Assembly: GCA_022651245.1 (NCBI GenBank)
Contig: JALCQM010000004.1
Coordinates: 26,308-90,307, forward strand
Source of the DNA: Lactobacillus sp.
GTDB lineage: Bacteria; Bacillota; Bacilli; Lactobacillales; Lactobacillaceae
DNA length: 64,000 nucleotides
Direction of reading: 5' to 3'
The notes under the pieces are model-generated. The model worked only from the letters and a program-made list of their open reading frames with translations, ran no database searches and was not told where the DNA came from. How positions within the stretch are numbered: position 1 is the first letter of the stretch; every line of letters starts with the position of its first letter. Shown one piece after another: positions 1 to 64,000 of the stretch. The position numbers and the translations under genes were made by a program.

Positions 1-176
1 AACGCGTCACTAGCTTCTAGTGCGGTCTCGAACCCGCGCAGCGTTGTGTATTTGTCGATCCCAGTCTTAGGGTCGATCCCCAGATATCCTTTTATCATCC
101 ACCTCTTTTCAGGTTTGAGTTGCTTTCCGGTGCTTCCTGTTTTCGATTTGATAGTATACTGTTTTGGTTTTGGCAT
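1..176 (-). CDS. int: Phage integrase (tyrosine recombinase), N-terminal part, truncated by window edge
   Basis: Reverse strand reads MPKPKQYTIKSKTGSTGKQLKPEKRWMIKGYLGIDPKTGIDKYTTLRGFETALEASDA, typical arm-binding N-terminus of phage integrases; ATG at 176-174; position at prophage end. Confidence 0.75.
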   Translation of the reverse strand, partial: MPKPKQYTIKSKTGSTGKQLKPEKRWMIKGYLGIDPKTGIDKYTTLRGFETALEASDA

Positions 177-352
177 TTTGCGTTATCCTTTCAGCTCTCA
201 CACATCGCAAGCTAACGCAGGGGGTACACCGTTGGCACCACCTCCTTTCAGTGATATAGTATTGAGTGCATACAAAGGGCCTTATCTCCCTGGATATGTC
301 GTCTGCGTCCATCCTGACCGGCCAAAGTTGGGGATGGGCGTCTTTTTATTGC

Positions 353-1063
353 CTAATTTTGTAGCGTGATGGTGGCGTCATAGTCTTTATAGGCGCCGTC
401 ATCATCGACGTCATCGGTGTCGTAGTTGCCAGACCATTTGAGCCGCAGTGTCTTGATCGACTTGGCGTCGGTCAGCTTCGGCAGTTCAAAACGCACGGTG
501 CCATCTTTGGTGACGCCTTTGCCGAGATCGCCGTCGAAATTGTCAGTGTCATAGCCGTCAGCATCGGTCTGCTGACCGTCGGAAGTGATCAGCGTGGCTT
601 GTGACGGATAGATGGAGATGTCGCGCGTCGCCTTGACGGTGAAGTGCACCTCAACGATACCTTCATATGTCTTGCTGTCGCCGTCATCCTTGAATGGCTT
701 GACCTGGATCACGCGGGCTTTGTCTATCGAGACCGTGGTGCCAGCCCAGGAGTTGTCCGAGTAGCTGACGGGATAGGTGGCTTCGCTGACGATGTCGCGT
801 GTGCCGTTGTCGAATTTGATGGTCTTGGCGGCTGAACTAGACGATGAGGCTTCCTTCTTGGTCGAGGATCCCTTTGCCGTCTTGGCGGTCTTTGTCGAGC
901 TCGAGCTATCGTCACTACTACCACCGCCACCGACGAGTGCCGGAACGATGAAGATTAAGACGACCACCACGATCGCCCAGATCCACCAACGCTTGTACCA
1001 GGCCTTCGCTTCTTTAACGGTGTAAGTCTTGCCGTCTTCGCCCTTAATCTGTTTCTTTGCCAT
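353..1063 (-). CDS. Membrane-anchored/secreted protein, single N-terminal TM and Ser-rich linker (DUF4352/superinfection-type prophage protein)
   Basis: 236 aa ORF; TM WWIWAIVVVVLIFIVPALV then low-complexity Ser/Lys linker; located between int and immA. Confidence 0.7.
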   Translation of the reverse strand: MAKKQIKGEDGKTYTVKEAKAWYKRWWIWAIVVVVLIFIVPALVGGGGSSDDSSSSTKTAKTAKGSSTKKEASSSSSAAKTIKFDNGTRDIVSEATYPVSYSDNSWAGTTVSIDKARVIQVKPFKDDGDSKTYEGIVEVHFTVKATRDISIYPSQATLITSDGQQTDADGYDTDNFDGDLGKGVTKDGTVRFELPKLTDAKSIKTLRLKWSGNYDTDDVDDDGAYKDYDATITLQN

Positions 1064-1116
1064 TTTTCAATTCCCCCAAAGTGGTAATATAGATTTTGTG
1101 ATACATACATCACCAC

Positions 1117-1157
1117 GGTCTCTTACTCGTGCCAGCGAGTAGGGGCCTTTTTTATTT
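1117..1157 (+). terminator. Hairpin plus T-tract (plus orientation)
   Basis: TTACTCG-tgccag-CGAGTAg followed by GGGGCCTTTTTT. Confidence 0.45.
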
Positions 1158-1457
1158 GAGGTCGGGTAGGCCAAAAAGGTCTGTGTAGATCAGCCGGGCC
1201 TGGCGTCGAGTCCAGCCCTCGTTTTTGATGATCTTGAGCTCCCGCGTGTCGGAGCAGTCGCCTGAGTCGAACTCAAAGTGCAACGCCTCGTGGATAGCGG
1301 TCTCCAGCCAGTCGATGTCTGGCTGCAGGGTGTTTATGTACACTTCATGGCCCTGGATGTGGCCGTGGTAGTGCGGACTTTTCACCTCTACTCCGTAAAA
1401 CGTTAGCTGCGGGTACATGTCTTCGATTCGTTCCAAGTCGGTCATAGACAGCGCCAC
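1152..1457 (-). CDS. ImmA/IrrE-type metallopeptidase
   Basis: 101 aa with HEALHFEF (HExxH) motif; adjacent to CI-like repressor. Confidence 0.8.
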   Translation of the reverse strand: MALSMTDLERIEDMYPQLTFYGVEVKSPHYHGHIQGHEVYINTLQPDIDWLETAIHEALHFEFDSGDCSDTRELKIIKNEGWTRRQARLIYTDLFGLPDLK

Positions 1458-1458
1458 C

Positions 1459-1824
1459 TTAAAGACGTTTTCTGAACTTCATCGCCTGTTTGACCATTTC
1501 GATGATCGCCTCGCGCTCATCATCGGAAATATCGGGATCAATTGAGTAGGCGATGAGTTCTTGATTCTTCGTCATCGGCTTCTTATCAGAGGCTCTAGGC
1601 GGGTTGGGATCATCGGTATTACCAAGCAGGTAGTCAACGCTGACGTGCAGGACGTTGGCGACCTTCTCAAGCGTTTCTCGCCGAGGAGTGATTCCGTCTG
1701 GATACGCCTTAGATGGTTTCCAAGCATAAACGGACTTTTCACCAATACCGGCGCGGCGTGCGACCTCCGTCAATGCAAATCCACGTTCTGATGAAATTTT
1801 TTTAATACGCTCGAACAGCGTCAT
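1459..1824 (-). CDS. CI-like XRE-family repressor
   Basis: 121 aa; N-terminal HTH (ALTEVARRAGIGEKSVYAWKPS...ETLEKVANVLHVSVDYLLGNTDDP). Confidence 0.9.
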   Translation of the reverse strand: MTLFERIKKISSERGFALTEVARRAGIGEKSVYAWKPSKAYPDGITPRRETLEKVANVLHVSVDYLLGNTDDPNPPRASDKKPMTKNQELIAYSIDPDISDDEREAIIEMVKQAMKFRKRL

Positions 1825-1888
1825 ATCAAGGCTCCTCCCGGTTTCGTAAATGTTAATTTACAAAAGACGTTCAAATTATGTTGACGAA

Positions 1889-2048
1889 GTACGAAAGGCG
1901 TATTAATATAGTCCTCGTACCAAGTTGTTAAACAGAGCATATAAATACCGTGTCAATTGTCCCGGAGCCGCCAAGCAAGGAACAGACGAGGTAGGACTGG
2001 CGTTTTCTACGCTTGTTTACGTGTGCAATTGTAGTACGAAACTCGTAC
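1889..2048. promoter_or_regulatory. Candidate CI operators: GTACGA-N3-TCGTAC family sites
   Basis: Perfect GTACGAaacTCGTAC at 2034-2048; related GTACGAaagGCGTAT at 1889-1903; half-site TCGTAC at 1915-1920. Confidence 0.6.
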
Positions 2049-2110
2049 CACGTCAACTGAGTTTAACAACTTAATGTACAAATTTGGTTAGAAAGTGAGG
2101 TGAAAACAGC

Positions 2111-2251
2111 TTGATTTCCAAGGAAAAGAAACGTATCAGCGGCTTTTGGGTTGGATACATTGAGTGGGAGCGGGAACATCCCTGTCGTGCCTTGATCTGG
2201 GCATTAGGCTCATTGCTAGTAGGCACGGTGATGGGATGGTTCCTAAAATAA
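2111..2251 (+). CDS. Small membrane protein (46 aa, TTG start)
   Basis: LISKEKKRISGFWVGYIEWEREHPCRALIWALGSLLVGTVMGWFLK; RBS-like gtgaggtg upstream; one TM. Confidence 0.5.
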   Translation: MISKEKKRISGFWVGYIEWEREHPCRALIWALGSLLVGTVMGWFLK

Positions 2252-2584
2252 CGAGCGCAATATCCACCCCATTGCAAGGCCAACAATCCAGATGATGAAA
2301 TTAACAGCGAGTGGAGACCAGAAATTGTCCTTGACGTGTTGGGAACGTTCTTCTTTTTCAATCGAAACAAGGTTTCGACCTTTATCCGTTAAGCGATAGC
2401 CCGTTACTGTCTCATCACCACCCTCAAATTTGATTTCAGGTGTAAGTAACTTTTCATGCCAGAGGTCAATTAGATGGTGGTTGAAATAGTCATTGCTGAC
2501 TGGCAATTTTCCGGCATCGAGTTTTTGCAACAAAGCAAGTTGCTCTTTTGATAGTTTCACAATTATCCGCTCCGTTTTTATCAA
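2243..2584 (-). CDS. Hypothetical protein with winged-helix-like N-terminus and C-terminal TM
   Basis: 113 aa; YRLTDKGRNLV wHTH-like segment; C-terminal TM FIIWIVGLAMGWILRSLF. Confidence 0.6.
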   Translation of the reverse strand: MIKTERIIVKLSKEQLALLQKLDAGKLPVSNDYFNHHLIDLWHEKLLTPEIKFEGGDETVTGYRLTDKGRNLVSIEKEERSQHVKDNFWSPLAVNFIIWIVGLAMGWILRSLF

Positions 2585-2609
2585 TTATCGCACAAAAGGA
2601 AGTGAAAGT

Positions 2610-2825
2610 ATGGCAGACAAATGGGAATGGCAAGAACAGTTAGCTAAGGCTCACATGATTCAAGCAGAGGCTGGCGCACACATTGGCCTCTCAGCAAGTC
2701 AAACAGCCCATCTTGTCAAGAAGATGGTGCAAGGCCAAGGGTTAACGGCCACTGACACAGACAAGAAGCGCTGGGATCGTATCCTAGGCTATCTCGATCA
2801 TAAACAAAAGGAGGTATTGAAATGA
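2610..2825 (+). CDS. Small phage protein, unknown
   Basis: ATG preceded by aaaggaagtgaaagt; 71 aa MADKWEWQEQLAKAHMIQAEAG... Confidence 0.65.
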   Translation: MADKWEWQEQLAKAHMIQAEAGAHIGLSASQTAHLVKKMVQGQGLTATDTDKKRWDRILGYLDHKQKEVLK

Positions 2826-3601
2826 ATGAACCACAATTATTCGACTTTCACGGTCAATCAATTCGTACCGTGTTAGTCGATGATCAACCAATGTTTGTTG
2901 GTAAGGATGTCGCCGAGGTGCTGGGGTATAGCAAGCCGGCGAACGCGGTCAACAAATACGTTCCAGACAAATTTAAAGGGGTCACCAAATTGATGACCCC
3001 CGGTGGTAAACAAGACTTCGTTGTTATCGCCGAACCAGGACTCTATAAGCTGGTGTTCAAATCTGAAATGCCAAACTCGGAGGAATTTACGGACTGGGTG
3101 GCAGCGGAAGTCTTGCCAACAATCCGCAAGCATGGCGCGTACATGACGCCTGAGACGATTGAGAAGACGCTCACCAATCCCGACTTCATTATCCGGCTAG
3201 CAACACAGCTCAAGACCGAGCAAGCCAAGACGGCGGCTCTCACAGCCGATAACGAGGCGATGAAGCCCAAAGCGTTGTTCGCTGATGCGGTGTCAGCAAG
3301 CACCACAAGTATTCTGATCGGATCGCTTGCCAAAATCTTGCGACAAAACGGCATCATCATTGGCCAGAATCGTTTGTTTGCTTGGCTACGTAATCACGGC
3401 TATCTGATCGCACGCAAAGGTAGCGACTGGAACACGCCAACGCAGAAGTCGATGGATGCCGGTTGGTTCGAGATTAAGGAATCGACACATCTTGATGGCA
3501 ACGGCGTGAACGTCACTACCAAGACGACGAAAGTCACTGGCGACGGCCAACAACACTTCATTAATGGTTTCCTAACCGGTGATATGGAGGTATCCAAATG
3601 A
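2822..3601 (+). CDS. Phage antirepressor (BRO-N plus KilA-C type)
   Basis: 259 aa; BRO-N PMFVGKDVAEVLGYSKPANAVNKYV and C-terminal GQNRLFAWLRNHGYLIARKGSDWNTPTQKSMDAGWFEIKES. Confidence 0.93.
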   Translation: MNEPQLFDFHGQSIRTVLVDDQPMFVGKDVAEVLGYSKPANAVNKYVPDKFKGVTKLMTPGGKQDFVVIAEPGLYKLVFKSEMPNSEEFTDWVAAEVLPTIRKHGAYMTPETIEKTLTNPDFIIRLATQLKTEQAKTAALTADNEAMKPKALFADAVSASTTSILIGSLAKILRQNGIIIGQNRLFAWLRNHGYLIARKGSDWNTPTQKSMDAGWFEIKESTHLDGNGVNVTTKTTKVTGDGQQHFINGFLTGDMEVSK

Positions 3602-3894
3602 GCAAACCGATTGGTAGCTATAAAACCACCGTCAACCTGAACCTTGACGAACTAAAAAAGTTGCTCAATCTGGCTGCAACCCAGACGAAACAACTTCATG
3701 AAACTTTAGGCAAAATTGATGCTATTGTCCAAGGCCGGAACGAGCAAAATACGGCGCCCGCCAAAGCAGACCCCGTATCGTGGCTGTTTAAGCAAACTAC
3801 AACCGCTCGACTAGGCAGCATGGGATTTGACGAAGCCGAGATTGACCTAATCAAGCGGTTTGTCGAGAAGACTAGTCAGACAAGTAATCAGTAA
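3598..3894 (+). CDS. Hypothetical phage protein
   Basis: 98 aa ORF overlapping the preceding stop by 4 bp. Confidence 0.6.
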   Translation: MSKPIGSYKTTVNLNLDELKKLLNLAATQTKQLHETLGKIDAIVQGRNEQNTAPAKADPVSWLFKQTTTARLGSMGFDEAEIDLIKRFVEKTSQTSNQ

Positions 3895-4267
3895 CTTCTT
3901 GATCTGTGAACAGCTTATCTTCGCGAAGCAGGCCGGCAACACGGCTACCGGTTTTGACTAAGCTACCGTACTCGATATCAGTCCACTGGTGGCTGTGGTT
4001 TGTTGCGACATTTTTAGATAACTCATGCTGAAATACAGCCGCCTTATCCATCAAATCGTCAAGGTCGCCACGGTCAAAGTCGGGTTTCACCTTAGCGTAA
4101 ATCCAAAGCGCCCGAAAATCAGAATACGCACAAGCAGCTTCGCCTACCGCAGCAAATTCACCGCGTTCTCCATGATCAGAGACGAAATCATTTGCACGAC
4201 GAGCGTGAGTGAACGCCGATCGAAGAAGCTGTTTCATTTCACTAAATGACAATTCCATTTCATTCAT
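3872..4267 (-). CDS. Hypothetical protein encoded against the early operon
   Basis: 131 aa; strong reverse-strand RBS aaaggaggtgaagatta before ATG. Confidence 0.65.
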   Translation of the reverse strand: MNEMELSFSEMKQLLRSAFTHARRANDFVSDHGERGEFAAVGEAACAYSDFRALWIYAKVKPDFDRGDLDDLMDKAAVFQHELSKNVATNHSHQWTDIEYGSLVKTGSRVAGLLREDKLFTDQEVTDYLSD

Positions 4268-4334
4268 TAATCTTCACCTCCTTTCCGAATCTATTATCCG
4301 CCGGAGGGAGGCCAAACAAAAGGAAGTGATTAGG

Positions 4335-4574
4335 ATGGCGGAATCGTTGCTAGCTAAGACACTCGGCCGAACCATCCGTGCAGTGCTACGTGATGAGCTG
4401 GTGATCATGGCCGCCGAGTGGCTAGACACAGAACACGCCATCACGCTACTTCAGGGCACCAAATATACGTTACTAGAACTTCGCAAGAAGGGCCTGCCAT
4501 GCCGGCGAATCGGTAGAAAGGTCTACTTCAGCAAGACGGACATCAACAGCTTTATTGCAAGACAAAAAAGATGA
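4335..4574 (+). CDS. Excisionase-family / MerR-like HTH DNA-binding protein
   Basis: 79 aa; AITLLQGTKYTLLELRKKGLPCRRIGRKVYFSKTDINSFIARQ. Confidence 0.7.
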   Translation: MAESLLAKTLGRTIRAVLRDELVIMAAEWLDTEHAITLLQGTKYTLLELRKKGLPCRRIGRKVYFSKTDINSFIARQKR

Positions 4575-4610
4575 CTCTCACACATCGCAAGTGTCCGTAG
4601 GAGGCAACAC

Positions 4611-4751
4611 ATGACTTTAGTACAAGTAGCAATCGCATTTTTAGTTTTTGTTCTCGCAACTCGAATTTACCTTGAGTTGCGCGGTGACAAGCCAATCGCA
4701 GCTTGGATCGTCAAGCTGCTAGACATCCCAGAGGAGGAAGACAATGAGTGA
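4611..4751 (+). CDS. Small membrane protein (46 aa)
   Basis: MTLVQVAIAFLVFVLATRIYLELRGDKPIAAWIVKLLDIPEEEDNE; RBS taggagg. Confidence 0.65.
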   Translation: MTLVQVAIAFLVFVLATRIYLELRGDKPIAAWIVKLLDIPEEEDNE

Positions 4752-5193
4752 CCAAATAACGCTGACAAAAGAGGACCTATCGAAAATTATTAGTGATGCA
4801 GTAGCAAAAGCTCTGACAACCGATGACCGAGTGCTTGACTCGCGAACCGTGTTTCAGCTTGTGAGCGTCAAAAGTTCAGAGATCCGCGCACTTAATGAGA
4901 AATATCCGATTTCTAGTCGCTACAACCGGCTATATGGTCCGAGCGGTTGGACCTATAACGCGCGTAGTGCCCATTCGGTATATGCCGGGAGAATTCACAA
5001 CAGTATTCGTTACCTTGTTTTGGCTCTTCATGGTGTGTCCCTCAATACCAAACTGAACCCTAAAGATTATCAGGCAGCCATCTCTGAATATCAGCAGATC
5101 AAGGACTTGTTTTTGAAGTTGTATGAGGAGCGACTAGACCGTGACCTCGGTCACGCCGAAGAGGAGGCCAGCGATGAACCAGCAAGACATTGA
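4744..5193 (+). CDS. Hypothetical phage protein
   Basis: 149 aa, RBS gaggagga, ATGA-type overlap with upstream ORF. Confidence 0.7.
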   Translation: MSDQITLTKEDLSKIISDAVAKALTTDDRVLDSRTVFQLVSVKSSEIRALNEKYPISSRYNRLYGPSGWTYNARSAHSVYAGRIHNSIRYLVLALHGVSLNTKLNPKDYQAAISEYQQIKDLFLKLYEERLDRDLGHAEEEASDEPARH

Positions 5194-5281
5194 CGCTGCA
5201 CTCCGTGAGCATGACGACTGGGAGCAACAGAAGGCCGAGCAGTTCGGCTTTGATGAAGGGGATGAAGACCATGAAGATTAA
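5174..5281 (+). CDS. Small acidic phage protein (35 aa)
   Basis: MNQQDIDAALREHDDWEQQKAEQFGFDEGDEDHED; RBS aggaggcc. Confidence 0.5.
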   Translation: MNQQDIDAALREHDDWEQQKAEQFGFDEGDEDHED

Positions 5282-5537
5282 TGATTTAACGCCTACAGAG
5301 GCGGCTGTCATCGGGTTGATGCGTCGTGGGGCAAGCGTGGACCTGACCATGACGCGCGGCGATACGCTTCCGAAGACTAACGCAGAGGCTCGTGACTGGC
5401 TAAAACCATTATCTGAGGCAATTGGCGCGCCCGTAGTGCGGGCAAAATATACGACCGTCCAATGGTGGAAGACATTTAACGGGCACTTCACGGCAGCTGT
5501 TTTTGTTGCGGGAAGGCGGCCAGACCATGACGCCTGA
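5262..5537 (+). CDS. Hypothetical phage protein
   Basis: In-frame ATG (5262 or 5271) in the 5190..5537 ORF; ~91 aa. Confidence 0.6.
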   Translation: MKTMKINDLTPTEAAVIGLMRRGASVDLTMTRGDTLPKTNAEARDWLKPLSEAIGAPVVRAKYTTVQWWKTFNGHFTAAVFVAGRRPDHDA

Positions 5538-6405
5538 GTTTGCCAGCACTGCCGGTATGGATCGCCTGGAGTGGCTCAAATTTCGGCGCAAGGGCATCGG
5601 CGGTAGCGACGTAGCTGCCATCTTAGGCCTGAGCCCCTGGAACTCGCCTTACAGCGTCTGGGCGACGAAGACGGGTCGGATCCCGATCACTGACCAAGGC
5701 AATGAATTTACGCATTGGGGCACCATCATGGAGCCTATTTTGGCCCACGAATTTCAAGCAGTGACCGGTAAGCGCGTCTATAGGCAAAACAAGACCTATT
5801 ACGATCCGGAGCACCCTTACCTGCGGGCAAACATTGATCGGGATATCGCCGGTGAGGAAGGCTTCTTGGAGATTAAGACAGCGACTGAGTACAAGTCCAG
5901 CGAGTGGGAAGGTGACCAGGTGCCGGTGCCATACCAGTTGCAGGTGCAGCACTACATGCACGTGCTGGATCGGCCTTACGTCTACTTTGCCTACCTAGTC
6001 GGTGGTCACCACTTTGGCTACAAGCGCGTCGATCGCGACCAGGAAGCCATCAGCATCATCGAGCCGCAGTTAATTGACTGGTGGGAGCAGCACATCATCA
6101 AGGATGTCCCACCAGATCCAGACGGTACTGCCGCTACGACGGCCGCATTACGCGCCCTGTACCCCGAAGACGACGGGGAGGCCTTATCCATGGACACGTC
6201 CTTCGACAGCCTGCTAACGAGCCGAGAAGAGCTCAAATCAAGTATGGAGTCATCCAAAGAGGCTACCGACGCGATCGACAACAAGCTGCGGGAGACAATC
6301 GGCGAAGCCAGCGCCGGAGAGACGACCAACTGGATCGTCACCAACAAAGCCAACAAGCGGGGAACCCGCACTTTGAGGATTAAACGAAAGAAGGCACTTA
6401 AATGA
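5527..6405 (+). CDS. YqaJ-like viral recombinase / exonuclease
   Basis: WLKFRRKGIGGSDVAAILGLSPWNSPYSVWATKTGR...HWGTIMEPILAHEF...FLEIKTATEY; upstream of recT. Confidence 0.92.
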   Translation: MTPEFASTAGMDRLEWLKFRRKGIGGSDVAAILGLSPWNSPYSVWATKTGRIPITDQGNEFTHWGTIMEPILAHEFQAVTGKRVYRQNKTYYDPEHPYLRANIDRDIAGEEGFLEIKTATEYKSSEWEGDQVPVPYQLQVQHYMHVLDRPYVYFAYLVGGHHFGYKRVDRDQEAISIIEPQLIDWWEQHIIKDVPPDPDGTAATTAALRALYPEDDGEALSMDTSFDSLLTSREELKSSMESSKEATDAIDNKLRETIGEASAGETTNWIVTNKANKRGTRTLRIKRKKALK

Positions 6406-6602
6406 TTTTGTATGACAGGCACTATACCGTCATCACATTTGACGGTCAGAAGTATCGTGGCAACGCCGAATCAATTCAGATCCCGGAGCCCATCACAGAT
6501 GGGCCACTGATCATCACTGATCACGGCAACATCGAGTACCACATGCCAGGCGATGTGCGGCGTATCATCACAAACGATCTTGAGGAGGCAGAAGAAGAAT
6601 GA
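6402..6602 (+). CDS. Hypothetical phage protein
   Basis: 66 aa between yqaJ and recT, overlapping stop/start on both sides. Confidence 0.65.
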   Translation: MILYDRHYTVITFDGQKYRGNAESIQIPEPITDGPLIITDHGNIEYHMPGDVRRIITNDLEEAEEE

Positions 6603-7495
6603 GCCAACTATCGAATCAGCTTGCAAGCGCGCAGAGCGCCCACACAGCAGTAGCGGCATCAAGCGTCAAGAGTCTCATGAACAGTGGCTCTGTGCAGAAG
6701 CGGATGGCCGAGGTTATGGGCAAAAATGCCAATGCCTTTACCAGCTCGGTGATCAATCTAGTCAACAGCTCACAACAGCTGCAAGACGTCGACGCCATGA
6801 GTGTGGTCTCATCTGCAATGGTCGCAGCGGCACTTAATTTGCCCGTAGATCCTAACTTGGGCTACATGTACATCGTGCCATTCCGTGAAAAGGACAAGGC
6901 CTCCGGTAGCTGGCTAAAGCGCGCACAGCCACAGATGGGGTATCGCGGGTATATCCAACTTGCGCTCCGCACGGGCCAGTACAAAGCAATCAACGCAAGC
7001 GTGGTCCACGAGGGCGAGATCCGTGACTGGGATCCGTTCTCCGAGACCTATTCAGTTGGCGAGAAGATCAGCGACAAGGTTGTCGGCTACGTCGGTCACT
7101 TTGAGCTGCTTAACGGCTTTCAGAAGACGACTTACTGGACGGTCGAAGAGATGGATGAGCACCGCAAACAATACAGCAAGTCCGGCAACTACAACGGTCA
7201 GCGGTCTGGTGTCTGGAAGTCCAACTTTGATGCCATGGCGATCAAGACGGTGATCCGCAACCTGCTGAGCAAGTGGGGCATCCTTTCGATTCAGATGCAA
7301 GAAGCTGTCGCTAAGGATGAGACGCCACAGAACTTTGATCCTGAGACCGGTGAACTGACCAGCGAGCCTAAGTGGGTGGACGGCGCCGAAGAAGAATCGA
7401 CCACGGACACAGCTACCACGATCGACCCTGATCTCGCTAAGGAAGCAGACGAGTACTTCAAGAGCCAGACTGACAGCGCAGCGGACGAGGGGTGA
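6599..7495 (+). CDS. recT: RecT-family ssDNA-annealing protein
   Basis: 298 aa; LNLPVDPNLGYMYIVPF...PQMGYRGYIQLALRTGQYKAINASVVHEGE. Confidence 0.95.
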   Translation: MSQLSNQLASAQSAHTAVAASSVKSLMNSGSVQKRMAEVMGKNANAFTSSVINLVNSSQQLQDVDAMSVVSSAMVAAALNLPVDPNLGYMYIVPFREKDKASGSWLKRAQPQMGYRGYIQLALRTGQYKAINASVVHEGEIRDWDPFSETYSVGEKISDKVVGYVGHFELLNGFQKTTYWTVEEMDEHRKQYSKSGNYNGQRSGVWKSNFDAMAIKTVIRNLLSKWGILSIQMQEAVAKDETPQNFDPETGELTSEPKWVDGAEEESTTDTATTIDPDLAKEADEYFKSQTDSAADEG

Positions 7496-7499
7496 TCGC

Positions 7500-7613
7500 G
7501 TGGATGCAGATTTATGCGAGCTTTGCCAGGTCTGTGGTGATCAGGATGCAGCCTATATCGGTGGCGGCCAGTACTGGTGCCAGAGCACTGGCGAGTTCTA
7601 CTTCGCCTGGTAG
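7500..7613 (+). CDS. Small Cys-containing phage protein (37 aa, GTG start)
   Basis: VDADLCELCQVCGDQDAAYIGGGQYWCQSTGEFYFAW; CxxC-type ligands. Confidence 0.4.
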   Translation: MDADLCELCQVCGDQDAAYIGGGQYWCQSTGEFYFAW

Positions 7614-7624
7614 GAGGTGATCTG

Positions 7625-8422
7625 ATGGCAGACGAAGGCTGGATTAAGCTTCACCGCAAAATTACGAAGTCCCTCGTCTGGACAGACCCGCAGCGACTTA
7701 AGCTGTGGCTTCTAATCCTGATCAAGGCGAGACACGTACCTGGTACTGTTCCTTTTAACGGCCGTGAACAGCACTTGAACAGCGGTCAACTGGTCACGGG
7801 CCGCGTCGCACTGCGGGATGAGATGAACGCCGGTGTGCGTCCATCTCTCAAAGTGAACAGCTCATTTATTTATCGCGCGCTGAAAGATTTTGAATCTCTC
7901 GGGATGTTGAACATCAAATCAAACCCGCAATTCAGCGTCATCACTGTACTCAACTGGAATGAGTACCAGCAAAGTGAACAGCTAACGAACAGCTCTCGAA
8001 CAGCTAACGAACAGCTAACGAACACAAACAAGAATGTAAAGAATGAAAAGAATGTTCCTACTACTACAGAAGAGCGCGCAGCAGCTGGCTTCTACGAACA
8101 GAACTTCGGGGTCTTGTCGCCTTTCGTGATCCAGAAGATCGAAGACTGGGTCGGCGACTTCCAAGAAGTCGGAGCTTCTGAACCTGAAGCCAACCAAATC
8201 TTGGTCAAGGGGATGGAGATCGCAATCTCCAGAAACAAACGCAGCTTTGGCTACGTCGAAGGCATCTTACGAGACTGGGAGAGCAAGCACCTTAACTCGG
8301 TCGCTAGCATCGAAGGCGAAGAGGCAAAGTTCAAGGCGGCCAAGCAGGCGCGTGGATCTGCTAAGCCGCAGGCAACTTACGACAGTAGCAGGACGATCAG
8401 TGACGATGACTTGCCATTTTAG
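7625..8422 (+). CDS. Replication initiator / DnaD-like replisome organizer
   Basis: MADEGWIKLHRKITKSLVW... N-terminus; DnaD-like FYEQNFGVLSPFVIQKIEDWVGDF...YVEGILRDW. Confidence 0.88.
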   Translation: MADEGWIKLHRKITKSLVWTDPQRLKLWLLILIKARHVPGTVPFNGREQHLNSGQLVTGRVALRDEMNAGVRPSLKVNSSFIYRALKDFESLGMLNIKSNPQFSVITVLNWNEYQQSEQLTNSSRTANEQLTNTNKNVKNEKNVPTTTEERAAAGFYEQNFGVLSPFVIQKIEDWVGDFQEVGASEPEANQILVKGMEIAISRNKRSFGYVEGILRDWESKHLNSVASIEGEEAKFKAAKQARGSAKPQATYDSSRTISDDDLPF

Positions 8423-8433
8423 GAGGTGCAAGC

Positions 8434-9261
8434 GTGAGTGATGGAGCATCAGCCATCGAGGGATGGATCAACAAGCTAGAGACCTTTGGAGTCACTTGCC
8501 CGACTTGTGGCCATCAGCTTTACCGGCCAAAGGTGCTTAGCCGCCAGACTGGTCAGAAGATGGCAGGGGCGTGCCTGTCATGTGGCTACAAGCAGCCGCC
8601 TACTGAGAAGGCCGGTAAGACCAAAAAAGCCCCACAGCTGGAAGCTGAAGGGCGCAAGAATCGGACTATCGGGTACTACCTCAAATACAGCGTCTGGGCC
8701 AATGACAGCCTTATGAGCAAGGACTTCAGGAACTTCGCGACAGATACGCCAGGTCAAAAAGAGCTGCTGTACTACGGCCATGGCGTCGCTGAGCAGATTG
8801 TCCGGGGCCAAACCGTGCACGCGCTGCTATACGGCAACGTTGGCGTCGGCAAGAGTCACATCGCCAACGGCATTCTGGTGCAGATCCAGGTCGATAGCAA
8901 GTGGACTAAGACCACCATGTTTGTGGACTGGCAGATGCTGATGAGCCGACGCAAGGCGGGGATGCACGACGGCCATGACGATGTGCGCGCCCAAATGGAC
9001 GCAGTCATGACCGAGATCGGCAAGGCTGACGTCGTGGTGATCGATGACCTGGGCGCCGAGCGTGGCAGTGACTACGACGTTGATCTCGCCAACGAGGTCT
9101 TCCGGCTGCGCGAGGACAAGAGTGTGATCGTCACCACCAACATGGGCGGGTCGGCACTTAAGGCTCGCTACGGCGATCTGACCATCAGCCGTATGGCAGC
9201 CCATGGTCAAGGCAACTCTTACGCAGTCAAAAATATCAGTGATCAACGAAGGGAGAAATAA
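8434..9261 (+). CDS. DnaC-like AAA+ helicase loader
   Basis: Walker A LLYGNVGVGKSHIANGIL, Walker B VVVIDDLGAE, N-terminal CPTCG/CLSCG zinc knuckle. Confidence 0.92.
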   Translation: MSDGASAIEGWINKLETFGVTCPTCGHQLYRPKVLSRQTGQKMAGACLSCGYKQPPTEKAGKTKKAPQLEAEGRKNRTIGYYLKYSVWANDSLMSKDFRNFATDTPGQKELLYYGHGVAEQIVRGQTVHALLYGNVGVGKSHIANGILVQIQVDSKWTKTTMFVDWQMLMSRRKAGMHDGHDDVRAQMDAVMTEIGKADVVVIDDLGAERGSDYDVDLANEVFRLREDKSVIVTTNMGGSALKARYGDLTISRMAAHGQGNSYAVKNISDQRREK

Positions 9262-9383
9262 TGAAACAGGTGATAAAACGATTCTTTTGCCATCATGAAT
9301 GGCGATGGGATAAGAACCAGGGGCTTTGGCCTACTGTTGAGCAATGTAAAAAGTGTGGCGCAAGACGCGTCAGGGGGCGGTAA
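9261..9383 (+). CDS. Small zinc-binding phage protein (40 aa)
   Basis: MKQVIKRFFCHHEWRWDKNQGLWPTVEQCKKCGARRVRGR; C/H and CxxC ligands. Confidence 0.55.
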   Translation: MKQVIKRFFCHHEWRWDKNQGLWPTVEQCKKCGARRVRGR

Positions 9384-9385
9384 TC

Positions 9386-10126
9386 ATGGACAAAGAAGAA
9401 CTGAAAAGTAAGCTGGCGGATCTGCTTGACCAAATGTACCACTCTGGATCGATAAGCTACGAGGGCGAGGACGATGGCTATCGCTTTGGTGGCGTGGACT
9501 TTAGCGAGGCCTTAAGCGCTGTACAGAGGCTTGTCGACAGCCTGGAAGATGGGCACAAGAAGCCGGAGCTACCGCGTGAAGTCGGTGAAGAGTTGGACAA
9601 AGGAGGTATCGCGATGAGCTTATATGCAGTAAAAAACGATAAAGATTGCTATTGGGATTTCGATAATCAGGGCTTTTATTCACCTCTCAACAACGCTAGA
9701 CGGAATACAACTTTCAAACTGGGTTTTGCCGAGGCCGTTTCCCAAGCAAACGGCGGTCACGTCGTCAAGCTAGGTGAGAAACCCGCACCGATCGTGGTGA
9801 GCGAGGCGGAAGCGGAGATGCTGGAAAAAGCGAAAACTGATTTTTATCCGGCAATTTCGATTGCGAGGTATACGGCAGTAGCCCGTGACCAATACCGCCT
9901 CATGTGCGCCTACGTCAACGGCTGGGTGGTCGAGAAGCCGAAGCTCTATTACGTCAAGGTGCCCCACGCGGAAGGCTGGGTATACATTAAGCGCTCTGAC
10001 GGCAGTATACAGCCTTGTCGGGAAGATGATAGTTACCTTGAAGCGGCTCGCCAGTTCACCGCTGCCGAGATCGAGCGCTACGGTTTGCAGGACTGCGAGA
10101 AAGTGGAGGTAAGCGATCATGAGTAA
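9386..10126 (+). CDS. DUF1642-like phage protein with extra N-terminal segment
   Basis: 247 aa; C-terminal WVVEKPKLYYVKVPHAEGWVYI; internal in-frame ATG at 9614 with RBS aggaggt. Confidence 0.65.
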   Translation: MDKEELKSKLADLLDQMYHSGSISYEGEDDGYRFGGVDFSEALSAVQRLVDSLEDGHKKPELPREVGEELDKGGIAMSLYAVKNDKDCYWDFDNQGFYSPLNNARRNTTFKLGFAEAVSQANGGHVVKLGEKPAPIVVSEAEAEMLEKAKTDFYPAISIARYTAVARDQYRLMCAYVNGWVVEKPKLYYVKVPHAEGWVYIKRSDGSIQPCREDDSYLEAARQFTAAEIERYGLQDCEKVEVSDHE

Positions 10127-10466
10127 AGGGAAGGTTATCGGCTTCATCAATAATGACAAGTATGATGACGCTTTACTGGAACCGAGATGCATTCGGAGTG
10201 AGGACGCCGAAGGGGTTACCGACATCTACACGCTTCGACTACATCACAAGCCCGTCGAGAAGCGCTACGTCCTGCCGATGGAAGGGACGGATGATGACGA
10301 AGGCGAGTATTTTTACTACGCATACAAATACAACGGTCGTTGGCTGGTAGATGAAACCGAAGCAGACCCGAGTTATACCAAGCCCACCGTCACCCAAGCC
10401 GAAATAGACGCCGCGCCTGACTGGGTCAAGGCGATCACACCCGTGGAGGTGACCGACCATGACTAA
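10119..10466 (+). CDS. Hypothetical phage protein (DUF1642-like tail)
   Basis: 115 aa; RBS ggaggt before ATG. Confidence 0.65.
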   Translation: MSKGKVIGFINNDKYDDALLEPRCIRSEDAEGVTDIYTLRLHHKPVEKRYVLPMEGTDDDEGEYFYYAYKYNGRWLVDETEADPSYTKPTVTQAEIDAAPDWVKAITPVEVTDHD

Positions 10467-10671
10467 GTATCTAGTTACGAACGGCAAGGGCGAATACTAC
10501 AGCCATCGCGGTGATGACTACGATTTTGGCGCACCGCGTCAATTCGCAACAAAATTCAGCACACGTAAGGACGCTAGGCAGATTGCCCGTCAAGGCAACA
10601 TGTGGAATATTCTTGGCGGCGCACCAGACCGGTATACGAATCCTTATGAAGTAGTGGAGGTGAGGGACTGA
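10459..10671 (+). CDS. Hypothetical phage protein
   Basis: 70 aa; RBS gtggaggtgaccgacc. Confidence 0.6.
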   Translation: MTKYLVTNGKGEYYSHRGDDYDFGAPRQFATKFSTRKDARQIARQGNMWNILGGAPDRYTNPYEVVEVRD

Positions 10672-10958
10672 TGGCAATGAAGATTAACATCGGAGGTTAC
10701 TCTTTACGTATGACCGCATACCGGCAAATTTCGGTTGGAAAACCGTACACCGACAAGCGAGGATACGAAGTGTTCCAAGGGGTGCGCTTTTTCAATGACA
10801 TGGAGCGGGCCATTAAATACCTGGAAACTTGCTTGACACTTGAAAAAGACATCAGCACCGCCGAGGAGCTATTGGGGGCTCACAAACACGCAATGTTTGT
10901 GATTGACAGTTGGCTCAAGGGTGAAGAACTGCCAGTCCCGGAGGTACGCGATGAGTAA
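10671..10958 (+). CDS. Hypothetical phage protein
   Basis: 95 aa; RBS gtggaggtgag. Confidence 0.6.
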   Translation: MAMKINIGGYSLRMTAYRQISVGKPYTDKRGYEVFQGVRFFNDMERAIKYLETCLTLEKDISTAEELLGAHKHAMFVIDSWLKGEELPVPEVRDE

Positions 10959-11163
10959 ACGAGTGATGACCCAAACCGATGAGCTTTACGCGTTGGTCTC
11001 CGATGGCCATACCACCGGTCAAGTCTTCGAGACGCGGTTTAAGGGTGGGGTGGCTACGTATCGCACGTGGCTGATGGCCAACGCGGCCCGGCGTAAGAAG
11101 CATAAGCCAGAGTTGAAGATTGTGCGGTTCGTTCGAGATACGGAGGCCAACCATGACAATTAA
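10951..11163 (+). CDS. Hypothetical phage protein
   Basis: 70 aa; RBS ggaggt. Confidence 0.6.
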   Translation: MSKRVMTQTDELYALVSDGHTTGQVFETRFKGGVATYRTWLMANAARRKKHKPELKIVRFVRDTEANHDN

Positions 11164-11446
11164 TCCCGCAAACCTCACATGGCCAGAGCCTAACCGCGTG
11201 GTGTGGTTTGACAGCGACGAGTCATACTGGGTGATGCTGTCAGACACAGAATTCCACCTTTACATCCATGATATGGGGCTTATAATCCCGCCGGACGAAG
11301 TTATTAATCGCATCCCATCGATGGTGAGACGTGGCAACTGGCGTTATCCGAGCCGCGCCGAAGTAATCGAAAGTGAGCAGCGCGACGGGGAGAATGTCGA
11401 GAAGACCCTGGCCGTACTGGGGGAATATTTGGAGGAAGACAAATGA
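11153..11446 (+). CDS. Hypothetical phage protein
   Basis: 97 aa MTINPANLTWPEPNRVVWFDSDESYWVML... Confidence 0.6.
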   Translation: MTINPANLTWPEPNRVVWFDSDESYWVMLSDTEFHLYIHDMGLIIPPDEVINRIPSMVRRGNWRYPSRAEVIESEQRDGENVEKTLAVLGEYLEEDK

Positions 11447-11643
11447 TGAAATCAGAGTTGCTTGATCTGTTGGAGGTTGCTAGCGACGCCGGGGTCTTAT
11501 CGGCCACTGGTGCAATCTTGGAGAATTTTGACGCGCCCACGCCGGGAGTGCAGAAGCACGTTGACAATGCCACGGTGGAGATTAACAAGGCTTTAGAGAT
11601 GGTTAGCGAATACCTTCAAGCAGAAGCGGAGGCTGATAAATGA
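11443..11643 (+). CDS. Hypothetical phage protein
   Basis: 66 aa, overlapping stop/start. Confidence 0.6.
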   Translation: MMKSELLDLLEVASDAGVLSATGAILENFDAPTPGVQKHVDNATVEINKALEMVSEYLQAEAEADK

Positions 11644-12044
11644 TCGACATCATACAATCGGCATTAATCGTAGTCCTGTTTGGCTTGAATATCGCGCTAG
11701 CGCTCAAACTGTGGGTGATCACAGGAGACTGCGTGAAGATACGGGATTACCGAGATGGCCTGAGAGAACTCGAGCGCTCCAAAGCCGACGCCCACGCTTA
11801 TCTCAAGATTGGCGATGCCTGGGCGGTGATGAAAAAGCCACCACGATATGTCGGCAGTTTCTTCACCATGGGCAATAAGACCGATCGCCACGATTTTGTA
11901 GGTGATGAGATCAGAACGGCCTATAAGCTACAGAGCCGTTGGGGTGGGGAGATTGTGTACCACAATCAGTGCCAAACCCCAGCCGATTGGCGGTGGGAAA
12001 GTCGTTCTCATAACGCTTTACACGATGAGGAGGCCAACAAGTGA
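11640..12044 (+). CDS. Hypothetical phage protein with N-terminal TM
   Basis: 134 aa; N-terminal IIQSALIVVLFGLNIALAL. Confidence 0.6.
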   Translation: MIDIIQSALIVVLFGLNIALALKLWVITGDCVKIRDYRDGLRELERSKADAHAYLKIGDAWAVMKKPPRYVGSFFTMGNKTDRHDFVGDEIRTAYKLQSRWGGEIVYHNQCQTPADWRWESRSHNALHDEEANK

Positions 12045-12283
12045 GAACTTTAGCATTCATATTTTGGATAGTCGCCGTCACGGAGCCTCTTTTTACAGGC
12101 GTGAAGCTGCTATCGATGCAGACGTTAGTAGTGGTGGCCTTTGCAATCCTGATGGAGCTTTTCCACATTGGCGACGAGCTACACAAGCAGAGCGAGTCGA
12201 TGGCTGACTACAGAATCGTCAAAGGCCTTATCGAGGAGATTGAGGAGGCGAGCGAGGATGAAAGCACCGACGGCGATAAATAA
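12041..12283 (+). CDS. Small membrane phage protein (GTG start)
   Basis: 80 aa; two hydrophobic segments. Confidence 0.55.
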   Translation: MRTLAFIFWIVAVTEPLFTGVKLLSMQTLVVVAFAILMELFHIGDELHKQSESMADYRIVKGLIEEIEEASEDESTDGDK

Positions 12284-12725
12284 GCGCGGTACAAAGGTTT
12301 ACCTTGACGGATACACCTTTGACAGTCAAAAAGAGGCGGACTTTTACCAGCACTTCATTAAGGACTGTGGCTTCGTTTATCGAGTGCATCCGCGATTCGT
12401 CTTACAGCCACTGATGCCGATCGAAGGCACAGCCAAGATGAGCCAAGTCGCCTACACGCCGGACTTCGTCGTTTTTGACGAGTATAAGGACATGATGCAC
12501 GTGTACGACGTCAAAAACTCATTTGGCGCTTATGGGATCGACACTGGGAACCGGCTGAGGTTCAAGTGGTTTACGGCGATGTTTAAAATCCCTGTCGAGG
12601 CCGTGGTCGTGCGCGCTCACGACTTCAAGACGATCGCGCAGGGTGTTACCAAACCACTAAACGAGAAAGCCCCGCTCATCAGGCGGGACGTCAATTACCG
12701 GTGGCAAGAGGCCACCGCATACTAG
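12258..12725 (+). CDS. DUF1064-family phage protein (nuclease-like)
   Basis: KVYLDGYTFDSQKEADFYQHF...YTPDFVVFDEYKDMMHVYDVK. Confidence 0.8.
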   Translation: MKAPTAINKRGTKVYLDGYTFDSQKEADFYQHFIKDCGFVYRVHPRFVLQPLMPIEGTAKMSQVAYTPDFVVFDEYKDMMHVYDVKNSFGAYGIDTGNRLRFKWFTAMFKIPVEAVVVRAHDFKTIAQGVTKPLNEKAPLIRRDVNYRWQEATAY

Positions 12726-12736
12726 GAGGAATTACT

Positions 12737-13021
12737 ATGACTGAAATTAAAGATAATAGCATTGATGTGTATGGCTACATTGTCAATACAGCTGAAAAAC
12801 AATCAAAAGACGGTCAATTCGTCGAGATCAAGCTCCAAGTCGATGCCAAGCTTTTAGACGGTAAGCGTGATGCTTTAGCTGCCGCAATCGCCGACATGGT
12901 CTTTGTCAAGATCACACCTCGCCAGACCGAACTCAAGACTGACACAGACAATCAGTCACAGGGCCCACGCGACGTGACACCGGCTGACGGCCAGACTGAG
13001 TTGATCGAGGGTGAAGCCTGA
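12737..13021 (+). CDS. Hypothetical phage protein
   Basis: 94 aa; RBS taggaggaa. Confidence 0.6.
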   Translation: MTEIKDNSIDVYGYIVNTAEKQSKDGQFVEIKLQVDAKLLDGKRDALAAAIADMVFVKITPRQTELKTDTDNQSQGPRDVTPADGQTELIEGEA

Positions 13022-13245
13022 TGCGAACCCTGTCAGAGATTCGGGAAGCGCACCCCGATTGGAACGTCAACCCCACGCCACGTATGGGATCACTAGTCAA
13101 CTGCGCTGACTGTGGCAAGCGCGTCGAGTTTGGCCGCACCTACACGTCACTCGAAGCCTTTACTGACGGCGGAGCGTTTGGCCTGCCGGTGTGTGGCGAG
13201 TGCTACACCAAGGAATTGCATCGCCGAGGTGAGCGCAATGGGTAA
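13021..13245 (+). CDS. Small zinc-ribbon-like phage protein
   Basis: VNCADCGKRVEFG...LPVCGECY; two CxxC pairs. Confidence 0.6.
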   Translation: MRTLSEIREAHPDWNVNPTPRMGSLVNCADCGKRVEFGRTYTSLEAFTDGGAFGLPVCGECYTKELHRRGERNG

Positions 13246-13399
13246 AAAGGGGCAACGGCTTAAGACAAGGCGACGCAAGCTACGCGCTGGACGTGAGGCC
13301 AACCAGGCTAAGATCCAGGCTGGTGACACGCTTATGGGAAAGAAGCCAAGCGCGCCACACTGGGGCTTTGACAGTGCTTTGTCCCAAAGCAAAAAATAG
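13238..13399 (+). CDS. Small basic phage protein
   Basis: MGKKGQRLKTRRRKLRAGREANQAKIQAGDTLMGKKPSAPHWGFDSALSQSKK. Confidence 0.5.
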   Translation: MGKKGQRLKTRRRKLRAGREANQAKIQAGDTLMGKKPSAPHWGFDSALSQSKK

Positions 13400-13478
13400 G
13401 CACAAAAATGGGACACCCCGAAGAGCGTCCCTTACTAGAAAAACCAGCAACTTATTCTAGCATAAGGAGTGGCAAAAC

Positions 13479-13916
13479 TTGGGGTTGTTTCCAGAAATTG
13501 ATGAAAAAGCGAGCTGTGCTAAAGCTCGGCGCGAGCTCAAGAAGTATCGGCACTACGCTCGGATGGCGGGCCGTCCTTTGGCTGACCTTAAGTCGCCCTC
13601 TGTGGACGGGATGCCTAAGGCAAAGTCCTTTCAAAATGGCGTCGAAGCGTCACTTGTCGAACGGCTCGATAAGGTGATGGACGCAGAGGCCCATCTTGGG
13701 GTGATCGACAACGCCCTCGCCTTGTGCAAGTACCAAAGCAGGTGGGTGCTGTACTTTTCCTACTGCACGCCTGAAGACCTGGCACTGTGGCAAGTAGCCG
13801 AGCGAGCCGGTGCTGGCAACGTGGGTACTTTGAAGCGGCAAAAGGCGGCGGCACTACTTGAGTTCGCTGAAGCCTATCCAAACCACGAGCTGATCGTACT
13901 GAAAGATGAGACTTAG
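13479..13916 (+). CDS. ArpU-family phage late transcription regulator
   Basis: 145 aa (TTG start); ARRELKKYRHYARMAG... and C-terminal sigma4-like region; position before late genes. Confidence 0.82.
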   Translation: MGLFPEIDEKASCAKARRELKKYRHYARMAGRPLADLKSPSVDGMPKAKSFQNGVEASLVERLDKVMDAEAHLGVIDNALALCKYQSRWVLYFSYCTPEDLALWQVAERAGAGNVGTLKRQKAAALLEFAEAYPNHELIVLKDET

Positions 13917-13983
13917 ATGCTACTTTTGAGTGACTAATTTGCAACTAAGAAGGAACCACATGAATGGGATTCACTGTTATATT

Positions 13984-14418
13984 GATAGAGTCAGATAGCT
14001 AGGAGCAAAGCTATCCGGTCGGCGGGCTGCCGAAGGCTCGTCGATCTTTGCCTCGGTGTGTGGGCAGGGCCAAAACAAATCTACTTAAGGATGTGTGGAA
14101 AGCCTCTTATCCTCTATAGCACACAGGCTAGCAGTGGGCCGAACCGCTGTTAGTCATACGTCTCTGCGTGTGGACGCAAAAAAATCAAGGGAGGTAATTC
14201 CCCTTGAAAATCTGATGAGCGCGCAAACCGGCGGTCGGGTCAAACTGCCGCCGGCTATTGCCTCGGCACGTGGGCAACTCATACACAAGCAAAAATGTGG
14301 ATGACTCCTCCTTTAGATACAGCGTGCACAGTTTTATCCTTGCGGCCGCCGGCGGAAAACGGTCAGGCCCCAGCATATACATGGCGTCGGAGCGTAGGCT
14401 TGCGGCGCTTTTATTTTG
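13984..14418 (+). ncRNA. Candidate structured phage ncRNA with two copies of a hairpin + UUGCCUCGG-N3-GUGGGCA module
   Basis: No convincing ORF; extended -10 TGtTATATT (13975-13983); stems 14020-14027/14036-14043, 14128-14137/14144-14153, 14165-14169/14174-14178, 14185-14191/14201-14207, 14228-14234/14248-14254; duplicated 19-mer at 14048-14066 and 14258-14276; terminator at 3' end. Confidence 0.6.
14384..14418 (+). terminator. Rho-independent-like terminator
   Basis: GCGTCG-g-AGC-gtag-GCT-tg-CGGCGC followed by TTTTATTTT. Confidence 0.6.
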
Positions 14419-14438
14419 CAAACAATCGGGTGATTCCC

Positions 14439-14630
14439 ATGAGCATGATAAAAACTAGCTGCGGATACATGACCTACCAAGAGTGGGCGATGATCTGCCG
14501 CATTAGTAAGCAAGAAGAGAGGGAGCATAAGTATGGACGTCAACGAGATGCTCGGAGTGCGAGAGTCATATCAAGCACCAAGCAAGCTGATGGAGATTCT
14601 GCGCGACGAAGGGAAGACGGACAACTCTGA
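14439..14630 (+). CDS. Small phage protein
   Basis: MSMIKTSCGYMTYQEWAMICRISKQEEREHKYGRQ...; between ncRNA region and HNH gene; overlaps next ORF. Confidence 0.35.
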   Translation: MSMIKTSCGYMTYQEWAMICRISKQEEREHKYGRQRDARSARVISSTKQADGDSARRREDGQL

Positions 14631-14643
14631 TGCCAAAGGTTAG
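14534..14643 (+). CDS. Small phage protein (36 aa)
   Basis: MDVNEMLGVRESYQAPSKLMEILRDEGKTDNSDAKG; RBS gagggagcataagt. Confidence 0.5.
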
Positions 14644-15157
14644 ACGATGCCGTGCCACTGGCTGTCATGCTATGTGTGAGGTACCGCACTGGTACTGTGC
14701 TAAGCACATAGACCAAGAGGATGCCTACCTTGAGACCAGACAGCGATGGGCACGAGGACATGAGGCCAGTTACCAGCATAAGTACAACCGAGTCAACCGT
14801 AACCGAAGTGAGGACAAGAGAGAGCAGTATGCTTTCTACAAGTCGAGGGAGTGGCAGTCGTTGAGGCGAGCAGTGCTCGACCGCGACAACCATCTTGACC
14901 AGTATGCTTTTAAAGCTGGCCTGATTGTCCAGGCTACCACGGTGGACCATATAGTCCCTATAGAAGTGGCACCAGAGCTGCGCGACGATCCCGACAATCT
15001 CATCGCTTGCACGAGCCGGACGAACCGAATCAAGACGCAGTGGGAGCAGGATTATTACGGAACCGGCGCCGCAAATCGTTTGACTGGCGCGCCGTGGATT
15101 CGCAAAGCTGCTGACCTGCCAATAAATTTTGATCCCCCCGCCCCGTTGCGAGAGTAG
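14630..15157 (+). CDS. HNH endonuclease (terminase-associated)
   Basis: KSREWQSLRRAVLDRDNHLDQYAFKAGLIVQATTVDHIVPIEVAPELRDDPDNLIACTSRTNRIK; adjacent to terS. Confidence 0.88.
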   Translation: MPKVRRCRATGCHAMCEVPHWYCAKHIDQEDAYLETRQRWARGHEASYQHKYNRVNRNRSEDKREQYAFYKSREWQSLRRAVLDRDNHLDQYAFKAGLIVQATTVDHIVPIEVAPELRDDPDNLIACTSRTNRIKTQWEQDYYGTGAANRLTGAPWIRKAADLPINFDPPAPLRE

Positions 15158-15244
15158 GAGGAGCGCACACACAGTCGTCATCTCGCATAAAAGCGTCGAC
15201 TCAGAACATTTACCCCACCGGGGCTGGCCACGAATGGACGGGAG

Positions 15245-15733
15245 GTGATTCCGGTGGTCAAAAAGTCATGGAACGAACAAAACGGGGGTCATCTCTCTTA
15301 TGACCCGCCAGCACACCTGGGAGCGATCGCGGCCGCAATGTGGCGCAAGATCGTTCCCTTTTTAGAAGTCCGAGGGAGCGACGTCCAGCGCATCGATCAG
15401 AACCTGGTCGAGATGTACTGCGCCCAATATGAGATCTACCGCAAGGCCTATCAGTCGATACGAGACGAAGGTGCCCAGGTGACGATCACGAAGTCGGTGC
15501 AGAACTCACGCGGCGAGATCATCGGCACTGACATGGTCGCAATCCGGCGCAATCCGGCTACGTCAATCTTCAACGACGCGGTGAAGCAACTCACGGCCAT
15601 AGGAGGCCAGCTGGGGCTGTCTCCGAAGTCCCGGGCAGAACTAGCCGACATGGTCGGTGACGGCTCTGACACGGACGGTTTGGACGTAGCAAAGGCACTC
15701 AGTCGCTTTATGGGAAAAGAGGCTAAGCAATGA
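15245..15733 (+). CDS. terS: Terminase small subunit (P27-like)
   Basis: 162 aa upstream of TerL; AAAMWRKIVPFLEVRGSDVQRIDQNLVEMYCAQYEIYRKA. Confidence 0.88.
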   Translation: MIPVVKKSWNEQNGGHLSYDPPAHLGAIAAAMWRKIVPFLEVRGSDVQRIDQNLVEMYCAQYEIYRKAYQSIRDEGAQVTITKSVQNSRGEIIGTDMVAIRRNPATSIFNDAVKQLTAIGGQLGLSPKSRAELADMVGDGSDTDGLDVAKALSRFMGKEAKQ

Positions 15734-17616
15734 CTGAAGAGATCATTGACCTGACCGAATCTCACGACGTCATTGGCGCCTATCGCAAGCGTGACTATCG
15801 GGCTATCCGTCAGAAGTACACCGATCCCGGTACTACCTACGCCTTTAGAGTCCTAGACGGCAAGATTATGGCCGGCTACATGATGCGGCTGGCCTGCTTC
15901 CGACATGTGCAAGATTTACAACGTGCCGAAGCCGAGCAAGCATACTTCCCATTCCGGTACGACCTAGACAAGACTAGCGCCATTCTGACTTTTGCGGCGA
16001 TCTGCCCAGATGTCGATACTGGCGAACCTTCCAAACTGATGCTGTGGCAGAAATTCACTCTGTCTCAGCTTTTTGGTTGGGTCACTTTAGACGGCCAGAA
16101 GCGTTTCACGCGTGCCGACCTTAGCGTTGGCCGTGGCCAGGGTAAAACCTACCTGATGGGCATCTACATGTCATACAGCTTCCTGATTGAACCGTTGAGC
16201 CTGTCCAATCAGGACTTCCTAGTGTCGTCTATCAATTTCAAGCAGACCAACAAGCTCTTTGGATACATTGGCACGATGCTCAAACAAATTTGTGCTAACG
16301 AGCCCTTCAAGACACTGGCGAAGCAAGCGGGGCTTATACCACTGCTGCACGATCAGTATGTCCAGCGCACCGCCAACAATGTGTTGCGGGAGATCCCACT
16401 AGAATCCGGACAGTATGACTCGTATCACTTTACAACAGCCGTCTTTGATGAAGTCGGTGAAGTCAAGAGCCGTGATCGGATCAGCAAGATCACTACTGGC
16501 CAGGTCAAGGTACCAAATCACCAATACATCCAGATCTCAACAGCGTATCCTGATCCGTCAGTGCCGTTCCACGACGACCAAAAGATGATGCAGGAAGTCA
16601 TGGAGCGTGACAGTGATCGGGCCAACGACCGGCGCTTGTGTCTGGTGTGGGCGCAGGACAGCCTGAACGAGACTTATAAGCCAGATACTTGGGTAAAGTC
16701 CAACCCGCTGCTCGATCTCAAATCGCAGTACACTACGCTTTTTGGCGGTTTGATGGACTTGCGAGACCAGATGCTGGCAACTGGCAAGGTCGCGGACTTC
16801 CAAAACAAGAACCTCAACATGTGGCTGCAAGAGAAGCAGAACAGCTTCCTCAAGCTAAGCGATATTGAACGATCTGTCGTAAAAGATTTCTCCATCCGCG
16901 GTCGCCAGGTGTATGTGGGCTTTGACTACTCGATGTTTAGCGACAACACTGCCATCGCTTTTATCTATCCATATCGCCGCGCGGATGGCACCAAGCACTG
17001 GCACGTCGAGCAGCACAGTTTCATCCCGTGGGAACGGGCTGGGTCAATCGAGGCCAAAGAGAACCAAGACGGCATCGCCTATCGGCAGTACCCGGAGTTT
17101 TGCACGATCACCAGTCACCCGCAAGGCCTAATCAATGACGACCAGGTCTACCAGTGGCTCATGGACTACGTCGAGGACAACGGCCTTGAGGTGGTCTTTT
17201 TTGGTTACGACGCTTGGGGTGCCACCAAGGCAATCAAGCAGATGGAGCTCAACACTGCCTGGCCACTTGAACCGATCCGACAACGGACTAGTGAACTTAA
17301 AGACCCGACGAAGTGGCTACAAGAGTGCTTTGTTGAGGGCACAATTGATCGTCCAGACGACCCGATCATGGCTAAAGCGTTGATGAACGCGCAGCTTTAC
17401 GAGGATAAGATCGGCATCCAAGTCGATAAGGCCGCTGCTACGTACAAGATTGACGTGGTTGACGCCGTCATCGACAGCGGATACCAGGCGATGTATCACT
17501 TCGAGGACTACGCCGACATCAATGATAAGTCACAGCAGGTGGATCGGATGACGCAAGAGCAAGTCAAAGAATGGTTCTTAAGCCAGCATGGAGGAGGTGA
17601 ATCGGATGATCTTTAA
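15730..17616 (+). CDS. terL: Terminase large subunit
   Basis: 628 aa; Walker A-like VGRGQGKTYLMGIYMSY, FDEVGEV, nuclease YVGFDYSMFSDNTAIAFI. Confidence 0.97.
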   Translation: MTEEIIDLTESHDVIGAYRKRDYRAIRQKYTDPGTTYAFRVLDGKIMAGYMMRLACFRHVQDLQRAEAEQAYFPFRYDLDKTSAILTFAAICPDVDTGEPSKLMLWQKFTLSQLFGWVTLDGQKRFTRADLSVGRGQGKTYLMGIYMSYSFLIEPLSLSNQDFLVSSINFKQTNKLFGYIGTMLKQICANEPFKTLAKQAGLIPLLHDQYVQRTANNVLREIPLESGQYDSYHFTTAVFDEVGEVKSRDRISKITTGQVKVPNHQYIQISTAYPDPSVPFHDDQKMMQEVMERDSDRANDRRLCLVWAQDSLNETYKPDTWVKSNPLLDLKSQYTTLFGGLMDLRDQMLATGKVADFQNKNLNMWLQEKQNSFLKLSDIERSVVKDFSIRGRQVYVGFDYSMFSDNTAIAFIYPYRRADGTKHWHVEQHSFIPWERAGSIEAKENQDGIAYRQYPEFCTITSHPQGLINDDQVYQWLMDYVEDNGLEVVFFGYDAWGATKAIKQMELNTAWPLEPIRQRTSELKDPTKWLQECFVEGTIDRPDDPIMAKALMNAQLYEDKIGIQVDKAAATYKIDVVDAVIDSGYQAMYHFEDYADINDKSQQVDRMTQEQVKEWFLSQHGGGESDDL

Positions 17617-17800
17617 AAAACTAGCTGCCACTATCTGGCACCTGGCCGATGTATTGTGCTTTATTCTTGCCCTGGTGGCTTTGTGTGCAGGGGCCTATCA
17701 ATTTGGCCTGGGGTGGTTTTATATCGCTCTGGCGGCCTCTCTGGCCTTCCTGGGCTGGCTGTGTGAAATGGTCGCCGGCCAGAAGGGAGGTGATGAATAA
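17606..17800 (+). CDS. Small membrane protein between terL and portal
   Basis: MIFKKLAATIWHLADVLCFILALVALCAGAYQFGLGWFYIALAASLAFLGWLCEMVAGQKGGDE. Confidence 0.7.
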   Translation: MIFKKLAATIWHLADVLCFILALVALCAGAYQFGLGWFYIALAASLAFLGWLCEMVAGQKGGDE

Positions 17801-18987
17801 TGCCGATTTTCAATGTGAAAAACAAAGCCGCGCCGTTTGAACCGGTCAGCAACAATTTCAGTGACGTAATCAACTTCGCGGTCGCTAACAGTACAGGTGC
17901 GAGCGAATATGTGAGCGCCGACACGGCGCTACACAACTCGGATATCTACTCAGTCGTGATGCAGCTTGCTAGCGATCTTGCGACGGTCAACTATCGGGCT
18001 ACCAGTACACGCATGGACGCCTTTGTCGACAATCCGAGTGCGACCAGCAACGGGCACTCGTTCTGGACCGCAGTGTTTGCACAGCTATTGCTATCTGGCG
18101 AGTCTTTTGTCTATCGCTGGCGCAACATCAATGGCGCTGATCTGCGATGGGAAGCGTTGCGGCCGTCACAGGTGCAAGCTTTCTTGCTCAGCGATGGCAG
18201 TGGCCTGATCTACAATCTGGCCTTTGACGAGCCGGATATCGGTTTGATGGAGGCTGTACCGGCAACAGACTTGCTACACTTCCGCTTGCTGTCGAAAAAC
18301 GGAGGTATGACTGCAATCAGCCCGCTGTCCGCGCTTGCCAACGAGCTCAACATCAAGAAAGCCAACAATAAGCTGACACTCGATGCACTGAGCCAAGCTG
18401 TGACGGCACCGGGCGTCTTGAAAGTCAACAAGGGCGGGCTACTTAACGCCAACGAAAAGGCAGCACGCTCGCGTGAGTTCATGCAACAGCAGTCAACCAG
18501 CAACGGCGGCCCAATCGTGTTAGATGACCTTGAGGACTACACGAAGCTGGAAGTCCAAAGCAACGTCGCTCAGCTACTCAGCCAAACGGACTGGACGGCT
18601 AAGCAAATCGCTAAGGTTTACGGTATCCCCGACACTTTCGTCAACGGCCAAGGTGACCAGCAGTCGTCTGTCGACCAGATAACAGGGATGTATGTCAAAG
18701 CACTGAACCGCTACGCGCAAAGCGCCATTAGTGAGCTCAACGTCAAGTGCCGCGCTGACTTCGAGGCTGACCTGTGGCCGGTGATCGACCCGATGGGCAG
18801 TAACTTTGCCTCTAGCGCTATCAACATGCGTAAGGGTGGCTTGCTGGACAACAAGCAAGCTGTTTGGCTGCTCAAGCACACTGGATATTTGCCTGATGAC
18901 ATGCCTGATGCCAAGGTGGCACCTGTGCCAGTGGTAGATGAACCTAAGCCTGACGAAGATCCAACGAAGGGAGGTGAAAATGAATGA
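17800..18987 (+). CDS. Portal protein (HK97 type)
   Basis: 395 aa; HSDIYSVVMQLASDLATV..., position after TerL. Confidence 0.95.
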   Translation: MPIFNVKNKAAPFEPVSNNFSDVINFAVANSTGASEYVSADTALHNSDIYSVVMQLASDLATVNYRATSTRMDAFVDNPSATSNGHSFWTAVFAQLLLSGESFVYRWRNINGADLRWEALRPSQVQAFLLSDGSGLIYNLAFDEPDIGLMEAVPATDLLHFRLLSKNGGMTAISPLSALANELNIKKANNKLTLDALSQAVTAPGVLKVNKGGLLNANEKAARSREFMQQQSTSNGGPIVLDDLEDYTKLEVQSNVAQLLSQTDWTAKQIAKVYGIPDTFVNGQGDQQSSVDQITGMYVKALNRYAQSAISELNVKCRADFEADLWPVIDPMGSNFASSAINMRKGGLLDNKQAVWLLKHTGYLPDDMPDAKVAPVPVVDEPKPDEDPTKGGENE

Positions 18988-19733
18988 TCAATATCGATAT
19001 CAAGGGCGACGTTGTCGATGATGGCAGCGGCGCCTTTTATGATTGGCTCGGCATGCCATGTGCGCACCCGTCCGCTATCAGTACCGCACTTGCAGTAGAT
19101 GATGGCGACGATGTGACGGTCGATGTGGCTAGCGGCGGCGGTGATGTCTTTGCGGCGTCTGAAATTTACACGATGCTCAAAAATCACGCGGGCACAGTCA
19201 CGATTAATATCCAAGGACTAGCGGCTTCCGCAGCTTCTGTGATTGCGATGGCCGGCGATAAGATCACCATGAGTCCAACGGCCATGATGATGATCCACAG
19301 GGCTTCCACCGTTGTCGCTGGCAATTCTGACGACCTCAACGCTAGTGTCGACATGCTCGATACTGCTGACCAGGCGATCGCATCCGCGTATGAAGCAAAG
19401 ACTGGCATGGCACAAGGCAAGCTACTTGACTTGATGGCAAAAGAGACCTGGATGACCGCTAAGGATGCTGTCTCCAATGGCTTTGCCGATGAGGTGATGG
19501 TCTTTGACGACTCGCAACCACAGGTCACTAACGCGACCGGCACAGCGATCCCAAAGGCCGGCCTCAACAAGCTGGCCACATTACTGATCAAGGCCGACGA
19601 GCTGCCAAAAGCTAAGGCGCCAACGCCCGAACCAAAGATGGCACCACAACCTATCGAAAACAACAAGCCTATGCCAACTCTGCGTGATGCGAAGCTGGCT
19701 ATTTTAATGGGCAAAACCCAAAAGGAGGGCTAA
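18984..19733 (+). CDS. ClpP-like prohead protease
   Basis: ASGGGDVFAASEIYTMLKNH...IQGLAASAASVIAMAGDKITMSPTAMMMIHRAS. Confidence 0.95.
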   Translation: MINIDIKGDVVDDGSGAFYDWLGMPCAHPSAISTALAVDDGDDVTVDVASGGGDVFAASEIYTMLKNHAGTVTINIQGLAASAASVIAMAGDKITMSPTAMMMIHRASTVVAGNSDDLNASVDMLDTADQAIASAYEAKTGMAQGKLLDLMAKETWMTAKDAVSNGFADEVMVFDDSQPQVTNATGTAIPKAGLNKLATLLIKADELPKAKAPTPEPKMAPQPIENNKPMPTLRDAKLAILMGKTQKEG

Positions 19734-19736
19734 CTA

Positions 19737-20936
19737 ATGCCAAAAACAGTAAACGAACTCAACGACGCGTGGATCACCGCGGGCCAAAAGGTCGAAGACC
19801 TTAACGCTAAGCTCAACGTCGCCGCTTTGGACGATGATTTTAGCAAGGAAGCTTTTGACAAGCTCAAGGCAGATCGTGACCAAGCGCGTGACCAACGTGA
19901 CGCCTTGAAAGACCAAGTGGCCGAAGCGCGTGCCGAAGAAGTGGCTGCGATGCAGGACAAGGACAAACATCCACTCGACAAGGGTGAAAAGGACTTGAAG
20001 GCGGGCTTTATCAAGAACTTCAAGGCCATGATGAAGGGTGATCAAAAGGTCATGGATATGATCACCTCTGACACCGACGAAGCCGGCAACGCCATTGGAC
20101 TGACAATCCCGCAAGACATCGAGACCGCAATCAACCTCCTGAAGCGCCAATTTGACGCTTTGGAGCAGTACGTCACCGTCGAAAGCGTCGGCACCTTGAG
20201 CGGCTCCCGCGTGTATGAAAAGTGGTCTGACATCACGCCGCTGCAAAAGATCGACGAAGCTGGCAATATTCCAGACAACGACGATCCAAAGCTGCACTTG
20301 GTCAAGTACCTGATTGCTACCTACGGCGGAATCACCACCATCACCAACTCTTTGCTCGCCGACACTGCGGACAATCTGATGGCTTGGCTTGAAGTTTGGA
20401 TTGCCAAGAAGGTCGTTGCCACTCACAACGGTGCAATCATCGCTGCATTTGGTTTGCTCAAGAAGTACGACGGCAAGCTTGAAAACTTTGACGACATCAA
20501 GACTCTGATGAACAAGGCCATTGACCCTGCGCTCAAGAGCACATCCAGCTTCATGACCAACACCTCCGGCTTTGACATCTTGTCTAAGGTCAAGGACGCG
20601 GAAGGCCGCTACTTAATCACCGAGCCTGTCACTCAACCGGACCAGCATGTCATCGGTGGCAAGCTAATCCACGAAATTGCCGACAAGTCCTTGCCTGACA
20701 ACGCCGATGGGTCTCACCCACTTGGCTACGGCGACTTCAAGGAAGCTGTCACCTTATACAACCGTCAAAACACTAGCTTACTATCCACCAACATCGGTGC
20801 TGGTGCCTTCGAGACCAACACGACTAAGGTCCGTGTCCTGGATCGTTTCGATGTGCAGGTCACTGATGACGAGGCCGCGGTTTGGACTAGCTTTACTGCC
20901 ATCGCTGACCAAACTGGTACCGACCCAAAAGCGTAG
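19737..20936 (+). CDS. Major capsid protein (HK97 fold, N-terminal coiled-coil delta domain)
   Basis: 399 aa; coiled-coil N-terminus then capsid; follows ClpP protease. Confidence 0.95.
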   Translation: MPKTVNELNDAWITAGQKVEDLNAKLNVAALDDDFSKEAFDKLKADRDQARDQRDALKDQVAEARAEEVAAMQDKDKHPLDKGEKDLKAGFIKNFKAMMKGDQKVMDMITSDTDEAGNAIGLTIPQDIETAINLLKRQFDALEQYVTVESVGTLSGSRVYEKWSDITPLQKIDEAGNIPDNDDPKLHLVKYLIATYGGITTITNSLLADTADNLMAWLEVWIAKKVVATHNGAIIAAFGLLKKYDGKLENFDDIKTLMNKAIDPALKSTSSFMTNTSGFDILSKVKDAEGRYLITEPVTQPDQHVIGGKLIHEIADKSLPDNADGSHPLGYGDFKEAVTLYNRQNTSLLSTNIGAGAFETNTTKVRVLDRFDVQVTDDEAAVWTSFTAIADQTGTDPKA

Positions 20937-21217
20937 CGCCAGCCTCTAACCCGGCTACCGGTCTGGCGATGAGCCAAGCCACAGCCTCGATGAAGGTTGG
21001 CGACACGAAACAAGTAACAGCTGCGGCCACACCAGCAGGCGCTGACGACGAAGCAGCAGTAAACGGTGCGATCACTTACGCTTCCAGCGATGAGACCATC
21101 GCCAAGGTAGGCACTGATGGCACCATCACTGCGATCGCCGCAGGCACGGCCACGATCACTGCCACCAGCGGCGCCTTTACGGCTACCGTCAAGGTGACTG
21201 TCGCGGCAGCGGCTTAG
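20924..21217 (+). CDS. -1 frameshift extension of the major capsid protein: Ig-like (Big_2) domain
   Basis: Slippery C CCA AAA (20924-20930), stop 6 nt later, then open -1 frame PKSVAPASNPATGLAMSQATASMKVGDTKQV...TVAAAA; 6-bp stem CGCCAG/CTGGCG downstream. Confidence 0.8.
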   Translation, partial: PKSVAPASNPATGLAMSQATASMKVGDTKQVTAAATPAGADDEAAVNGAITYASSDETIAKVGTDGTITAIAAGTATITATSGAFTATVKVTVAAAA

Positions 21218-21230
21218 GCGGTGATTGCTG

Positions 21231-21620
21231 ATGGCGACAATCGAGCAGCTTAAAGCCTCACTGCGACTGATGGACACTGGTGACGCTGCTTGGGACGCTA
21301 CTGTCAATGCGCAGCTTCAAGGGTACCTGGACGCGGCTACAAGCTACGTCAAGGATGCCGTGGGGTGCGATGACGGTTTTGCCACTGACGCCGCCAACGA
21401 GTCGCTGTTTGACGTGGCTATCATTGCAATCGCCGGGGCGTATCAGCAGAACCCAGTGGCGGTTGTGGCGGGATCGGCAATGGTCAGCGTCAACCTGGTC
21501 GCCAACTCAATCATCGCGCAGCTGCGTGGCAGATGGGAGGTGAGCCAGGATGGTACAACTAGCGACACCGGTCCGACTGGATCGACTGATCCAGCTGGGA
21601 GCGATGAAGACCGACTATAA
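21231..21620 (+). CDS. Head-tail connector (gp6-like)
   Basis: MATIEQLKASLRLMDTGDAAWDATVNAQLQGYLDAATSYVKDAVG; start at the in-frame ATG of ORF 21225. Confidence 0.8.
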   Translation: MATIEQLKASLRLMDTGDAAWDATVNAQLQGYLDAATSYVKDAVGCDDGFATDAANESLFDVAIIAIAGAYQQNPVAVVAGSAMVSVNLVANSIIAQLRGRWEVSQDGTTSDTGPTGSTDPAGSDEDRL

Positions 21621-21900
21621 CGCCGAGGGCGTGCCAGTTGACACCTTCGCTCCCAAACGTCAGACGCTTGCTGGTCCCTGGGCGCGAACCATGCTCCAAC
21701 AGTATCAAATCGCTGGGACAAGTCGCGAACGCACAGTCATGTATGTGGTGCGTCATATGCCGCCTGGCGCGTATGAAGGTGTGACTCATGTGACTATGCC
21801 AGGCCACACTTACGAGCTTACAGACGTGCAATCTGAGCCCGTGCCAGGGCCTCGCGCTTACGACTTGCTGACTCTTTTGGAGGTGACCAAGCGTGGCTAA
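21550..21900 (+). CDS. Head closure / head-tail adaptor protein
   Basis: 116 aa in standard morphogenesis order. Confidence 0.78.
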   Translation: MVQLATPVRLDRLIQLGAMKTDYNAEGVPVDTFAPKRQTLAGPWARTMLQQYQIAGTSRERTVMYVVRHMPPGAYEGVTHVTMPGHTYELTDVQSEPVPGPRAYDLLTLLEVTKRG

Positions 21901-22366
21901 TGACGCAGACATGGACTTTGGCGACGCACTCAACGAGTGGCTGCGCCAGGTTGACGCCTATGTGACCTTATCAGCGGCAGAACGGGGAGAGATCACCGAA
22001 GCAGGGGCCAAGGCTTATGCCGAGGTCCTCAAAGAGATGACGCCGCGCTCCGACATTGATTACAGCAAGGGCCGCCACTCTGCCGGTCACGCGACCAAGC
22101 GAAAACGCGGACACCTTGCCGACTCAATCACATACAAGGGCGGCTTCACCGCTGACAATCTCAACACCGGCGACACCGATGTTGGCTACGACAATCATTA
22201 CTTCGACTTTCTGGCCCGTCTGATCAGCGACGGCCAAAAGAAGATGAGTGCTAAAGAGCTTGCCAACACACACTTTACTGATCGCGCCCAGGAGGCGGCC
22301 AAAGAACGCGTCTACGCGGCCATGAAGGCCAAATATGACGAGTTGCACGGAGGTGGTAGCACATGA
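21893..22366 (+). CDS. HK97 gp10-like tail component
   Basis: 157 aa; AEVLKEMTPRSDIDYSKGRHSAGHATKRKRGHLADSITYKG. Confidence 0.8.
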   Translation: MANDADMDFGDALNEWLRQVDAYVTLSAAERGEITEAGAKAYAEVLKEMTPRSDIDYSKGRHSAGHATKRKRGHLADSITYKGGFTADNLNTGDTDVGYDNHYFDFLARLISDGQKKMSAKELANTHFTDRAQEAAKERVYAAMKAKYDELHGGGST

Positions 22367-22731
22367 GCACAGTCACTGATGCGCAGGCTGTCATCGGCAC
22401 AATCGACGGTGTTGACGGCGTGTATCCTAACATGTTGCCAGGCCCAGTGGCAGACGATACGGCAAAGACTGTCATCCTGCTCACCGAGGCAACCGGTGAA
22501 TCGCCGGACGAGTATGGCAGCGACAAAGCGACCCGCTTCAGGCGAGCCGTTGCAGTAAACATCTTTTATGGTCTCTCCAAGTCCGACCAGGCGTCGGCAG
22601 TGGAAGAGGCCATTTTTAATGCCTTCGAGGCGGCCGGATGGGGTGAAATCTATTCGGCACCACATACCTTCGACCCGTCGACGGGCCAGTATACGAAGGC
22701 CTTTCAATTCGCAAACACAAAGGAGAGATAA
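22363..22731 (+). CDS. Tail completion / terminator-like protein
   Basis: 122 aa in morphogenesis order. Confidence 0.75.
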   Translation: MSTVTDAQAVIGTIDGVDGVYPNMLPGPVADDTAKTVILLTEATGESPDEYGSDKATRFRRAVAVNIFYGLSKSDQASAVEEAIFNAFEAAGWGEIYSAPHTFDPSTGQYTKAFQFANTKER

Positions 22732-22733
22732 CT

Positions 22734-23330
22734 ATGGAATTACGAGGCTTAGCTGACTTCATCCTCGCCCGGTACGACGAGAATAACAAGCTAGTAACCG
22801 ATACGATCGGCGGGGCCGTTGACGGCCTCTTTACTGTCGATCTGGCAAGCTCTTTAGGTGCCACGCAGGCCAACATCACCAACTTAAGCATCACCCCTGA
22901 AAAGGTCTACGGGTCTAACGCAGTTGCTGAGCAAACAGTCGGCGTCATCCAGCCGTCTGTCGCCTTGGCAGCTAACGACATCCCACATTTGGTGTATGAC
23001 ACCTTCGTGGGCTTACAGGCCGACCAGACTAACGGTGGGATGGCTGCCAAGTCTGGTGCAACTGTCACGGGTGGCTTAATCGTCCACTCGCAGCATCGCT
23101 CCGGGGTTGACCTATATATGGCCTTCCCAATGGGAATCTTCACCCCTGGTGAAATGAACTTGCAGACCAACCAGCAGAACCCGACGATCGTGCACGACGC
23201 GCTGACCTTCAGTGTGCAAGCACGTGCGAGTGACCAACTGGTATATCAGAAGTTCTACTCTGACGAAGAGAACTTCGACTACGAGAAGATGCTGGCCTTC
23301 ATCTTTGAAGGCTACACCCCAAAAGCGTAG
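22734..23330 (+). CDS. Major tail protein
   Basis: 198 aa; MELRGLADFILARYDENNKLVTDTIGGAVDGLFTVDLASSLGATQANI...; position before the chaperone pair. Confidence 0.88.
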   Translation: MELRGLADFILARYDENNKLVTDTIGGAVDGLFTVDLASSLGATQANITNLSITPEKVYGSNAVAEQTVGVIQPSVALAANDIPHLVYDTFVGLQADQTNGGMAAKSGATVTGGLIVHSQHRSGVDLYMAFPMGIFTPGEMNLQTNQQNPTIVHDALTFSVQARASDQLVYQKFYSDEENFDYEKMLAFIFEGYTPKA

Positions 23331-23599
23331 CGCCGACGACGGTAGCAGTGACGGGCGTATCGCTCGATAAGACCACTGCAACCGTAGCAGTCGGCGCGAC
23401 TGTACAGCTTAAGGCGACGCTAGCACCTGCTAACGCCACGAACCAGGCTGTCACGTATAAATCCAGCGACACCGGCATCCTTACTGTGGATAACGCGGGC
23501 AAGGTGACAGGCGTAAAGGCTGGGTCCGCAGACGTCACGGCCACGAGTGCCGATGGTGGCAAGACCGCAAAAGCAACCGTAACTGTGACGGCCGCCTAG
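23318..23599 (+). CDS. -1 frameshift extension of the major tail protein: Ig-like (Big_2) domain
   Basis: Slippery C CCA AAA (23318-23324), then PKSVAPTTVAVTGVSLDKTTATVAVGATVQLKATLAPANATNQAVTYKSSDTGILTVDNAGKVTGVKAGSADVTATSADGGKTAKATVTVTAA. Confidence 0.8.
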   Translation, partial: PKSVAPTTVAVTGVSLDKTTATVAVGATVQLKATLAPANATNQAVTYKSSDTGILTVDNAGKVTGVKAGSADVTATSADGGKTAKATVTVTAA

Positions 23600-23649
23600 G
23601 CTTAGTCACTTGCAGGGTGGGCGTGGAGGCATAAAAGGAGAGATCGATT

Positions 23650-24063
23650 TTGAATGAAGATTATGTAGAGATTGACGCTAGTGTGATCGGTGAGAAGAAA
23701 CCTATCAAGGTACTAGCCAGCCAAGGCGCTTATCGCCGCGCAATGACTATGCTGCGTGACTTGGCTAAGGCCGAAGTTGACCGGCAAGATCAAAAAGCGC
23801 CAGACGACGCTGACGAGGATGCACTGGCTGTGACGATGCTCAACGATTTAGACACCCAGCTGGATCTTATGGACAAGATGAATCAGTACGTAATCAGCAC
23901 ACTTAAGCTGAATCAAAAGCAGATGACGGCGCTGGACTCTATCTCGATGAATGCGGCTGCTGACTTCGCACGCGATGTCGCCGGTCAGGTCATGGGGATG
24001 GAGTCCAGTCAAAAGGCGACTGAAGACGACCAAAAAAGTGACGCCGTATCAGTATCTCGATGA
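23650..24063 (+). CDS. Tail assembly chaperone (gpG-like)
   Basis: 137 aa between major tail protein and tape measure. Confidence 0.85.
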   Translation: MNEDYVEIDASVIGEKKPIKVLASQGAYRRAMTMLRDLAKAEVDRQDQKAPDDADEDALAVTMLNDLDTQLDLMDKMNQYVISTLKLNQKQMTALDSISMNAAADFARDVAGQVMGMESSQKATEDDQKSDAVSVSR

Positions 24064-24259
24064 GTTAGATGGCATGATCGAGGACTTCGACTACAACGAG
24101 CAACAGGCGATGACCAACTTTGGCATCATGCCTGATGTGTACGAAGCCGCTGGTTACAAGCGCATGAACGAGTTGATGCAGGCACGGCCACGTGATAAGC
24201 GTCCGGTCGACGCTTTCGAGTGGATGGACTCCCTTGGTAGAAAGAGTGGTGGTAAGTAA
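24038..24259 (+). CDS. Tail assembly chaperone second ORF (gpT-like), overlapping in another frame
   Basis: VTPYQYLDELDGMIEDFDYNEQQAMTNFGIMPDVYEAAGYKRMNELMQARPRDKRPVDAFEWMDSLGRKSGGK; GTG 24038 or frameshift at CCAAAAAAG. Confidence 0.75.
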   Translation: MTPYQYLDELDGMIEDFDYNEQQAMTNFGIMPDVYEAAGYKRMNELMQARPRDKRPVDAFEWMDSLGRKSGGK

Positions 24260-27200
24260 TGGCAGGCAAAGTACCAGCGGGTACCTTCAACACGCGAATC
24301 GGTCTCGACACCGATCAACCTGAGAAGACAATGAAGCAGCTACGCACCGAAGTCAGTGCGCTGACAAGCGAGTGGCGAGCCCAATCGGCACAGCTCAAGT
24401 CAGCTGGTGACTCGCTTAGCGCGGCAAACGTCAAATACGAAGGCCTGACCGCCTCCGTCAAACACCAAGAAGAGTACATCTCTCGACTACGAGCTGAGCA
24501 AAGCAAGCTTGACACCTCGACAAATCGGGGTGCTGAAGATTTTGCCAAGCTCGAAAAGCAGATCGGCACCGCATCCACACGCTTGCAGTCTATGACCTCG
24601 CAGCAGCAACGGGCTAAGGAGTCAGTTGACTTCTACAAGAGTGGCCTGGCTGATGCAGAACATGAGCTGTCGCGGATCTCCGAGACCTCTCGCTCTTATG
24701 TGACCCGCTTGCAAGCAGAAGGCAAGCAGACCGAGGCCAACAAGCGCGAAGCTTCCGACCTGGGCGATCAGCTCTCCAAGATGGAACGGATCTACCGGCT
24801 CCAGTCCAACGAACTCAACAAAATCGCAGACGCTAGCGGCAAGTCTTCCGAGGCCTACGCAAAGCAGGCCATCCGGGTCAACGAAACTGCTACGAAGATG
24901 GCACAAGCTAAAACCCGCATGGGCGAGCTCAACGACGCTATCTCCAAGGCCAACCCTACGGTCTTTACGCGCTTGCGCACGGCCGTAGCCGGGACCAACA
25001 AAGAGGCGGAGAAGACACCGGGGCTTTTTAAGAAGATCGTTACCGGCGGCCTGGTCACCAACGCGATCACGGCCGGCTGGACAGCACTCACTGGGACTTT
25101 GAAGGAAACCTTGAAGTCTGGCCTTGAGCTTAACGAGGCGGGCGAGACGCTCAAAAACACCTGGTCAGCGATGGGTAAGTCGGCAAACGACATCCAAATC
25201 CTTAGCGACCAGATGAGCTACTTGCGGGCGAAGACTGGTGATAGTGCCGGCGAAGTCAACGTGCTTCAACGCACACTTGACACGCTCACAAGCGGCAACA
25301 CCCAAAAGACTGTGATGCTGACCCAAGGGCTTGCAGCTGTCGGTACGGCTAGTCACCTTAGTGGCCAGCAAACCGACGGCTTAGCTAAGGCCCTGACCCG
25401 GGTGATCGCTAGCGGCGACCTGACGACCGGCTCACTGGCACGGCTTGAAAAGGCTGCGCCGACACTCGGTGCCCAGCTATCTAAGGCGGCCGGCGTGAGC
25501 CAGGCTTCCTTCAACAAGATGGTGGCTGACGGTAAGATCTCGTCCGCTGACTTTATGAACCTGCTCTCCAAAGTCGGGACGACCAGTAACGACGTCTTTG
25601 ATCGCTTTGGCAAGACCTCCGAAGGTGCACTCGCACAGCTATCCGGCGGTTGGCTAAGCATCAAGGCTAAGATGGCCGCGCCACTGCTCGACGTCAAGAA
25701 CTCGGGGATGTCCTCGCTGGCTAGCATCCTGACCTCTAAGGTCGTGCAAGATGCAGCGACAACGCTTGGTACCGGCATCGCGAAGATCGCCAACTATGGC
25801 GAACAGCTACTGGAGTACATCAGCAAGCACAAGACCGACGTAACCGGTATCGCGACCGACCTGTGGGACATCGCGAAGATCGCTGGCGGTGAAGTCTGGT
25901 CAATCTTTAAGGGCATCATCAGTGACGTTGCGGGCTTCCTCGGTGTCGGCGGCAAGAACGCGAAAGACATGAAGGATCCACTGGGGACGATCCACGATAT
26001 CCTCGACAAGATCGTAGCAAACAAAGAAGGCATCCGGGACGCCGTAAAAATCGTCCTGAGCCTGTTTGCAGCAAAAAAAGCGTTAACCTTCGCTGGGAGC
26101 ATTGTCCGTGTGATGTCAGTGCTGAAAGATCTGACTAGTGCAGGCATCATCTCGCGAGTAAGCAGCTTAGTCAGCAAGCTTGCACAAGTTGGTACCGGGA
26201 CATCCGCAGTAGCTAATGCTGTTGGCAACCTGAACGTTCCTACTTCAGGTGTTGCAACGACGGTAGCGTCTACAACGTCAAGGGCTGGCTCTTCGCTGGC
26301 TAAGGTTGGCAATACAGCTGGTGTTTTGGCGGGTGCTGGCGCCGTTTTTGATGTTGGTGGCTCAATTGCCACCGCACTTGTCAGTAACAGCACTACGGCT
26401 AAAGTTAAGGCTGCTTCTAAATCCACTGGCGCCGTCATTGGCGGCGGTATCGGCGCGGCTTTAGGATCAATAATTCCAGGCGCTGGTACTGTTGCTGGGG
26501 CCGGTATAGGGGCAGCAATTGGTGACGCGCTTGGTAGTACAAAGACCGCTCAAAAGTGGGCTAATTCTATTCACGACACGATCAAGAAGGCAACTGCTGG
26601 CATCAAGATCAGTACACCAAAGATCAGCACTGACGACAAGGCACTTGGCACTCAGTTCGAGAAGTATGCCAAGGCGCTGAGCAAGAAGATGGTCGTATCG
26701 ATCTCGACTGATCCTAAGTCGCTTGCTAAAGCGTCTGCGTCGGTGTCGAGTACCTACACCAAGATGCAAAAGTCGGTCGATAGCTACTACAAAAAGAAGG
26801 AAGCCAGTGCCGCCGCCGACCTAAAAAAGCTAGTCGTCAATGGTTCTATGACTCAAAAACAAGCCGATGCACAGATGGCTAAGCTCAAGAAGACTGATGC
26901 AGCGGAAGCAAAATCTAAGAAGTCCGCATATGCCGACATGCAAAAGTCGGCTACGTCTTACTATGCTCAAGCTATCAAGATTGCCAATGGTAACACCACA
27001 AAGCTGCAAGCGATCGCTAAGAAGGACGGAAAGAATTCCGCTGCTTACGAAAAGGAGAAAAATAAAGAGCTTCTTGCCGCTTACAAGAGTTATGCTGCTA
27101 TCTACGTCAAGCAAGAAATGTCCAGCAACTCTAAAATCACTTCCACGGTGCAAAAAGGCGCTCAACAGCAGACCAAATTACTGCAAAAACTTACTAAGGA

Positions 27201-29007
27201 TAAAGGCAAGCTTTCTATTACCCAACTTAACAACACGGCAAAAAATGCCAAAGCCGAGTACAATGCAGCGGTCAAACCTGCACAACAAGCACGCGACCAA
27301 ATCATTGCCGCAGCCAGCTCCAAGTACAAATCAACCGTTGCAACAGCGAAAAAAGAATACAAGGACAATGGCACAATCTCTAAGGCACAGTACAATGATA
27401 TCGTCGCCAAGGCTAAGGCACAGCGCGACGATGTAGTGACAGCCGCCGGCGATCAATACAAAAAGACCACCAAACACGCAAGCAACCAATATGGTTCCGT
27501 CAAAAGTGCTATTGAGAAGCAAAAGGCTACTGCCATTGCTAATCAGCAAGCACAAATGTCTGGTGTAACAGGATATGCTTCATCACAATCCAAGGCGGTT
27601 GTTGGTCACGCGACGACGCAAGCTAACAGTTCTATGAAAGCTGGGCATGCACAGGCATCTGGGACACACAGCATCTTTAGCGGTTTGGGTACCTGGTTTA
27701 ATAAATTCCTTAAAATGCTCGGTGGCAGCCAGGTTAGCATCTCTAAGGCTAGCTATGGCTATACGCAAGTCGGTGGCTTAGCATACGCCAACGGTGGTAG
27801 CGTGATAGGATCGTCTAAGGCCCTAGTTGGTGAAGCCGGCCCCGAACTGAGGTACAGCCCATACAGTAGTACCGTGGATCTTCTGGGGGCCCATGGTGCG
27901 GAGTTTGCTTCGGTGAAGTCAGGCGAATATATTTTAAACGCCGATGACACTGCAAAACTGTTAGCTGGTAACTACGGCAAGACTTTGCCGGGGTATGCTG
28001 CAGGAACATCAACACTTGCTAGCTTCTTAGCCAAGGTGAAATCTGGTGCTTCTAGTATTTTTGACAAGGTTAGCGATGCCGCGTCCAGTGCGTTTGATGC
28101 GATTACTCATCCGCTTGACACGTTAAAAAAGTTAGCGGATGGGATCTTTAATATCAGCAGCGTGTCTGGAGTAGGCTCTGCACAACGGTCTATCTCTGGC
28201 GACATGCGAGATAAAAGTGTTAGCACGGTTGCTAACGCCTTTGCCAAACTAAGAAAGGCGTTTGATGACGGAAACGACAGTAGTAGTGCAGCAGAACCAA
28301 AAGGAAGCGGTGTGCAACGGTGGAAGCCTGATGTTATCAAGGCTCTGAAGAAGAATGGCTTCGACGCTACGGCTGGCCAAGTGGCCGCCTGGCTCCGAGT
28401 GATCGCCCGTGAGTCTAATGGTAATCCACGCGCTCAAAATAACTGGGACTCCAACGCCAAAAAAGGTATTCCGTCAAAGGGCTTGGTCCAAACGATCGAG
28501 CCTACCTTTAACGCCTTCAAATTCCCGGGCCATGGCAACATCTTCAATGGCTATGATGACCTGCTGGCCGGGATCAACTACATGAAACACATCTACGGTA
28601 CTGGAAACTCTGCTTTTGCCCGTGTCTCCGGTAGCGAGGGCTACGCCAACGGTGGCTTCGCCAGTGTCCCTTCAATCTTCGGTGAGGCTGGTCTAGAAGC
28701 GGCAATCCCTATGTCGTCGCTTAAGGCATCTCGTGGTTACGAGATGCTGGGCAAGACAGCTGCTGCAATGGCTGCACGGGATCATATGACGAGCGATGGT
28801 AGCTCGGATCTCGGAGACAAGCTGGATAAGCTGATCGTGCTCATGACTGCAATGGTCAATGGCGGCGGCGGTCAGCCTGGTCAAACCGGTTTTGGCGTCT
28901 ATATCGACGGCCAAGAGCTGGCACACTCGATCGTCAAGCCGCTGCAAAACGAAACTAACCGTGCTAAGCGGCTGAACGCACGCGCTAAGGGGGCGACTAC
29001 GTGGTAA
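24259..29007 (+). CDS. Tape measure protein with C-terminal transglycosylase-like (SLT) domain
   Basis: 1582 aa; central TM/Gly-Ala segments; C-terminal VAAWLRVIARESNGNPRAQNNWDSNAKKGIPSKGLVQTIEPTFNAFKFPGHGNIFNGYDDLLAGINY. Confidence 0.95.
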   Translation: MAGKVPAGTFNTRIGLDTDQPEKTMKQLRTEVSALTSEWRAQSAQLKSAGDSLSAANVKYEGLTASVKHQEEYISRLRAEQSKLDTSTNRGAEDFAKLEKQIGTASTRLQSMTSQQQRAKESVDFYKSGLADAEHELSRISETSRSYVTRLQAEGKQTEANKREASDLGDQLSKMERIYRLQSNELNKIADASGKSSEAYAKQAIRVNETATKMAQAKTRMGELNDAISKANPTVFTRLRTAVAGTNKEAEKTPGLFKKIVTGGLVTNAITAGWTALTGTLKETLKSGLELNEAGETLKNTWSAMGKSANDIQILSDQMSYLRAKTGDSAGEVNVLQRTLDTLTSGNTQKTVMLTQGLAAVGTASHLSGQQTDGLAKALTRVIASGDLTTGSLARLEKAAPTLGAQLSKAAGVSQASFNKMVADGKISSADFMNLLSKVGTTSNDVFDRFGKTSEGALAQLSGGWLSIKAKMAAPLLDVKNSGMSSLASILTSKVVQDAATTLGTGIAKIANYGEQLLEYISKHKTDVTGIATDLWDIAKIAGGEVWSIFKGIISDVAGFLGVGGKNAKDMKDPLGTIHDILDKIVANKEGIRDAVKIVLSLFAAKKALTFAGSIVRVMSVLKDLTSAGIISRVSSLVSKLAQVGTGTSAVANAVGNLNVPTSGVATTVASTTSRAGSSLAKVGNTAGVLAGAGAVFDVGGSIATALVSNSTTAKVKAASKSTGAVIGGGIGAALGSIIPGAGTVAGAGIGAAIGDALGSTKTAQKWANSIHDTIKKATAGIKISTPKISTDDKALGTQFEKYAKALSKKMVVSISTDPKSLAKASASVSSTYTKMQKSVDSYYKKKEASAAADLKKLVVNGSMTQKQADAQMAKLKKTDAAEAKSKKSAYADMQKSATSYYAQAIKIANGNTTKLQAIAKKDGKNSAAYEKEKNKELLAAYKSYAAIYVKQEMSSNSKITSTVQKGAQQQTKLLQKLTKDKGKLSITQLNNTAKNAKAEYNAAVKPAQQARDQIIAAASSKYKSTVATAKKEYKDNGTISKAQYNDIVAKAKAQRDDVVTAAGDQYKKTTKHASNQYGSVKSAIEKQKATAIANQQAQMSGVTGYASSQSKAVVGHATTQANSSMKAGHAQASGTHSIFSGLGTWFNKFLKMLGGSQVSISKASYGYTQVGGLAYANGGSVIGSSKALVGEAGPELRYSPYSSTVDLLGAHGAEFASVKSGEYILNADDTAKLLAGNYGKTLPGYAAGTSTLASFLAKVKSGASSIFDKVSDAASSAFDAITHPLDTLKKLADGIFNISSVSGVGSAQRSISGDMRDKSVSTVANAFAKLRKAFDDGNDSSSAAEPKGSGVQRWKPDVIKALKKNGFDATAGQVAAWLRVIARESNGNPRAQNNWDSNAKKGIPSKGLVQTIEPTFNAFKFPGHGNIFNGYDDLLAGINYMKHIYGTGNSAFARVSGSEGYANGGFASVPSIFGEAGLEAAIPMSSLKASRGYEMLGKTAAAMAARDHMTSDGSSDLGDKLDKLIVLMTAMVNGGGGQPGQTGFGVYIDGQELAHSIVKPLQNETNRAKRLNARAKGATTW

Positions 29008-30497
29008 AATTCAGTATCAAATTTAATGGCGTTGAGCTGACCCAGTGGCTCGATGGCGTGATCTTAGTCAATCGCAACCTAGGACAAAACCGCCTAGCGA
29101 CGATCGAGAAGGTGGGGCGCGCAAACGGTAAGAAGCTGCGATACACCTCCGCCGAGGAGACCACGATCCAGATCACCGGACTCATCATGACGGACGCGGT
29201 GCGCAAGCGCCACGATCTGGCGGGTGCGATGAGCACTCCTGGAACTGCGCGGCTTATCTTTGGGGATGAGCCAACCGTTTACTATGACGCGATCGCTGAT
29301 CAGCAATCGACGCTCGATGAGGCCTACTACGACAACCGCGTGCTGCTAAATTTCATCGTGCCTGATGGTCTGGCCCACTCGCTCGACCTGTCGGAAGCGA
29401 CGGGCCCGTCTGGTGCAAGCATTCCGCTCCGATCAGTCGGCACCTTCCAGTCCCCGCCGGTCTTAACCGCCACGATGAATGGCGATAACGGTCTGGTAGG
29501 CTGGGCTAACGATCAGGGTGGCGTGCTGCAGTTTGGCTCTAGTGAAGAGCTAGACGGCAAGCAGCACGATGACTCTGAGACTGTCTTCCATTACGATCTC
29601 AAGTCAGCACCGACAGGGGTCACACTCAACGCTGGCCACATCAACTACCCTTACTATCTTGGGGACTCTAGCAAGCCTAATCGGCAGGCTGGGTCCTTTT
29701 CTTATACCTTGAATCCCGACGCTGCTACGCCGCAACTTACACGGTCTACGTCCGATCACTACTGGGCTGGTCCGTCTATGTCTGGCACGATTCACGCCAA
29801 CTCGCAGGGCAACAGCAAAGGCAACTGCTTGTGGGTCAACCGCTTCAATGCGACGACTAACGCGCCTGCAACAGGGCGAATTGAATTCAACCTCACGAGC
29901 GGGTCAACGGTGGTGCTGGGGATGACGGTGCGCGATTCAAATTACAGCGCTGACGGTCTAGAGCTAGATGCGCAGTTTGAGGGCCGGCCGCTCTTCACGA
30001 TGGACCTCGATCGACGCCAATTCACCAACGGAATGTTTGAGGCCAAGATCGGCAAGCTAGGTAACCAGGTCACCTTTACGCTAAGCAAGGTGCAGAAACT
30101 GACCGCTGCCGGTGTCAACGCCTCGGCCGTCCTGACCAAGGTCTTTAACATCGACACTCTGGGGGCAACCCCGATCGATGGCTGGACTGTATGGACGCCA
30201 GGTTTTGCCGACAAACTGGGATGGACGATCAACTGGTCGGACAGCATCTTCCAGTGGGTCAATGTGGACTTCTGGCAAGACCTGCCAAACCGCTTCAAGC
30301 TGGGCGACGTGGTGGTCGCTGACGTGGCTCACCAGATGGTCTACGTCAACGGCGTGGCAGCACCAGACTTACAGGCGGTCGGCAATCAATGGGACAGCTT
30401 TTATATACAGCCTGGCGACAACAGCATCATGCCGCTGGCTTCTAGCTGGGCCCAGGCTTTTGATGCGCAAATCGAATGGAGGGAGGCGTATGTCTGA
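29001..30497 (+). CDS. Distal tail protein (Dit-like)
   Basis: 498 aa following TMP. Confidence 0.85.
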   Translation: MVKFSIKFNGVELTQWLDGVILVNRNLGQNRLATIEKVGRANGKKLRYTSAEETTIQITGLIMTDAVRKRHDLAGAMSTPGTARLIFGDEPTVYYDAIADQQSTLDEAYYDNRVLLNFIVPDGLAHSLDLSEATGPSGASIPLRSVGTFQSPPVLTATMNGDNGLVGWANDQGGVLQFGSSEELDGKQHDDSETVFHYDLKSAPTGVTLNAGHINYPYYLGDSSKPNRQAGSFSYTLNPDAATPQLTRSTSDHYWAGPSMSGTIHANSQGNSKGNCLWVNRFNATTNAPATGRIEFNLTSGSTVVLGMTVRDSNYSADGLELDAQFEGRPLFTMDLDRRQFTNGMFEAKIGKLGNQVTFTLSKVQKLTAAGVNASAVLTKVFNIDTLGATPIDGWTVWTPGFADKLGWTINWSDSIFQWVNVDFWQDLPNRFKLGDVVVADVAHQMVYVNGVAAPDLQAVGNQWDSFYIQPGDNSIMPLASSWAQAFDAQIEWREAYV

Positions 30498-32932
30498 TGG
30501 ATTTTTACTTTACTGATCGCAGCTTTAACTACTTGGGCACTGCAAACGCAGGCGGCAAGAGCGGCGACTTCTTCATCACGGACGACGAAGACCACGAGTA
30601 CGCCTCGACCGCCGTAGGGCGCACGTACTCCGGCAATCTCAGGTGGTTTGATGATGACCTGGCGACCAAGGCTAAGACCATGGCAGCGCTCGGCAACTTC
30701 TTGCTCTACAAGGATGAGAAGGGCGACTACCTCTTCATGACGATCGCAGAATGGACCAGCGCCGACATCAGCAATGGGTCGATCCAGTTTGTCGCCGAAA
30801 ACGGCGGTATCGACCTGATTAACGAAACGGTCAACGCCTATACCGCCAGCGGCCCCATGACGGCCGCCCAGTACATCGAATACTTTACGACCGACTCTGG
30901 TTTCGAGATCGGCGTCAATGAAATCCCGTCTCTGGCCCGCACCTTGAGCTGGGACGGTGACGATGACACGGCCCTAACCCGCATTGAGTCGGTCGCCACC
31001 CAGTTCGATAACGCGGAGCTGAAGTTCCGCTTTGATGTGACGGGCACGCGGGTGATCAGCCGCTATATCGACATCTATAAGCATATCGGCGCCGACAAGG
31101 GTCAACGCCTGGAGGTCAACACACACTTGAACTCGATCACCGTGACAGGCAACATTTATGACCTGTACACGTCGATCACAGGCAAGGGCGCAGCACCCGA
31201 GGGCAAAGAGACACCGGTGACGCTAGAAGGCTATAAGTACACCGATCCAGACGGGCGCTACGTGCTGTCTGGCCGGACGCTCAAGGACACTGTAGCCAAC
31301 CAGAAATGGTCCCGTTTCATCGACCCAAATCTGGCGACTAAGGGCGGCTACGTCAACCGCGACATCAGCTACGAGGCGACCACTCAAGCCACGCTCTTTC
31401 AGTCCATGCTGGCAGACCTCAAGAAGGCCGTCGAGCCCGTCTACAACTACGACGTCGATATCGTCGAGTTGCCTAGCGGCGTCGAGATTGGCGACACGAT
31501 CCACGTCGTCGACGAAGTCCAGCGACTCAATCTCTCCACGCGTCTGCTTGAGCTGGTGACATCCTATGCCGATGGCACTCACACCGCAACGCTTGGCGAC
31601 TACATGATTGAGCAGAGTGAGATCGATCCGCAGCTCCAGAAGCTGGCAGCTGATCTCGAAGCCGTCAAGAGTCAAAGCAAGTTCTACCCATGGGTCCGCT
31701 ACGCCGACGATGACCAGGGCACCAACATGTCCGTCTTACCAGCTGGTAAGACTTACATGGCTACGGTATACGGGGCGACGGCAGTGCCGAGCGACGACCC
31801 TTCCGCCTACGCTGGGATGTGGATCAAGGTGCGCGGTGCAACCGGTGCACCTGGTGATCCCGGCAAGGATGGTAAGTCTTCTTATACGCATATTGCCTAT
31901 GCGCAGTCCAGCGATGGCAAAACCGGCTTTAGTACAACAAATGCAGTGGATGCCACTTACATCGGTCAGTATGTGGATGACAGTCCAGATGACTCGACGG
32001 ACCCCGCTAAGTACACCTGGGCGCTTTTCCAGGGGCCCAAAGGCGATCGAGGTGACCCTGGCAAGAACGCTACAGAGGTCACGACCTTCAGCAGCGGCAC
32101 GTCGTTGCCGGACAAGGTACCCATTGCTAACAGCCGGTTCTGGCTGACCGACGATAAAGGCGTTGCAATCAAGTTCTATACGTCAGATGGAACGAATTGG
32201 GTTGAACAGCAGATATCTGCATCTAACATCGCCGCGCCCACTTTTGATGGATTGACCTTTAACGGCGTTACTTTTAATGGCTCGAAGTTCGTTTCATCGT
32301 TTTCGGAAGTTCAACCGGAGGGAGCCACGTTTGCGGTTCACGGCACCTCGACACTTGAAAGTGGTGCTTTGAGCACAATCGCTTATAGCGACACTGATAA
32401 CTCTCTTTACTCGACAACGTCGCTCACACCGCTGGGACTTGATTCTATCTCCTATTCTGGCGGAGTCAAGTTTGACACGATCAGCATCAAAAATGGTCAG
32501 ATGATGCTGGGAGGCTTGTATAAAAAGTCCGCATCAGATGCCCCGGTTTGGGAGTCTGGGACGCTAACACCTGCACAGTTGCTGGCAATGATGCGGAGCG
32601 GCCTCTTAGCCTGGCAAGGGACGATTTACCCCCAAGCGGGCGACGTGGCGACAATGTCGGTCAATCTTGATCAGACTTTTTCGGGCTGGTTAGTTGAATG
32701 GCAATACTTCAACTCCGGTCGTCAAGACAGTCACTATAACTACACGCTCGTGCCCAACATTTGGACGACGTACCACGCGAGCCGTGACTTAATGGCACAG
32801 CTGTCTATGCCGGGCATAGGGACGTTCTTTAAGCAGCTGATCGTGACTAACACGCAGATCACCGGTGTGGCAGCTAATAACTCAGGCACTCAGTCACCTA
32901 AGGCAGTCATGAGTAGGGTATTTGCAGTATAG
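30497..32932 (+). CDS. Tail-associated lysin / baseplate-tip (Tal-like) protein with collagen-like segments
   Basis: GATGAPGDPGKDGK and GPKGDRGDPGKNA; follows Dit; start at ATG 30497. Confidence 0.82.
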   Translation: MDFYFTDRSFNYLGTANAGGKSGDFFITDDEDHEYASTAVGRTYSGNLRWFDDDLATKAKTMAALGNFLLYKDEKGDYLFMTIAEWTSADISNGSIQFVAENGGIDLINETVNAYTASGPMTAAQYIEYFTTDSGFEIGVNEIPSLARTLSWDGDDDTALTRIESVATQFDNAELKFRFDVTGTRVISRYIDIYKHIGADKGQRLEVNTHLNSITVTGNIYDLYTSITGKGAAPEGKETPVTLEGYKYTDPDGRYVLSGRTLKDTVANQKWSRFIDPNLATKGGYVNRDISYEATTQATLFQSMLADLKKAVEPVYNYDVDIVELPSGVEIGDTIHVVDEVQRLNLSTRLLELVTSYADGTHTATLGDYMIEQSEIDPQLQKLAADLEAVKSQSKFYPWVRYADDDQGTNMSVLPAGKTYMATVYGATAVPSDDPSAYAGMWIKVRGATGAPGDPGKDGKSSYTHIAYAQSSDGKTGFSTTNAVDATYIGQYVDDSPDDSTDPAKYTWALFQGPKGDRGDPGKNATEVTTFSSGTSLPDKVPIANSRFWLTDDKGVAIKFYTSDGTNWVEQQISASNIAAPTFDGLTFNGVTFNGSKFVSSFSEVQPEGATFAVHGTSTLESGALSTIAYSDTDNSLYSTTSLTPLGLDSISYSGGVKFDTISIKNGQMMLGGLYKKSASDAPVWESGTLTPAQLLAMMRSGLLAWQGTIYPQAGDVATMSVNLDQTFSGWLVEWQYFNSGRQDSHYNYTLVPNIWTTYHASRDLMAQLSMPGIGTFFKQLIVTNTQITGVAANNSGTQSPKAVMSRVFAV

Positions 32933-32941
32933 GAGGATAAA

Positions 32942-33292
32942 ATGGAAACCAAAGATAAAATCAAAGTGCTGTTCAGCATCGACGCTGATGGATATATCAT
33001 TGGCTACCAGCAAGAGTTTTGGGATGGTAAAGAATGGGTAGCCCCATTTGACACTAGTGAGGCAGTCGAGGTGGCGCCCGCCGATCTGGCAAGTATCTGG
33101 TTAGGGGCCTCAAAGGTATCAGCGGATGGCATTATAACTACTGATGAAGACAAGCGGGTAGAGCTTGAAGCCGAAGCTAATAAGGTGATTCCCACTCCTG
33201 AGCAGCAGATGATCAACGCACTGGGCTTGCAAAACGCGCAATTGGCGGCACAAGTCACCGCGCTCACAGAAAAGTTAGGGGGCGAGAGCTGA
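32942..33292 (+). CDS. Hypothetical tail-region protein
   Basis: 116 aa; METKDKIKVLFSIDADGYIIGYQQEFWDGKEWV; RBS aggagg. Confidence 0.7.
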   Translation: METKDKIKVLFSIDADGYIIGYQQEFWDGKEWVAPFDTSEAVEVAPADLASIWLGASKVSADGIITTDEDKRVELEAEANKVIPTPEQQMINALGLQNAQLAAQVTALTEKLGGES

Positions 33293-33423
33293 TGCGGGAC
33301 TTTGTAAAACAGATGTACGCGTGGGGTTGCCCGATAGAGGGCTATGTAGAATCTGGAGCAATCACGTCTGATGAGTATAAACAAATTACCGGTAACGACT
33401 ACGCCGCTGGGGCAAATGCCTAG
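33292..33423 (+). CDS. XkdX-family protein
   Basis: 43 aa MRDFVKQMYAWGCPIEGYVESGAITSDEYKQITGNDYAAGANA. Confidence 0.7.
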   Translation: MRDFVKQMYAWGCPIEGYVESGAITSDEYKQITGNDYAAGANA

Positions 33424-33453
33424 CGGTATTTTTGTGGAAGGAAGTGAAATGAT

Positions 33454-33747
33454 GTGAATTTTTTAGGTTATGGAATTGGCGATTGGGTAGGGCTTGCAAC
33501 TTTAACCGCTACACTGGTTAGCCTGTGTAGTTGGCTATTCAAAAAGATTGCACTGGATCCGTTGCGAGAAGATATTAAAGATTTGGGCTTTAAGTTTGAC
33601 CAAAGGTTCCAGAATGAGGAGAAAGTAATTGATGACATTCTGAATACGCAAAAGGTTCATAGTCAGGAACTGGGGAGCCATTCAACTAGGCTTACCCGTT
33701 TGGAAGACCACGTAGGAATCAAAGGAGAAGATAACCATGAAGATTAA
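33454..33747 (+). CDS. Hypothetical membrane protein near the holin
   Basis: 97 aa; N-terminal TM then coiled segment. Confidence 0.65.
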   Translation: MNFLGYGIGDWVGLATLTATLVSLCSWLFKKIALDPLREDIKDLGFKFDQRFQNEEKVIDDILNTQKVHSQELGSHSTRLTRLEDHVGIKGEDNHED

Positions 33748-34003
33748 TTGGAAAGTACGAGTATTGAGCGTCAAGTTCTGGCTGGCCTTAGTGCCGGCTA
33801 TTTTATTGCTTGCGCAAGCTGTGGCTGCCCCTTTTGGATATAAGTGGGACTTTGCCAACCTAGGCACGCAACTGACCGGCATCGTCAATGCGGTATTCGC
33901 GGTGCTGTCAATTCTTGGTGTGGTCACTGACCCGACTACTGCCGGCGTGACTGACAGTGCCCAGGCACTGACTTACACCACACCTAAGAAGGAGGACAAG
34001 TAA
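33737..34003 (+). CDS. Phage holin
   Basis: 88 aa; two TM segments; MKINWKVRVLSVKFWLALVPAILLLAQAV...; adjacent to endolysin. Confidence 0.88.
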   Translation: MKINWKVRVLSVKFWLALVPAILLLAQAVAAPFGYKWDFANLGTQLTGIVNAVFAVLSILGVVTDPTTAGVTDSAQALTYTTPKKEDK

Positions 34004-34004
34004 A

Positions 34005-35141
34005 ATGACCTTGAACGGTATTGATATCGCCAACTATCAAGCTGGAATCCCCAAGATGCCTGGTGATTTTCGCATCGTAAAGGCGACCGAATCAAGCACT
34101 TACACCAACCCGGCACTGGCCGACCAGATTGCCAAAGCACCGGCGCTATTAGGATTCTACCACTTTGCCTCAAACGGTAATGTGCAGGCTGAGGCCGATC
34201 ATTTCTTAGCGACTATTAAGCCGTATATCGGCAAAGCTATGCTTGTCTTGGACTACGAACCAGCTCGGCCATCAGTCGCGTGGGCTAAGGCGTGGTTGGA
34301 TTATGTCTATGCCAAAACTGGTGTGCGGCCGATCATCTACATGTCACTTGCTGTCGAAAACGCCTACGACTGGTCAAGTGTGGTCAAAGCTGGTTACGGT
34401 GTATGGATTGCCCAATACAACAACTACAATACGGTCAACGGCTATCAGCCACGTGATTTATACGGCACGCTCAAGCGCTGGCCAAGTATGGCAATGTTCC
34501 AATACACCTCATCTGGCCACCTGTCAGGTTGGGGTGCATCATTGGATTTCGACGCTTTTTACGGTGATAAGTTGGCGTGGGCCAAGTATGCGGCAATCAG
34601 CGGCAAGCCTGTGGCAACCGTCAAAGCTTCCACTCCTGCTGTTGTCAATCACACAGCACGCGCTAAGGTTGCTGCTAAAGTCAACGTCACCTATGAGCTA
34701 CACCAGCAAGGTGCTGGGTGGCTTGGCGCTGTCACCAATTTCAACAACAAAAACTCCAATGGTTTTGCGGGCAATCCAAACCACAAGCATGATGCGCTTT
34801 GCATCAAGGTGAGCCACGGGACAATCAAATACCGCGTTCGTGTGATCGGTGGCGAGTGGTTGCCGTGGGTCACCGGCTACAATCATAAGGACGCTGTCAA
34901 CGGCTATGCTGGCACACTCGGCAAGACCATCGACGCTGTCGAAATGATCTACATTACGCCAGCGGGCGAAGCTTACAGCCAAGCTTACTACCGGTCACAA
35001 ACGACCACACAAGCCGGTTGGTTGCGGACCGTCTGTGATGATGGCCGTTCGGTTGCTGGGTTGACCGACAATTACGCCGGGAACTTCGGTCAACCGTTGG
35101 ATCGCTTGCAGATCAAAATTGGGACTAGCAATCCATTTTAG
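34005..35141 (+). CDS. Endolysin, GH25 lysozyme with C-terminal repeats
   Basis: GIDIANYQAGI...IVKATESSTYTNP...VLDYEPARPS; C-terminal cell-wall-binding-type repeats. Confidence 0.95.
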   Translation: MTLNGIDIANYQAGIPKMPGDFRIVKATESSTYTNPALADQIAKAPALLGFYHFASNGNVQAEADHFLATIKPYIGKAMLVLDYEPARPSVAWAKAWLDYVYAKTGVRPIIYMSLAVENAYDWSSVVKAGYGVWIAQYNNYNTVNGYQPRDLYGTLKRWPSMAMFQYTSSGHLSGWGASLDFDAFYGDKLAWAKYAAISGKPVATVKASTPAVVNHTARAKVAAKVNVTYELHQQGAGWLGAVTNFNNKNSNGFAGNPNHKHDALCIKVSHGTIKYRVRVIGGEWLPWVTGYNHKDAVNGYAGTLGKTIDAVEMIYITPAGEAYSQAYYRSQTTTQAGWLRTVCDDGRSVAGLTDNYAGNFGQPLDRLQIKIGTSNPF

Positions 35142-35170
35142 CTCATTAAAACTCATCACAGCTCATCAAC

Positions 35171-35201
35171 GGCTCACTCCTTCGGGGGTGGGCCTATTTT
35201 T
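35171..35201 (+). terminator. Late-operon terminator
   Basis: GGCTCACTCC-ttcg-GGGGTGGGCC followed by TATTTTT. Confidence 0.7.
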
Positions 35202-35212
35202 GTGCCCCTCTT

Positions 35213-35284
35213 TGTGCCACTTTTGACACTTTTTTAATTTTATTTGCGCCAAATGTGGCACATTTTAAAATTTGGTGGTATACT
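35213..35284 (+). promoter_or_regulatory. Promoter/operator of the accessory cassette
   Basis: Extended -10 TGGTATACT; inverted repeat TGTGCCAC (35213-35220) / GTGGCACA (35255-35262). Confidence 0.5.
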
Positions 35285-35326
35285 AGGTTCATCAAGTAAG
35301 GAACGTAATCCAAGGAGGAAATCATC

Positions 35327-35743
35327 ATGAGCAAAGCACAACGTCAACAACGCGAAGAATCGGCCGACGTCATGCGTTGGGCCCACGAATACGCCCATCT
35401 GATCAAGTCTCTGGTAGGCGATTATCAGATCGCCTTCGGGATTACGCTTCGGCTTGTATGGCAGTACGTAAACGGTCATAACGCTCATGTGCGTATGGAT
35501 GTGTGGATGCTGGACAAGCTTCGTCCCAACGACGTCGCCGGCGTGCCAGCATGGGTGATTGAAAAGGATTTTCGGTTCCGGATGGATCGCAAGCTGGTCT
35601 TCTTCCATACCGTAAGCACCGAAGTCGTCAAAGAGACTGCCAAGGCTTTACAGATCCAGTTTAACGTTTATGATCCTGATGACTTTGACTATAAGAGTAC
35701 CCGCACCGTATGGGTAGCCAAAAGTGTCATGGTCAAGGACTAG
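35327..35743 (+). CDS. Hypothetical accessory protein
   Basis: 138 aa; RBS aaggagga. Confidence 0.7.
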   Translation: MSKAQRQQREESADVMRWAHEYAHLIKSLVGDYQIAFGITLRLVWQYVNGHNAHVRMDVWMLDKLRPNDVAGVPAWVIEKDFRFRMDRKLVFFHTVSTEVVKETAKALQIQFNVYDPDDFDYKSTRTVWVAKSVMVKD

Positions 35744-35755
35744 GAGGAGAGCAAA

Positions 35756-36409
35756 ATGACAGAAATCAAAGAAGCGGTAAAAAAGCTGCGCAGAAATATG
35801 GGCATGACCCAGGATGAGTTTGCAGAGCAGACAGGTGTGTCCCGGCGCACTCTGACGAGAATCGAGAACGGTGAAGACTCAAGCATGGATGCCCTACGTA
35901 AAATTGCAAACAGTACGGGTCAAGAACTTGACCTCGATTTTGGCGCACGTGTCCCAAAGTTCGACCTAAGCAAGATCAAGAAGACGACCAGGCTCACTGC
36001 TACTATGAAGTATCAGACTTACGCTTTCGATTACTTTGATGAGCTGTACAAATACGACAAAGACTTGTACAGCGCTGTAATGGCTGACCGGGCAGCAAAC
36101 CCCAAATCCTACTATCAGGCTCTACTTGTGTCCCAGATCGTGAAGGCAGAGGGCTTTGACGATGAGGCCATGGCATACGCTGACATGTACTTTGCTTATG
36201 GCCGTGACGGTGCGCTTGAGCTGGCCGTCGAGAAACTGATGTTTGACTACTTAACTTCCGAAAAACATGAGGATGCCCATTCAGAGGGCGAGCCTGATGA
36301 GTTCACGATGCTAAAGACTGGTGTCGGTAAGCTCGTCATCGCCTTTAAGCGTCCAGACGATGATTTCAAAAGCCCGTATATCGAAGTCCGCGTAAACACA
36401 ATACTGTAA
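35756..36409 (+). CDS. XRE-family HTH protein with ~150-aa C-terminal domain
   Basis: MGMTQDEFAEQTGVSRRTLTRIENGEDSSMDALRKIANSTGQELDLDF. Confidence 0.85.
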   Translation: MTEIKEAVKKLRRNMGMTQDEFAEQTGVSRRTLTRIENGEDSSMDALRKIANSTGQELDLDFGARVPKFDLSKIKKTTRLTATMKYQTYAFDYFDELYKYDKDLYSAVMADRAANPKSYYQALLVSQIVKAEGFDDEAMAYADMYFAYGRDGALELAVEKLMFDYLTSEKHEDAHSEGEPDEFTMLKTGVGKLVIAFKRPDDDFKSPYIEVRVNTIL

Positions 36410-36426
36410 TTGTGGAGGTGTATGCC

Positions 36427-36768
36427 ATGCCGTGGGAGTACAAAAAAATCGATAAAAGCCTGATCCGCCACGTCTATGAGAAGGTGATAAAATTACGCGT
36501 TCCAAGCATAGAGGCATGGGTGTGGATACCTCGAAAACTGGTGCAGAAAAATGTTCGAACCGGGCAGATACGAATTGCCGTCAATCCTGATTGGCGGTAT
36601 AGGGGCGAGTCGCTAGGGGAGGCTGTAGAGATGTCGGGAGAGAAGCTACTTAGCGAGCTCGAAAAGCAGAAGACTTATGTTGATATTCCGCGGGTCGAGC
36701 GGTTTCATAGAGCGCCTTATATAGGGACGTGGGAGGATGTGAAAGTCGATGACGAGCTTAAGCGTTAA
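36427..36768 (+). CDS. Hypothetical accessory protein
   Basis: 113 aa; MPWEYKKIDKSLIRHVYEKVIKLRVPS; RBS tggaggtg. Confidence 0.65.
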   Translation: MPWEYKKIDKSLIRHVYEKVIKLRVPSIEAWVWIPRKLVQKNVRTGQIRIAVNPDWRYRGESLGEAVEMSGEKLLSELEKQKTYVDIPRVERFHRAPYIGTWEDVKVDDELKR

Positions 36769-37921
36769 GCAAAGCTTAGCTATAAAAAAGCTAGAAAAAC
36801 TACGTGTCGGTGCGCTCTTTATGGAGCCAGGGACTGGTAAGACTCGAACTGCGCTAGAGCTTATAAATGGGTCAGAGGCTGACTGGGTTCTATGGGTGGT
36901 GCCCTTCTCCACTAAAGCCAACCTCCAAAAAGAAATCGATAAGTGGGGATGTGACAAGCCTTACGAGATTATCGGTGTGGAAACCATTGCCCAATCGGAT
37001 AGGCAATATCTGGCTTTAAGGGAACGGCTAGCGGAAAAAGAAAAAGTCTTTATGGTGGTCGATGAGTCCCTTAAGATTAAAAACATCGCTGCCAAGCGGA
37101 CTGAGCGAACCATTGAGATTGGGAAAAGGGCCTACTATCGGTTGATCCTTAATGGGACTCCACTAAGTCGCAACGTCCTTGATTTGTGGTCGCAAATGGA
37201 ATTCTTATCGCCGAAGATCCTGAAGATGAGCTATCAAGAATTTCGCTACACTTTTTCGGACTACATCGAGCGTCAAGATGAAGATGGTCGCTGGAGCTAT
37301 CAAATAATGCGCTCGAAAAATGAACAGTATTTGTATGCTTTGATAGAACCATACGTCTTCAATTCGCGGCTTAAAATTGGCGTACAGTCGAGTTTTTTGG
37401 AGATCCAGTACGATTTGACCAATAAACTTGATGCCTACTACTCCAAAAAAGAAGAGATGCTCCAGGATTGGCGAGATGACGCTAACTGGTTTTTGCGGAT
37501 GACGCAGGCTATGCAACATGAATACACTCTTGACGATCAGAAGTTCTGGCAGATTAGAAATTTGGTTGATGAAGATACGGTAATTTTTTGTAAGTTTGTA
37601 AAGGCCCGGGACTATCTGGCGGAGAAATTCCCGCAAGCTAAAGTTTTGACCTATGGGACTGGCGCTTTCGGCCTCAATCTTCAAGCTTACAAAAAGATGA
37701 TTTTTTGGGACAAGACTTTTGACTATGCTCAGCTTGAGCAAGCGCAACGGCGAATCTATCGCGTGGGCCAGACTGAGGATGTTCGCTACTACATGCTGAC
37801 GGCTGACGTGGGGCTGGAGCATCTTATCGACACGAACATCAACAAAAAAACTTCTATGCTTGACGCTTTCAAGCTTGCATCTGAGGAAGGAAAGGGGCGT
37901 GAAATGGTTGAAAACCTATAG
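36749..37921 (+). CDS. SNF2/DEAD-like helicase
   Basis: FMEPGTGKTRTALEL (Walker A), VFMVVDESLKIKN (motif II variant), LILNGTPLSRN (III), LEQAQRRIYRVGQTEDVRYYML (VI). Confidence 0.88.
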   Translation: MTSLSVKQSLAIKKLEKLRVGALFMEPGTGKTRTALELINGSEADWVLWVVPFSTKANLQKEIDKWGCDKPYEIIGVETIAQSDRQYLALRERLAEKEKVFMVVDESLKIKNIAAKRTERTIEIGKRAYYRLILNGTPLSRNVLDLWSQMEFLSPKILKMSYQEFRYTFSDYIERQDEDGRWSYQIMRSKNEQYLYALIEPYVFNSRLKIGVQSSFLEIQYDLTNKLDAYYSKKEEMLQDWRDDANWFLRMTQAMQHEYTLDDQKFWQIRNLVDEDTVIFCKFVKARDYLAEKFPQAKVLTYGTGAFGLNLQAYKKMIFWDKTFDYAQLEQAQRRIYRVGQTEDVRYYMLTADVGLEHLIDTNINKKTSMLDAFKLASEEGKGREMVENL

Positions 37922-39203
37922 TAATCAGACAGTTTACGAAGCTAGCCAGGAGCGCTTAGCTTATCTTTTTAAAGAGTTCGAGCACGTGCTTGTCGCCTTT
38001 AGCGGCGGCAAAGACAGCGGCATGCTGCTGCATATGGCATATGACTATGCTACTAAGCGTGGACTAAAGAATAAGCTGGCATACTATTTTCTTGACTACG
38101 AGGCGCAGTATCAAGCCACGATGCAGTATGTGCAATCGGTTTTTGACGATCTAGCAGACGTGCAAAGGTTTTGGCTGGCACTGCCAAACTCAGTGCCCAC
38201 CTCGACATCTGCCACACAAGGCTTATGGGTGCCGTGGGAAAAGGATAAGCGAGATATCTGGGTGCGGCCAATGCCCGTAGCTGACTATGTCGTTAATGAA
38301 GACAATGTTCCCTGGGACTACACGCCGGGAACACGAGACTATCAGGTGCAAGATGACTTTACTGCCTGGTATGCTGACGCCTACGGTAAGACGGCCGCCG
38401 CAATCGGAATCCGAGCAGATGAGTCCCTCGATCGTTTTCGCGCTATAAAGGGACAGCACAAGGTGAATGGCTATAAGGACACAAACTATGTCATCAAAAG
38501 GTCTCCGAACCTTGCAAACGCGTATCCTATTTATGACTGGCAGACACGTGACGTTTGGATTGCTAATGCAAAAAAGGCGTGGCCATACAACAAAATCTAC
38601 GACTTATACTATCAGGCAGGCTTGCCTATCGACCAGATGCGCGTCGCAAGTCCATTTATCAGTCAGGGTATCGCCACACTGCGCCTTTACCAGGTGATCG
38701 AACCGGACACTTGGGCAAAAATGGTAGGTCGGGTAAACGGCGCAAATTTTGCCGGGATCTATGGCGGTACCACGGCAATGGGGTGGAAGTCGATCACTTT
38801 GCCAAAGGGGATGACTTGGCGTAGCTACCTAGCTTTTTTGCTTAAGACGCTACCGAAAGACGCCCGCGAAAATTACGAACACATATTTGAAACCTCGATT
38901 AGTTTTTGGCGAGACAAGGGTGGCGTGCTGGACGATCAGACGATCAAAGAGCTACAGGACGCAGGCATCCACGTCAAAGTTGGCAAGAAAACAAACTACC
39001 GGACTACGAAAAAGCCGGTGACTTTTGACGATTATCCCGATGACGCGCCGGTGACGAATTTTAGAGTCGTCCCGTCGTATAAGCGGATGTGCATCACCAT
39101 TATGAAAAACGATCATACGGCAAAATATATGGGGTTTGCACAGACCAAGGCACAAGTGGAAAAGAGGAAGAGAGCCATTGAGAAATACAGCAGCATCCTT
39201 TAA
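37899..39203 (+). CDS. PAPS-reductase/ATP-pyrophosphatase family protein, IbrA-like (DUF3440 region)
   Basis: VLVAFSGGKDSGMLLHMAYDYA PP-loop; FAGIYGGTTAMGWKSITLPKGMTWRSYLAFLLKTLP typical of IbrA/DUF3440. Confidence 0.85.
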   Translation: MKWLKTYSNQTVYEASQERLAYLFKEFEHVLVAFSGGKDSGMLLHMAYDYATKRGLKNKLAYYFLDYEAQYQATMQYVQSVFDDLADVQRFWLALPNSVPTSTSATQGLWVPWEKDKRDIWVRPMPVADYVVNEDNVPWDYTPGTRDYQVQDDFTAWYADAYGKTAAAIGIRADESLDRFRAIKGQHKVNGYKDTNYVIKRSPNLANAYPIYDWQTRDVWIANAKKAWPYNKIYDLYYQAGLPIDQMRVASPFISQGIATLRLYQVIEPDTWAKMVGRVNGANFAGIYGGTTAMGWKSITLPKGMTWRSYLAFLLKTLPKDARENYEHIFETSISFWRDKGGVLDDQTIKELQDAGIHVKVGKKTNYRTTKKPVTFDDYPDDAPVTNFRVVPSYKRMCITIMKNDHTAKYMGFAQTKAQVEKRKRAIEKYSSIL

Positions 39204-39699
39204 ATCACCAGTTTATGGCGTTCAGGCTGTGCCGATCGAAAAGGTGCAGGCAAACTCATACAACCCTAATCACGTGGCGCCGCCAGAAATGAAACTGCTT
39301 TATGAGTCCATTAAGGACGACGGTTATACGATGCCAATCGTCACCTACTACCTCGAAGACGAAGATAAGTACGAAATCGTTGACGGGTACCATCGCTATA
39401 GCGTGATGCTGACGCACAAGGACATCTATGAGCGTGAAGGAGGCTTGCTACCAATTGTGGTGATCGACAAGCCAGTAGAGGACCGTATCGCATCCACAAT
39501 CAGACACAATCGTGCGCGTGGCACTCACAGCATCGAGTTGATGACTAACATTGTCAAAGAATTGAAAGACGCGGGGATGAGTGATGCCTGGATCATGAAA
39601 AATATTGGTATGGACGCAGACGAGCTGTTGAGGTTAAAGCAAGTCAGCGGTCTAGCATCATTGTTTGCAGATGAAGACTTCAGTAAAAGCTGGAGTTAG
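39178..39699 (+). CDS. ParB/Srx-like protein, IbrB-like
   Basis: YGVQAVPIEKVQANSYNPNHVAPPEMKLLYESIKDDGYTMPIVTYYLEDEDKYEIVDGYHRY; TTG start with RBS inside the ibrA-like 3' end. Confidence 0.85.
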   Translation: MRNTAASFKSPVYGVQAVPIEKVQANSYNPNHVAPPEMKLLYESIKDDGYTMPIVTYYLEDEDKYEIVDGYHRYSVMLTHKDIYEREGGLLPIVVIDKPVEDRIASTIRHNRARGTHSIELMTNIVKELKDAGMSDAWIMKNIGMDADELLRLKQVSGLASLFADEDFSKSWS

Positions 39700-39701
39700 C
39701 T

Positions 39702-40142
39702 ATGGCAAACAAGGTAAACCTTACAGGCCAAGTTTTCGGCCACCTAACGGCAATCAAGGACAGTGGCAAGCGAGCTCGTCGCAAAGACGGGTCGTCAGCA
39801 GTTTTGTGGCTGTGCCAGTGTGATTGCGGGAAGCAGACCTATGTGGCGACTAGCTCGCTTACTACAGGCCAAACCACGAGCTGCGGTCATGTCAAGGCCG
39901 CTAATCTTGAGACGGGCGCCGATCACCACGCTTCGATGCTTACTGACAAGGTACCAGCCACTAGTCACACCGGGTACCGCAATATCTCGATGACGTTTCG
40001 TGGTAGCCGGTGGCGCTATAGGGTCGCAGTGACTTACGATCATCGCCAGCACGGAGGACTGAGAGACACACTCAAAGAGGCCTTGGAACTACGTGAAGAG
40101 CTGCGCGCTAAATACTGGCCTGGCTACAAGACGCAAAAATAG
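39702..40142 (+). CDS. AP2-like/HNH-associated DNA-binding protein (phage-type)
   Basis: LTGQVFGHLTAIKDSGKRARRKDGSSAVLWLCQCDCGKQTYVATSSLTTGQTTSCGH...GYRNISMTFRGSRWRYRVAV. Confidence 0.7.
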   Translation: MANKVNLTGQVFGHLTAIKDSGKRARRKDGSSAVLWLCQCDCGKQTYVATSSLTTGQTTSCGHVKAANLETGADHHASMLTDKVPATSHTGYRNISMTFRGSRWRYRVAVTYDHRQHGGLRDTLKEALELREELRAKYWPGYKTQK

Positions 40143-40216
40143 CCCCGACGCTAGGTCGAGGCCGATTCATTGGGAGACAGCCAGGGTGATCAGCCCTGAC
40201 GACATATATGTTCGCT

Positions 40217-40248
40217 AGCCGGAGGGAATTCCCCTTCGGCTATTTTTG
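40217..40248 (+). terminator. Terminator closing the accessory cassette
   Basis: AGCCGGAGGG-aattc-CCCTTCGGCT followed by ATTTTTG. Confidence 0.75.
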
Positions 40249-40575
40249 TTCGCCGTAAAAAAGCTCGTTCGGCCGCAGCTTCTTCTGGATTAAGTTGCCA
40301 TTACTAGGCCAGCGATCGCCGACGAAGCCATAAAAGTTGAAGGACAATCCATACTGCGAGCGGATTGCGCGAATGACTTCCTCGAAGTGGTCGAGATCTA
40401 AAGAGATGGAGTGTAGCGGAATCGACTTGAACCGGTGGTCACGGGGCTGATCCTCGAAAAAGAAGTGTATCTGTCCGTCAATCGCCACTTTGGCGACGCG
40501 GATCTGATATATGTGGCCGTGGAGTCGCTGGAAAAGGGGCTCGATCCTGGCTAGGATAATCGCCGCATCATTCAT
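40240..40575 (-). CDS. Hypothetical prophage protein
   Basis: 111 aa on reverse strand, 4-bp overlap with the gene upstream on the same strand. Confidence 0.6.
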   Translation of the reverse strand: MNDAAIILARIEPLFQRLHGHIYQIRVAKVAIDGQIHFFFEDQPRDHRFKSIPLHSISLDLDHFEEVIRAIRSQYGLSFNFYGFVGDRWPSNGNLIQKKLRPNELFYGEQK

Positions 40576-40775
40576 GCTGCCACCCCTGGGACCGCCAGTG
40601 TCAGTGCTACCTGCTCGTCGATTGTTAGCGGTCGCCCGATCACGCGAGGCAAGTCATCTAGCAGCTTGTCTGGTTCAAGTGATCCGGCGCAATCTCGACC
40701 ACGTAGCGCCACCATGCCGCGATGGTCACGGTCGCGCGTGAGCTTATAATCGCCAATTGTGATTGGAAGTTTCAT
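40572..40775 (-). CDS. Hypothetical prophage protein
   Basis: MKLPITIGDYKLTRDRDHRGMVALRGRDCAGSLEPDKLLDDLPRVIGRPLTIDEQVALTLAVPGVAA; RBS gaggtga. Confidence 0.6.
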   Translation of the reverse strand: MKLPITIGDYKLTRDRDHRGMVALRGRDCAGSLEPDKLLDDLPRVIGRPLTIDEQVALTLAVPGVAA

Positions 40776-41039
40776 ACTATCACCTCGCCAATTATTATAC
40801 GAACGCATGTTTGCTTTTGCAACATAAAAATAGTCCCACTTGGGGACTAGGAGCGTTATTTATCTTGCGAGTGCGAGAGACTTTTTGACCAGATTCTGAC
40901 CAGATTCCAACAGATTAAACTAGATATGAACTAGCAGACGTTGCATTTTTATAAAAATGTTCTAAAGGTGTAAAGCCAGTGATATCAGGGCATTGAGGCA
41001 TATGGGCCGCCACCACGTTTACACTTTCCAGGCTAATCC

Positions 41040-41070
41040 GTGTTTTCCCCGCACATGCGGGGGGTGATCC
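41040..41070 (+). repeat. Single type I-E-like CRISPR repeat (orphan)
   Basis: GTGTTTTCCCCGCACATGCGGGGGGTGATCC; matches the recalled lactobacillus/streptococcus I-E repeat form GTTTTYCCCGCACAYGCGGGGGTGATCC apart from one extra G; only one copy seen. Confidence 0.55.
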
Positions 41071-41118
41071 CTAAGCAAAGTCATGGCTTACCAAGGCACT
41101 TCTTATCACCACTTCCTG

Positions 41119-41146
41119 CCGCGTGAAAAATTTCACGCGGTTTTTT
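41119..41146 (+). terminator. Rho-independent terminator
   Basis: CCGCGTGAAAaaTTTCACGCGG then TTTTTT. Confidence 0.8.
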
Positions 41147-41230
41147 GCTATCGTCTGCGCAACGCGGTAAAATATACCCAACAATCTTGTCACTCTTAGC
41201 GTCGTTGCGGCGCAGACGAAAGGTACGGTT

Positions 41231-42691
41231 ATGACTTATAAAGATGATGGGCTAGCCTTGCACACTGACTTCTATGAACTAAATATGATGTATACGTATT
41301 GGAAGCAAGGCATCGCAGAGCGCAATGCGATCTTTGAGGTGTACTTCCGAGACTTACCATTCGGCAGTGGCTTTGCTGTTTTTGCCGGCTTGGAACATAT
41401 GGTGGAATATCTGAAGGGGCTTCAGTTCACGGATTCTGATATTGACTACCTCAGCGAAGTCACAAACTATCCTCAAGCGTTTCTCGATTATTTGCACGAT
41501 CTGAAGTTTACGGGGACCCTGCGTTCCGCGGTAGAAGGCGACTTGGTGTTCAACAATGAGCCGATCGTGCAGTTTGAGGGCCCGCTGGCACAAGGGCAGT
41601 TGATCGAGACGGCCATTTTGAATATGGTCAACTATCAGACTTTAGTGGCGACGAAGGCGGCGCGGATCCGCGCGGTTGTCGGGAATGATCCGCTGATGGA
41701 ATTTGGTACTCGCCGCGCGCAAGAAACCAGTGCGGCAATGTGGGGCACGCGTGCGGCGTTCATCGGGGGCTTTAATGCGACTTCCAATGTCCGTGCCGGC
41801 AAGGTGTTCGGGATTCCGATTTCCGGGACCCACGCACATGCTTTAGTGCAGGCTTATCGTGACGATTACGATGCGTTCAAGGCTTACGCCGAGGTCAACC
41901 ACGATGTGACGTTTTTGGTCGATACTTATGACACGCTCCGCTCCGGGGTGCCTGCGGCGATTCGTGTCGCTCAGGAGATGGGCGATAAGATCGATTTCCA
42001 AGGCGTGCGCATCGACTCGGGGGATATGGCGTACATTTCCAAGCGTGTCCGCCAGCAGTTAGACGCGGCAGGCTTCACCGATACTAAGATCGTGGCGTCT
42101 AATGATTTGGATGAAAATACGATCCAGAACTTGAAGATGCAAGGCGCAAAAATCGATACGTGGGGCGTGGGGACGAAGGTGATCACCGCGTACGACCATC
42201 CTGCTTTAGGCGCCGTCTACAAGCTGGTGTCGATCGAAGACGAGCACGGTGAGATGGCGGATACGATCAAGCTGTCAGCCAATGCCGAGAAGGTTTCGAC
42301 GCCGGGCAAAAAGCAAGTTTGGCGGATCACGCGCCATTCCAATGGCAAGTCCGAAGGGGACTATGTAGCCTTGGCTTACGAAGACATCGCCAACCAAGAC
42401 TCACTGTACATGTTCCATCCCAATTTTACGTACATCAACAAAACGGTGCGGGACTTCGACGCGCGGCCACTGTTGCGGACGATTTTTGACCAAGGCAAGC
42501 TGGTTTACGACTTGCCTGCGTTGGTCGACGTCCGGGAATACGCGATGCAAAGCGTCGATTCGCTGTGGGACGAGTATACGCGGGTGTTGAATCCGCAAGA
42601 GTACCCCGTCGACCTGTCACAGGCGGCGTGGGACAATAAGATGTCGATCATCAAGCGTATCAAGGAAAAAGTCAACTGGCATCAAGCCTAA
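41231..42691 (+). CDS. pncB: Nicotinate phosphoribosyltransferase
   Basis: 486 aa; LHTDFYELNMMYTYWKQG, EFGTRRAQ, VRIDSGDMAYISKRVR. Confidence 0.95.
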   Translation: MTYKDDGLALHTDFYELNMMYTYWKQGIAERNAIFEVYFRDLPFGSGFAVFAGLEHMVEYLKGLQFTDSDIDYLSEVTNYPQAFLDYLHDLKFTGTLRSAVEGDLVFNNEPIVQFEGPLAQGQLIETAILNMVNYQTLVATKAARIRAVVGNDPLMEFGTRRAQETSAAMWGTRAAFIGGFNATSNVRAGKVFGIPISGTHAHALVQAYRDDYDAFKAYAEVNHDVTFLVDTYDTLRSGVPAAIRVAQEMGDKIDFQGVRIDSGDMAYISKRVRQQLDAAGFTDTKIVASNDLDENTIQNLKMQGAKIDTWGVGTKVITAYDHPALGAVYKLVSIEDEHGEMADTIKLSANAEKVSTPGKKQVWRITRHSNGKSEGDYVALAYEDIANQDSLYMFHPNFTYINKTVRDFDARPLLRTIFDQGKLVYDLPALVDVREYAMQSVDSLWDEYTRVLNPQEYPVDLSQAAWDNKMSIIKRIKEKVNWHQA

Positions 42692-42694
42692 CCA

Positions 42695-42725
42695 CGAAGG
42701 GTGTGAGCATTGCTCACACCCTTCG
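42695..42725 (+). terminator. Long perfect hairpin between pncB and nadE
   Basis: CGAAGGGTGTGAGCA-t-TGCTCACACCCTTCG; no clear T-tract. Confidence 0.45.
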
Positions 42726-42784
42726 TTGCGCCGTGGATAGCTGCGGCGTATGATAAAACAGAAGAAATGAGGAGGTCATCACCC

Positions 42785-43615
42785 ATGCGTCCATTACAAG
42801 CAGAAATTATCCAAGCCTTGCACGTTCAACCTAAGATTGACCCGCAAGCTGAGATCCGCCGCAGTGTCGATTTTTTGAAGGCTTACCTGAGCCATTACTC
42901 GGGTTTGAAGAGCCTGGTATTGGGCATCTCGGGCGGGCAAGACTCCACCTTAGCTGGTGCCTTGGCCGAAAAGGCGGTGCAAGAGTTGCGAGCCGAAACC
43001 GGTGACGACAGTTATCAATTTATTGCGGTGCGCTTACCTTATGGCGAGCAGGCTGACGAAGCCGATGCCATGGCGGCGATCGCCTTCATGCAGGCCGACG
43101 CCACCACTCGGGTGAACATTAAGCCCAGCGTGGATGCGATGGTGGCGGCTGTCGAAGCCAACGAGTTGACGGTCACTGACTTCAACAAGGGAAACATCAA
43201 GGCGCGGGCGCGGATGATCGCGCAGTACGCCATTGCCGGTGCCCATGCCGGCGTGGTGGTCGGGACTGACCACGCCGCCGAAGCCGTCACGGGATTTTAC
43301 ACCAAGTTCGGTGACGGTGGCGCCGATGTCACGCCATTATGGCGGCTGAATAAGCGCCAAGGGGCCGCGATGCTCAAGGCATTAGGGGCGCCAGCGCACT
43401 TGTATGAAAAGGCGCCGACTGCTGACTTGGAAGAAGAGCGGCCAGCTTTACCAGATGAAGTCGCCCTAGGGGTCTCATATCGCGATATCGATGATTACTT
43501 AGAAGGTCAAGCGGTTAGTGAGACCGCCGCCGAGACGATCGAAGGGTGGTACCGCAAGTCGGCCCATAAGCGGCACTTGCCGATCACGGTATTTGACAAT
43601 TTTTGGCAAGCATAA
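42785..43615 (+). CDS. nadE: Ammonia-dependent NAD+ synthetase
   Basis: [57 protein letters not shown]. Confidence 0.96.
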
Positions 43616-43621
43616 GCAGAC

Positions 43622-43667
43622 AAAAAAGCCTTTGTCGACGAGTCATCACGTCGACAAAGGCTTTTTT
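43622..43667. terminator. Bidirectional terminator
   Basis: AAAAAAGCCTTTGTCGACG-agtcatca-CGTCGACAAAGGCTTTTTT. Confidence 0.85.
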
Positions 43668-44023
43668 GATGGTGGTGGCGTCTAAAAAGGCATATGGCAC
43701 AACAAAGACACGTCAGGTCTCCCCAAACGTGTCCCGGGCGATTCCCCAAATGAAGAGGCGCGGTTGCCAACCCGCGAAAATCTTTGAATACGGTGCCTGA
43801 GTTTGCACTCAGGACTGGGATAACAGCGGCCTCACGCGGGTTGATCCCGCCATGAGGGTCGTACTACCAGATGTCTCGCCTGTGCCCGAGTCTTTCCAGG
43901 CCATTTTCAGGATCTATCCCTTAGCGCGTGTGGAGGCCGACAAGGATCATCGACTGGTACCCCCACCGGTACAGACTGGGAAAGCATATGGAGTGGCCAC
44001 CACCATACCCAACTGTATAAGCT
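43622..44023 (-). ncRNA. Candidate ~400-nt structured ncRNA of unassigned family
   Basis: No plausible CDS; reverse-strand extended -10 TGGTATACT (44030-44038), several stable hairpins including CCTGAGT-GCAA-ACTCAGG (43796-43813) and GACACG/CGTGTC (43707-43733), strong terminator at 3' end. Confidence 0.55.
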
Positions 44024-44144
44024 AAGGTCAGTATACCAGCTTTTACCGAGAATGGAACCCCTTACGTAAACATTTACATAACATTTACAAAAAGTAAGCG
44101 AACGTAACTTCATCCGCCAGAATCCACCTTTTTGCTGGCGACCG

Positions 44145-44204
44145 TTGACAACCGTCCAAAGACTAGGGTACACTACTAATCGTTGTTGTTCGTAACTATT
44201 ACGA
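44145..44204 (+). promoter_or_regulatory. Promoter with Zur-box-like palindrome
   Basis: TTGACA (44145) - 18 bp - TACACT (44169); TCGTAActaTTACGA at 44190-44204 resembles the Firmicutes Zur consensus TCGTAATnATTACGA. Confidence 0.6.
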
Positions 44205-44220
44205 TTAAGGAGAAGAGTTA

Positions 44221-44352
44221 TGCCAAAAACAGATCTAGCGACCGCTCGGCGGCAGATGCACAGTCCAAACATCAAGACGCGCAAGCATGCGTTGCGACTC
44301 TTGCACGAAGCGAAGCGCAACCAACAAAAGGCGCGGGTGGCAGGACGTTGAT
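44221..44352 (+). CDS. Putative metal homeostasis small protein
   Basis: 43 aa MPKTDLATARRQMHSPNIKTRKHALRLLHEAKRNQQKARVAGR; RBS aaggaga; upstream of Zn-SBP. Confidence 0.65.
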
Positions 44353-44402
44353 CACGATGCGTGCGGTTTAGCCGCACGTCTACATAAATGGGGGAAAAAG
44401 AA

Positions 44403-45299
44403 ATGCAGTTCAAACGTTGCGTGATTGGTTTAGTCGCGGGATTAGCATTAGGCGTGGCAATGATCGGGAATCGGTCTGTGGCGGCGGCCAGCAAAGACGC
44501 TGACATTCAAGTTGTGGCGAGTGTCGATTTTTACGGTGAGGCGGCTCAAGCGGTTTTGGGGGATCATGGCCAGGTGACGTCGATCATTGATCAACCGAAC
44601 GTCGATCCGCATGATTATGAACCGACGACGAAGGTGGGTAAGCGCGTCGCTAAAGCCGATGTGGCGGTGTATAACGGCGCAGGTTATGATACTTGGATGA
44701 CCAAGTTGCTTAAAGGCAAGCGCCACCACACGGTTAAAGTGTCGGCGGCTAAGGTCGTCGGGGTCAAAGACGGCGAAAATGAGCATATTTGGTATAAACC
44801 GCAAACCATGCCTAAAATGGCAAATGCTTTGGCAAAGCAGTTTGGCAAACTAGATAAGGTGCATAAAGCCGAGTATCAGAAAAATGCGCAAACTTACATC
44901 GCGTCCTTGAAACCACTGTTGACGCTCATCGATAAGCTCAAAGCTAATGCAGGTGACAAGTCGGTGGCGGTTTCTGAGCCAGTGTTTGTCAATGCGCTGA
45001 CTTACTTGGGCTACAAAGTCAATGATGCCCATTTTGCCAACGCCATCGAGGAAGGCTCTGATCCGAGCCCTGCTGATATCCGGAAGCTAGATAATGCCAT
45101 TAAAGACAAAAAGATCGCCTTTTTCGTGCAAAACACGCAGGTCGAGAGTAAAATCGTTGATCGCGTGGTCAAAAAGTGCCGCACGGCGGGCGTGCCGGTG
45201 CTGAAAGTCACGGAAACGCTGCCCAAAGGCAAAGATTATACGCAATGGATGACGGCGCAATACCAAGCGTTGGAAAAGATTCAGACGGCTGAAAAATAA
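44403..45299 (+). CDS. Zinc/manganese ABC transporter substrate-binding protein (ZnuA/AdcA family)
   Basis: Signal peptide; VVASVDFYGEAAQAVLGDHGQVTSIIDQPNVDPHDYEPTTKVGKRVAKADVAVYNGAGYDTW. Confidence 0.92.
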   Translation: MQFKRCVIGLVAGLALGVAMIGNRSVAAASKDADIQVVASVDFYGEAAQAVLGDHGQVTSIIDQPNVDPHDYEPTTKVGKRVAKADVAVYNGAGYDTWMTKLLKGKRHHTVKVSAAKVVGVKDGENEHIWYKPQTMPKMANALAKQFGKLDKVHKAEYQKNAQTYIASLKPLLTLIDKLKANAGDKSVAVSEPVFVNALTYLGYKVNDAHFANAIEEGSDPSPADIRKLDNAIKDKKIAFFVQNTQVESKIVDRVVKKCRTAGVPVLKVTETLPKGKDYTQWMTAQYQALEKIQTAEK

Positions 45300-45304
45300 C
45301 CAGT

Positions 45305-45351
45305 AAACGGCGCTACCTGACGATTCTATGAATCGCGAGGCAGCGCCGTTT
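45305..45351. terminator. Bidirectional hairpin terminator
   Basis: AAACGGCGCTaCCT...AGGcAGCGCCGTTT. Confidence 0.6.
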
Positions 45352-45364
45352 GAATTGGGAAAAC

Positions 45365-46978
45365 TTATTCTGTCACGATCTTCACCGCCAGCCCATGGCC
45401 GGCCAGGATACGGATCGCGTTGTAAGGGCCGAGGCCCTTGCGTTCGATGATGTAAATTGGCTGGTCTTGAGGCAGTTCGGCGAGGCGGTCGCGTAACTGG
45501 CTCAGGGGGATGTTCCCGCTGGCCGTGATGTTGCCTGACACTGGGCGGCCCGGTTCGCGGATGTCGAGGAAGTAACCGTGGGCCCGGGCATCGGCGTCTA
45601 GGTCGTGGTAAGCCACCGTGCTGGCTAGCTGGGTCATCCGGTTGATTGCCACGTAACCGGCGACGTTGAGGATGTCACGCGATGACGAAAACGGTGGCGA
45701 ATACGGGAACTCGAGATCAGGCAGGTCGTTGACCGTCATCTTGGCGGCGACGGCGACTGCGAATTCCCCAGAGCGTTTGTCGACCCCTTCGTAGCCGATG
45801 AATTGCCCGCCGAGCAGTTTGCCAGTGCCTTTTTCAAACAAGATCTTCAGGTTCAAGCGCCGGGCGTTCGGATAGAAGAAGGCGTGATCAAACGGGGTGA
45901 TCATTACGCTATCATAGTTAGTGATACCGGCATTTTGCAAGGCGGTTTCCGTGTAGCCAACGGTGCTGGCGGTGAGGTCAAAAACCTTGGCCACCGCAAC
46001 GCCGATGAAGCCAGGGTAAGTCAGGTCTTCGCCGTTGATAATGTCGGCGAGCAGGTGACCTTGGCGGTTAGCGGCGCTGGATAAGACACTCGGGACCCGG
46101 CGTCCGGTGATGCGGCTGGTAGTTTCGATGATGTCACCGATGGCGTAGATATTTGGCAAGTCAGTTTGCAAGTGCTCGTCAACGGGAATGTGGCCATCAT
46201 TGGCCAAGGTGATCCCCGCTTTTTGGGCCAAGGTGTTGTTCGGTGCGACCCCTGTCACGACGATCAGCAGATCGGTGGTCACCATGGTGTTATCGCTGAG
46301 GCGCAACGTGTGCCCGTTATCGCTGACCGCTTCGACGGTGGTGCTCAAGCGCAAGTCGACCCCGTGGGAGGTGATCTCTGTTTCCAAAAAGGCGGCCATC
46401 TCGGGGTCATAGGGAGCCATCACGTGAGCAGCCTGATCGATCAAGGTCACGGCCCAGCCGCGATGGCGAAAGTTTTCTGCCAGTTCGACGCCAGCAGCAC
46501 CGGCACCGAGTAGGGTCACCGACTGCGGGGTGTGGGCGTCCATATACGCCTTGATCTTATCGGCGTCGCCCATGCTGCGGATCGTGAAGGCGGCTTCTGC
46601 CGTGGCTAAACCAGGGATCGCCGGTAAAACAGGGCTGGCGCCGGTGGCTAAGATCAGCTTGTCATAGCTTTCCGAATAGGTGCGGTCGGTGGCCAGATCA
46701 TGCACCTGGACGGTTTGCGTCTGGGCATCAATCGCAGTAACTTCGCTATGGATGCGGACGTCGAGATTGTTTTTTTGCTTAAGGATCTCTGGGGTGCGTT
46801 CGATCAAGGAATCGCGATCGATAATGACGCCGCCGAGGTAATACGGCAAGGCACAGCTCGCGTAGGAAATGTGCTCGCCGCGCTCAAGCATGATGATCTC
46901 TGCTTGCTCATTGAGCCGGCGTAGGCGCGTCGCAAACGATGGCCCGGCAGCGACCCCGCCAATAACAACAACTTTCAT
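45365..46978 (-). CDS. CoA-disulfide reductase-like / FAD-dependent oxidoreductase with C-terminal rhodanese domain
   Basis: MKVVVIGGVAAGPSFATRLRRLNEQAEIIMLERGEHISYASCALPYYLGG; C-terminal rhodanese-like YFLDIREPGRPVSGNITASGNIPLSQL. Confidence 0.92.
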   Translation of the reverse strand: MKVVVIGGVAAGPSFATRLRRLNEQAEIIMLERGEHISYASCALPYYLGGVIIDRDSLIERTPEILKQKNNLDVRIHSEVTAIDAQTQTVQVHDLATDRTYSESYDKLILATGASPVLPAIPGLATAEAAFTIRSMGDADKIKAYMDAHTPQSVTLLGAGAAGVELAENFRHRGWAVTLIDQAAHVMAPYDPEMAAFLETEITSHGVDLRLSTTVEAVSDNGHTLRLSDNTMVTTDLLIVVTGVAPNNTLAQKAGITLANDGHIPVDEHLQTDLPNIYAIGDIIETTSRITGRRVPSVLSSAANRQGHLLADIINGEDLTYPGFIGVAVAKVFDLTASTVGYTETALQNAGITNYDSVMITPFDHAFFYPNARRLNLKILFEKGTGKLLGGQFIGYEGVDKRSGEFAVAVAAKMTVNDLPDLEFPYSPPFSSSRDILNVAGYVAINRMTQLASTVAYHDLDADARAHGYFLDIREPGRPVSGNITASGNIPLSQLRDRLAELPQDQPIYIIERKGLGPYNAIRILAGHGLAVKIVTE

Positions 46979-47153
46979 GGTGATTCCTCCTTCAGTCGGT
47001 AAGCGCTTTATCACCCCTTATTGTAATGGTTAATTGAGGGCGCCGCAAATTGTGGGTACAGAGGCATCTGGTGAAAGGTAGATGCGGTGCTTTGCTCGCC
47101 AACCAGCATGGTCAGCGGATTGCTGTGTCGTGGCGAGAACCTAGTGCGTCCGC

Positions 47154-47882
47154 CTAACCTTGGGGCAAGTCAAACCCTTGCGCCTTTAGAATCGCGCCGA
47201 TTTCATCGCGGTGGTGTTGATCGGCGGTGAGGTGGCGCTGGATCAAGCTGTAAAAGGATTCCTCCCGCGCGCCTGTGTCCCGGTGGGCGTAGTAGGCGGC
47301 CACGGCGTGATCGTAAGCCGCTATGGCGGCTGGATCAGCGGCCGGGTAAGTATTTTCCCCGACGACTACGGCGTGAGGCAGGCGCGGCTTGGCTTGTGGG
47401 TCTTCATCCGGCACCCCGACCATCAAACCCAAAAGCGGGAACGTGTACCGTGGTAAGTGCAGTAAGTCGATCATTTGTTGGGGATCATTCAAGATACTGC
47501 CGAGCATCACGCCTCCGAGACCTGCACGTTCTGCGGCGGCTAATACGTTTTGGGCGGCTAGTGTGACATCGAAGGCCCCAGCCAAAAAAGCGTTCCAATT
47601 GGTGAAGTGGTGGTGGTCACTGCCAGGTGCGATGAGCCGAATGTCACGCCCGGTGTCGATAACGAAAATGAATAAGGCGCCGTTAGGTTGGTTTAAGGCG
47701 GCGCTCCCCGAAATCTTGGCGACCTTGGCGCGTAAAGTTGCGTCAGTGATGTGGATCATGGTGAAAGACTGTAAGAACTCGCTGGAAGAGGTCGCTTGGG
47801 CAACCGCTTCCAAAGTGGCAACGTCCACGGGGATGGGTTTGAACCGGCGGATGCTGCGGTGATATAAGGCGACAGATTTCAT
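47154..47882 (-). CDS. NADPH-dependent nitroreductase family oxidoreductase
   Basis: YHRSIRRFKPIPVDVATLEAVAQATSSSEFLQSFTMIHI...LGGVMLGSILNDPQQMIDLLHLP. Confidence 0.9.
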   Translation of the reverse strand: MKSVALYHRSIRRFKPIPVDVATLEAVAQATSSSEFLQSFTMIHITDATLRAKVAKISGSAALNQPNGALFIFVIDTGRDIRLIAPGSDHHHFTNWNAFLAGAFDVTLAAQNVLAAAERAGLGGVMLGSILNDPQQMIDLLHLPRYTFPLLGLMVGVPDEDPQAKPRLPHAVVVGENTYPAADPAAIAAYDHAVAAYYAHRDTGAREESFYSLIQRHLTADQHHRDEIGAILKAQGFDLPQG

Positions 47883-47972
47883 AGGCTATTGATTCACTTC
47901 CATTGTAGATTGTTTTCAGTCTAGCACCAGGAGAATGCTGCGACAACTCGCCTCAGCCGACGGGGCATTGAG

Positions 47973-48296
47973 TCACAGCCAGGTGCCGCCGGCGACAATC
48001 AAGCCATAAGCTAACGCTTGGTGCCGCAATTGCTTGGCATCGTAATCGCGATAGTGGTTATGTAAGGCACCGTATAAGGCGCGCCCTGCTGGTGGTAGGG
48101 TCATCGGCCGAAAATACGGCAGCGCGTTCAATGAGAGGTATAAAGCGCAGCGCGTTTTAGCCAGCGGCTCTTTTGCCATTAACGCCTTGGCGGATTGCGC
48201 CAAAATGGTGTGGTACTGCGTATTCAAGTCGTTAGCGAAGTCTTCGGCGTAAGCCGCGTCGATCAAGTCGAATAATGCTTGTGTTTCGGTATCCAT
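47973..48296 (-). CDS. Hypothetical helical protein (possibly bacteriocin-immunity-like)
   Basis: 107 aa; all-helical composition; weak resemblance only. Confidence 0.55.
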   Translation of the reverse strand: MDTETQALFDLIDAAYAEDFANDLNTQYHTILAQSAKALMAKEPLAKTRCALYLSLNALPYFRPMTLPPAGRALYGALHNHYRDYDAKQLRHQALAYGLIVAGGTWL

Positions 48297-48506
48297 GGAA
48301 GATCCCTCCTTTTTCTACACTGTAGCCATATACTGGACAAGAAGCAATCGAGGTGACAATAGTGTTAGGTGGGGAGAGGACCGGCGTATTTTGCGAATTA
48401 GTGATCACGACGCGACGGCAAAATAACTTGGTGAAGCTTATCGACCACATCGGTACCGGGCCTACCTGTGCTAGACTAAGGGCAGATCAATAGGAGGCGA
48501 TTTGCG

Positions 48507-48908
48507 GTGAAATTTCACCATATTGGGCGGCCGGTCCCGCTAGCACAGATTCAAGCTGACCCAGAAACCAAGTACAGTCCATTATGGGATATGTACTCAT
48601 TAGATGTGGCCAATGATTTGACGATTCCAATCGAACTCCATGCCTTTGGCCCTAAATGTTCATTGGATCGGCGTATCCAAACTCAGCCGCACGTTGCTTT
48701 TGTCGTCGATGATATTCAGGCGGCCTTGCGCGGGCAAGAAGTGATCATGCCGCTTTATCAGCCATTTGCAGGCTACCAGTGTGCGATGCTCTTAGTTTCT
48801 GGTCAGCCGGTAGAGCTGATCGAGACCACATTGTCGGAACGCGAGATCTGGGGCGACGGAGTGTTTAAGGATAGCGTGTTGTATCCGGACGGGGAAAAGC
48901 GGTCGTGA
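48507..48908 (+). CDS. VOC/glyoxalase-like protein
   Basis: MKFHHIGRPVPL...IELHAFGPKC...PHVAFVVDDIQAALRG. Confidence 0.7.
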   Translation: MKFHHIGRPVPLAQIQADPETKYSPLWDMYSLDVANDLTIPIELHAFGPKCSLDRRIQTQPHVAFVVDDIQAALRGQEVIMPLYQPFAGYQCAMLLVSGQPVELIETTLSEREIWGDGVFKDSVLYPDGEKRS

Positions 48909-48985
48909 TGGCTGTCGAATTAAGAACAATCGAAGTACAAATCAGTTGCACCCGCTATTGAGATAAGATACAATGAATGTGTCAC

Positions 48986-49104
48986 ATAAGGGAGTAACTA
49001 GCGGTGTTTAACCGCGGCAACGTCACCAACAAGTTGAAATGCTGGTGTTGCCTTAAATAGTGAGACTTATGAACTGCGCCCGCAGTCCGTAAGTCTCTTT
49101 TTTT
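48986..49104 (+). promoter_or_regulatory. yybP-ykoY-type (Mn2+) riboswitch with terminator
   Basis: AAGGGAGTAACTAGCGG...GGCAACGTCACCAAC...GCTGGTGTTGCC...GTGAGACTTAT; terminator GAGACTTA...TAAGTCTCTTTTTTT; upstream of P-type ATPase. Confidence 0.75.
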
Positions 49105-49261
49105 CACCGCGGCGCTGACACAAAACGCGTTCGCCAGCACAACGGTGAGGCGGATAAGTCATCGCGCCTCGATCCGGCTGACGCCGAATTGTGTCACGCT
49201 GTCTTATCCACCCACCTAAACCCGTGATGGCTCACGCTCTCAATTACTAGGAGGAAATTTT

Positions 49262-51916
49262 ATGACCGATCACCCAGCGTATTCCCAAAGCAAAGAGGAA
49301 ATCTTGGAAACGACCAAGACGGATCTCAATGCTGGTTTGAGTGCCCAAGAAGCACAGGCGCGTTTGGCCCAAAACGGCCCTAACGCCTTAGCCAAGGGCG
49401 AAAAGAAGACGTTAGTGCAACGCTTCTTAGATCAGTTCAAAGACTTCATGATCATTGTGTTGTTGGTCGCGGCTTTGATCGCCGGCTTCGTGGTTCACGA
49501 ATGGGCCGATGCCGGGATCATTTTGGCCGTGGTGATCCTTAACGCGATCTTTGGCGTGTTCCAGGAAAGTAAGGCTGAAGAGGCCATCGACGCCTTAGCC
49601 GAAATGGCGACGCCAGATGCGCACGTGCGCCGCGGCGGTCAAGTCGTGACGATCCCCAGTTCTGAACTGGTCGTTGGCGACATCGTTTTGGTCGAAGCCG
49701 GGGATGTGGTGCCGGCAGACATGCGCTGGTTGGAAAGTGCGAACCTGAAAATCGAAGAGTCTGCGTTGACCGGGGAATCCGTGCCGGTGGAAAAAGACGT
49801 GGCGACCTTGTCTGGCGATAAAGTCGGCATCGGTGATCGTACCAATATGGGCTTCATGAACAGTAACATCACTTACGGCCGTGGCGTTGGGGTGGTCGTG
49901 GCGACGGGGATGGCGACCGAGGTTGGGCGCATCGCTGGCATGATCAATGCCGCAGAAGAAACCACCACCCCGTTACAAGAAAACCTCAGCCAGCTCGGGA
50001 AGAGCCTGACGATCATGATCCTAGTGATCGCGGCCATCGTGTTTGGGGTCGGGTTGTGGCGCGGTGCCGCAAGCCTGCCAGAAATGTTTTTGACTGCGAT
50101 TTCCTTGGCTGTGGCCGCGATTCCAGAAGGCTTGCCGGCGATCGTGACGATCATTTTGGCCTTAGGCACGCAAAAAATGGCCAAGCGGAATGCCCTGGTC
50201 CGCAAGTTGCCCGCCGTGGAAACGTTAGGTTCCACGGAAATCATCGCTTCAGATAAAACCGGGACCTTGACGCAAAACAAGATGACCGTCGAAAAGGTCT
50301 ACTATGATGGCCAGCTCCACGATGCCCTCAACGGGGTGCAAAGCGAGAACCCGTTGCTGGAGATCATGACGTTCGCCAATGATACCCAGGTCCAAGAAGA
50401 CGGTACGATGCTCGGGGACCCGACGGAAACCGCCTTGGTGGCTTATGGTCAGACCCAGCAGTTCGACTTGCCGTCAGCGTTGGCAGCCAAGCCGCGGGTT
50501 TCAGAAGTGCCATTCGATTCCGAGCGTAAGCTGATGACCACTATCCATCAGCTTGCTGACGGCCGCTTTTTCGTGGCCACCAAAGGGGCACCAGATCAGT
50601 TGTTGAAGCGTGTGACTCAGATTGCCACCGGTGATGCGGCACGGCCGTTCACCGATGCGGACCGCGATGCCATTTTAGCGACCAATAAGCAACTGGCAAC
50701 GCAAGCGCTGCGGGTTTTGGGGATGGCCTATAAGCTCATCGAGGCGGTACCGGCTACAGTGGATACGGATACCGTGGAGCACGAGCTGGTTTTCGCCGGC
50801 TTAGTCGGGATGATCGATCCAGAGCGGCCAGAAGCGGCTGATGCCGTCGCGGCGGCGAAGGCAGCTGGAATCCGGCCGATGATGATCACCGGGGACCACC
50901 AAGACACTGCTGAAGCGATCGCCGGGCGCTTAGGCATCATCACCCCTGGGGACGACGCTGCCGTGATCACCGGTGCGCAACTCGACGCGCAGTCTGATGA
51001 AGAGTTCGACCGCAACGTTGAAAAGTATAGCGTCTATGCCCGCGTCGCGCCGGAACACAAGGTACGGATCGTGAATGCCTGGCAAAAACGTGGCAAAGTG
51101 GTCGCGATGACCGGTGACGGGGTCAACGACGCGCCGGCTTTAAAGGCAGCGGATATCGGAATCGGGATGGGGATCACTGGGACAGAAGTGTCCAAGGGGG
51201 CCTCAGACATGGTGCTGGCCGACGATAATTTTTCCACCATTGTCACCGCTGTCGAAGAAGGCCGTAAGGTGTTCTCCAACATTCAAAAGAGTATCCAGTA
51301 CCTGTTATCTGCGAACTTAGGGGAAGTCTTGACCTTGTTCATGATGACCATGTTGGGTTGGGATATTCTAGCCCCAGTGCACATCCTGTGGATCAACTTG
51401 GTCACTGATACCTTCCCAGCAATTGCTTTAGGGGTCGAACCGACCGAACCTGGGATTATGAAGCAAAAGCCGCGCGGGCGTAAATCCAACTTCTTCTCGG
51501 GTGGTGTCGGCCAAGCTGTCATTTGGCAAGGGATTCTGGAAGGCGCGTTGACGCTAGGCGTGTACTTCATCGGTATCACTTGGCCGATCCACACCACGCA
51601 AGCGGCAATCCATGCCGATGCGTTGACTATGGCATATGCAACTTTGGGCTTGATCCAGCTGTTCCACGCCTTCAACGTCAAGTCCGTGCACCAAAGCTTG
51701 TTTACCGTCGGCTTGTTCCGCAACCGGGCCTTCAACTGGGCAATCTTAGCTAGCTTCATCTTGTTGGCAGTCACCATCTTAGTGCCAGGCTTCAACGGCT
51801 TATTCCATGTGACCAGTCTCGACTGGCATCAATGGGCTGTTGTACTCGGTGCCGGCTTCGCGATTATCCTGATCGTCGAAGTGGTTAAATTTATCCAGCG
51901 GCGAACACACCGCTAA
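49262..51916 (+). CDS. P-type cation-transporting ATPase (Ca2+/Mn2+ type)
   Basis: SDKTGTLTQNKMTV, TGESVPV, MTGDGVNDAPALKAADIGIGMGITGTEVSKGASDMVLADD. Confidence 0.96.
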   Translation: MTDHPAYSQSKEEILETTKTDLNAGLSAQEAQARLAQNGPNALAKGEKKTLVQRFLDQFKDFMIIVLLVAALIAGFVVHEWADAGIILAVVILNAIFGVFQESKAEEAIDALAEMATPDAHVRRGGQVVTIPSSELVVGDIVLVEAGDVVPADMRWLESANLKIEESALTGESVPVEKDVATLSGDKVGIGDRTNMGFMNSNITYGRGVGVVVATGMATEVGRIAGMINAAEETTTPLQENLSQLGKSLTIMILVIAAIVFGVGLWRGAASLPEMFLTAISLAVAAIPEGLPAIVTIILALGTQKMAKRNALVRKLPAVETLGSTEIIASDKTGTLTQNKMTVEKVYYDGQLHDALNGVQSENPLLEIMTFANDTQVQEDGTMLGDPTETALVAYGQTQQFDLPSALAAKPRVSEVPFDSERKLMTTIHQLADGRFFVATKGAPDQLLKRVTQIATGDAARPFTDADRDAILATNKQLATQALRVLGMAYKLIEAVPATVDTDTVEHELVFAGLVGMIDPERPEAADAVAAAKAAGIRPMMITGDHQDTAEAIAGRLGIITPGDDAAVITGAQLDAQSDEEFDRNVEKYSVYARVAPEHKVRIVNAWQKRGKVVAMTGDGVNDAPALKAADIGIGMGITGTEVSKGASDMVLADDNFSTIVTAVEEGRKVFSNIQKSIQYLLSANLGEVLTLFMMTMLGWDILAPVHILWINLVTDTFPAIALGVEPTEPGIMKQKPRGRKSNFFSGGVGQAVIWQGILEGALTLGVYFIGITWPIHTTQAAIHADALTMAYATLGLIQLFHAFNVKSVHQSLFTVGLFRNRAFNWAILASFILLAVTILVPGFNGLFHVTSLDWHQWAVVLGAGFAIILIVEVVKFIQRRTHR

Positions 51917-51921
51917 TACTG

Positions 51922-51946
51922 AAAGCCTCCATGATGGGGGCTTTTT
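51922..51946 (+). terminator. Terminator
   Basis: AAAGCCTCCatgatGGGGGCTTTTT. Confidence 0.65.
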
Positions 51947-52045
51947 GAGTGGGTAGAACAACTGAGCTGATCTTCAATCTGGCGGTGGCGCCGGTTGTTG
52001 GTGGACAAACCGATGAAACGTCTTATAATAAAAGTAATTGAATCG

Positions 52046-52126
52046 CGACTTAGGGGTGCTGCAAGGCTGAGACGGGCAACCGAACCCTGGAACCTGACAA
52101 CGTTAAACCGTGCGTAGGAAAAGTCG
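52046..52126 (+). promoter_or_regulatory. TPP (THI-box) riboswitch
   Basis: CGACTTAGGGGTGCTGCAAGGCTGAGACGGGCAACCGAACCCTGGAACCTGACAACGTTAAACCGTGCGTAGGAAAAGTCG. Confidence 0.92.
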
Positions 52127-52139
52127 TGGTGAATTGGCA

Positions 52140-52169
52140 ACGTCTAAACGGTGGTTTAGGCGTTTTTTT
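52140..52169 (+). terminator. Riboswitch-linked terminator
   Basis: ACGTCTAAAC-ggtg-GTTTAGGCGT then TTTTTT. Confidence 0.8.
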
Positions 52170-52200
52170 GTCGCTTGAGCAGGAAAGTAGGGGAAATTCG

Positions 52201-52953
52201 ATGACAAGAACCGTATTAGTGACAGGCAGTAGCCGTGGTTTAGGCGAGGAGATCGCGCGACAGTTCGGCGTACAAGGCTACCAGGTGGTCGTGAACTATT
52301 TTCAGCATCCAGAAGCCGCTGAAGCTGTGGTGGCAGCGATCGGTACCAACCACGCCGTCGCGTTGCAGGCCGATGTCCGTGACCGCGCGCAGGTCGATGC
52401 CATGGTGACCGCGGCACAAGAACGTTTTGGCACGATCGATGTCTTGGTGAACAACGCACTGGTCGGCTTCAAGTTCGACCCGACTGTTCAAAAAAAGTTC
52501 GCCCAGCTCACTTGGGCAGACTATCAAGCCCAACTCACCGGCACGCTAGAAGGGGCCTTCAATGTCACGCAAAGCGTGTTGCCACTAATGCAGGCGCAAC
52601 ACGTCGGACGGGTGATCAACATCGGCACCAACCTCTTCCAGAATCCGGTGGTAGCCTACCACGAATACACGACGGCCAAGGCGGCACTGTTAGGCTTTTC
52701 GCGTAACTTAGCTGTGGAGCTTGGCAAAGAAGGCATCACGGTCAATATGGTATCGGGTGGCCTACTAGAAACGACGGATGCCAGCGCTGTCACCACGCCA
52801 GAGGTGTTTGCCATGATCGCGCAAGGCACGCCACTTGGTAAGGTAACCACACCGAAGGATGTTGCTGGCATGGTGACGTATTTGGGTTCCGAGCAGGCCG
52901 GTGGTATCACCGGGCAAAACATCACCGTGGATGGTGGGCTGACGATGAACTAA
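52201..52953 (+). CDS. Short-chain dehydrogenase/reductase (3-oxoacyl-ACP reductase-like)
   Basis: VLVTGSSRGLGEEIARQFG, VLVNNALVG, YHEYTTAKAALLGFSRNLAVELGKEGITVN. Confidence 0.93.
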   Translation: MTRTVLVTGSSRGLGEEIARQFGVQGYQVVVNYFQHPEAAEAVVAAIGTNHAVALQADVRDRAQVDAMVTAAQERFGTIDVLVNNALVGFKFDPTVQKKFAQLTWADYQAQLTGTLEGAFNVTQSVLPLMQAQHVGRVINIGTNLFQNPVVAYHEYTTAKAALLGFSRNLAVELGKEGITVNMVSGGLLETTDASAVTTPEVFAMIAQGTPLGKVTTPKDVAGMVTYLGSEQAGGITGQNITVDGGLTMN

Positions 52954-52958
52954 GTTGT

Positions 52959-52996
52959 AGGGTGGCTGGTTATGCTTAAACCGGTCACCCTTTTTT
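52959..52996 (+). terminator. Terminator
   Basis: AGGGTGgctGGTTatgcttAAACCggtCACCCTTTTTT. Confidence 0.7.
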
Positions 52997-53093
52997 GAGA
53001 GCGAAGTCTGTTGATTTGTGCTAAATCTGCAATATTTTGCAGTATTGCGTAATTTAATTGCCTCAGTTCTCAGCAATATGCTATAAGTATTTT

Positions 53094-53107
53094 AGCAAGC
53101 GCTTACA
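53094..53107. promoter_or_regulatory. Putative cre (CcpA) site
   Basis: AGCAAGCGCTTACA; reverse TGTAAGCGCTTGCT fits TGWAARCGYTWNCW; just downstream of a promoter-like TATAAG. Confidence 0.6.
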
Positions 53108-53185
53108 AAAAAGCTTGCTTTGGGTTGGCTACCCAATAAGTTGGTTTTTTCCGCACGCCACGCATCGTAATAATTTATACGAGAG

Positions 53186-54460
53186 GTGGCAATCGTTATG
53201 CAAAAGACAGATTTGGAGAAGGTTATAGTAAGTCCTGATGAGACTGTTCAATCCAAGCGGCTACCATTACGTGTGCTTCTAAAAAAGATTGGCCCAAGTA
53301 TTATCTTAACTGGTATTGTTTTGGGGCCGGGATCCATCACCACTGCCGCGATGTTAGGCTCTAATTATGGTTATTCGATGTTGTGGCTACTGATCCCGAT
53401 CGCCTTCATGGGAATCGCCTTCATGATGACGACATATCGCGTTACAGTAATGACCGGCATGCCGACTATCGCGGCCATTCGTCATTTTTATGGTAAGTGG
53501 CCTGCGATACTCGTCGGTATTACCACATTCTTATCTTGTTTATTTTTTACTATCGGTAATATTTCCGGTACCGGTGCTGGATTCAATCTGATTTTTGGAA
53601 TAGATTGGCGGCTCGGTGCACTGATTATGATTGTTTTGATGTTGTATTGTTATTTCTCGCATGGTGTTTATGGCAAAATTGAGAAAATCTCCGGAATCTG
53701 CGTCTTGGCGATGATTGTTGCCTTTTATGCGACGCTTGTGGCCACCGGCGGCCCTGACTGGGGTCAAGTTGGTCATGGACTAACCCATTTTGCTGCACCA
53801 AGCGGTAGTCTAGTGGCAGCATTAGGATTCATCGCCACCAGCTGCTCGATTACTGCTAGCATGTATGGGACTTATCTGGGTGGTGAAAAAAAGTGGCGTA
53901 AGGAAGACTATTTCAACGGTGCGATGTTGGCTGACGCGGCTTCACATATTGTTGAAGTCGTCTTGATCAGCGGAGCAATCGTCTTAGTTGGGGCGATTGT
54001 ATTACACCCCACTATGGCTAAAATTACCAATAGCGCTGATTTGGCGCGTTTGATTCAGCCAATCATGGGCAATGCTGCTAATATCGTAATGGGGATTGCC
54101 TTGTTAGGTGCTGGCTTTGCCGCATTGTTAGGCAATACTCAGCGCGGGATGGTGTTTTTAAACGCTGGATTTGGTAAGGCGACTGGACTTGAAACGCGCA
54201 GTATTCGCTATGGAAGCTTGGCCATTTTAGCTAGTGCAGCAGTAGTCGCTTTCTTGTATGGAGGTTCGCCAGTACAGTTAATTTTTATTGCTAATGTTGC
54301 GACGTCAATTTCAACACCAGTGGCAGGATTATTCATCTGTCTATTGATTTTTCGCAAGGAAGTCAACCAAGATCAAGGCTATCGTCCGCCACGCTTGTTG
54401 CAAGTCGCGATGGTCGTCAGTTACCTATTTAATTTAGTCTTAATCCTATTCGCGTTCTAA
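53186..54460 (+). CDS. NRAMP-superfamily-like transporter lacking canonical DPGN
   Basis: ~11 TM; SIILTGIVLGPGSITTAAMLGSNYGYSMLW in place of DPGN; conserved family architecture. Confidence 0.75.
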   Translation: MAIVMQKTDLEKVIVSPDETVQSKRLPLRVLLKKIGPSIILTGIVLGPGSITTAAMLGSNYGYSMLWLLIPIAFMGIAFMMTTYRVTVMTGMPTIAAIRHFYGKWPAILVGITTFLSCLFFTIGNISGTGAGFNLIFGIDWRLGALIMIVLMLYCYFSHGVYGKIEKISGICVLAMIVAFYATLVATGGPDWGQVGHGLTHFAAPSGSLVAALGFIATSCSITASMYGTYLGGEKKWRKEDYFNGAMLADAASHIVEVVLISGAIVLVGAIVLHPTMAKITNSADLARLIQPIMGNAANIVMGIALLGAGFAALLGNTQRGMVFLNAGFGKATGLETRSIRYGSLAILASAAVVAFLYGGSPVQLIFIANVATSISTPVAGLFICLLIFRKEVNQDQGYRPPRLLQVAMVVSYLFNLVLILFAF

Positions 54461-54738
54461 GTGTAATACCAGAGCTTTGCAGCCCACAACAAGGTACCGT
54501 CGCCCACGATTTGTACGATGAATCGTGATGCGGCGGTATTTGGGTTACTGGGGAAGATCGTGTCTATTGTCCTCTGCAATGGTTTGCAGAAATATGATTG
54601 AAAATTAGTAAAACAACAATTTTATGTGGGAATAGCGCATGGTGTTGTATGCGCTTTCTCGAGATGATATAACTTACTCATCGAGAGGGTGTCAGCGCGC
54701 GCACCATATCGAATCAATAATTAAAGGAGCAATCTAAA

Positions 54739-55686
54739 ATGAGCAAAACAAAAACTTTCAATACTATCTTCCCAGCAATTTCGGTACCTTTTAACACTGA
54801 TGAGACCATTAATGAACCGTTATTGCGAAAGTACGTGCGCTGGTTAGCGAGTTTTGATGAGATTCAAGGATTAGTTGCTAATGGTCATACGGGTGAAGTT
54901 ACTGGCCTCACCCGCGCTGAACGCAAACGCGTGGTGGAAGTTTGTGCGGATGAGGTTGGTGATCAATTAACGATTGTTTCTGGGATTAATTGTGAGAACA
55001 CTAATGGCGCCATTGCAATGGCGCGAGATGCGAAAGAAGCTGGGGCGGATGCGATTCTGTTGATGCCACCTCACATGTGGTTACGTTTCGGCATGAATCC
55101 TGACGCCCCCTTCCAGTTCGTTAAGGATGTCGCAGATGGGGCGGATATCGACATCATTATTCATTTATATCCTGCAACTTCTAAGGCTTTTTATCCGGTC
55201 GAAACCTTGGAAAAAATGTATAACGAAATCGAGCATGTCAAATGCATTAAGATGGGAACTCGAGTGACTGCTATCTACGAGCATGATATTCGCTATTTAC
55301 GCGCACATTGCCCCGGGATTTCACTGATTACTTGCCATGACGAAACCTTATGTACCTCTTGGTTCCCAAAAATGGATGGTGCACTCATTGGTTTTGCCGG
55401 ATGCGTACCTGAGATCATCACCGCGGCATGGAAAGATTACAAGGCTAACGCGCCGATCAATACCTTACGTGCGCATGCTGATAAAATATATTATATTTCT
55501 CAAGCGATTTACGGTGGGGGTCAACCGTCTGGTGAAGCCCATGCTCGTCTGAAAGAAGCTTTGGTTCAACGTGGTATCTTTGACAATGGGCTGATGCGAA
55601 AGCCGGTACTGCCTTTGGATCAAGCACAAAAAGACTGGATCAAGGCCGGCCTTGATAAGAGCGGTGTCGGTCAAGTTAACTTGTAA
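54739..55686 (+). CDS. DapA-family aldolase/lyase (dihydrodipicolinate synthase-like)
   Basis: LVANGHTGEVTGLTRAERKRVVEV, VKCIKMGTR (Schiff-base Lys context). Confidence 0.9.
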   Translation: MSKTKTFNTIFPAISVPFNTDETINEPLLRKYVRWLASFDEIQGLVANGHTGEVTGLTRAERKRVVEVCADEVGDQLTIVSGINCENTNGAIAMARDAKEAGADAILLMPPHMWLRFGMNPDAPFQFVKDVADGADIDIIIHLYPATSKAFYPVETLEKMYNEIEHVKCIKMGTRVTAIYEHDIRYLRAHCPGISLITCHDETLCTSWFPKMDGALIGFAGCVPEIITAAWKDYKANAPINTLRAHADKIYYISQAIYGGGQPSGEAHARLKEALVQRGIFDNGLMRKPVLPLDQAQKDWIKAGLDKSGVGQVNL

Positions 55687-55826
55687 GTACGTGGTGTGCG
55701 AGTGACCAACTTATCTCAGCCATTTCGAGCAGAGGATAAAACCTCTGTTTTTATGTTTGTATGGTAGTGAATGCGCTTCCTCTGGGTGCTATAATAACGA
55801 CAAACGATTGTAGAAAGGTGACTATT

Positions 55827-56825
55827 ATGGCAACTCTCAAGGACGTGGCAGCTATGGCGAGTGTTGATGTCAGCACAGTTTCACGTGCACTTAACAATAA
55901 AGCCTATGTGCATCCGGATACTAAGAGACGCATTATGAAAGCAGTCAAAGCGCTGGGGTATTCGCCAAACCTCGTTGCCAAGAGCTTGCGCCAGGGTAAG
56001 CGTAAAACCATTGGGGTTGTGGTCCCTAGTATCAACATTTCAATCTTTGGCGAAATCGTTCAAGGTATGGAAGAACAGGCCCGCCGTGATGGATACAGTA
56101 TTTTGATCAGCAATACAATGGACGATCCTGTTGTTGAGCGCGATTGTTTGCAACGGATGCGTACGGGGTTAGTCGATGGGATCGTCATCGCTGCAACTGG
56201 TCAAAACACACGATTGTTAGCTGATATTGCTTCGGAAAATATTACTGTTATTCAAGTTGTGCGTAGTATCAGTCATCAATTTGATTGCGTGGTTGCTGAC
56301 TATTATCGTTGTGGCTACGAGGCAACGGCCTATCTAATTAAGTGTGGCTGTCGACACATTGGATTAATTAACGGTCGTAGCGATATGCAACCTTATCAGG
56401 AACGTTATCAAGGATATAAAAAGGCTGTCGCCAAAGCGGGTTTACTAGAGCATGTGATTGAGGCTTCAAAAGATGGTAGTCAATACTTTGAAGACGGTTA
56501 TCAATCCACGCGTGAGTTACTACATGCTGTGCCGGCCCTTGATGCCATAATGGTTGCTACTGACTTACAAGGGCTTGGTGCAATTCGAGCAATCAAGAAG
56601 GCGGGTCTAACGACACCTGAAAATATCCGGGTAATTAGCCTTACCGGCCATCCTATTGGGGCGACATTGGAAACCGCAATGACATCAATGCAGGTTCCGT
56701 CGCGTGAAATGGGTGAGTGTACCACAAAGTTGATGATTGAGCGTATTGAGAACGGTGACCATACTTCAGTACGACATCAACAGATTGTTTTTGATACCAT
56801 GTTGATTTCGCGCGAAACGACATGA
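55827..56825 (+). CDS. LacI-family transcriptional regulator
   Basis: MATLKDVAAMASVDVSTVSRALNNKAYVHPDTKRRIMKAVKALGYSPNLVAKSLRQGKRKTIGVVVPS. Confidence 0.96.
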   Translation: MATLKDVAAMASVDVSTVSRALNNKAYVHPDTKRRIMKAVKALGYSPNLVAKSLRQGKRKTIGVVVPSINISIFGEIVQGMEEQARRDGYSILISNTMDDPVVERDCLQRMRTGLVDGIVIAATGQNTRLLADIASENITVIQVVRSISHQFDCVVADYYRCGYEATAYLIKCGCRHIGLINGRSDMQPYQERYQGYKKAVAKAGLLEHVIEASKDGSQYFEDGYQSTRELLHAVPALDAIMVATDLQGLGAIRAIKKAGLTTPENIRVISLTGHPIGATLETAMTSMQVPSREMGECTTKLMIERIENGDHTSVRHQQIVFDTMLISRETT

Positions 56826-56952
56826 GGTGGGCCGTATAAGGCCAAACTGATACGTAAAGAAGACGATCACGTTTGTGGTCGTCTTCTTGCTGTAAACGGT
56901 ACGAGATATTCCGTGCCTTGATATTTGATTCCGTTGAATCCGGTCGTCCCGA

Positions 56953-57327
56953 TCACGCCGGCCGGGCTTGTCTGGTGCCAAAGTCTTCAGGCCATAAGAC
57001 CAAATTGGTGTCTTCTGGATCGATTGCCACCGCAGCCAGCGTTGGTAGCTGGGTGCAAAGTTGCGTCCACTGCGGGCGGGTAACCGGGAGGTAGTGCGCG
57101 CTCCCGGCGGCGGTGAGTTTGGTGTCGTCTGTGTATAGGGGTAAGTAGTGGCGTTCATCGAGTCCGGTCAGCATCATGATTTCTAACTTGCCTGTATCGT
57201 CGTAACGTACGGGTAGCAACAAGACTTGGGTTTGCAGTTGGGTCATCAAGGCTTGGATTTTGGTGTCTGTCGGGTCTGCAGCAGTTGCGGTCAAAATTGC
57301 CATGAATTCGTTATGTGTGATAGTCAT
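56953..57327 (-). CDS. SseB-like N-terminal domain protein
   Basis: MTITHNEFMAILTATAADPTDTKIQALMTQLQTQVLLLPVRYDDTGKLEIMMLTGLDERHYLPLYTD. Confidence 0.6.
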   Translation of the reverse strand: MTITHNEFMAILTATAADPTDTKIQALMTQLQTQVLLLPVRYDDTGKLEIMMLTGLDERHYLPLYTDDTKLTAAGSAHYLPVTRPQWTQLCTQLPTLAAVAIDPEDTNLVLWPEDFGTRQARPA

Positions 57328-57602
57328 TAGGCATCCCTCCATGTTTGGGTAACGAGTTAATAAACCTAGATTAGGCAGTTTGGCTTAAAGCAACCCTAAA
57401 TCGGCGTGATGTTTTTGTGACGATTTTTAGCGCAAAAACTATAATCTGCTTGTGAGCGGACGTAGAATGACATTTAATGCACGCGATTTTTTGAGGTGGG
57501 CTCAGCGCAGCCACGCGCTTCAAGGCAGGTTCTCAGTCCGAGACATTGTGTCAGCAAGTCTAAAGAATTTTTGGTAAACTAGGACAATACGGAGGAATAG
57601 TG

Positions 57603-58040
57603 ATGAATAAAAATCAACAAAAATTTGCACGCTATGCGCAATTGATCAACCAGATCGTGACGGACACTGAGGCGGAACAAGACGAGATGAGCCCGAAGTT
57701 CGAAGCCTTGAAAGCGGCCGAAGAAGCGGGGACGATCGCTGATTTTGACGCGGAAGCCTATGCGACGACCAAGACGCTGTTTGCGGCAGGCACGGCACAT
57801 TATCAGAAGATGCTCGAACAACTAGAGGCGGCGCAAGCACCGGCGCGCTTATTGGGCAACCACAAATTACTGACGGGGGCCTTTCGCGACTTCACGTTAG
57901 GCTGCGAGGCGATGCTGGCAAGTTTGCACGAGACCCCGGCAGATTTCGATGCGACCGCTTTTGATGCCGCCGAGGCCACTCAAGATGCCGCGACGACCAA
58001 GTTGATGAAACATATCCAAAAGATTACGGCGATGGGCTGA
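57603..58040 (+). CDS. Hypothetical protein
   Basis: 146 aa ORF with RBS cggagg. Confidence 0.65.
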   Translation: MNKNQQKFARYAQLINQIVTDTEAEQDEMSPKFEALKAAEEAGTIADFDAEAYATTKTLFAAGTAHYQKMLEQLEAAQAPARLLGNHKLLTGAFRDFTLGCEAMLASLHETPADFDATAFDAAEATQDAATTKLMKHIQKITAMG

Positions 58041-58050
58041 GGGGCGCAAA

Positions 58051-59046
58051 ATGAAACGTATGCTGGCATTGATTGCCATTTTAGTGGCATTTTTGGCGGT
58101 GGCATTCGTGACCACAGCCAAACCATCGAGTCAAAAAGCAGGCACCCCAACTGTCGGGATCTTGCAGTTGACCACCCATCCGGCCTTAGATGCGATCCAT
58201 AAGGGGATCATCAAGGGGATGAAAGATCACGGCTACACGGTGGGCAAAAACGTTAAAGTCGACTTCCAAAATGCGGAAGGTGACCAAAGTAATTTGAAGA
58301 CGATGTCCGAACGCTTCGCGAATGAAAATGCCGCGGTGATGGTCGGCATCGCCACACCGTCAGCGCAAGCCTTGGCGGATGTGACGACCAAGACGCCGAT
58401 CATCTTGGGGGCGATCACAGACCCTAAAGGCGCCAAACTGGTCAAAGATAACCAACATCCAGGCGGTAATATCACCGGGGTCTCAGATCAAGCCCCAATC
58501 CAGGCCCAGCTCGACTTGATCCACCAGTTGTTGCCGCAGGCGAAGACGTTAGGCGTGATCTCGACATCAAGCGATGATTCGGCGCAGACACAGGCGAAAA
58601 TGGTCGGTGAAATGGCGCCAAAATCTGGCTTCACCGTCAAACAGTTCACGATCAGTTCGACGAATGATTTGAACCAAGTGGCAGGGCAAATGGTGACCCA
58701 AGTCGATGCGGTCTTCGTACCGACAGATAATACGATCGCCAGTGCGATGCAAACGTTGGTCCAAGTTGCGGATACAAAGAAGATCCCGATTTTCCCGACG
58801 GTGGACACGATGGTCAAACAAGGTGGGGTCGCGACGATCGGTTTAGATCAGTTTGAGCTGGGGGTTGAAACTGGCAAAATGGTCGCGAATGTCTTGAGTG
58901 GCAAGTCGAAACCGGCCACAACGCCGATTCATTTTGAGAAAACTGGGAAGCTGATCATTAACGTCAAGCAAGCGCAAAAACTCGGCATCACGGTGCCGGC
59001 AAGCCTGATACAAAAGGCACAAAAGACTGGGGAGGTGTTCCAATGA
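58051..59046 (+). CDS. ABC transporter substrate-binding protein (TrpX-like)
   Basis: VGILQLTTHPALDAIHKGIIKGMKDHGYTVGKNVKVDFQNAEGDQSNLKTMSERF. Confidence 0.92.
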   Translation: MKRMLALIAILVAFLAVAFVTTAKPSSQKAGTPTVGILQLTTHPALDAIHKGIIKGMKDHGYTVGKNVKVDFQNAEGDQSNLKTMSERFANENAAVMVGIATPSAQALADVTTKTPIILGAITDPKGAKLVKDNQHPGGNITGVSDQAPIQAQLDLIHQLLPQAKTLGVISTSSDDSAQTQAKMVGEMAPKSGFTVKQFTISSTNDLNQVAGQMVTQVDAVFVPTDNTIASAMQTLVQVADTKKIPIFPTVDTMVKQGGVATIGLDQFELGVETGKMVANVLSGKSKPATTPIHFEKTGKLIINVKQAQKLGITVPASLIQKAQKTGEVFQ

Positions 59047-59942
59047 GCTTAGGGGTATCTGCGATCGGCCAAGGGTTGTTATACGGACTAGTCGGCGTCG
59101 GGTTATTTTTGACCTTCCGGATCTTAGACTTTCCTGATATGACCGTTGAAGGCACATTTCCGTTCGGGGCGGCCGTAGCGGTGGCCGCGATCACACACGG
59201 CATTCACCCGCTTCTGGCGACGTTGTTAGCGATGGTGGCGGGCATGCTGTCGGGGCTGGTGACAGGTTTATTGACCACCAAAGGCCACATTCCAGTCTTG
59301 CTAGCGGGCATCTTGGTGATGACCGGGCTGTTCTCGATCAATCTCAGGGTGATGGGGCGGGCGAACCTCAGCTTGTTGAACCAGCCGAACCTGTTTAACG
59401 CCCACTGGTTAAAAGCTTTGCCACCGTATTTTGATTCCGTGGTGGTCGGGGCACTCGTTGCCATCGTGGTGGTGGCGCTGTTGATCTTGTTTTTGAATAC
59501 GCAGATCGGCCAAGCCTTCATTGCTGCCGGGGATAACCCGACGATGGCGCGTAGCCTAGGAATCGATCCAGACCGGCAGATGCTGCTGGGACTGGTGGTC
59601 GGTAACGGTTTGATCGGCTTGTCAGGCGGCTTACTCGCGCAAAACAACGGGTATGCCGACGTCAACATGGGGATCGGGGTCATTGTGATTGGCTTAGCGG
59701 CGATCATCATCGGTGAAGTCGTGTTCGGTGAATTGACCCTCAGCCAGCGGCTTGTGGCCGTTGTGCTCGGGAGCATTTTGTACCGCTTCGTGTTATTGGT
59801 GGTCTTAAAGCTCGGCTTCAACGCCAATGACTTGAAAGTGATCTCGTCTGTGGTCTTGGCTTTGGCCATCATGGTGCCGCAGATCGATCACCGCCTGCGC
59901 ATTCGGCGGACTTTGCAAAATGGGGTGACGCTAGATGACTGA
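59043..59942 (+). CDS. ABC transporter permease (TrpY-like)
   Basis: Multi-TM; LTFRILDFPDMTVEGTFPFGAAVAVAAI; GDNPTMARSLGI. Confidence 0.92.
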   Translation: MSLGVSAIGQGLLYGLVGVGLFLTFRILDFPDMTVEGTFPFGAAVAVAAITHGIHPLLATLLAMVAGMLSGLVTGLLTTKGHIPVLLAGILVMTGLFSINLRVMGRANLSLLNQPNLFNAHWLKALPPYFDSVVVGALVAIVVVALLILFLNTQIGQAFIAAGDNPTMARSLGIDPDRQMLLGLVVGNGLIGLSGGLLAQNNGYADVNMGIGVIVIGLAAIIIGEVVFGELTLSQRLVAVVLGSILYRFVLLVVLKLGFNANDLKVISSVVLALAIMVPQIDHRLRIRRTLQNGVTLDD

Positions 59943-60690
59943 ACAATTAACGTTAACGCACGTCGCGGTCAATGTTGCGGTTGATACGCACGTCAAGCCA
60001 TTGCTGCGAGACATCGACTTGAGCCTAGCGCCAGGAGATTACGTCTGCGTTTTGGGGACGAACGGGGCCGGCAAGTCGACGCTGTTCAATGCAATCACCG
60101 GCGATATTCCTTTAGCTGCAGGGAACATCACCTTGGCTGGCCATAATATTTCCCATGATAAGCCGGAAAAACGGGCGCGGCTGATCGCGCGCGTTTTCCA
60201 GGATCCCAAAATGGGGACGGCGCCGCGAATGAGCGTCGCGGAAAACTTGGCTTTAGCTTCACGTCGCGGTCAGCGGCTTACGTTAGGCTCCCGTCAGTTG
60301 CGGCAACAGATGCCTGAATTTGCTCGCTTAGCCGCACAAACGGGCAACGGCCTAGAAGACGCGTTAAACAAGCCGACCGAACAGCTTTCTGGAGGACAGC
60401 GGCAGGCGCTGAGCTTGTTGATGGCCACCTTGAAGCGGCCTGAGCTCTTGCTTTTGGATGAGCACACCGCCGCACTGGATCCAAAAACGAGTGAATCGAT
60501 CATGGCTGTAACGGATAAGCTGGTCACGCAAGAACACCTGACTTGCATGATGATCACGCATCACCTCGAAGATGCCTTGCAATACGGGAACCGGTTGATC
60601 ATCTTGTCTGCAGGTAAGATCGTTGCCGATTACGACACTGCCGCAAAGCAAAAACTCACCGCAGCAGACCTACTGGAGTACTTCGGCTAA
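59935..60690 (+). CDS. ABC transporter ATP-binding protein (TrpZ-like)
   Basis: Walker A GTNGAGKSTLF, signature LSGGQRQALSLL, Walker B LLLLDEHTAAL. Confidence 0.95.
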   Translation: MTEQLTLTHVAVNVAVDTHVKPLLRDIDLSLAPGDYVCVLGTNGAGKSTLFNAITGDIPLAAGNITLAGHNISHDKPEKRARLIARVFQDPKMGTAPRMSVAENLALASRRGQRLTLGSRQLRQQMPEFARLAAQTGNGLEDALNKPTEQLSGGQRQALSLLMATLKRPELLLLDEHTAALDPKTSESIMAVTDKLVTQEHLTCMMITHHLEDALQYGNRLIILSAGKIVADYDTAAKQKLTAADLLEYFG

Positions 60691-60691
60691 A

Positions 60692-61057
60692 ACAGAGCGG
60701 CGCAAAGCGGTTTTAGGGGTGTGGGTAAGAGAGTCTGGTCGTTGTGCGGCGAAGCCGTGCAGCGGCCGGGATCACTTACCCACGACCCCGTTGCTTTGCA
60801 GAGCTCGACTAAGAAACAGAGCGGCGCACCACGGTTATGGGTGACGGGCTAACAGGGCATGGTGGTGTGGGGCGTCAGCGACACGCCGCCGCGACCGGTT
60901 AGAACGTTCACCCATGTGGTGGAGAACTCGACTAAGAAACAGAGCGGCGCACCACGGTTATGGGTGACGGGCTAACAGGGCATGGTGGTGTGGGGCGTCA
61001 GCGACACGCCGCCGAGACCGGTTAGAACGCACACCCATGTGGTGGAGAGCTCGACTA
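60692..61057. repeat. Three tandem ~123-bp imperfect palindromic repeats
   Basis: Units begin ACAGAGCGGCGCA at 60692, 60816, 60939 and end GA(G/A)CTCGACTA(A)G; units 2 and 3 nearly identical. Confidence 0.85.
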
Positions 61058-61158
61058 GAGCGGCACGTGTCGTACTCCATGCCAACGCAACCAATTCAGC
61101 ACACAAAGAAGAGGGCAAGCCGAACACTGGCTTACCCTCTTGTCTCGTGGAGGCAAAA

Positions 61159-61608
61159 ATGACAAATCAAGAATTACAACAGTTAGTGGAAGAAGTCTCG
61201 GTGGCATCATTTCACCGCCCGTTTGAAAATCACGCCACATTCAACGCACGACTACGAACGACAGGAGGCCGTTTTCTCTTGAAGACCCAGGCGTTGGATT
61301 TTAATCCCCACTTGTTTGAAGCGGTGTCGCGGGCAGAACAAGTCGGCGTGATCAAGCATGAATTGTGTCATTATCACTTATATCGCCAGCATCTTGGCTA
61401 CCAACATCGCGATGCCGACTTTAAGCGCCTGCTAGCTTCTGTTGGCGGGTCGCGGTTTGCGCCAGCGTTGCCACGGCAGGCGAAGTACGTGTACCAATGC
61501 CAAACGTGTGGCCAACAATATCCGCGCCAGCGGCAATTGAACGTGCGCCGTTACGCTTGCGGCCGCTGTGGTGGGAAGTTACGCTTGGTGCCGCAAAGGA
61601 CGCGTTAA
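61159..61608 (+). CDS. SprT-like metal-binding protein
   Basis: VIKHELCHYHLYRQHLGYQHRDADFKRLL (HExxH) and C-terminal zinc ribbon YQCQTCGQQYPR...YACGRCGGKL. Confidence 0.93.
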   Translation: MTNQELQQLVEEVSVASFHRPFENHATFNARLRTTGGRFLLKTQALDFNPHLFEAVSRAEQVGVIKHELCHYHLYRQHLGYQHRDADFKRLLASVGGSRFAPALPRQAKYVYQCQTCGQQYPRQRQLNVRRYACGRCGGKLRLVPQRTR

Positions 61609-62055
61609 AGTTAGCTGTTGTGGGGTGAAGCCGGCCTGGTGGTAGAATTGACGTGCTGATGTGTCTGCCGCCAGTACGTTGAGCTGCACGAATTCGCACT
61701 CATGGGCGGCCGCCCAGGCATCGACGCCTTGCATCAAGGCTTGACCATGTCCCTGGTGGCGATAGTCAGGGAGAAGGTATAAGTCCACGCACAAGGCGAA
61801 GCGATGCGGGACCGCTTCTGGTTCAGTGCCTGTGGTGGCAGCGACGACGAGTGCAAAGCCGAGCACTTGGGAGGCTTTAGTGGCCACTAAAACGGTGCTT
61901 TGCTCGTCTAAAATATAGTCGTAGAAGTCATCGGCGTTATCTTGGCGGCGGGGTTGGATCACGGTCGGGGCCAAAGCGGCCATTTCCACGGTCAATTGGC
62001 GGTATAATTCTGCGATTCGTGGGGCTTCTGCAGGGGTTGCGGGTCTGATGGACAT
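61579..62055 (-). CDS. GNAT family N-acetyltransferase
   Basis: CVDLYLLPDYRHQGHGQALMQGVDAWAAAHECEFVQLNVLAADTSARQFYHQAGF. Confidence 0.92.
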   Translation of the reverse strand: MSIRPATPAEAPRIAELYRQLTVEMAALAPTVIQPRRQDNADDFYDYILDEQSTVLVATKASQVLGFALVVAATTGTEPEAVPHRFALCVDLYLLPDYRHQGHGQALMQGVDAWAAAHECEFVQLNVLAADTSARQFYHQAGFTPQQLTLTRPLRHQA

Positions 62056-62165
62056 GTTATCACTTCCTTTTGACGTATAAGCTTATTGTAGCAGTAAAAT
62101 TAAGAAAAGCGATTGACGTACCCCGCCATGGCTGGTATAGTATTTCTTGTGCTTGATAACGACAT

Positions 62166-62250
62166 GCGGGTATGGCGGAATTGGTAGACGCGCAAGATTA
62201 AGGATCTTGTGGGCATTTAGCCCGTGAAGGTTCGAGTCCTTTTACCCGCA
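62166..62250 (+). tRNA. tRNA-Leu (anticodon AAG)
   Basis: GCGGGTATGGCGGAATTGGTAGACGCGCAAGATTAAGGATCTTGTGGGC...GGTTCGAGTCCTTTTACCCGCA; anticodon loop TTAAGGA. Confidence 0.95.
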
Positions 62251-62255
62251 TTAGA

Positions 62256-62289
62256 CGAACTCCTCAGCCATTATGGTTGAGGAGTTTTT
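62256..62289 (+). terminator. Terminator after tRNA-Leu
   Basis: AACTCCTCA...TGAGGAGTTTTTG. Confidence 0.75.
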
Positions 62290-62308
62290 GTTAGTTGGAG
62301 GAAAAACT

Positions 62309-63181
62309 ATGACACAAAAGCCGTTGATCGGTCACCTGGCGGCTGCCGTCACCGTTTTCATCTGGGGGACGACATTCATTGCGACTAAGGTCTTGTTACG
62401 GCATTTCGGGCCGGTAGAGATCTTACTGACACGCTTTGTGATCGGCTACGTTGCGTTATTGATCATGCGTCCTGGGCGGGTACACCTCGCCCATCCCCGG
62501 CAAGAATGGTGGTTTGTGGGCGCAGGTGCCAGCGGGATCACGCTATATTATTTACTGGAAAATTTGGCCTTAGCACACACAACGGCAAGTAACGTCGGCA
62601 TCATCGTGACGATTTCACCGTTTTTGACCGCGTTATTGGCGCAGCTTTGGCTACACGCACCCAAGCCCAGTCGGTGGTTTTACTTTGGGTTTGTCCTGGC
62701 GATCAGCGGGGTGATCTTGATCAGCTATCGTGGTGGGGCAACCATGCATGGTAACCTAATGGGCGACGTCTTGGCCGTCTTGGCCGCCTGTGCTTGGGCG
62801 GTGTACTCGATTTTGACCACTAAGATCGGTGAGCTGTCCTTGAATCTGATACAGTCAACACGACACGTGTTTTTCTATGGTATCGTGTTGATGCTCCCTA
62901 TTATGGCAGGCTTCGGGTTTCACATCGATTATCAACAGCTCGTGCAGCCGCAGACCTTGGCCAACTTTTTGTATCTAGGTATTGGTGCTTGTGCTGTGTG
63001 CTTTGTGACTTGGAACCTCGCTGTTAAGCGGCTGGGAACTGTACGCAGTAGTGTGTATATTTACGTCGTTCCGGTGATCACGTTAGTCTTTTCGGTATGG
63101 TTGTTACATGAGCCAATGACGCCCTTGATCTTTAGCGGGGCCGTGTTAACACTGCTCGGCTTGTGGTTATCAAGCCGTTAA
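62309..63181 (+). CDS. EamA-family (DMT) transporter
   Basis: ~10 TM; AAAVTVFIWGTTFIATKVLLRHFGPVEILLTRFVIGY. Confidence 0.93.
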   Translation: MTQKPLIGHLAAAVTVFIWGTTFIATKVLLRHFGPVEILLTRFVIGYVALLIMRPGRVHLAHPRQEWWFVGAGASGITLYYLLENLALAHTTASNVGIIVTISPFLTALLAQLWLHAPKPSRWFYFGFVLAISGVILISYRGGATMHGNLMGDVLAVLAACAWAVYSILTTKIGELSLNLIQSTRHVFFYGIVLMLPIMAGFGFHIDYQQLVQPQTLANFLYLGIGACAVCFVTWNLAVKRLGTVRSSVYIYVVPVITLVFSVWLLHEPMTPLIFSGAVLTLLGLWLSSR

Positions 63182-63299
63182 GAAGGCAAAATTGGCGACC
63201 ACATAGTAACCAGATAAATACTTAGTCGAATGCTTGACATTTCCTAACCCACTATGCATTATATAAGTGGGGAAAATATGAATTAGGAAGTGTAAGTTG

Positions 63300-63794
63300 A
63301 TGAGACGTAAAGACCTAACAGGGCAGAAATTTGGCCGCTTGACTGTGGTCAATTATGTTGGCGCGGCAAAGAATGGGAACGCGCGCTGGTTATGTAAATG
63401 TGATTGCGGCAACGAAACCGTTGTCGATGGCTACCGCTTGCGCAAAGGCACGACGATCAGCTGTGGCTGTTACCGTCGTGAGTATATGCGTAAAGCGATT
63501 ATGGAGAATCCCAAGACTGTCGCGCAAATGGGCCAAAAGAGCCAATTTGTGCACAGCGAAGGGGTCAATCTTTCCGCTGTGACAAAATTACGCTCTAGTA
63601 ACCGTTCCGGCGTGATCGGGGTGTCGTTTGATAAGCAGTCCGCCAAGTGGAATTCGCGTTTGTATCTCAAGGGTAAGTTGGTTTTGAACAAGCAATTCGT
63701 GAATTTTGAAGATGCCGTTAATGCCCGCCATGAAGCCGAAAAAGAGTACCTGACGCCGATTCTAGAGCGCGTACAGGCTGGTAAGCAGGATTAA
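63300..63794 (+). CDS. AP2-like phage-type DNA-binding protein
   Basis: LTGQKFGRLTVVNYVGAAKNGNARWLCKCDCGNETVVDGYRLRKGTTISCGC...SGVIGVSFDKQSAKWNSRLYLKGK. Confidence 0.75.
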   Translation: MRRKDLTGQKFGRLTVVNYVGAAKNGNARWLCKCDCGNETVVDGYRLRKGTTISCGCYRREYMRKAIMENPKTVAQMGQKSQFVHSEGVNLSAVTKLRSSNRSGVIGVSFDKQSAKWNSRLYLKGKLVLNKQFVNFEDAVNARHEAEKEYLTPILERVQAGKQD

Positions 63795-63887
63795 GGGCTT
63801 GCATTAGCAATAGGCCGAGACAAAAAACAGTTCTAGGCCACAGTTCAAAAGGCCCGCGTCCCGCGATTCGATCACTGCACTATGCCC

Positions 63888-64000
63888 TGTCAAGTTGACA
63901 GATGAAATAATATAAAATTTTGTCTGTTTCTAAGCGGCTTCACCCCAGTATTCATCTGGGGTGAGGCCGTTTCTTTGTGCCGACCGATTGTGGTGATTGA
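63888..64000 (-). mobile_element. End of an IS3-like insertion sequence
   Basis: Transposase C-terminus NHHNRSAQRNGLTPDEYWGEAA* (63930-64000, reverse strand) followed by a TGTCAAGTTGACAG-type terminus. Confidence 0.7.

Follow-up and report, generated by a model that had tools for sequence, protein, structure and literature searches.

Tandem pseudoknot modules in a structured RNA between arpU and the DNA-packaging genes of a Lacticaseibacillus prophage

In the window (the whole stretch of 64,000 nucleotides analysed here), we identified a prophage RNA locus of a Lacticaseibacillus genome, which is flanked by the late-gene switch arpU on one side and by DNA-packaging genes on the other. Judged from its sequence and that of its relatives, the region 13984-14417 is a non-coding RNA structured on the + strand, comprising three tandem hairpin-pseudoknot modules, a 3' domain, and a terminator. 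A module of this kind occupies the same place in related prophages, and we are highly confident that the RNA structure is genuine and that the RNA represents a new family, seen in Lacticaseibacillus prophages immediately 3' of ArpU. The best overall explanation appears to be a late-phase phage RNA of a new family, which is probably discrete and acts in trans via repeated binding modules (probability roughly 0.5). The features of the locus are given below in order of position.

13479 to 13916, + strand: arpU, late transcriptional activator directly upstream of the RNA (PHROG 248 'transcriptional activator', E 5.1e-31)
13919 to 13991, + strand: conserved late-promoter block with an extended -10, TGTTATATT, at 13975-13983; 79-81% identity to the equivalent site in three other prophages
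13984 to 14417, + strand: whole structured RNA of ~430 nt with a strand-specific fold; 5' end deduced from the -10
13994 to 14015, + strand: predicted 5' hairpin GATAGCT/AGCTATC whose loop contains AGGAG (MFE and centroid folds)
14017 to 14125, + strand: module 1 (covariance model 82.7 bits, and covariation); P0 14019-14028/14035-14044, P1 14049-14052/14063-14066, pseudoknot 14056-14061/14119-14124
14126 to 14225, + strand: module 2 (covariance model match 14126-14231, 49 bits, zero broken model pairs); P0 14128-14137/14144-14153, P1 14159-14162/14173-14176, P2 14186-14206, pseudoknot 14166-14171/14219-14224
14226 to 14328, + strand: module 3 (covariance model 85.4 bits, and covariation); P0 14228-14237/14245-14254, P1 14259-14262/14273-14276, pseudoknot 14266-14271/14322-14327
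14305 to 14316, + strand: CTCCTCCTTTAG, mostly unpaired, resembling the anti-Shine-Dalgarno tail of 16S rRNA
14331 to 14369, + strand: 3' domain, conserved in four other prophages
14371 to 14380, + strand: near-invariant CAGCATATAC after the 3' domain, as seen in an alignment (A5)
14383 to 14417, + strand: terminator-like hairpin with U-rich tail, TTTTATTTT, ~20 nt upstream of the next start codon
14439 to 14630, + strand: small first late gene of 63 aa; family in 14 of 30 genomes and general to pre-terminase regions of the genus
14630 to 15157, + strand: HNH endonuclease gene (PHROG 144, E 2.8e-36)
15245 to 17616, + strand: terS (15245-15733) and terL (15730-17616), Pfam PF05119 and PF20441/PF03354

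A gap of ~520 bp without a recognisable gene separates arpU from the 63-aa gene, which is followed by the HNH, terS, and terL genes, and none of the ORFs in the 13984-14417 region had a Pfam or PHROGs match. These results agree with the first-pass annotation of this DNA, which had seen no convincing ORF here and had rightly placed both the extended -10 and the terminator-like hairpin with its tail. A -10-like TATNATGNTA is recurrent immediately 3' of arpU in many prophages, and the closest relatives of the window ArpU are found in L. manihotivorans, baoqingensis, zhaodongensis, absianus, parakribbianus, yichunensis, mingshuiensis, and daqingensis. When folded as the + strand, 13984-14420 was more stable than every one of 100 dinucleotide-preserving shuffles (z -4.1, as against -0.5 for the - strand), and a second, shorter shuffle run over a slightly different span gave z values of -2.8 (+) and -1.05 (-). 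The 63-aa protein, which had no match in Pfam or PADLOC, was considered as a partner of the RNA and rejected, its family being a general pre-terminase gene.

Each module contains P0, a hairpin of 10 bp, and the short hairpin P1, whose loop forms a 6-bp pseudoknot with a strand located ~50 nt further downstream. In most copies, an additional hairpin (P2), which is not alignable, lies between P1 and this strand. The P0 loops have a common GYCRRA-like motif (GCCGAA, GUCAAA, GCCAAA, and GUCAGA). The modules are ~100-110 nt long, and the best stretch common to them is a 19-nt element that is 84% identical between 14048-14066 and 14258-14276. This repeated element had been recognised at the same positions in the first-pass annotation, which had proposed a duplicated folded module around it; the internal repetition of a folded module is now backed by covariation, with three copies instead of two. 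Three hairpins that had been described as lying between the two copies (14128-14153, 14165-14178, and 14185-14207) are real but not separate, since the covariance model assigns them to module 2. The inner GC-rich hairpins reported for both repeats are P0, all 10 pairs of which show compensatory changes. The stems drawn as enclosing them (GAGCAAAG/CUUUGCCUC and GAG..GCAA/UUGCCUC) are unsupported by relatives. Their bases are largely part of P1 (UGCC/GGCA) or of the pseudoknot strand that precedes it, and the helices that covary are these. On the minus strand, the P2 hairpin of module 2 together with T7 (14207-14185) reads as a terminator for antisense transcription.

The first alignment contained the two repeats of the first-pass annotation and five similarly placed prophage regions and was made with MAFFT, which is blind to structure. 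It revealed two helices, namely P0 and the pseudoknot of the P1 loop with a downstream strand AGC-RYR-CA, and RNAalifold predicted the same two helices unaided from the alignment alone. Pair counting gave double compensatory changes in 11 of 15 pairs and a covariation of 0.74, compared with 0.35±0.05 for shuffled and at most 0.17 for slid partners. Considering that the pseudoknot had been spotted by eye ahead of pair counting, copies from outside the sample provide a fairer test. The covariance model used for searches included P0 and P1 and left the pseudoknot out. This model, whose E-values are rough (short calibration), recovered further copies including that of G013 (L066, E 3e-12) and module 2, the latter being outside its training set. 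All six pseudoknot pairs are intact in both G013 and module 2, with the new combinations GCGUGU/GCACGC and GCGUGU/GCGCGC.

Across ten modules, 95% of the cells in P0 and the pseudoknot are paired and double compensatory changes are present in 13 of 16 pairs (10/10 in P0 and 3/6 in the pseudoknot), with a covariation of 0.76 versus 0.39±0.04 for shuffled and at most 0.16 for slid partners; these shuffle controls leave kinship in, and the modules of G002, G007a, and G007b, as well as window modules 1 and 3, are non-independent. The P1 stems also contain compensatory changes and, with their strands aligned by hand, pair in 49 of 52 cells. The first-pass annotation had made its proposal depend on homologues with compensatory changes in the stems, and both P0 and the pseudoknot covary in the homologues found here. 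Moreover, G-U pairs outnumber A-C mismatches by 24 to 2, which indicates that the conserved entity is the + strand RNA and neither the DNA nor an antisense transcript.

Downstream of the modules, the 3' domain forms a hairpin (14344-14369) with an outer stem GGCC/GGCC and an inner stem GCCG/CGGU, and the outer stem covaries (GGCC/GGCC versus GACG/CGUC). The AAAAC loop of this hairpin can pair with GUUUU at 14331-14335, and a second pseudoknot may thus be possible, although this candidate helix barely varies. The 7-bp stem of the terminator is paired in all five prophages aligned, with two compensated pairs. As for the anti-Shine-Dalgarno-like segment, CTCCTCCTTT has an unpaired probability of 0.5-0.98.

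Strong matches to the module were detected in nine prophages from seven genomes, only within Lacticaseibacillus and downstream of the late activator. The carriers are the window's own prophage (three copies), two prophages of absianus, two of manihotivorans, and one each of baoqingensis, parakribbianus, zhaodongensis, and G013, and most of these relatives have a single module. In absianus (L018) and G013, the gene ahead of the RNA is likewise a PHROG 248 activator, and the second absianus copy (L002/L077) is preceded by another regulatory ORF. In the model search of 401 Lactobacillaceae and 398 Lactobacillales genomes, only weak matches were obtained outside Lacticaseibacillus; the best of them (L068, approximate E 7e-4) combines P0- and P2-like parts with a minimal tRNA-like element and has no pseudoknot. 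A search for homologues between arpU and the packaging genes, which the first-pass annotation had suggested, was productive in prophages of this genus. The region had no blastn match among 50,697 phage records. Prophages of daqingensis, yichunensis, and mingshuiensis keep the 3' domain, but a UUCG-type short hairpin replaces P1 and the pseudoknot is absent, implying that the pseudoknot is not essential to the role of the leader there. In the yichunensis and mingshuiensis prophages (L007 and L008), the 3' domain is separated from the first late gene by extra sequence, which apparently contains genes on the opposite strand. A 15-nt P0-loop pattern had 47 matches in viral contigs, which we took as chance given the length of the pattern and the size of the collection.

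Most relatives of ArpU in Lacticaseibacillus have hundreds of non-coding bases 3' of the activator gene, and the contents of most of these leaders are unrelated to the window module. Three counts, all inflated by kinship (about a dozen leaders are independent), describe them: 24 of 25 leaders end in a terminator-like hairpin (2.1 expected); 17 of 28 contain tRNA-like T arms, 22 in total (0.08 expected), of which 21 have a matching acceptor stem, with none in antisense; and CCTCC, the anti-Shine-Dalgarno core, occurs 21 times (6.2±2.3 expected) in 18 of 25 leaders. CCTCC is thus about threefold over-represented in these 25 leaders, whereas GGAGG is under-represented (6 versus 11.4 expected). 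Many of the tRNA-like elements have 22-36 nt from acceptor to T arm, which is too short for both remaining arms. No tRNA-like element (acceptor stem plus T arm) was found in the window RNA. The slot is also present in phages A2, J-1, PL-1, Lc-Nu, phiAT3, Lrm1, BH1, and CL2, where it is unannotated, overlapped by short hypothetical ORFs, or labelled tRNA-OTHER. Those of A2, J-1, PL-1, and Lc-Nu hold different structured RNAs, many of which include armless tRNA-like minihelices. Our literature search for expression of the slot RNA found no report.

How might the window RNA work? Its position suggests that it would be the first product of late transcription, made from an ArpU-activated promoter. 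Most transcripts may end at the terminator ahead of the first late gene and so yield a compact, abundant RNA in the lytic phase; a discrete RNA is favoured by the terminators lying ahead of the first late gene in 24 of the 25 leaders (related ones included). Three copies with diverged sequence and constant fold suggest that the fold is what is bound, and the repeated modules with GYCRRA-like P0 loops could act in trans by offering several equivalent places to bind to a single factor of the host or the phage, either a protein or the translation machinery. Several sites would not be obligatory, since most relatives have a single module. Taken separately, the function as a trans-acting binding platform is given slightly less than an even chance.

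The constant placement of the RNA at the start of the late operon suits a cis role equally well, and the main rival is a cis-acting leader of this operon, in which the nascent RNA would act on RNA polymerase, as the put RNA of phage HK022 does, or on the terminator and would set the level of transcription entering the packaging and morphogenesis genes. We consider this a serious but distinctly less likely possibility. It would account for the fixed 5' position, the common strand, and the terminator downstream, and put RNAs are indeed short two-hairpin elements just past promoters that suppress termination in cis (PMC9378689). The window RNA shares with them the placement of structured elements, which follow a phage promoter closely and have terminators downstream. 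However, put RNA is ~70 nt long with two stem-loops and belongs to early genes (PMC9378689), whereas the window RNA has three ~100-nt pseudoknot modules and belongs to the late operon. In addition, unrelated structures (pseudoknot modules and tRNA-like minihelices) fill the slot across phages, which would be odd for one conserved mechanism, and a terminator scan gave no strong sign of many terminators within the late operon.

A more general proposal, which we regard as rather unlikely, is that the late operon of Lacticaseibacillus phages begins with a cassette slot into which structured RNAs acting in trans are placed, pseudoknot modules in the window and armless tRNA mimics elsewhere. Such RNAs would be made at the late switch and target the tRNA, ribosomes, or defence machinery of the host; the RNA with three modules would be one effector among them, and its unpaired anti-Shine-Dalgarno-like CCUCC might offer one route to ribosomes or mRNAs.

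A decoy or counter-defence role seems improbable. Here, the pseudoknots, and in relatives the tRNA-like minihelices, would imitate RNAs that defence proteins of the host bind or cleave, after the model of type III toxin-antitoxin antitoxins or of tRNAs cut by nucleases. The antitoxin RNAs of type III systems are short, nearly identical repeats, unlike the diverged modules of ~100 nt in the window, most relatives of which are single-copy. A type III system was itself rejected, as no ToxN-like endoribonuclease gene, nor any other adjacent toxin, was found beside the repeats; the 63-aa gene without a match comes next, and then HNH. The likeness to such RNAs (ToxI, CptI, and TenpI) lies in the tandem pseudoknotted repeats (PMC5449768). 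The exchange of slot contents among related phages, as an arms race would predict, and the abundance of T arms (22 spread over 17 of the 28 leaders against 0.08 expected, kinship inflating the count) also fit a decoy, but the downstream protein had no match in Pfam or PADLOC and no candidate target emerged.

The remaining explanations are very unlikely. A site that works as DNA (cos, pac, or operators for the activator) with incidental folding is suggested by the nearby HNH and terS genes, but the 24:2 G-U/A-C polarity and the strand-specific fold point to selection on RNA; a cos site was rejected, since in the A2 and J-1 records the equivalent slot is ~4-5 kb away from the ends. Even more remote is a functionless, decayed tRNA array or coding region: odd tRNA-like elements do occur at the same place in relatives, but the window region lacks them, and compensatory changes across diverged copies mean a maintained structure.

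Equally remote is a divergent GOLLD or ROOL RNA, which the first-pass annotation had raised by proposing a related or new phage RNA. The second half of that proposal is retained, and kinship with either family is not: a cmscan search of the region with the full set of 4227 Rfam families, GOLLD and ROOL among them, gave zero matches at E<=5, and the GOLLD and ROOL models matched nothing in 30 Lacticaseibacillus genomes, a result to be read with the silence of 14 control genomes, which leaves absence unproven by these searches alone. Both families lie near tRNAs, and the GOLLD linker sometimes houses tRNAs (PMC12286853), which recalls the tRNA-like elements in relatives of the window RNA. The likeness to GOLLD (RF02032) and ROOL (RF03087) is one of setting only, namely a prophage, multiple pseudoknots, and tRNA association in relatives. 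The window RNA differs from GOLLD in its three tandem modules instead of one large fold and in being about half as long (~430 nt versus more than 800 nt in many GOLLD RNAs), and from ROOL in size and architecture.

With this RNA, one more family joins the few large phage RNAs whose function is still to be found. Well-studied Lacticaseibacillus phages (A2, J-1, PL-1, Lc-Nu, and phiAT3) have a structured-RNA slot heading their late genes, where current annotation shows either nothing or hypothetical proteins, and the covariation-backed fold provides a defined RNA with testable base pairs in tractable food-grade bacteria.

Several minor observations were made along the way. Arrays of tRNA-like elements that retain an intact acceptor stem and T arm, with odd or missing D/anticodon arms, head the late operon, for example, in L025, L029, L066, A2 (L055), and J-1 (L056). 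Phage regions outside the genus likewise contain minimal tRNA-like minihelices (L098 and L107 from other Lactobacillaceae genera, and L068 at 1709-1749), in two of which the acceptor strand is only 10 nt and 0 nt away from the T arm. By eye, the late leader of L066 (~1240-1370, reverse strand) contains a tRNA-Ile-like element with an apparent D-loop insertion of ~45 nt. Two TGA codons interrupt the arpU-like reading frame in L022. In the window itself, the sole Rfam match was a standard tRNA gene at 62166-62250, which might be the prophage attachment site.
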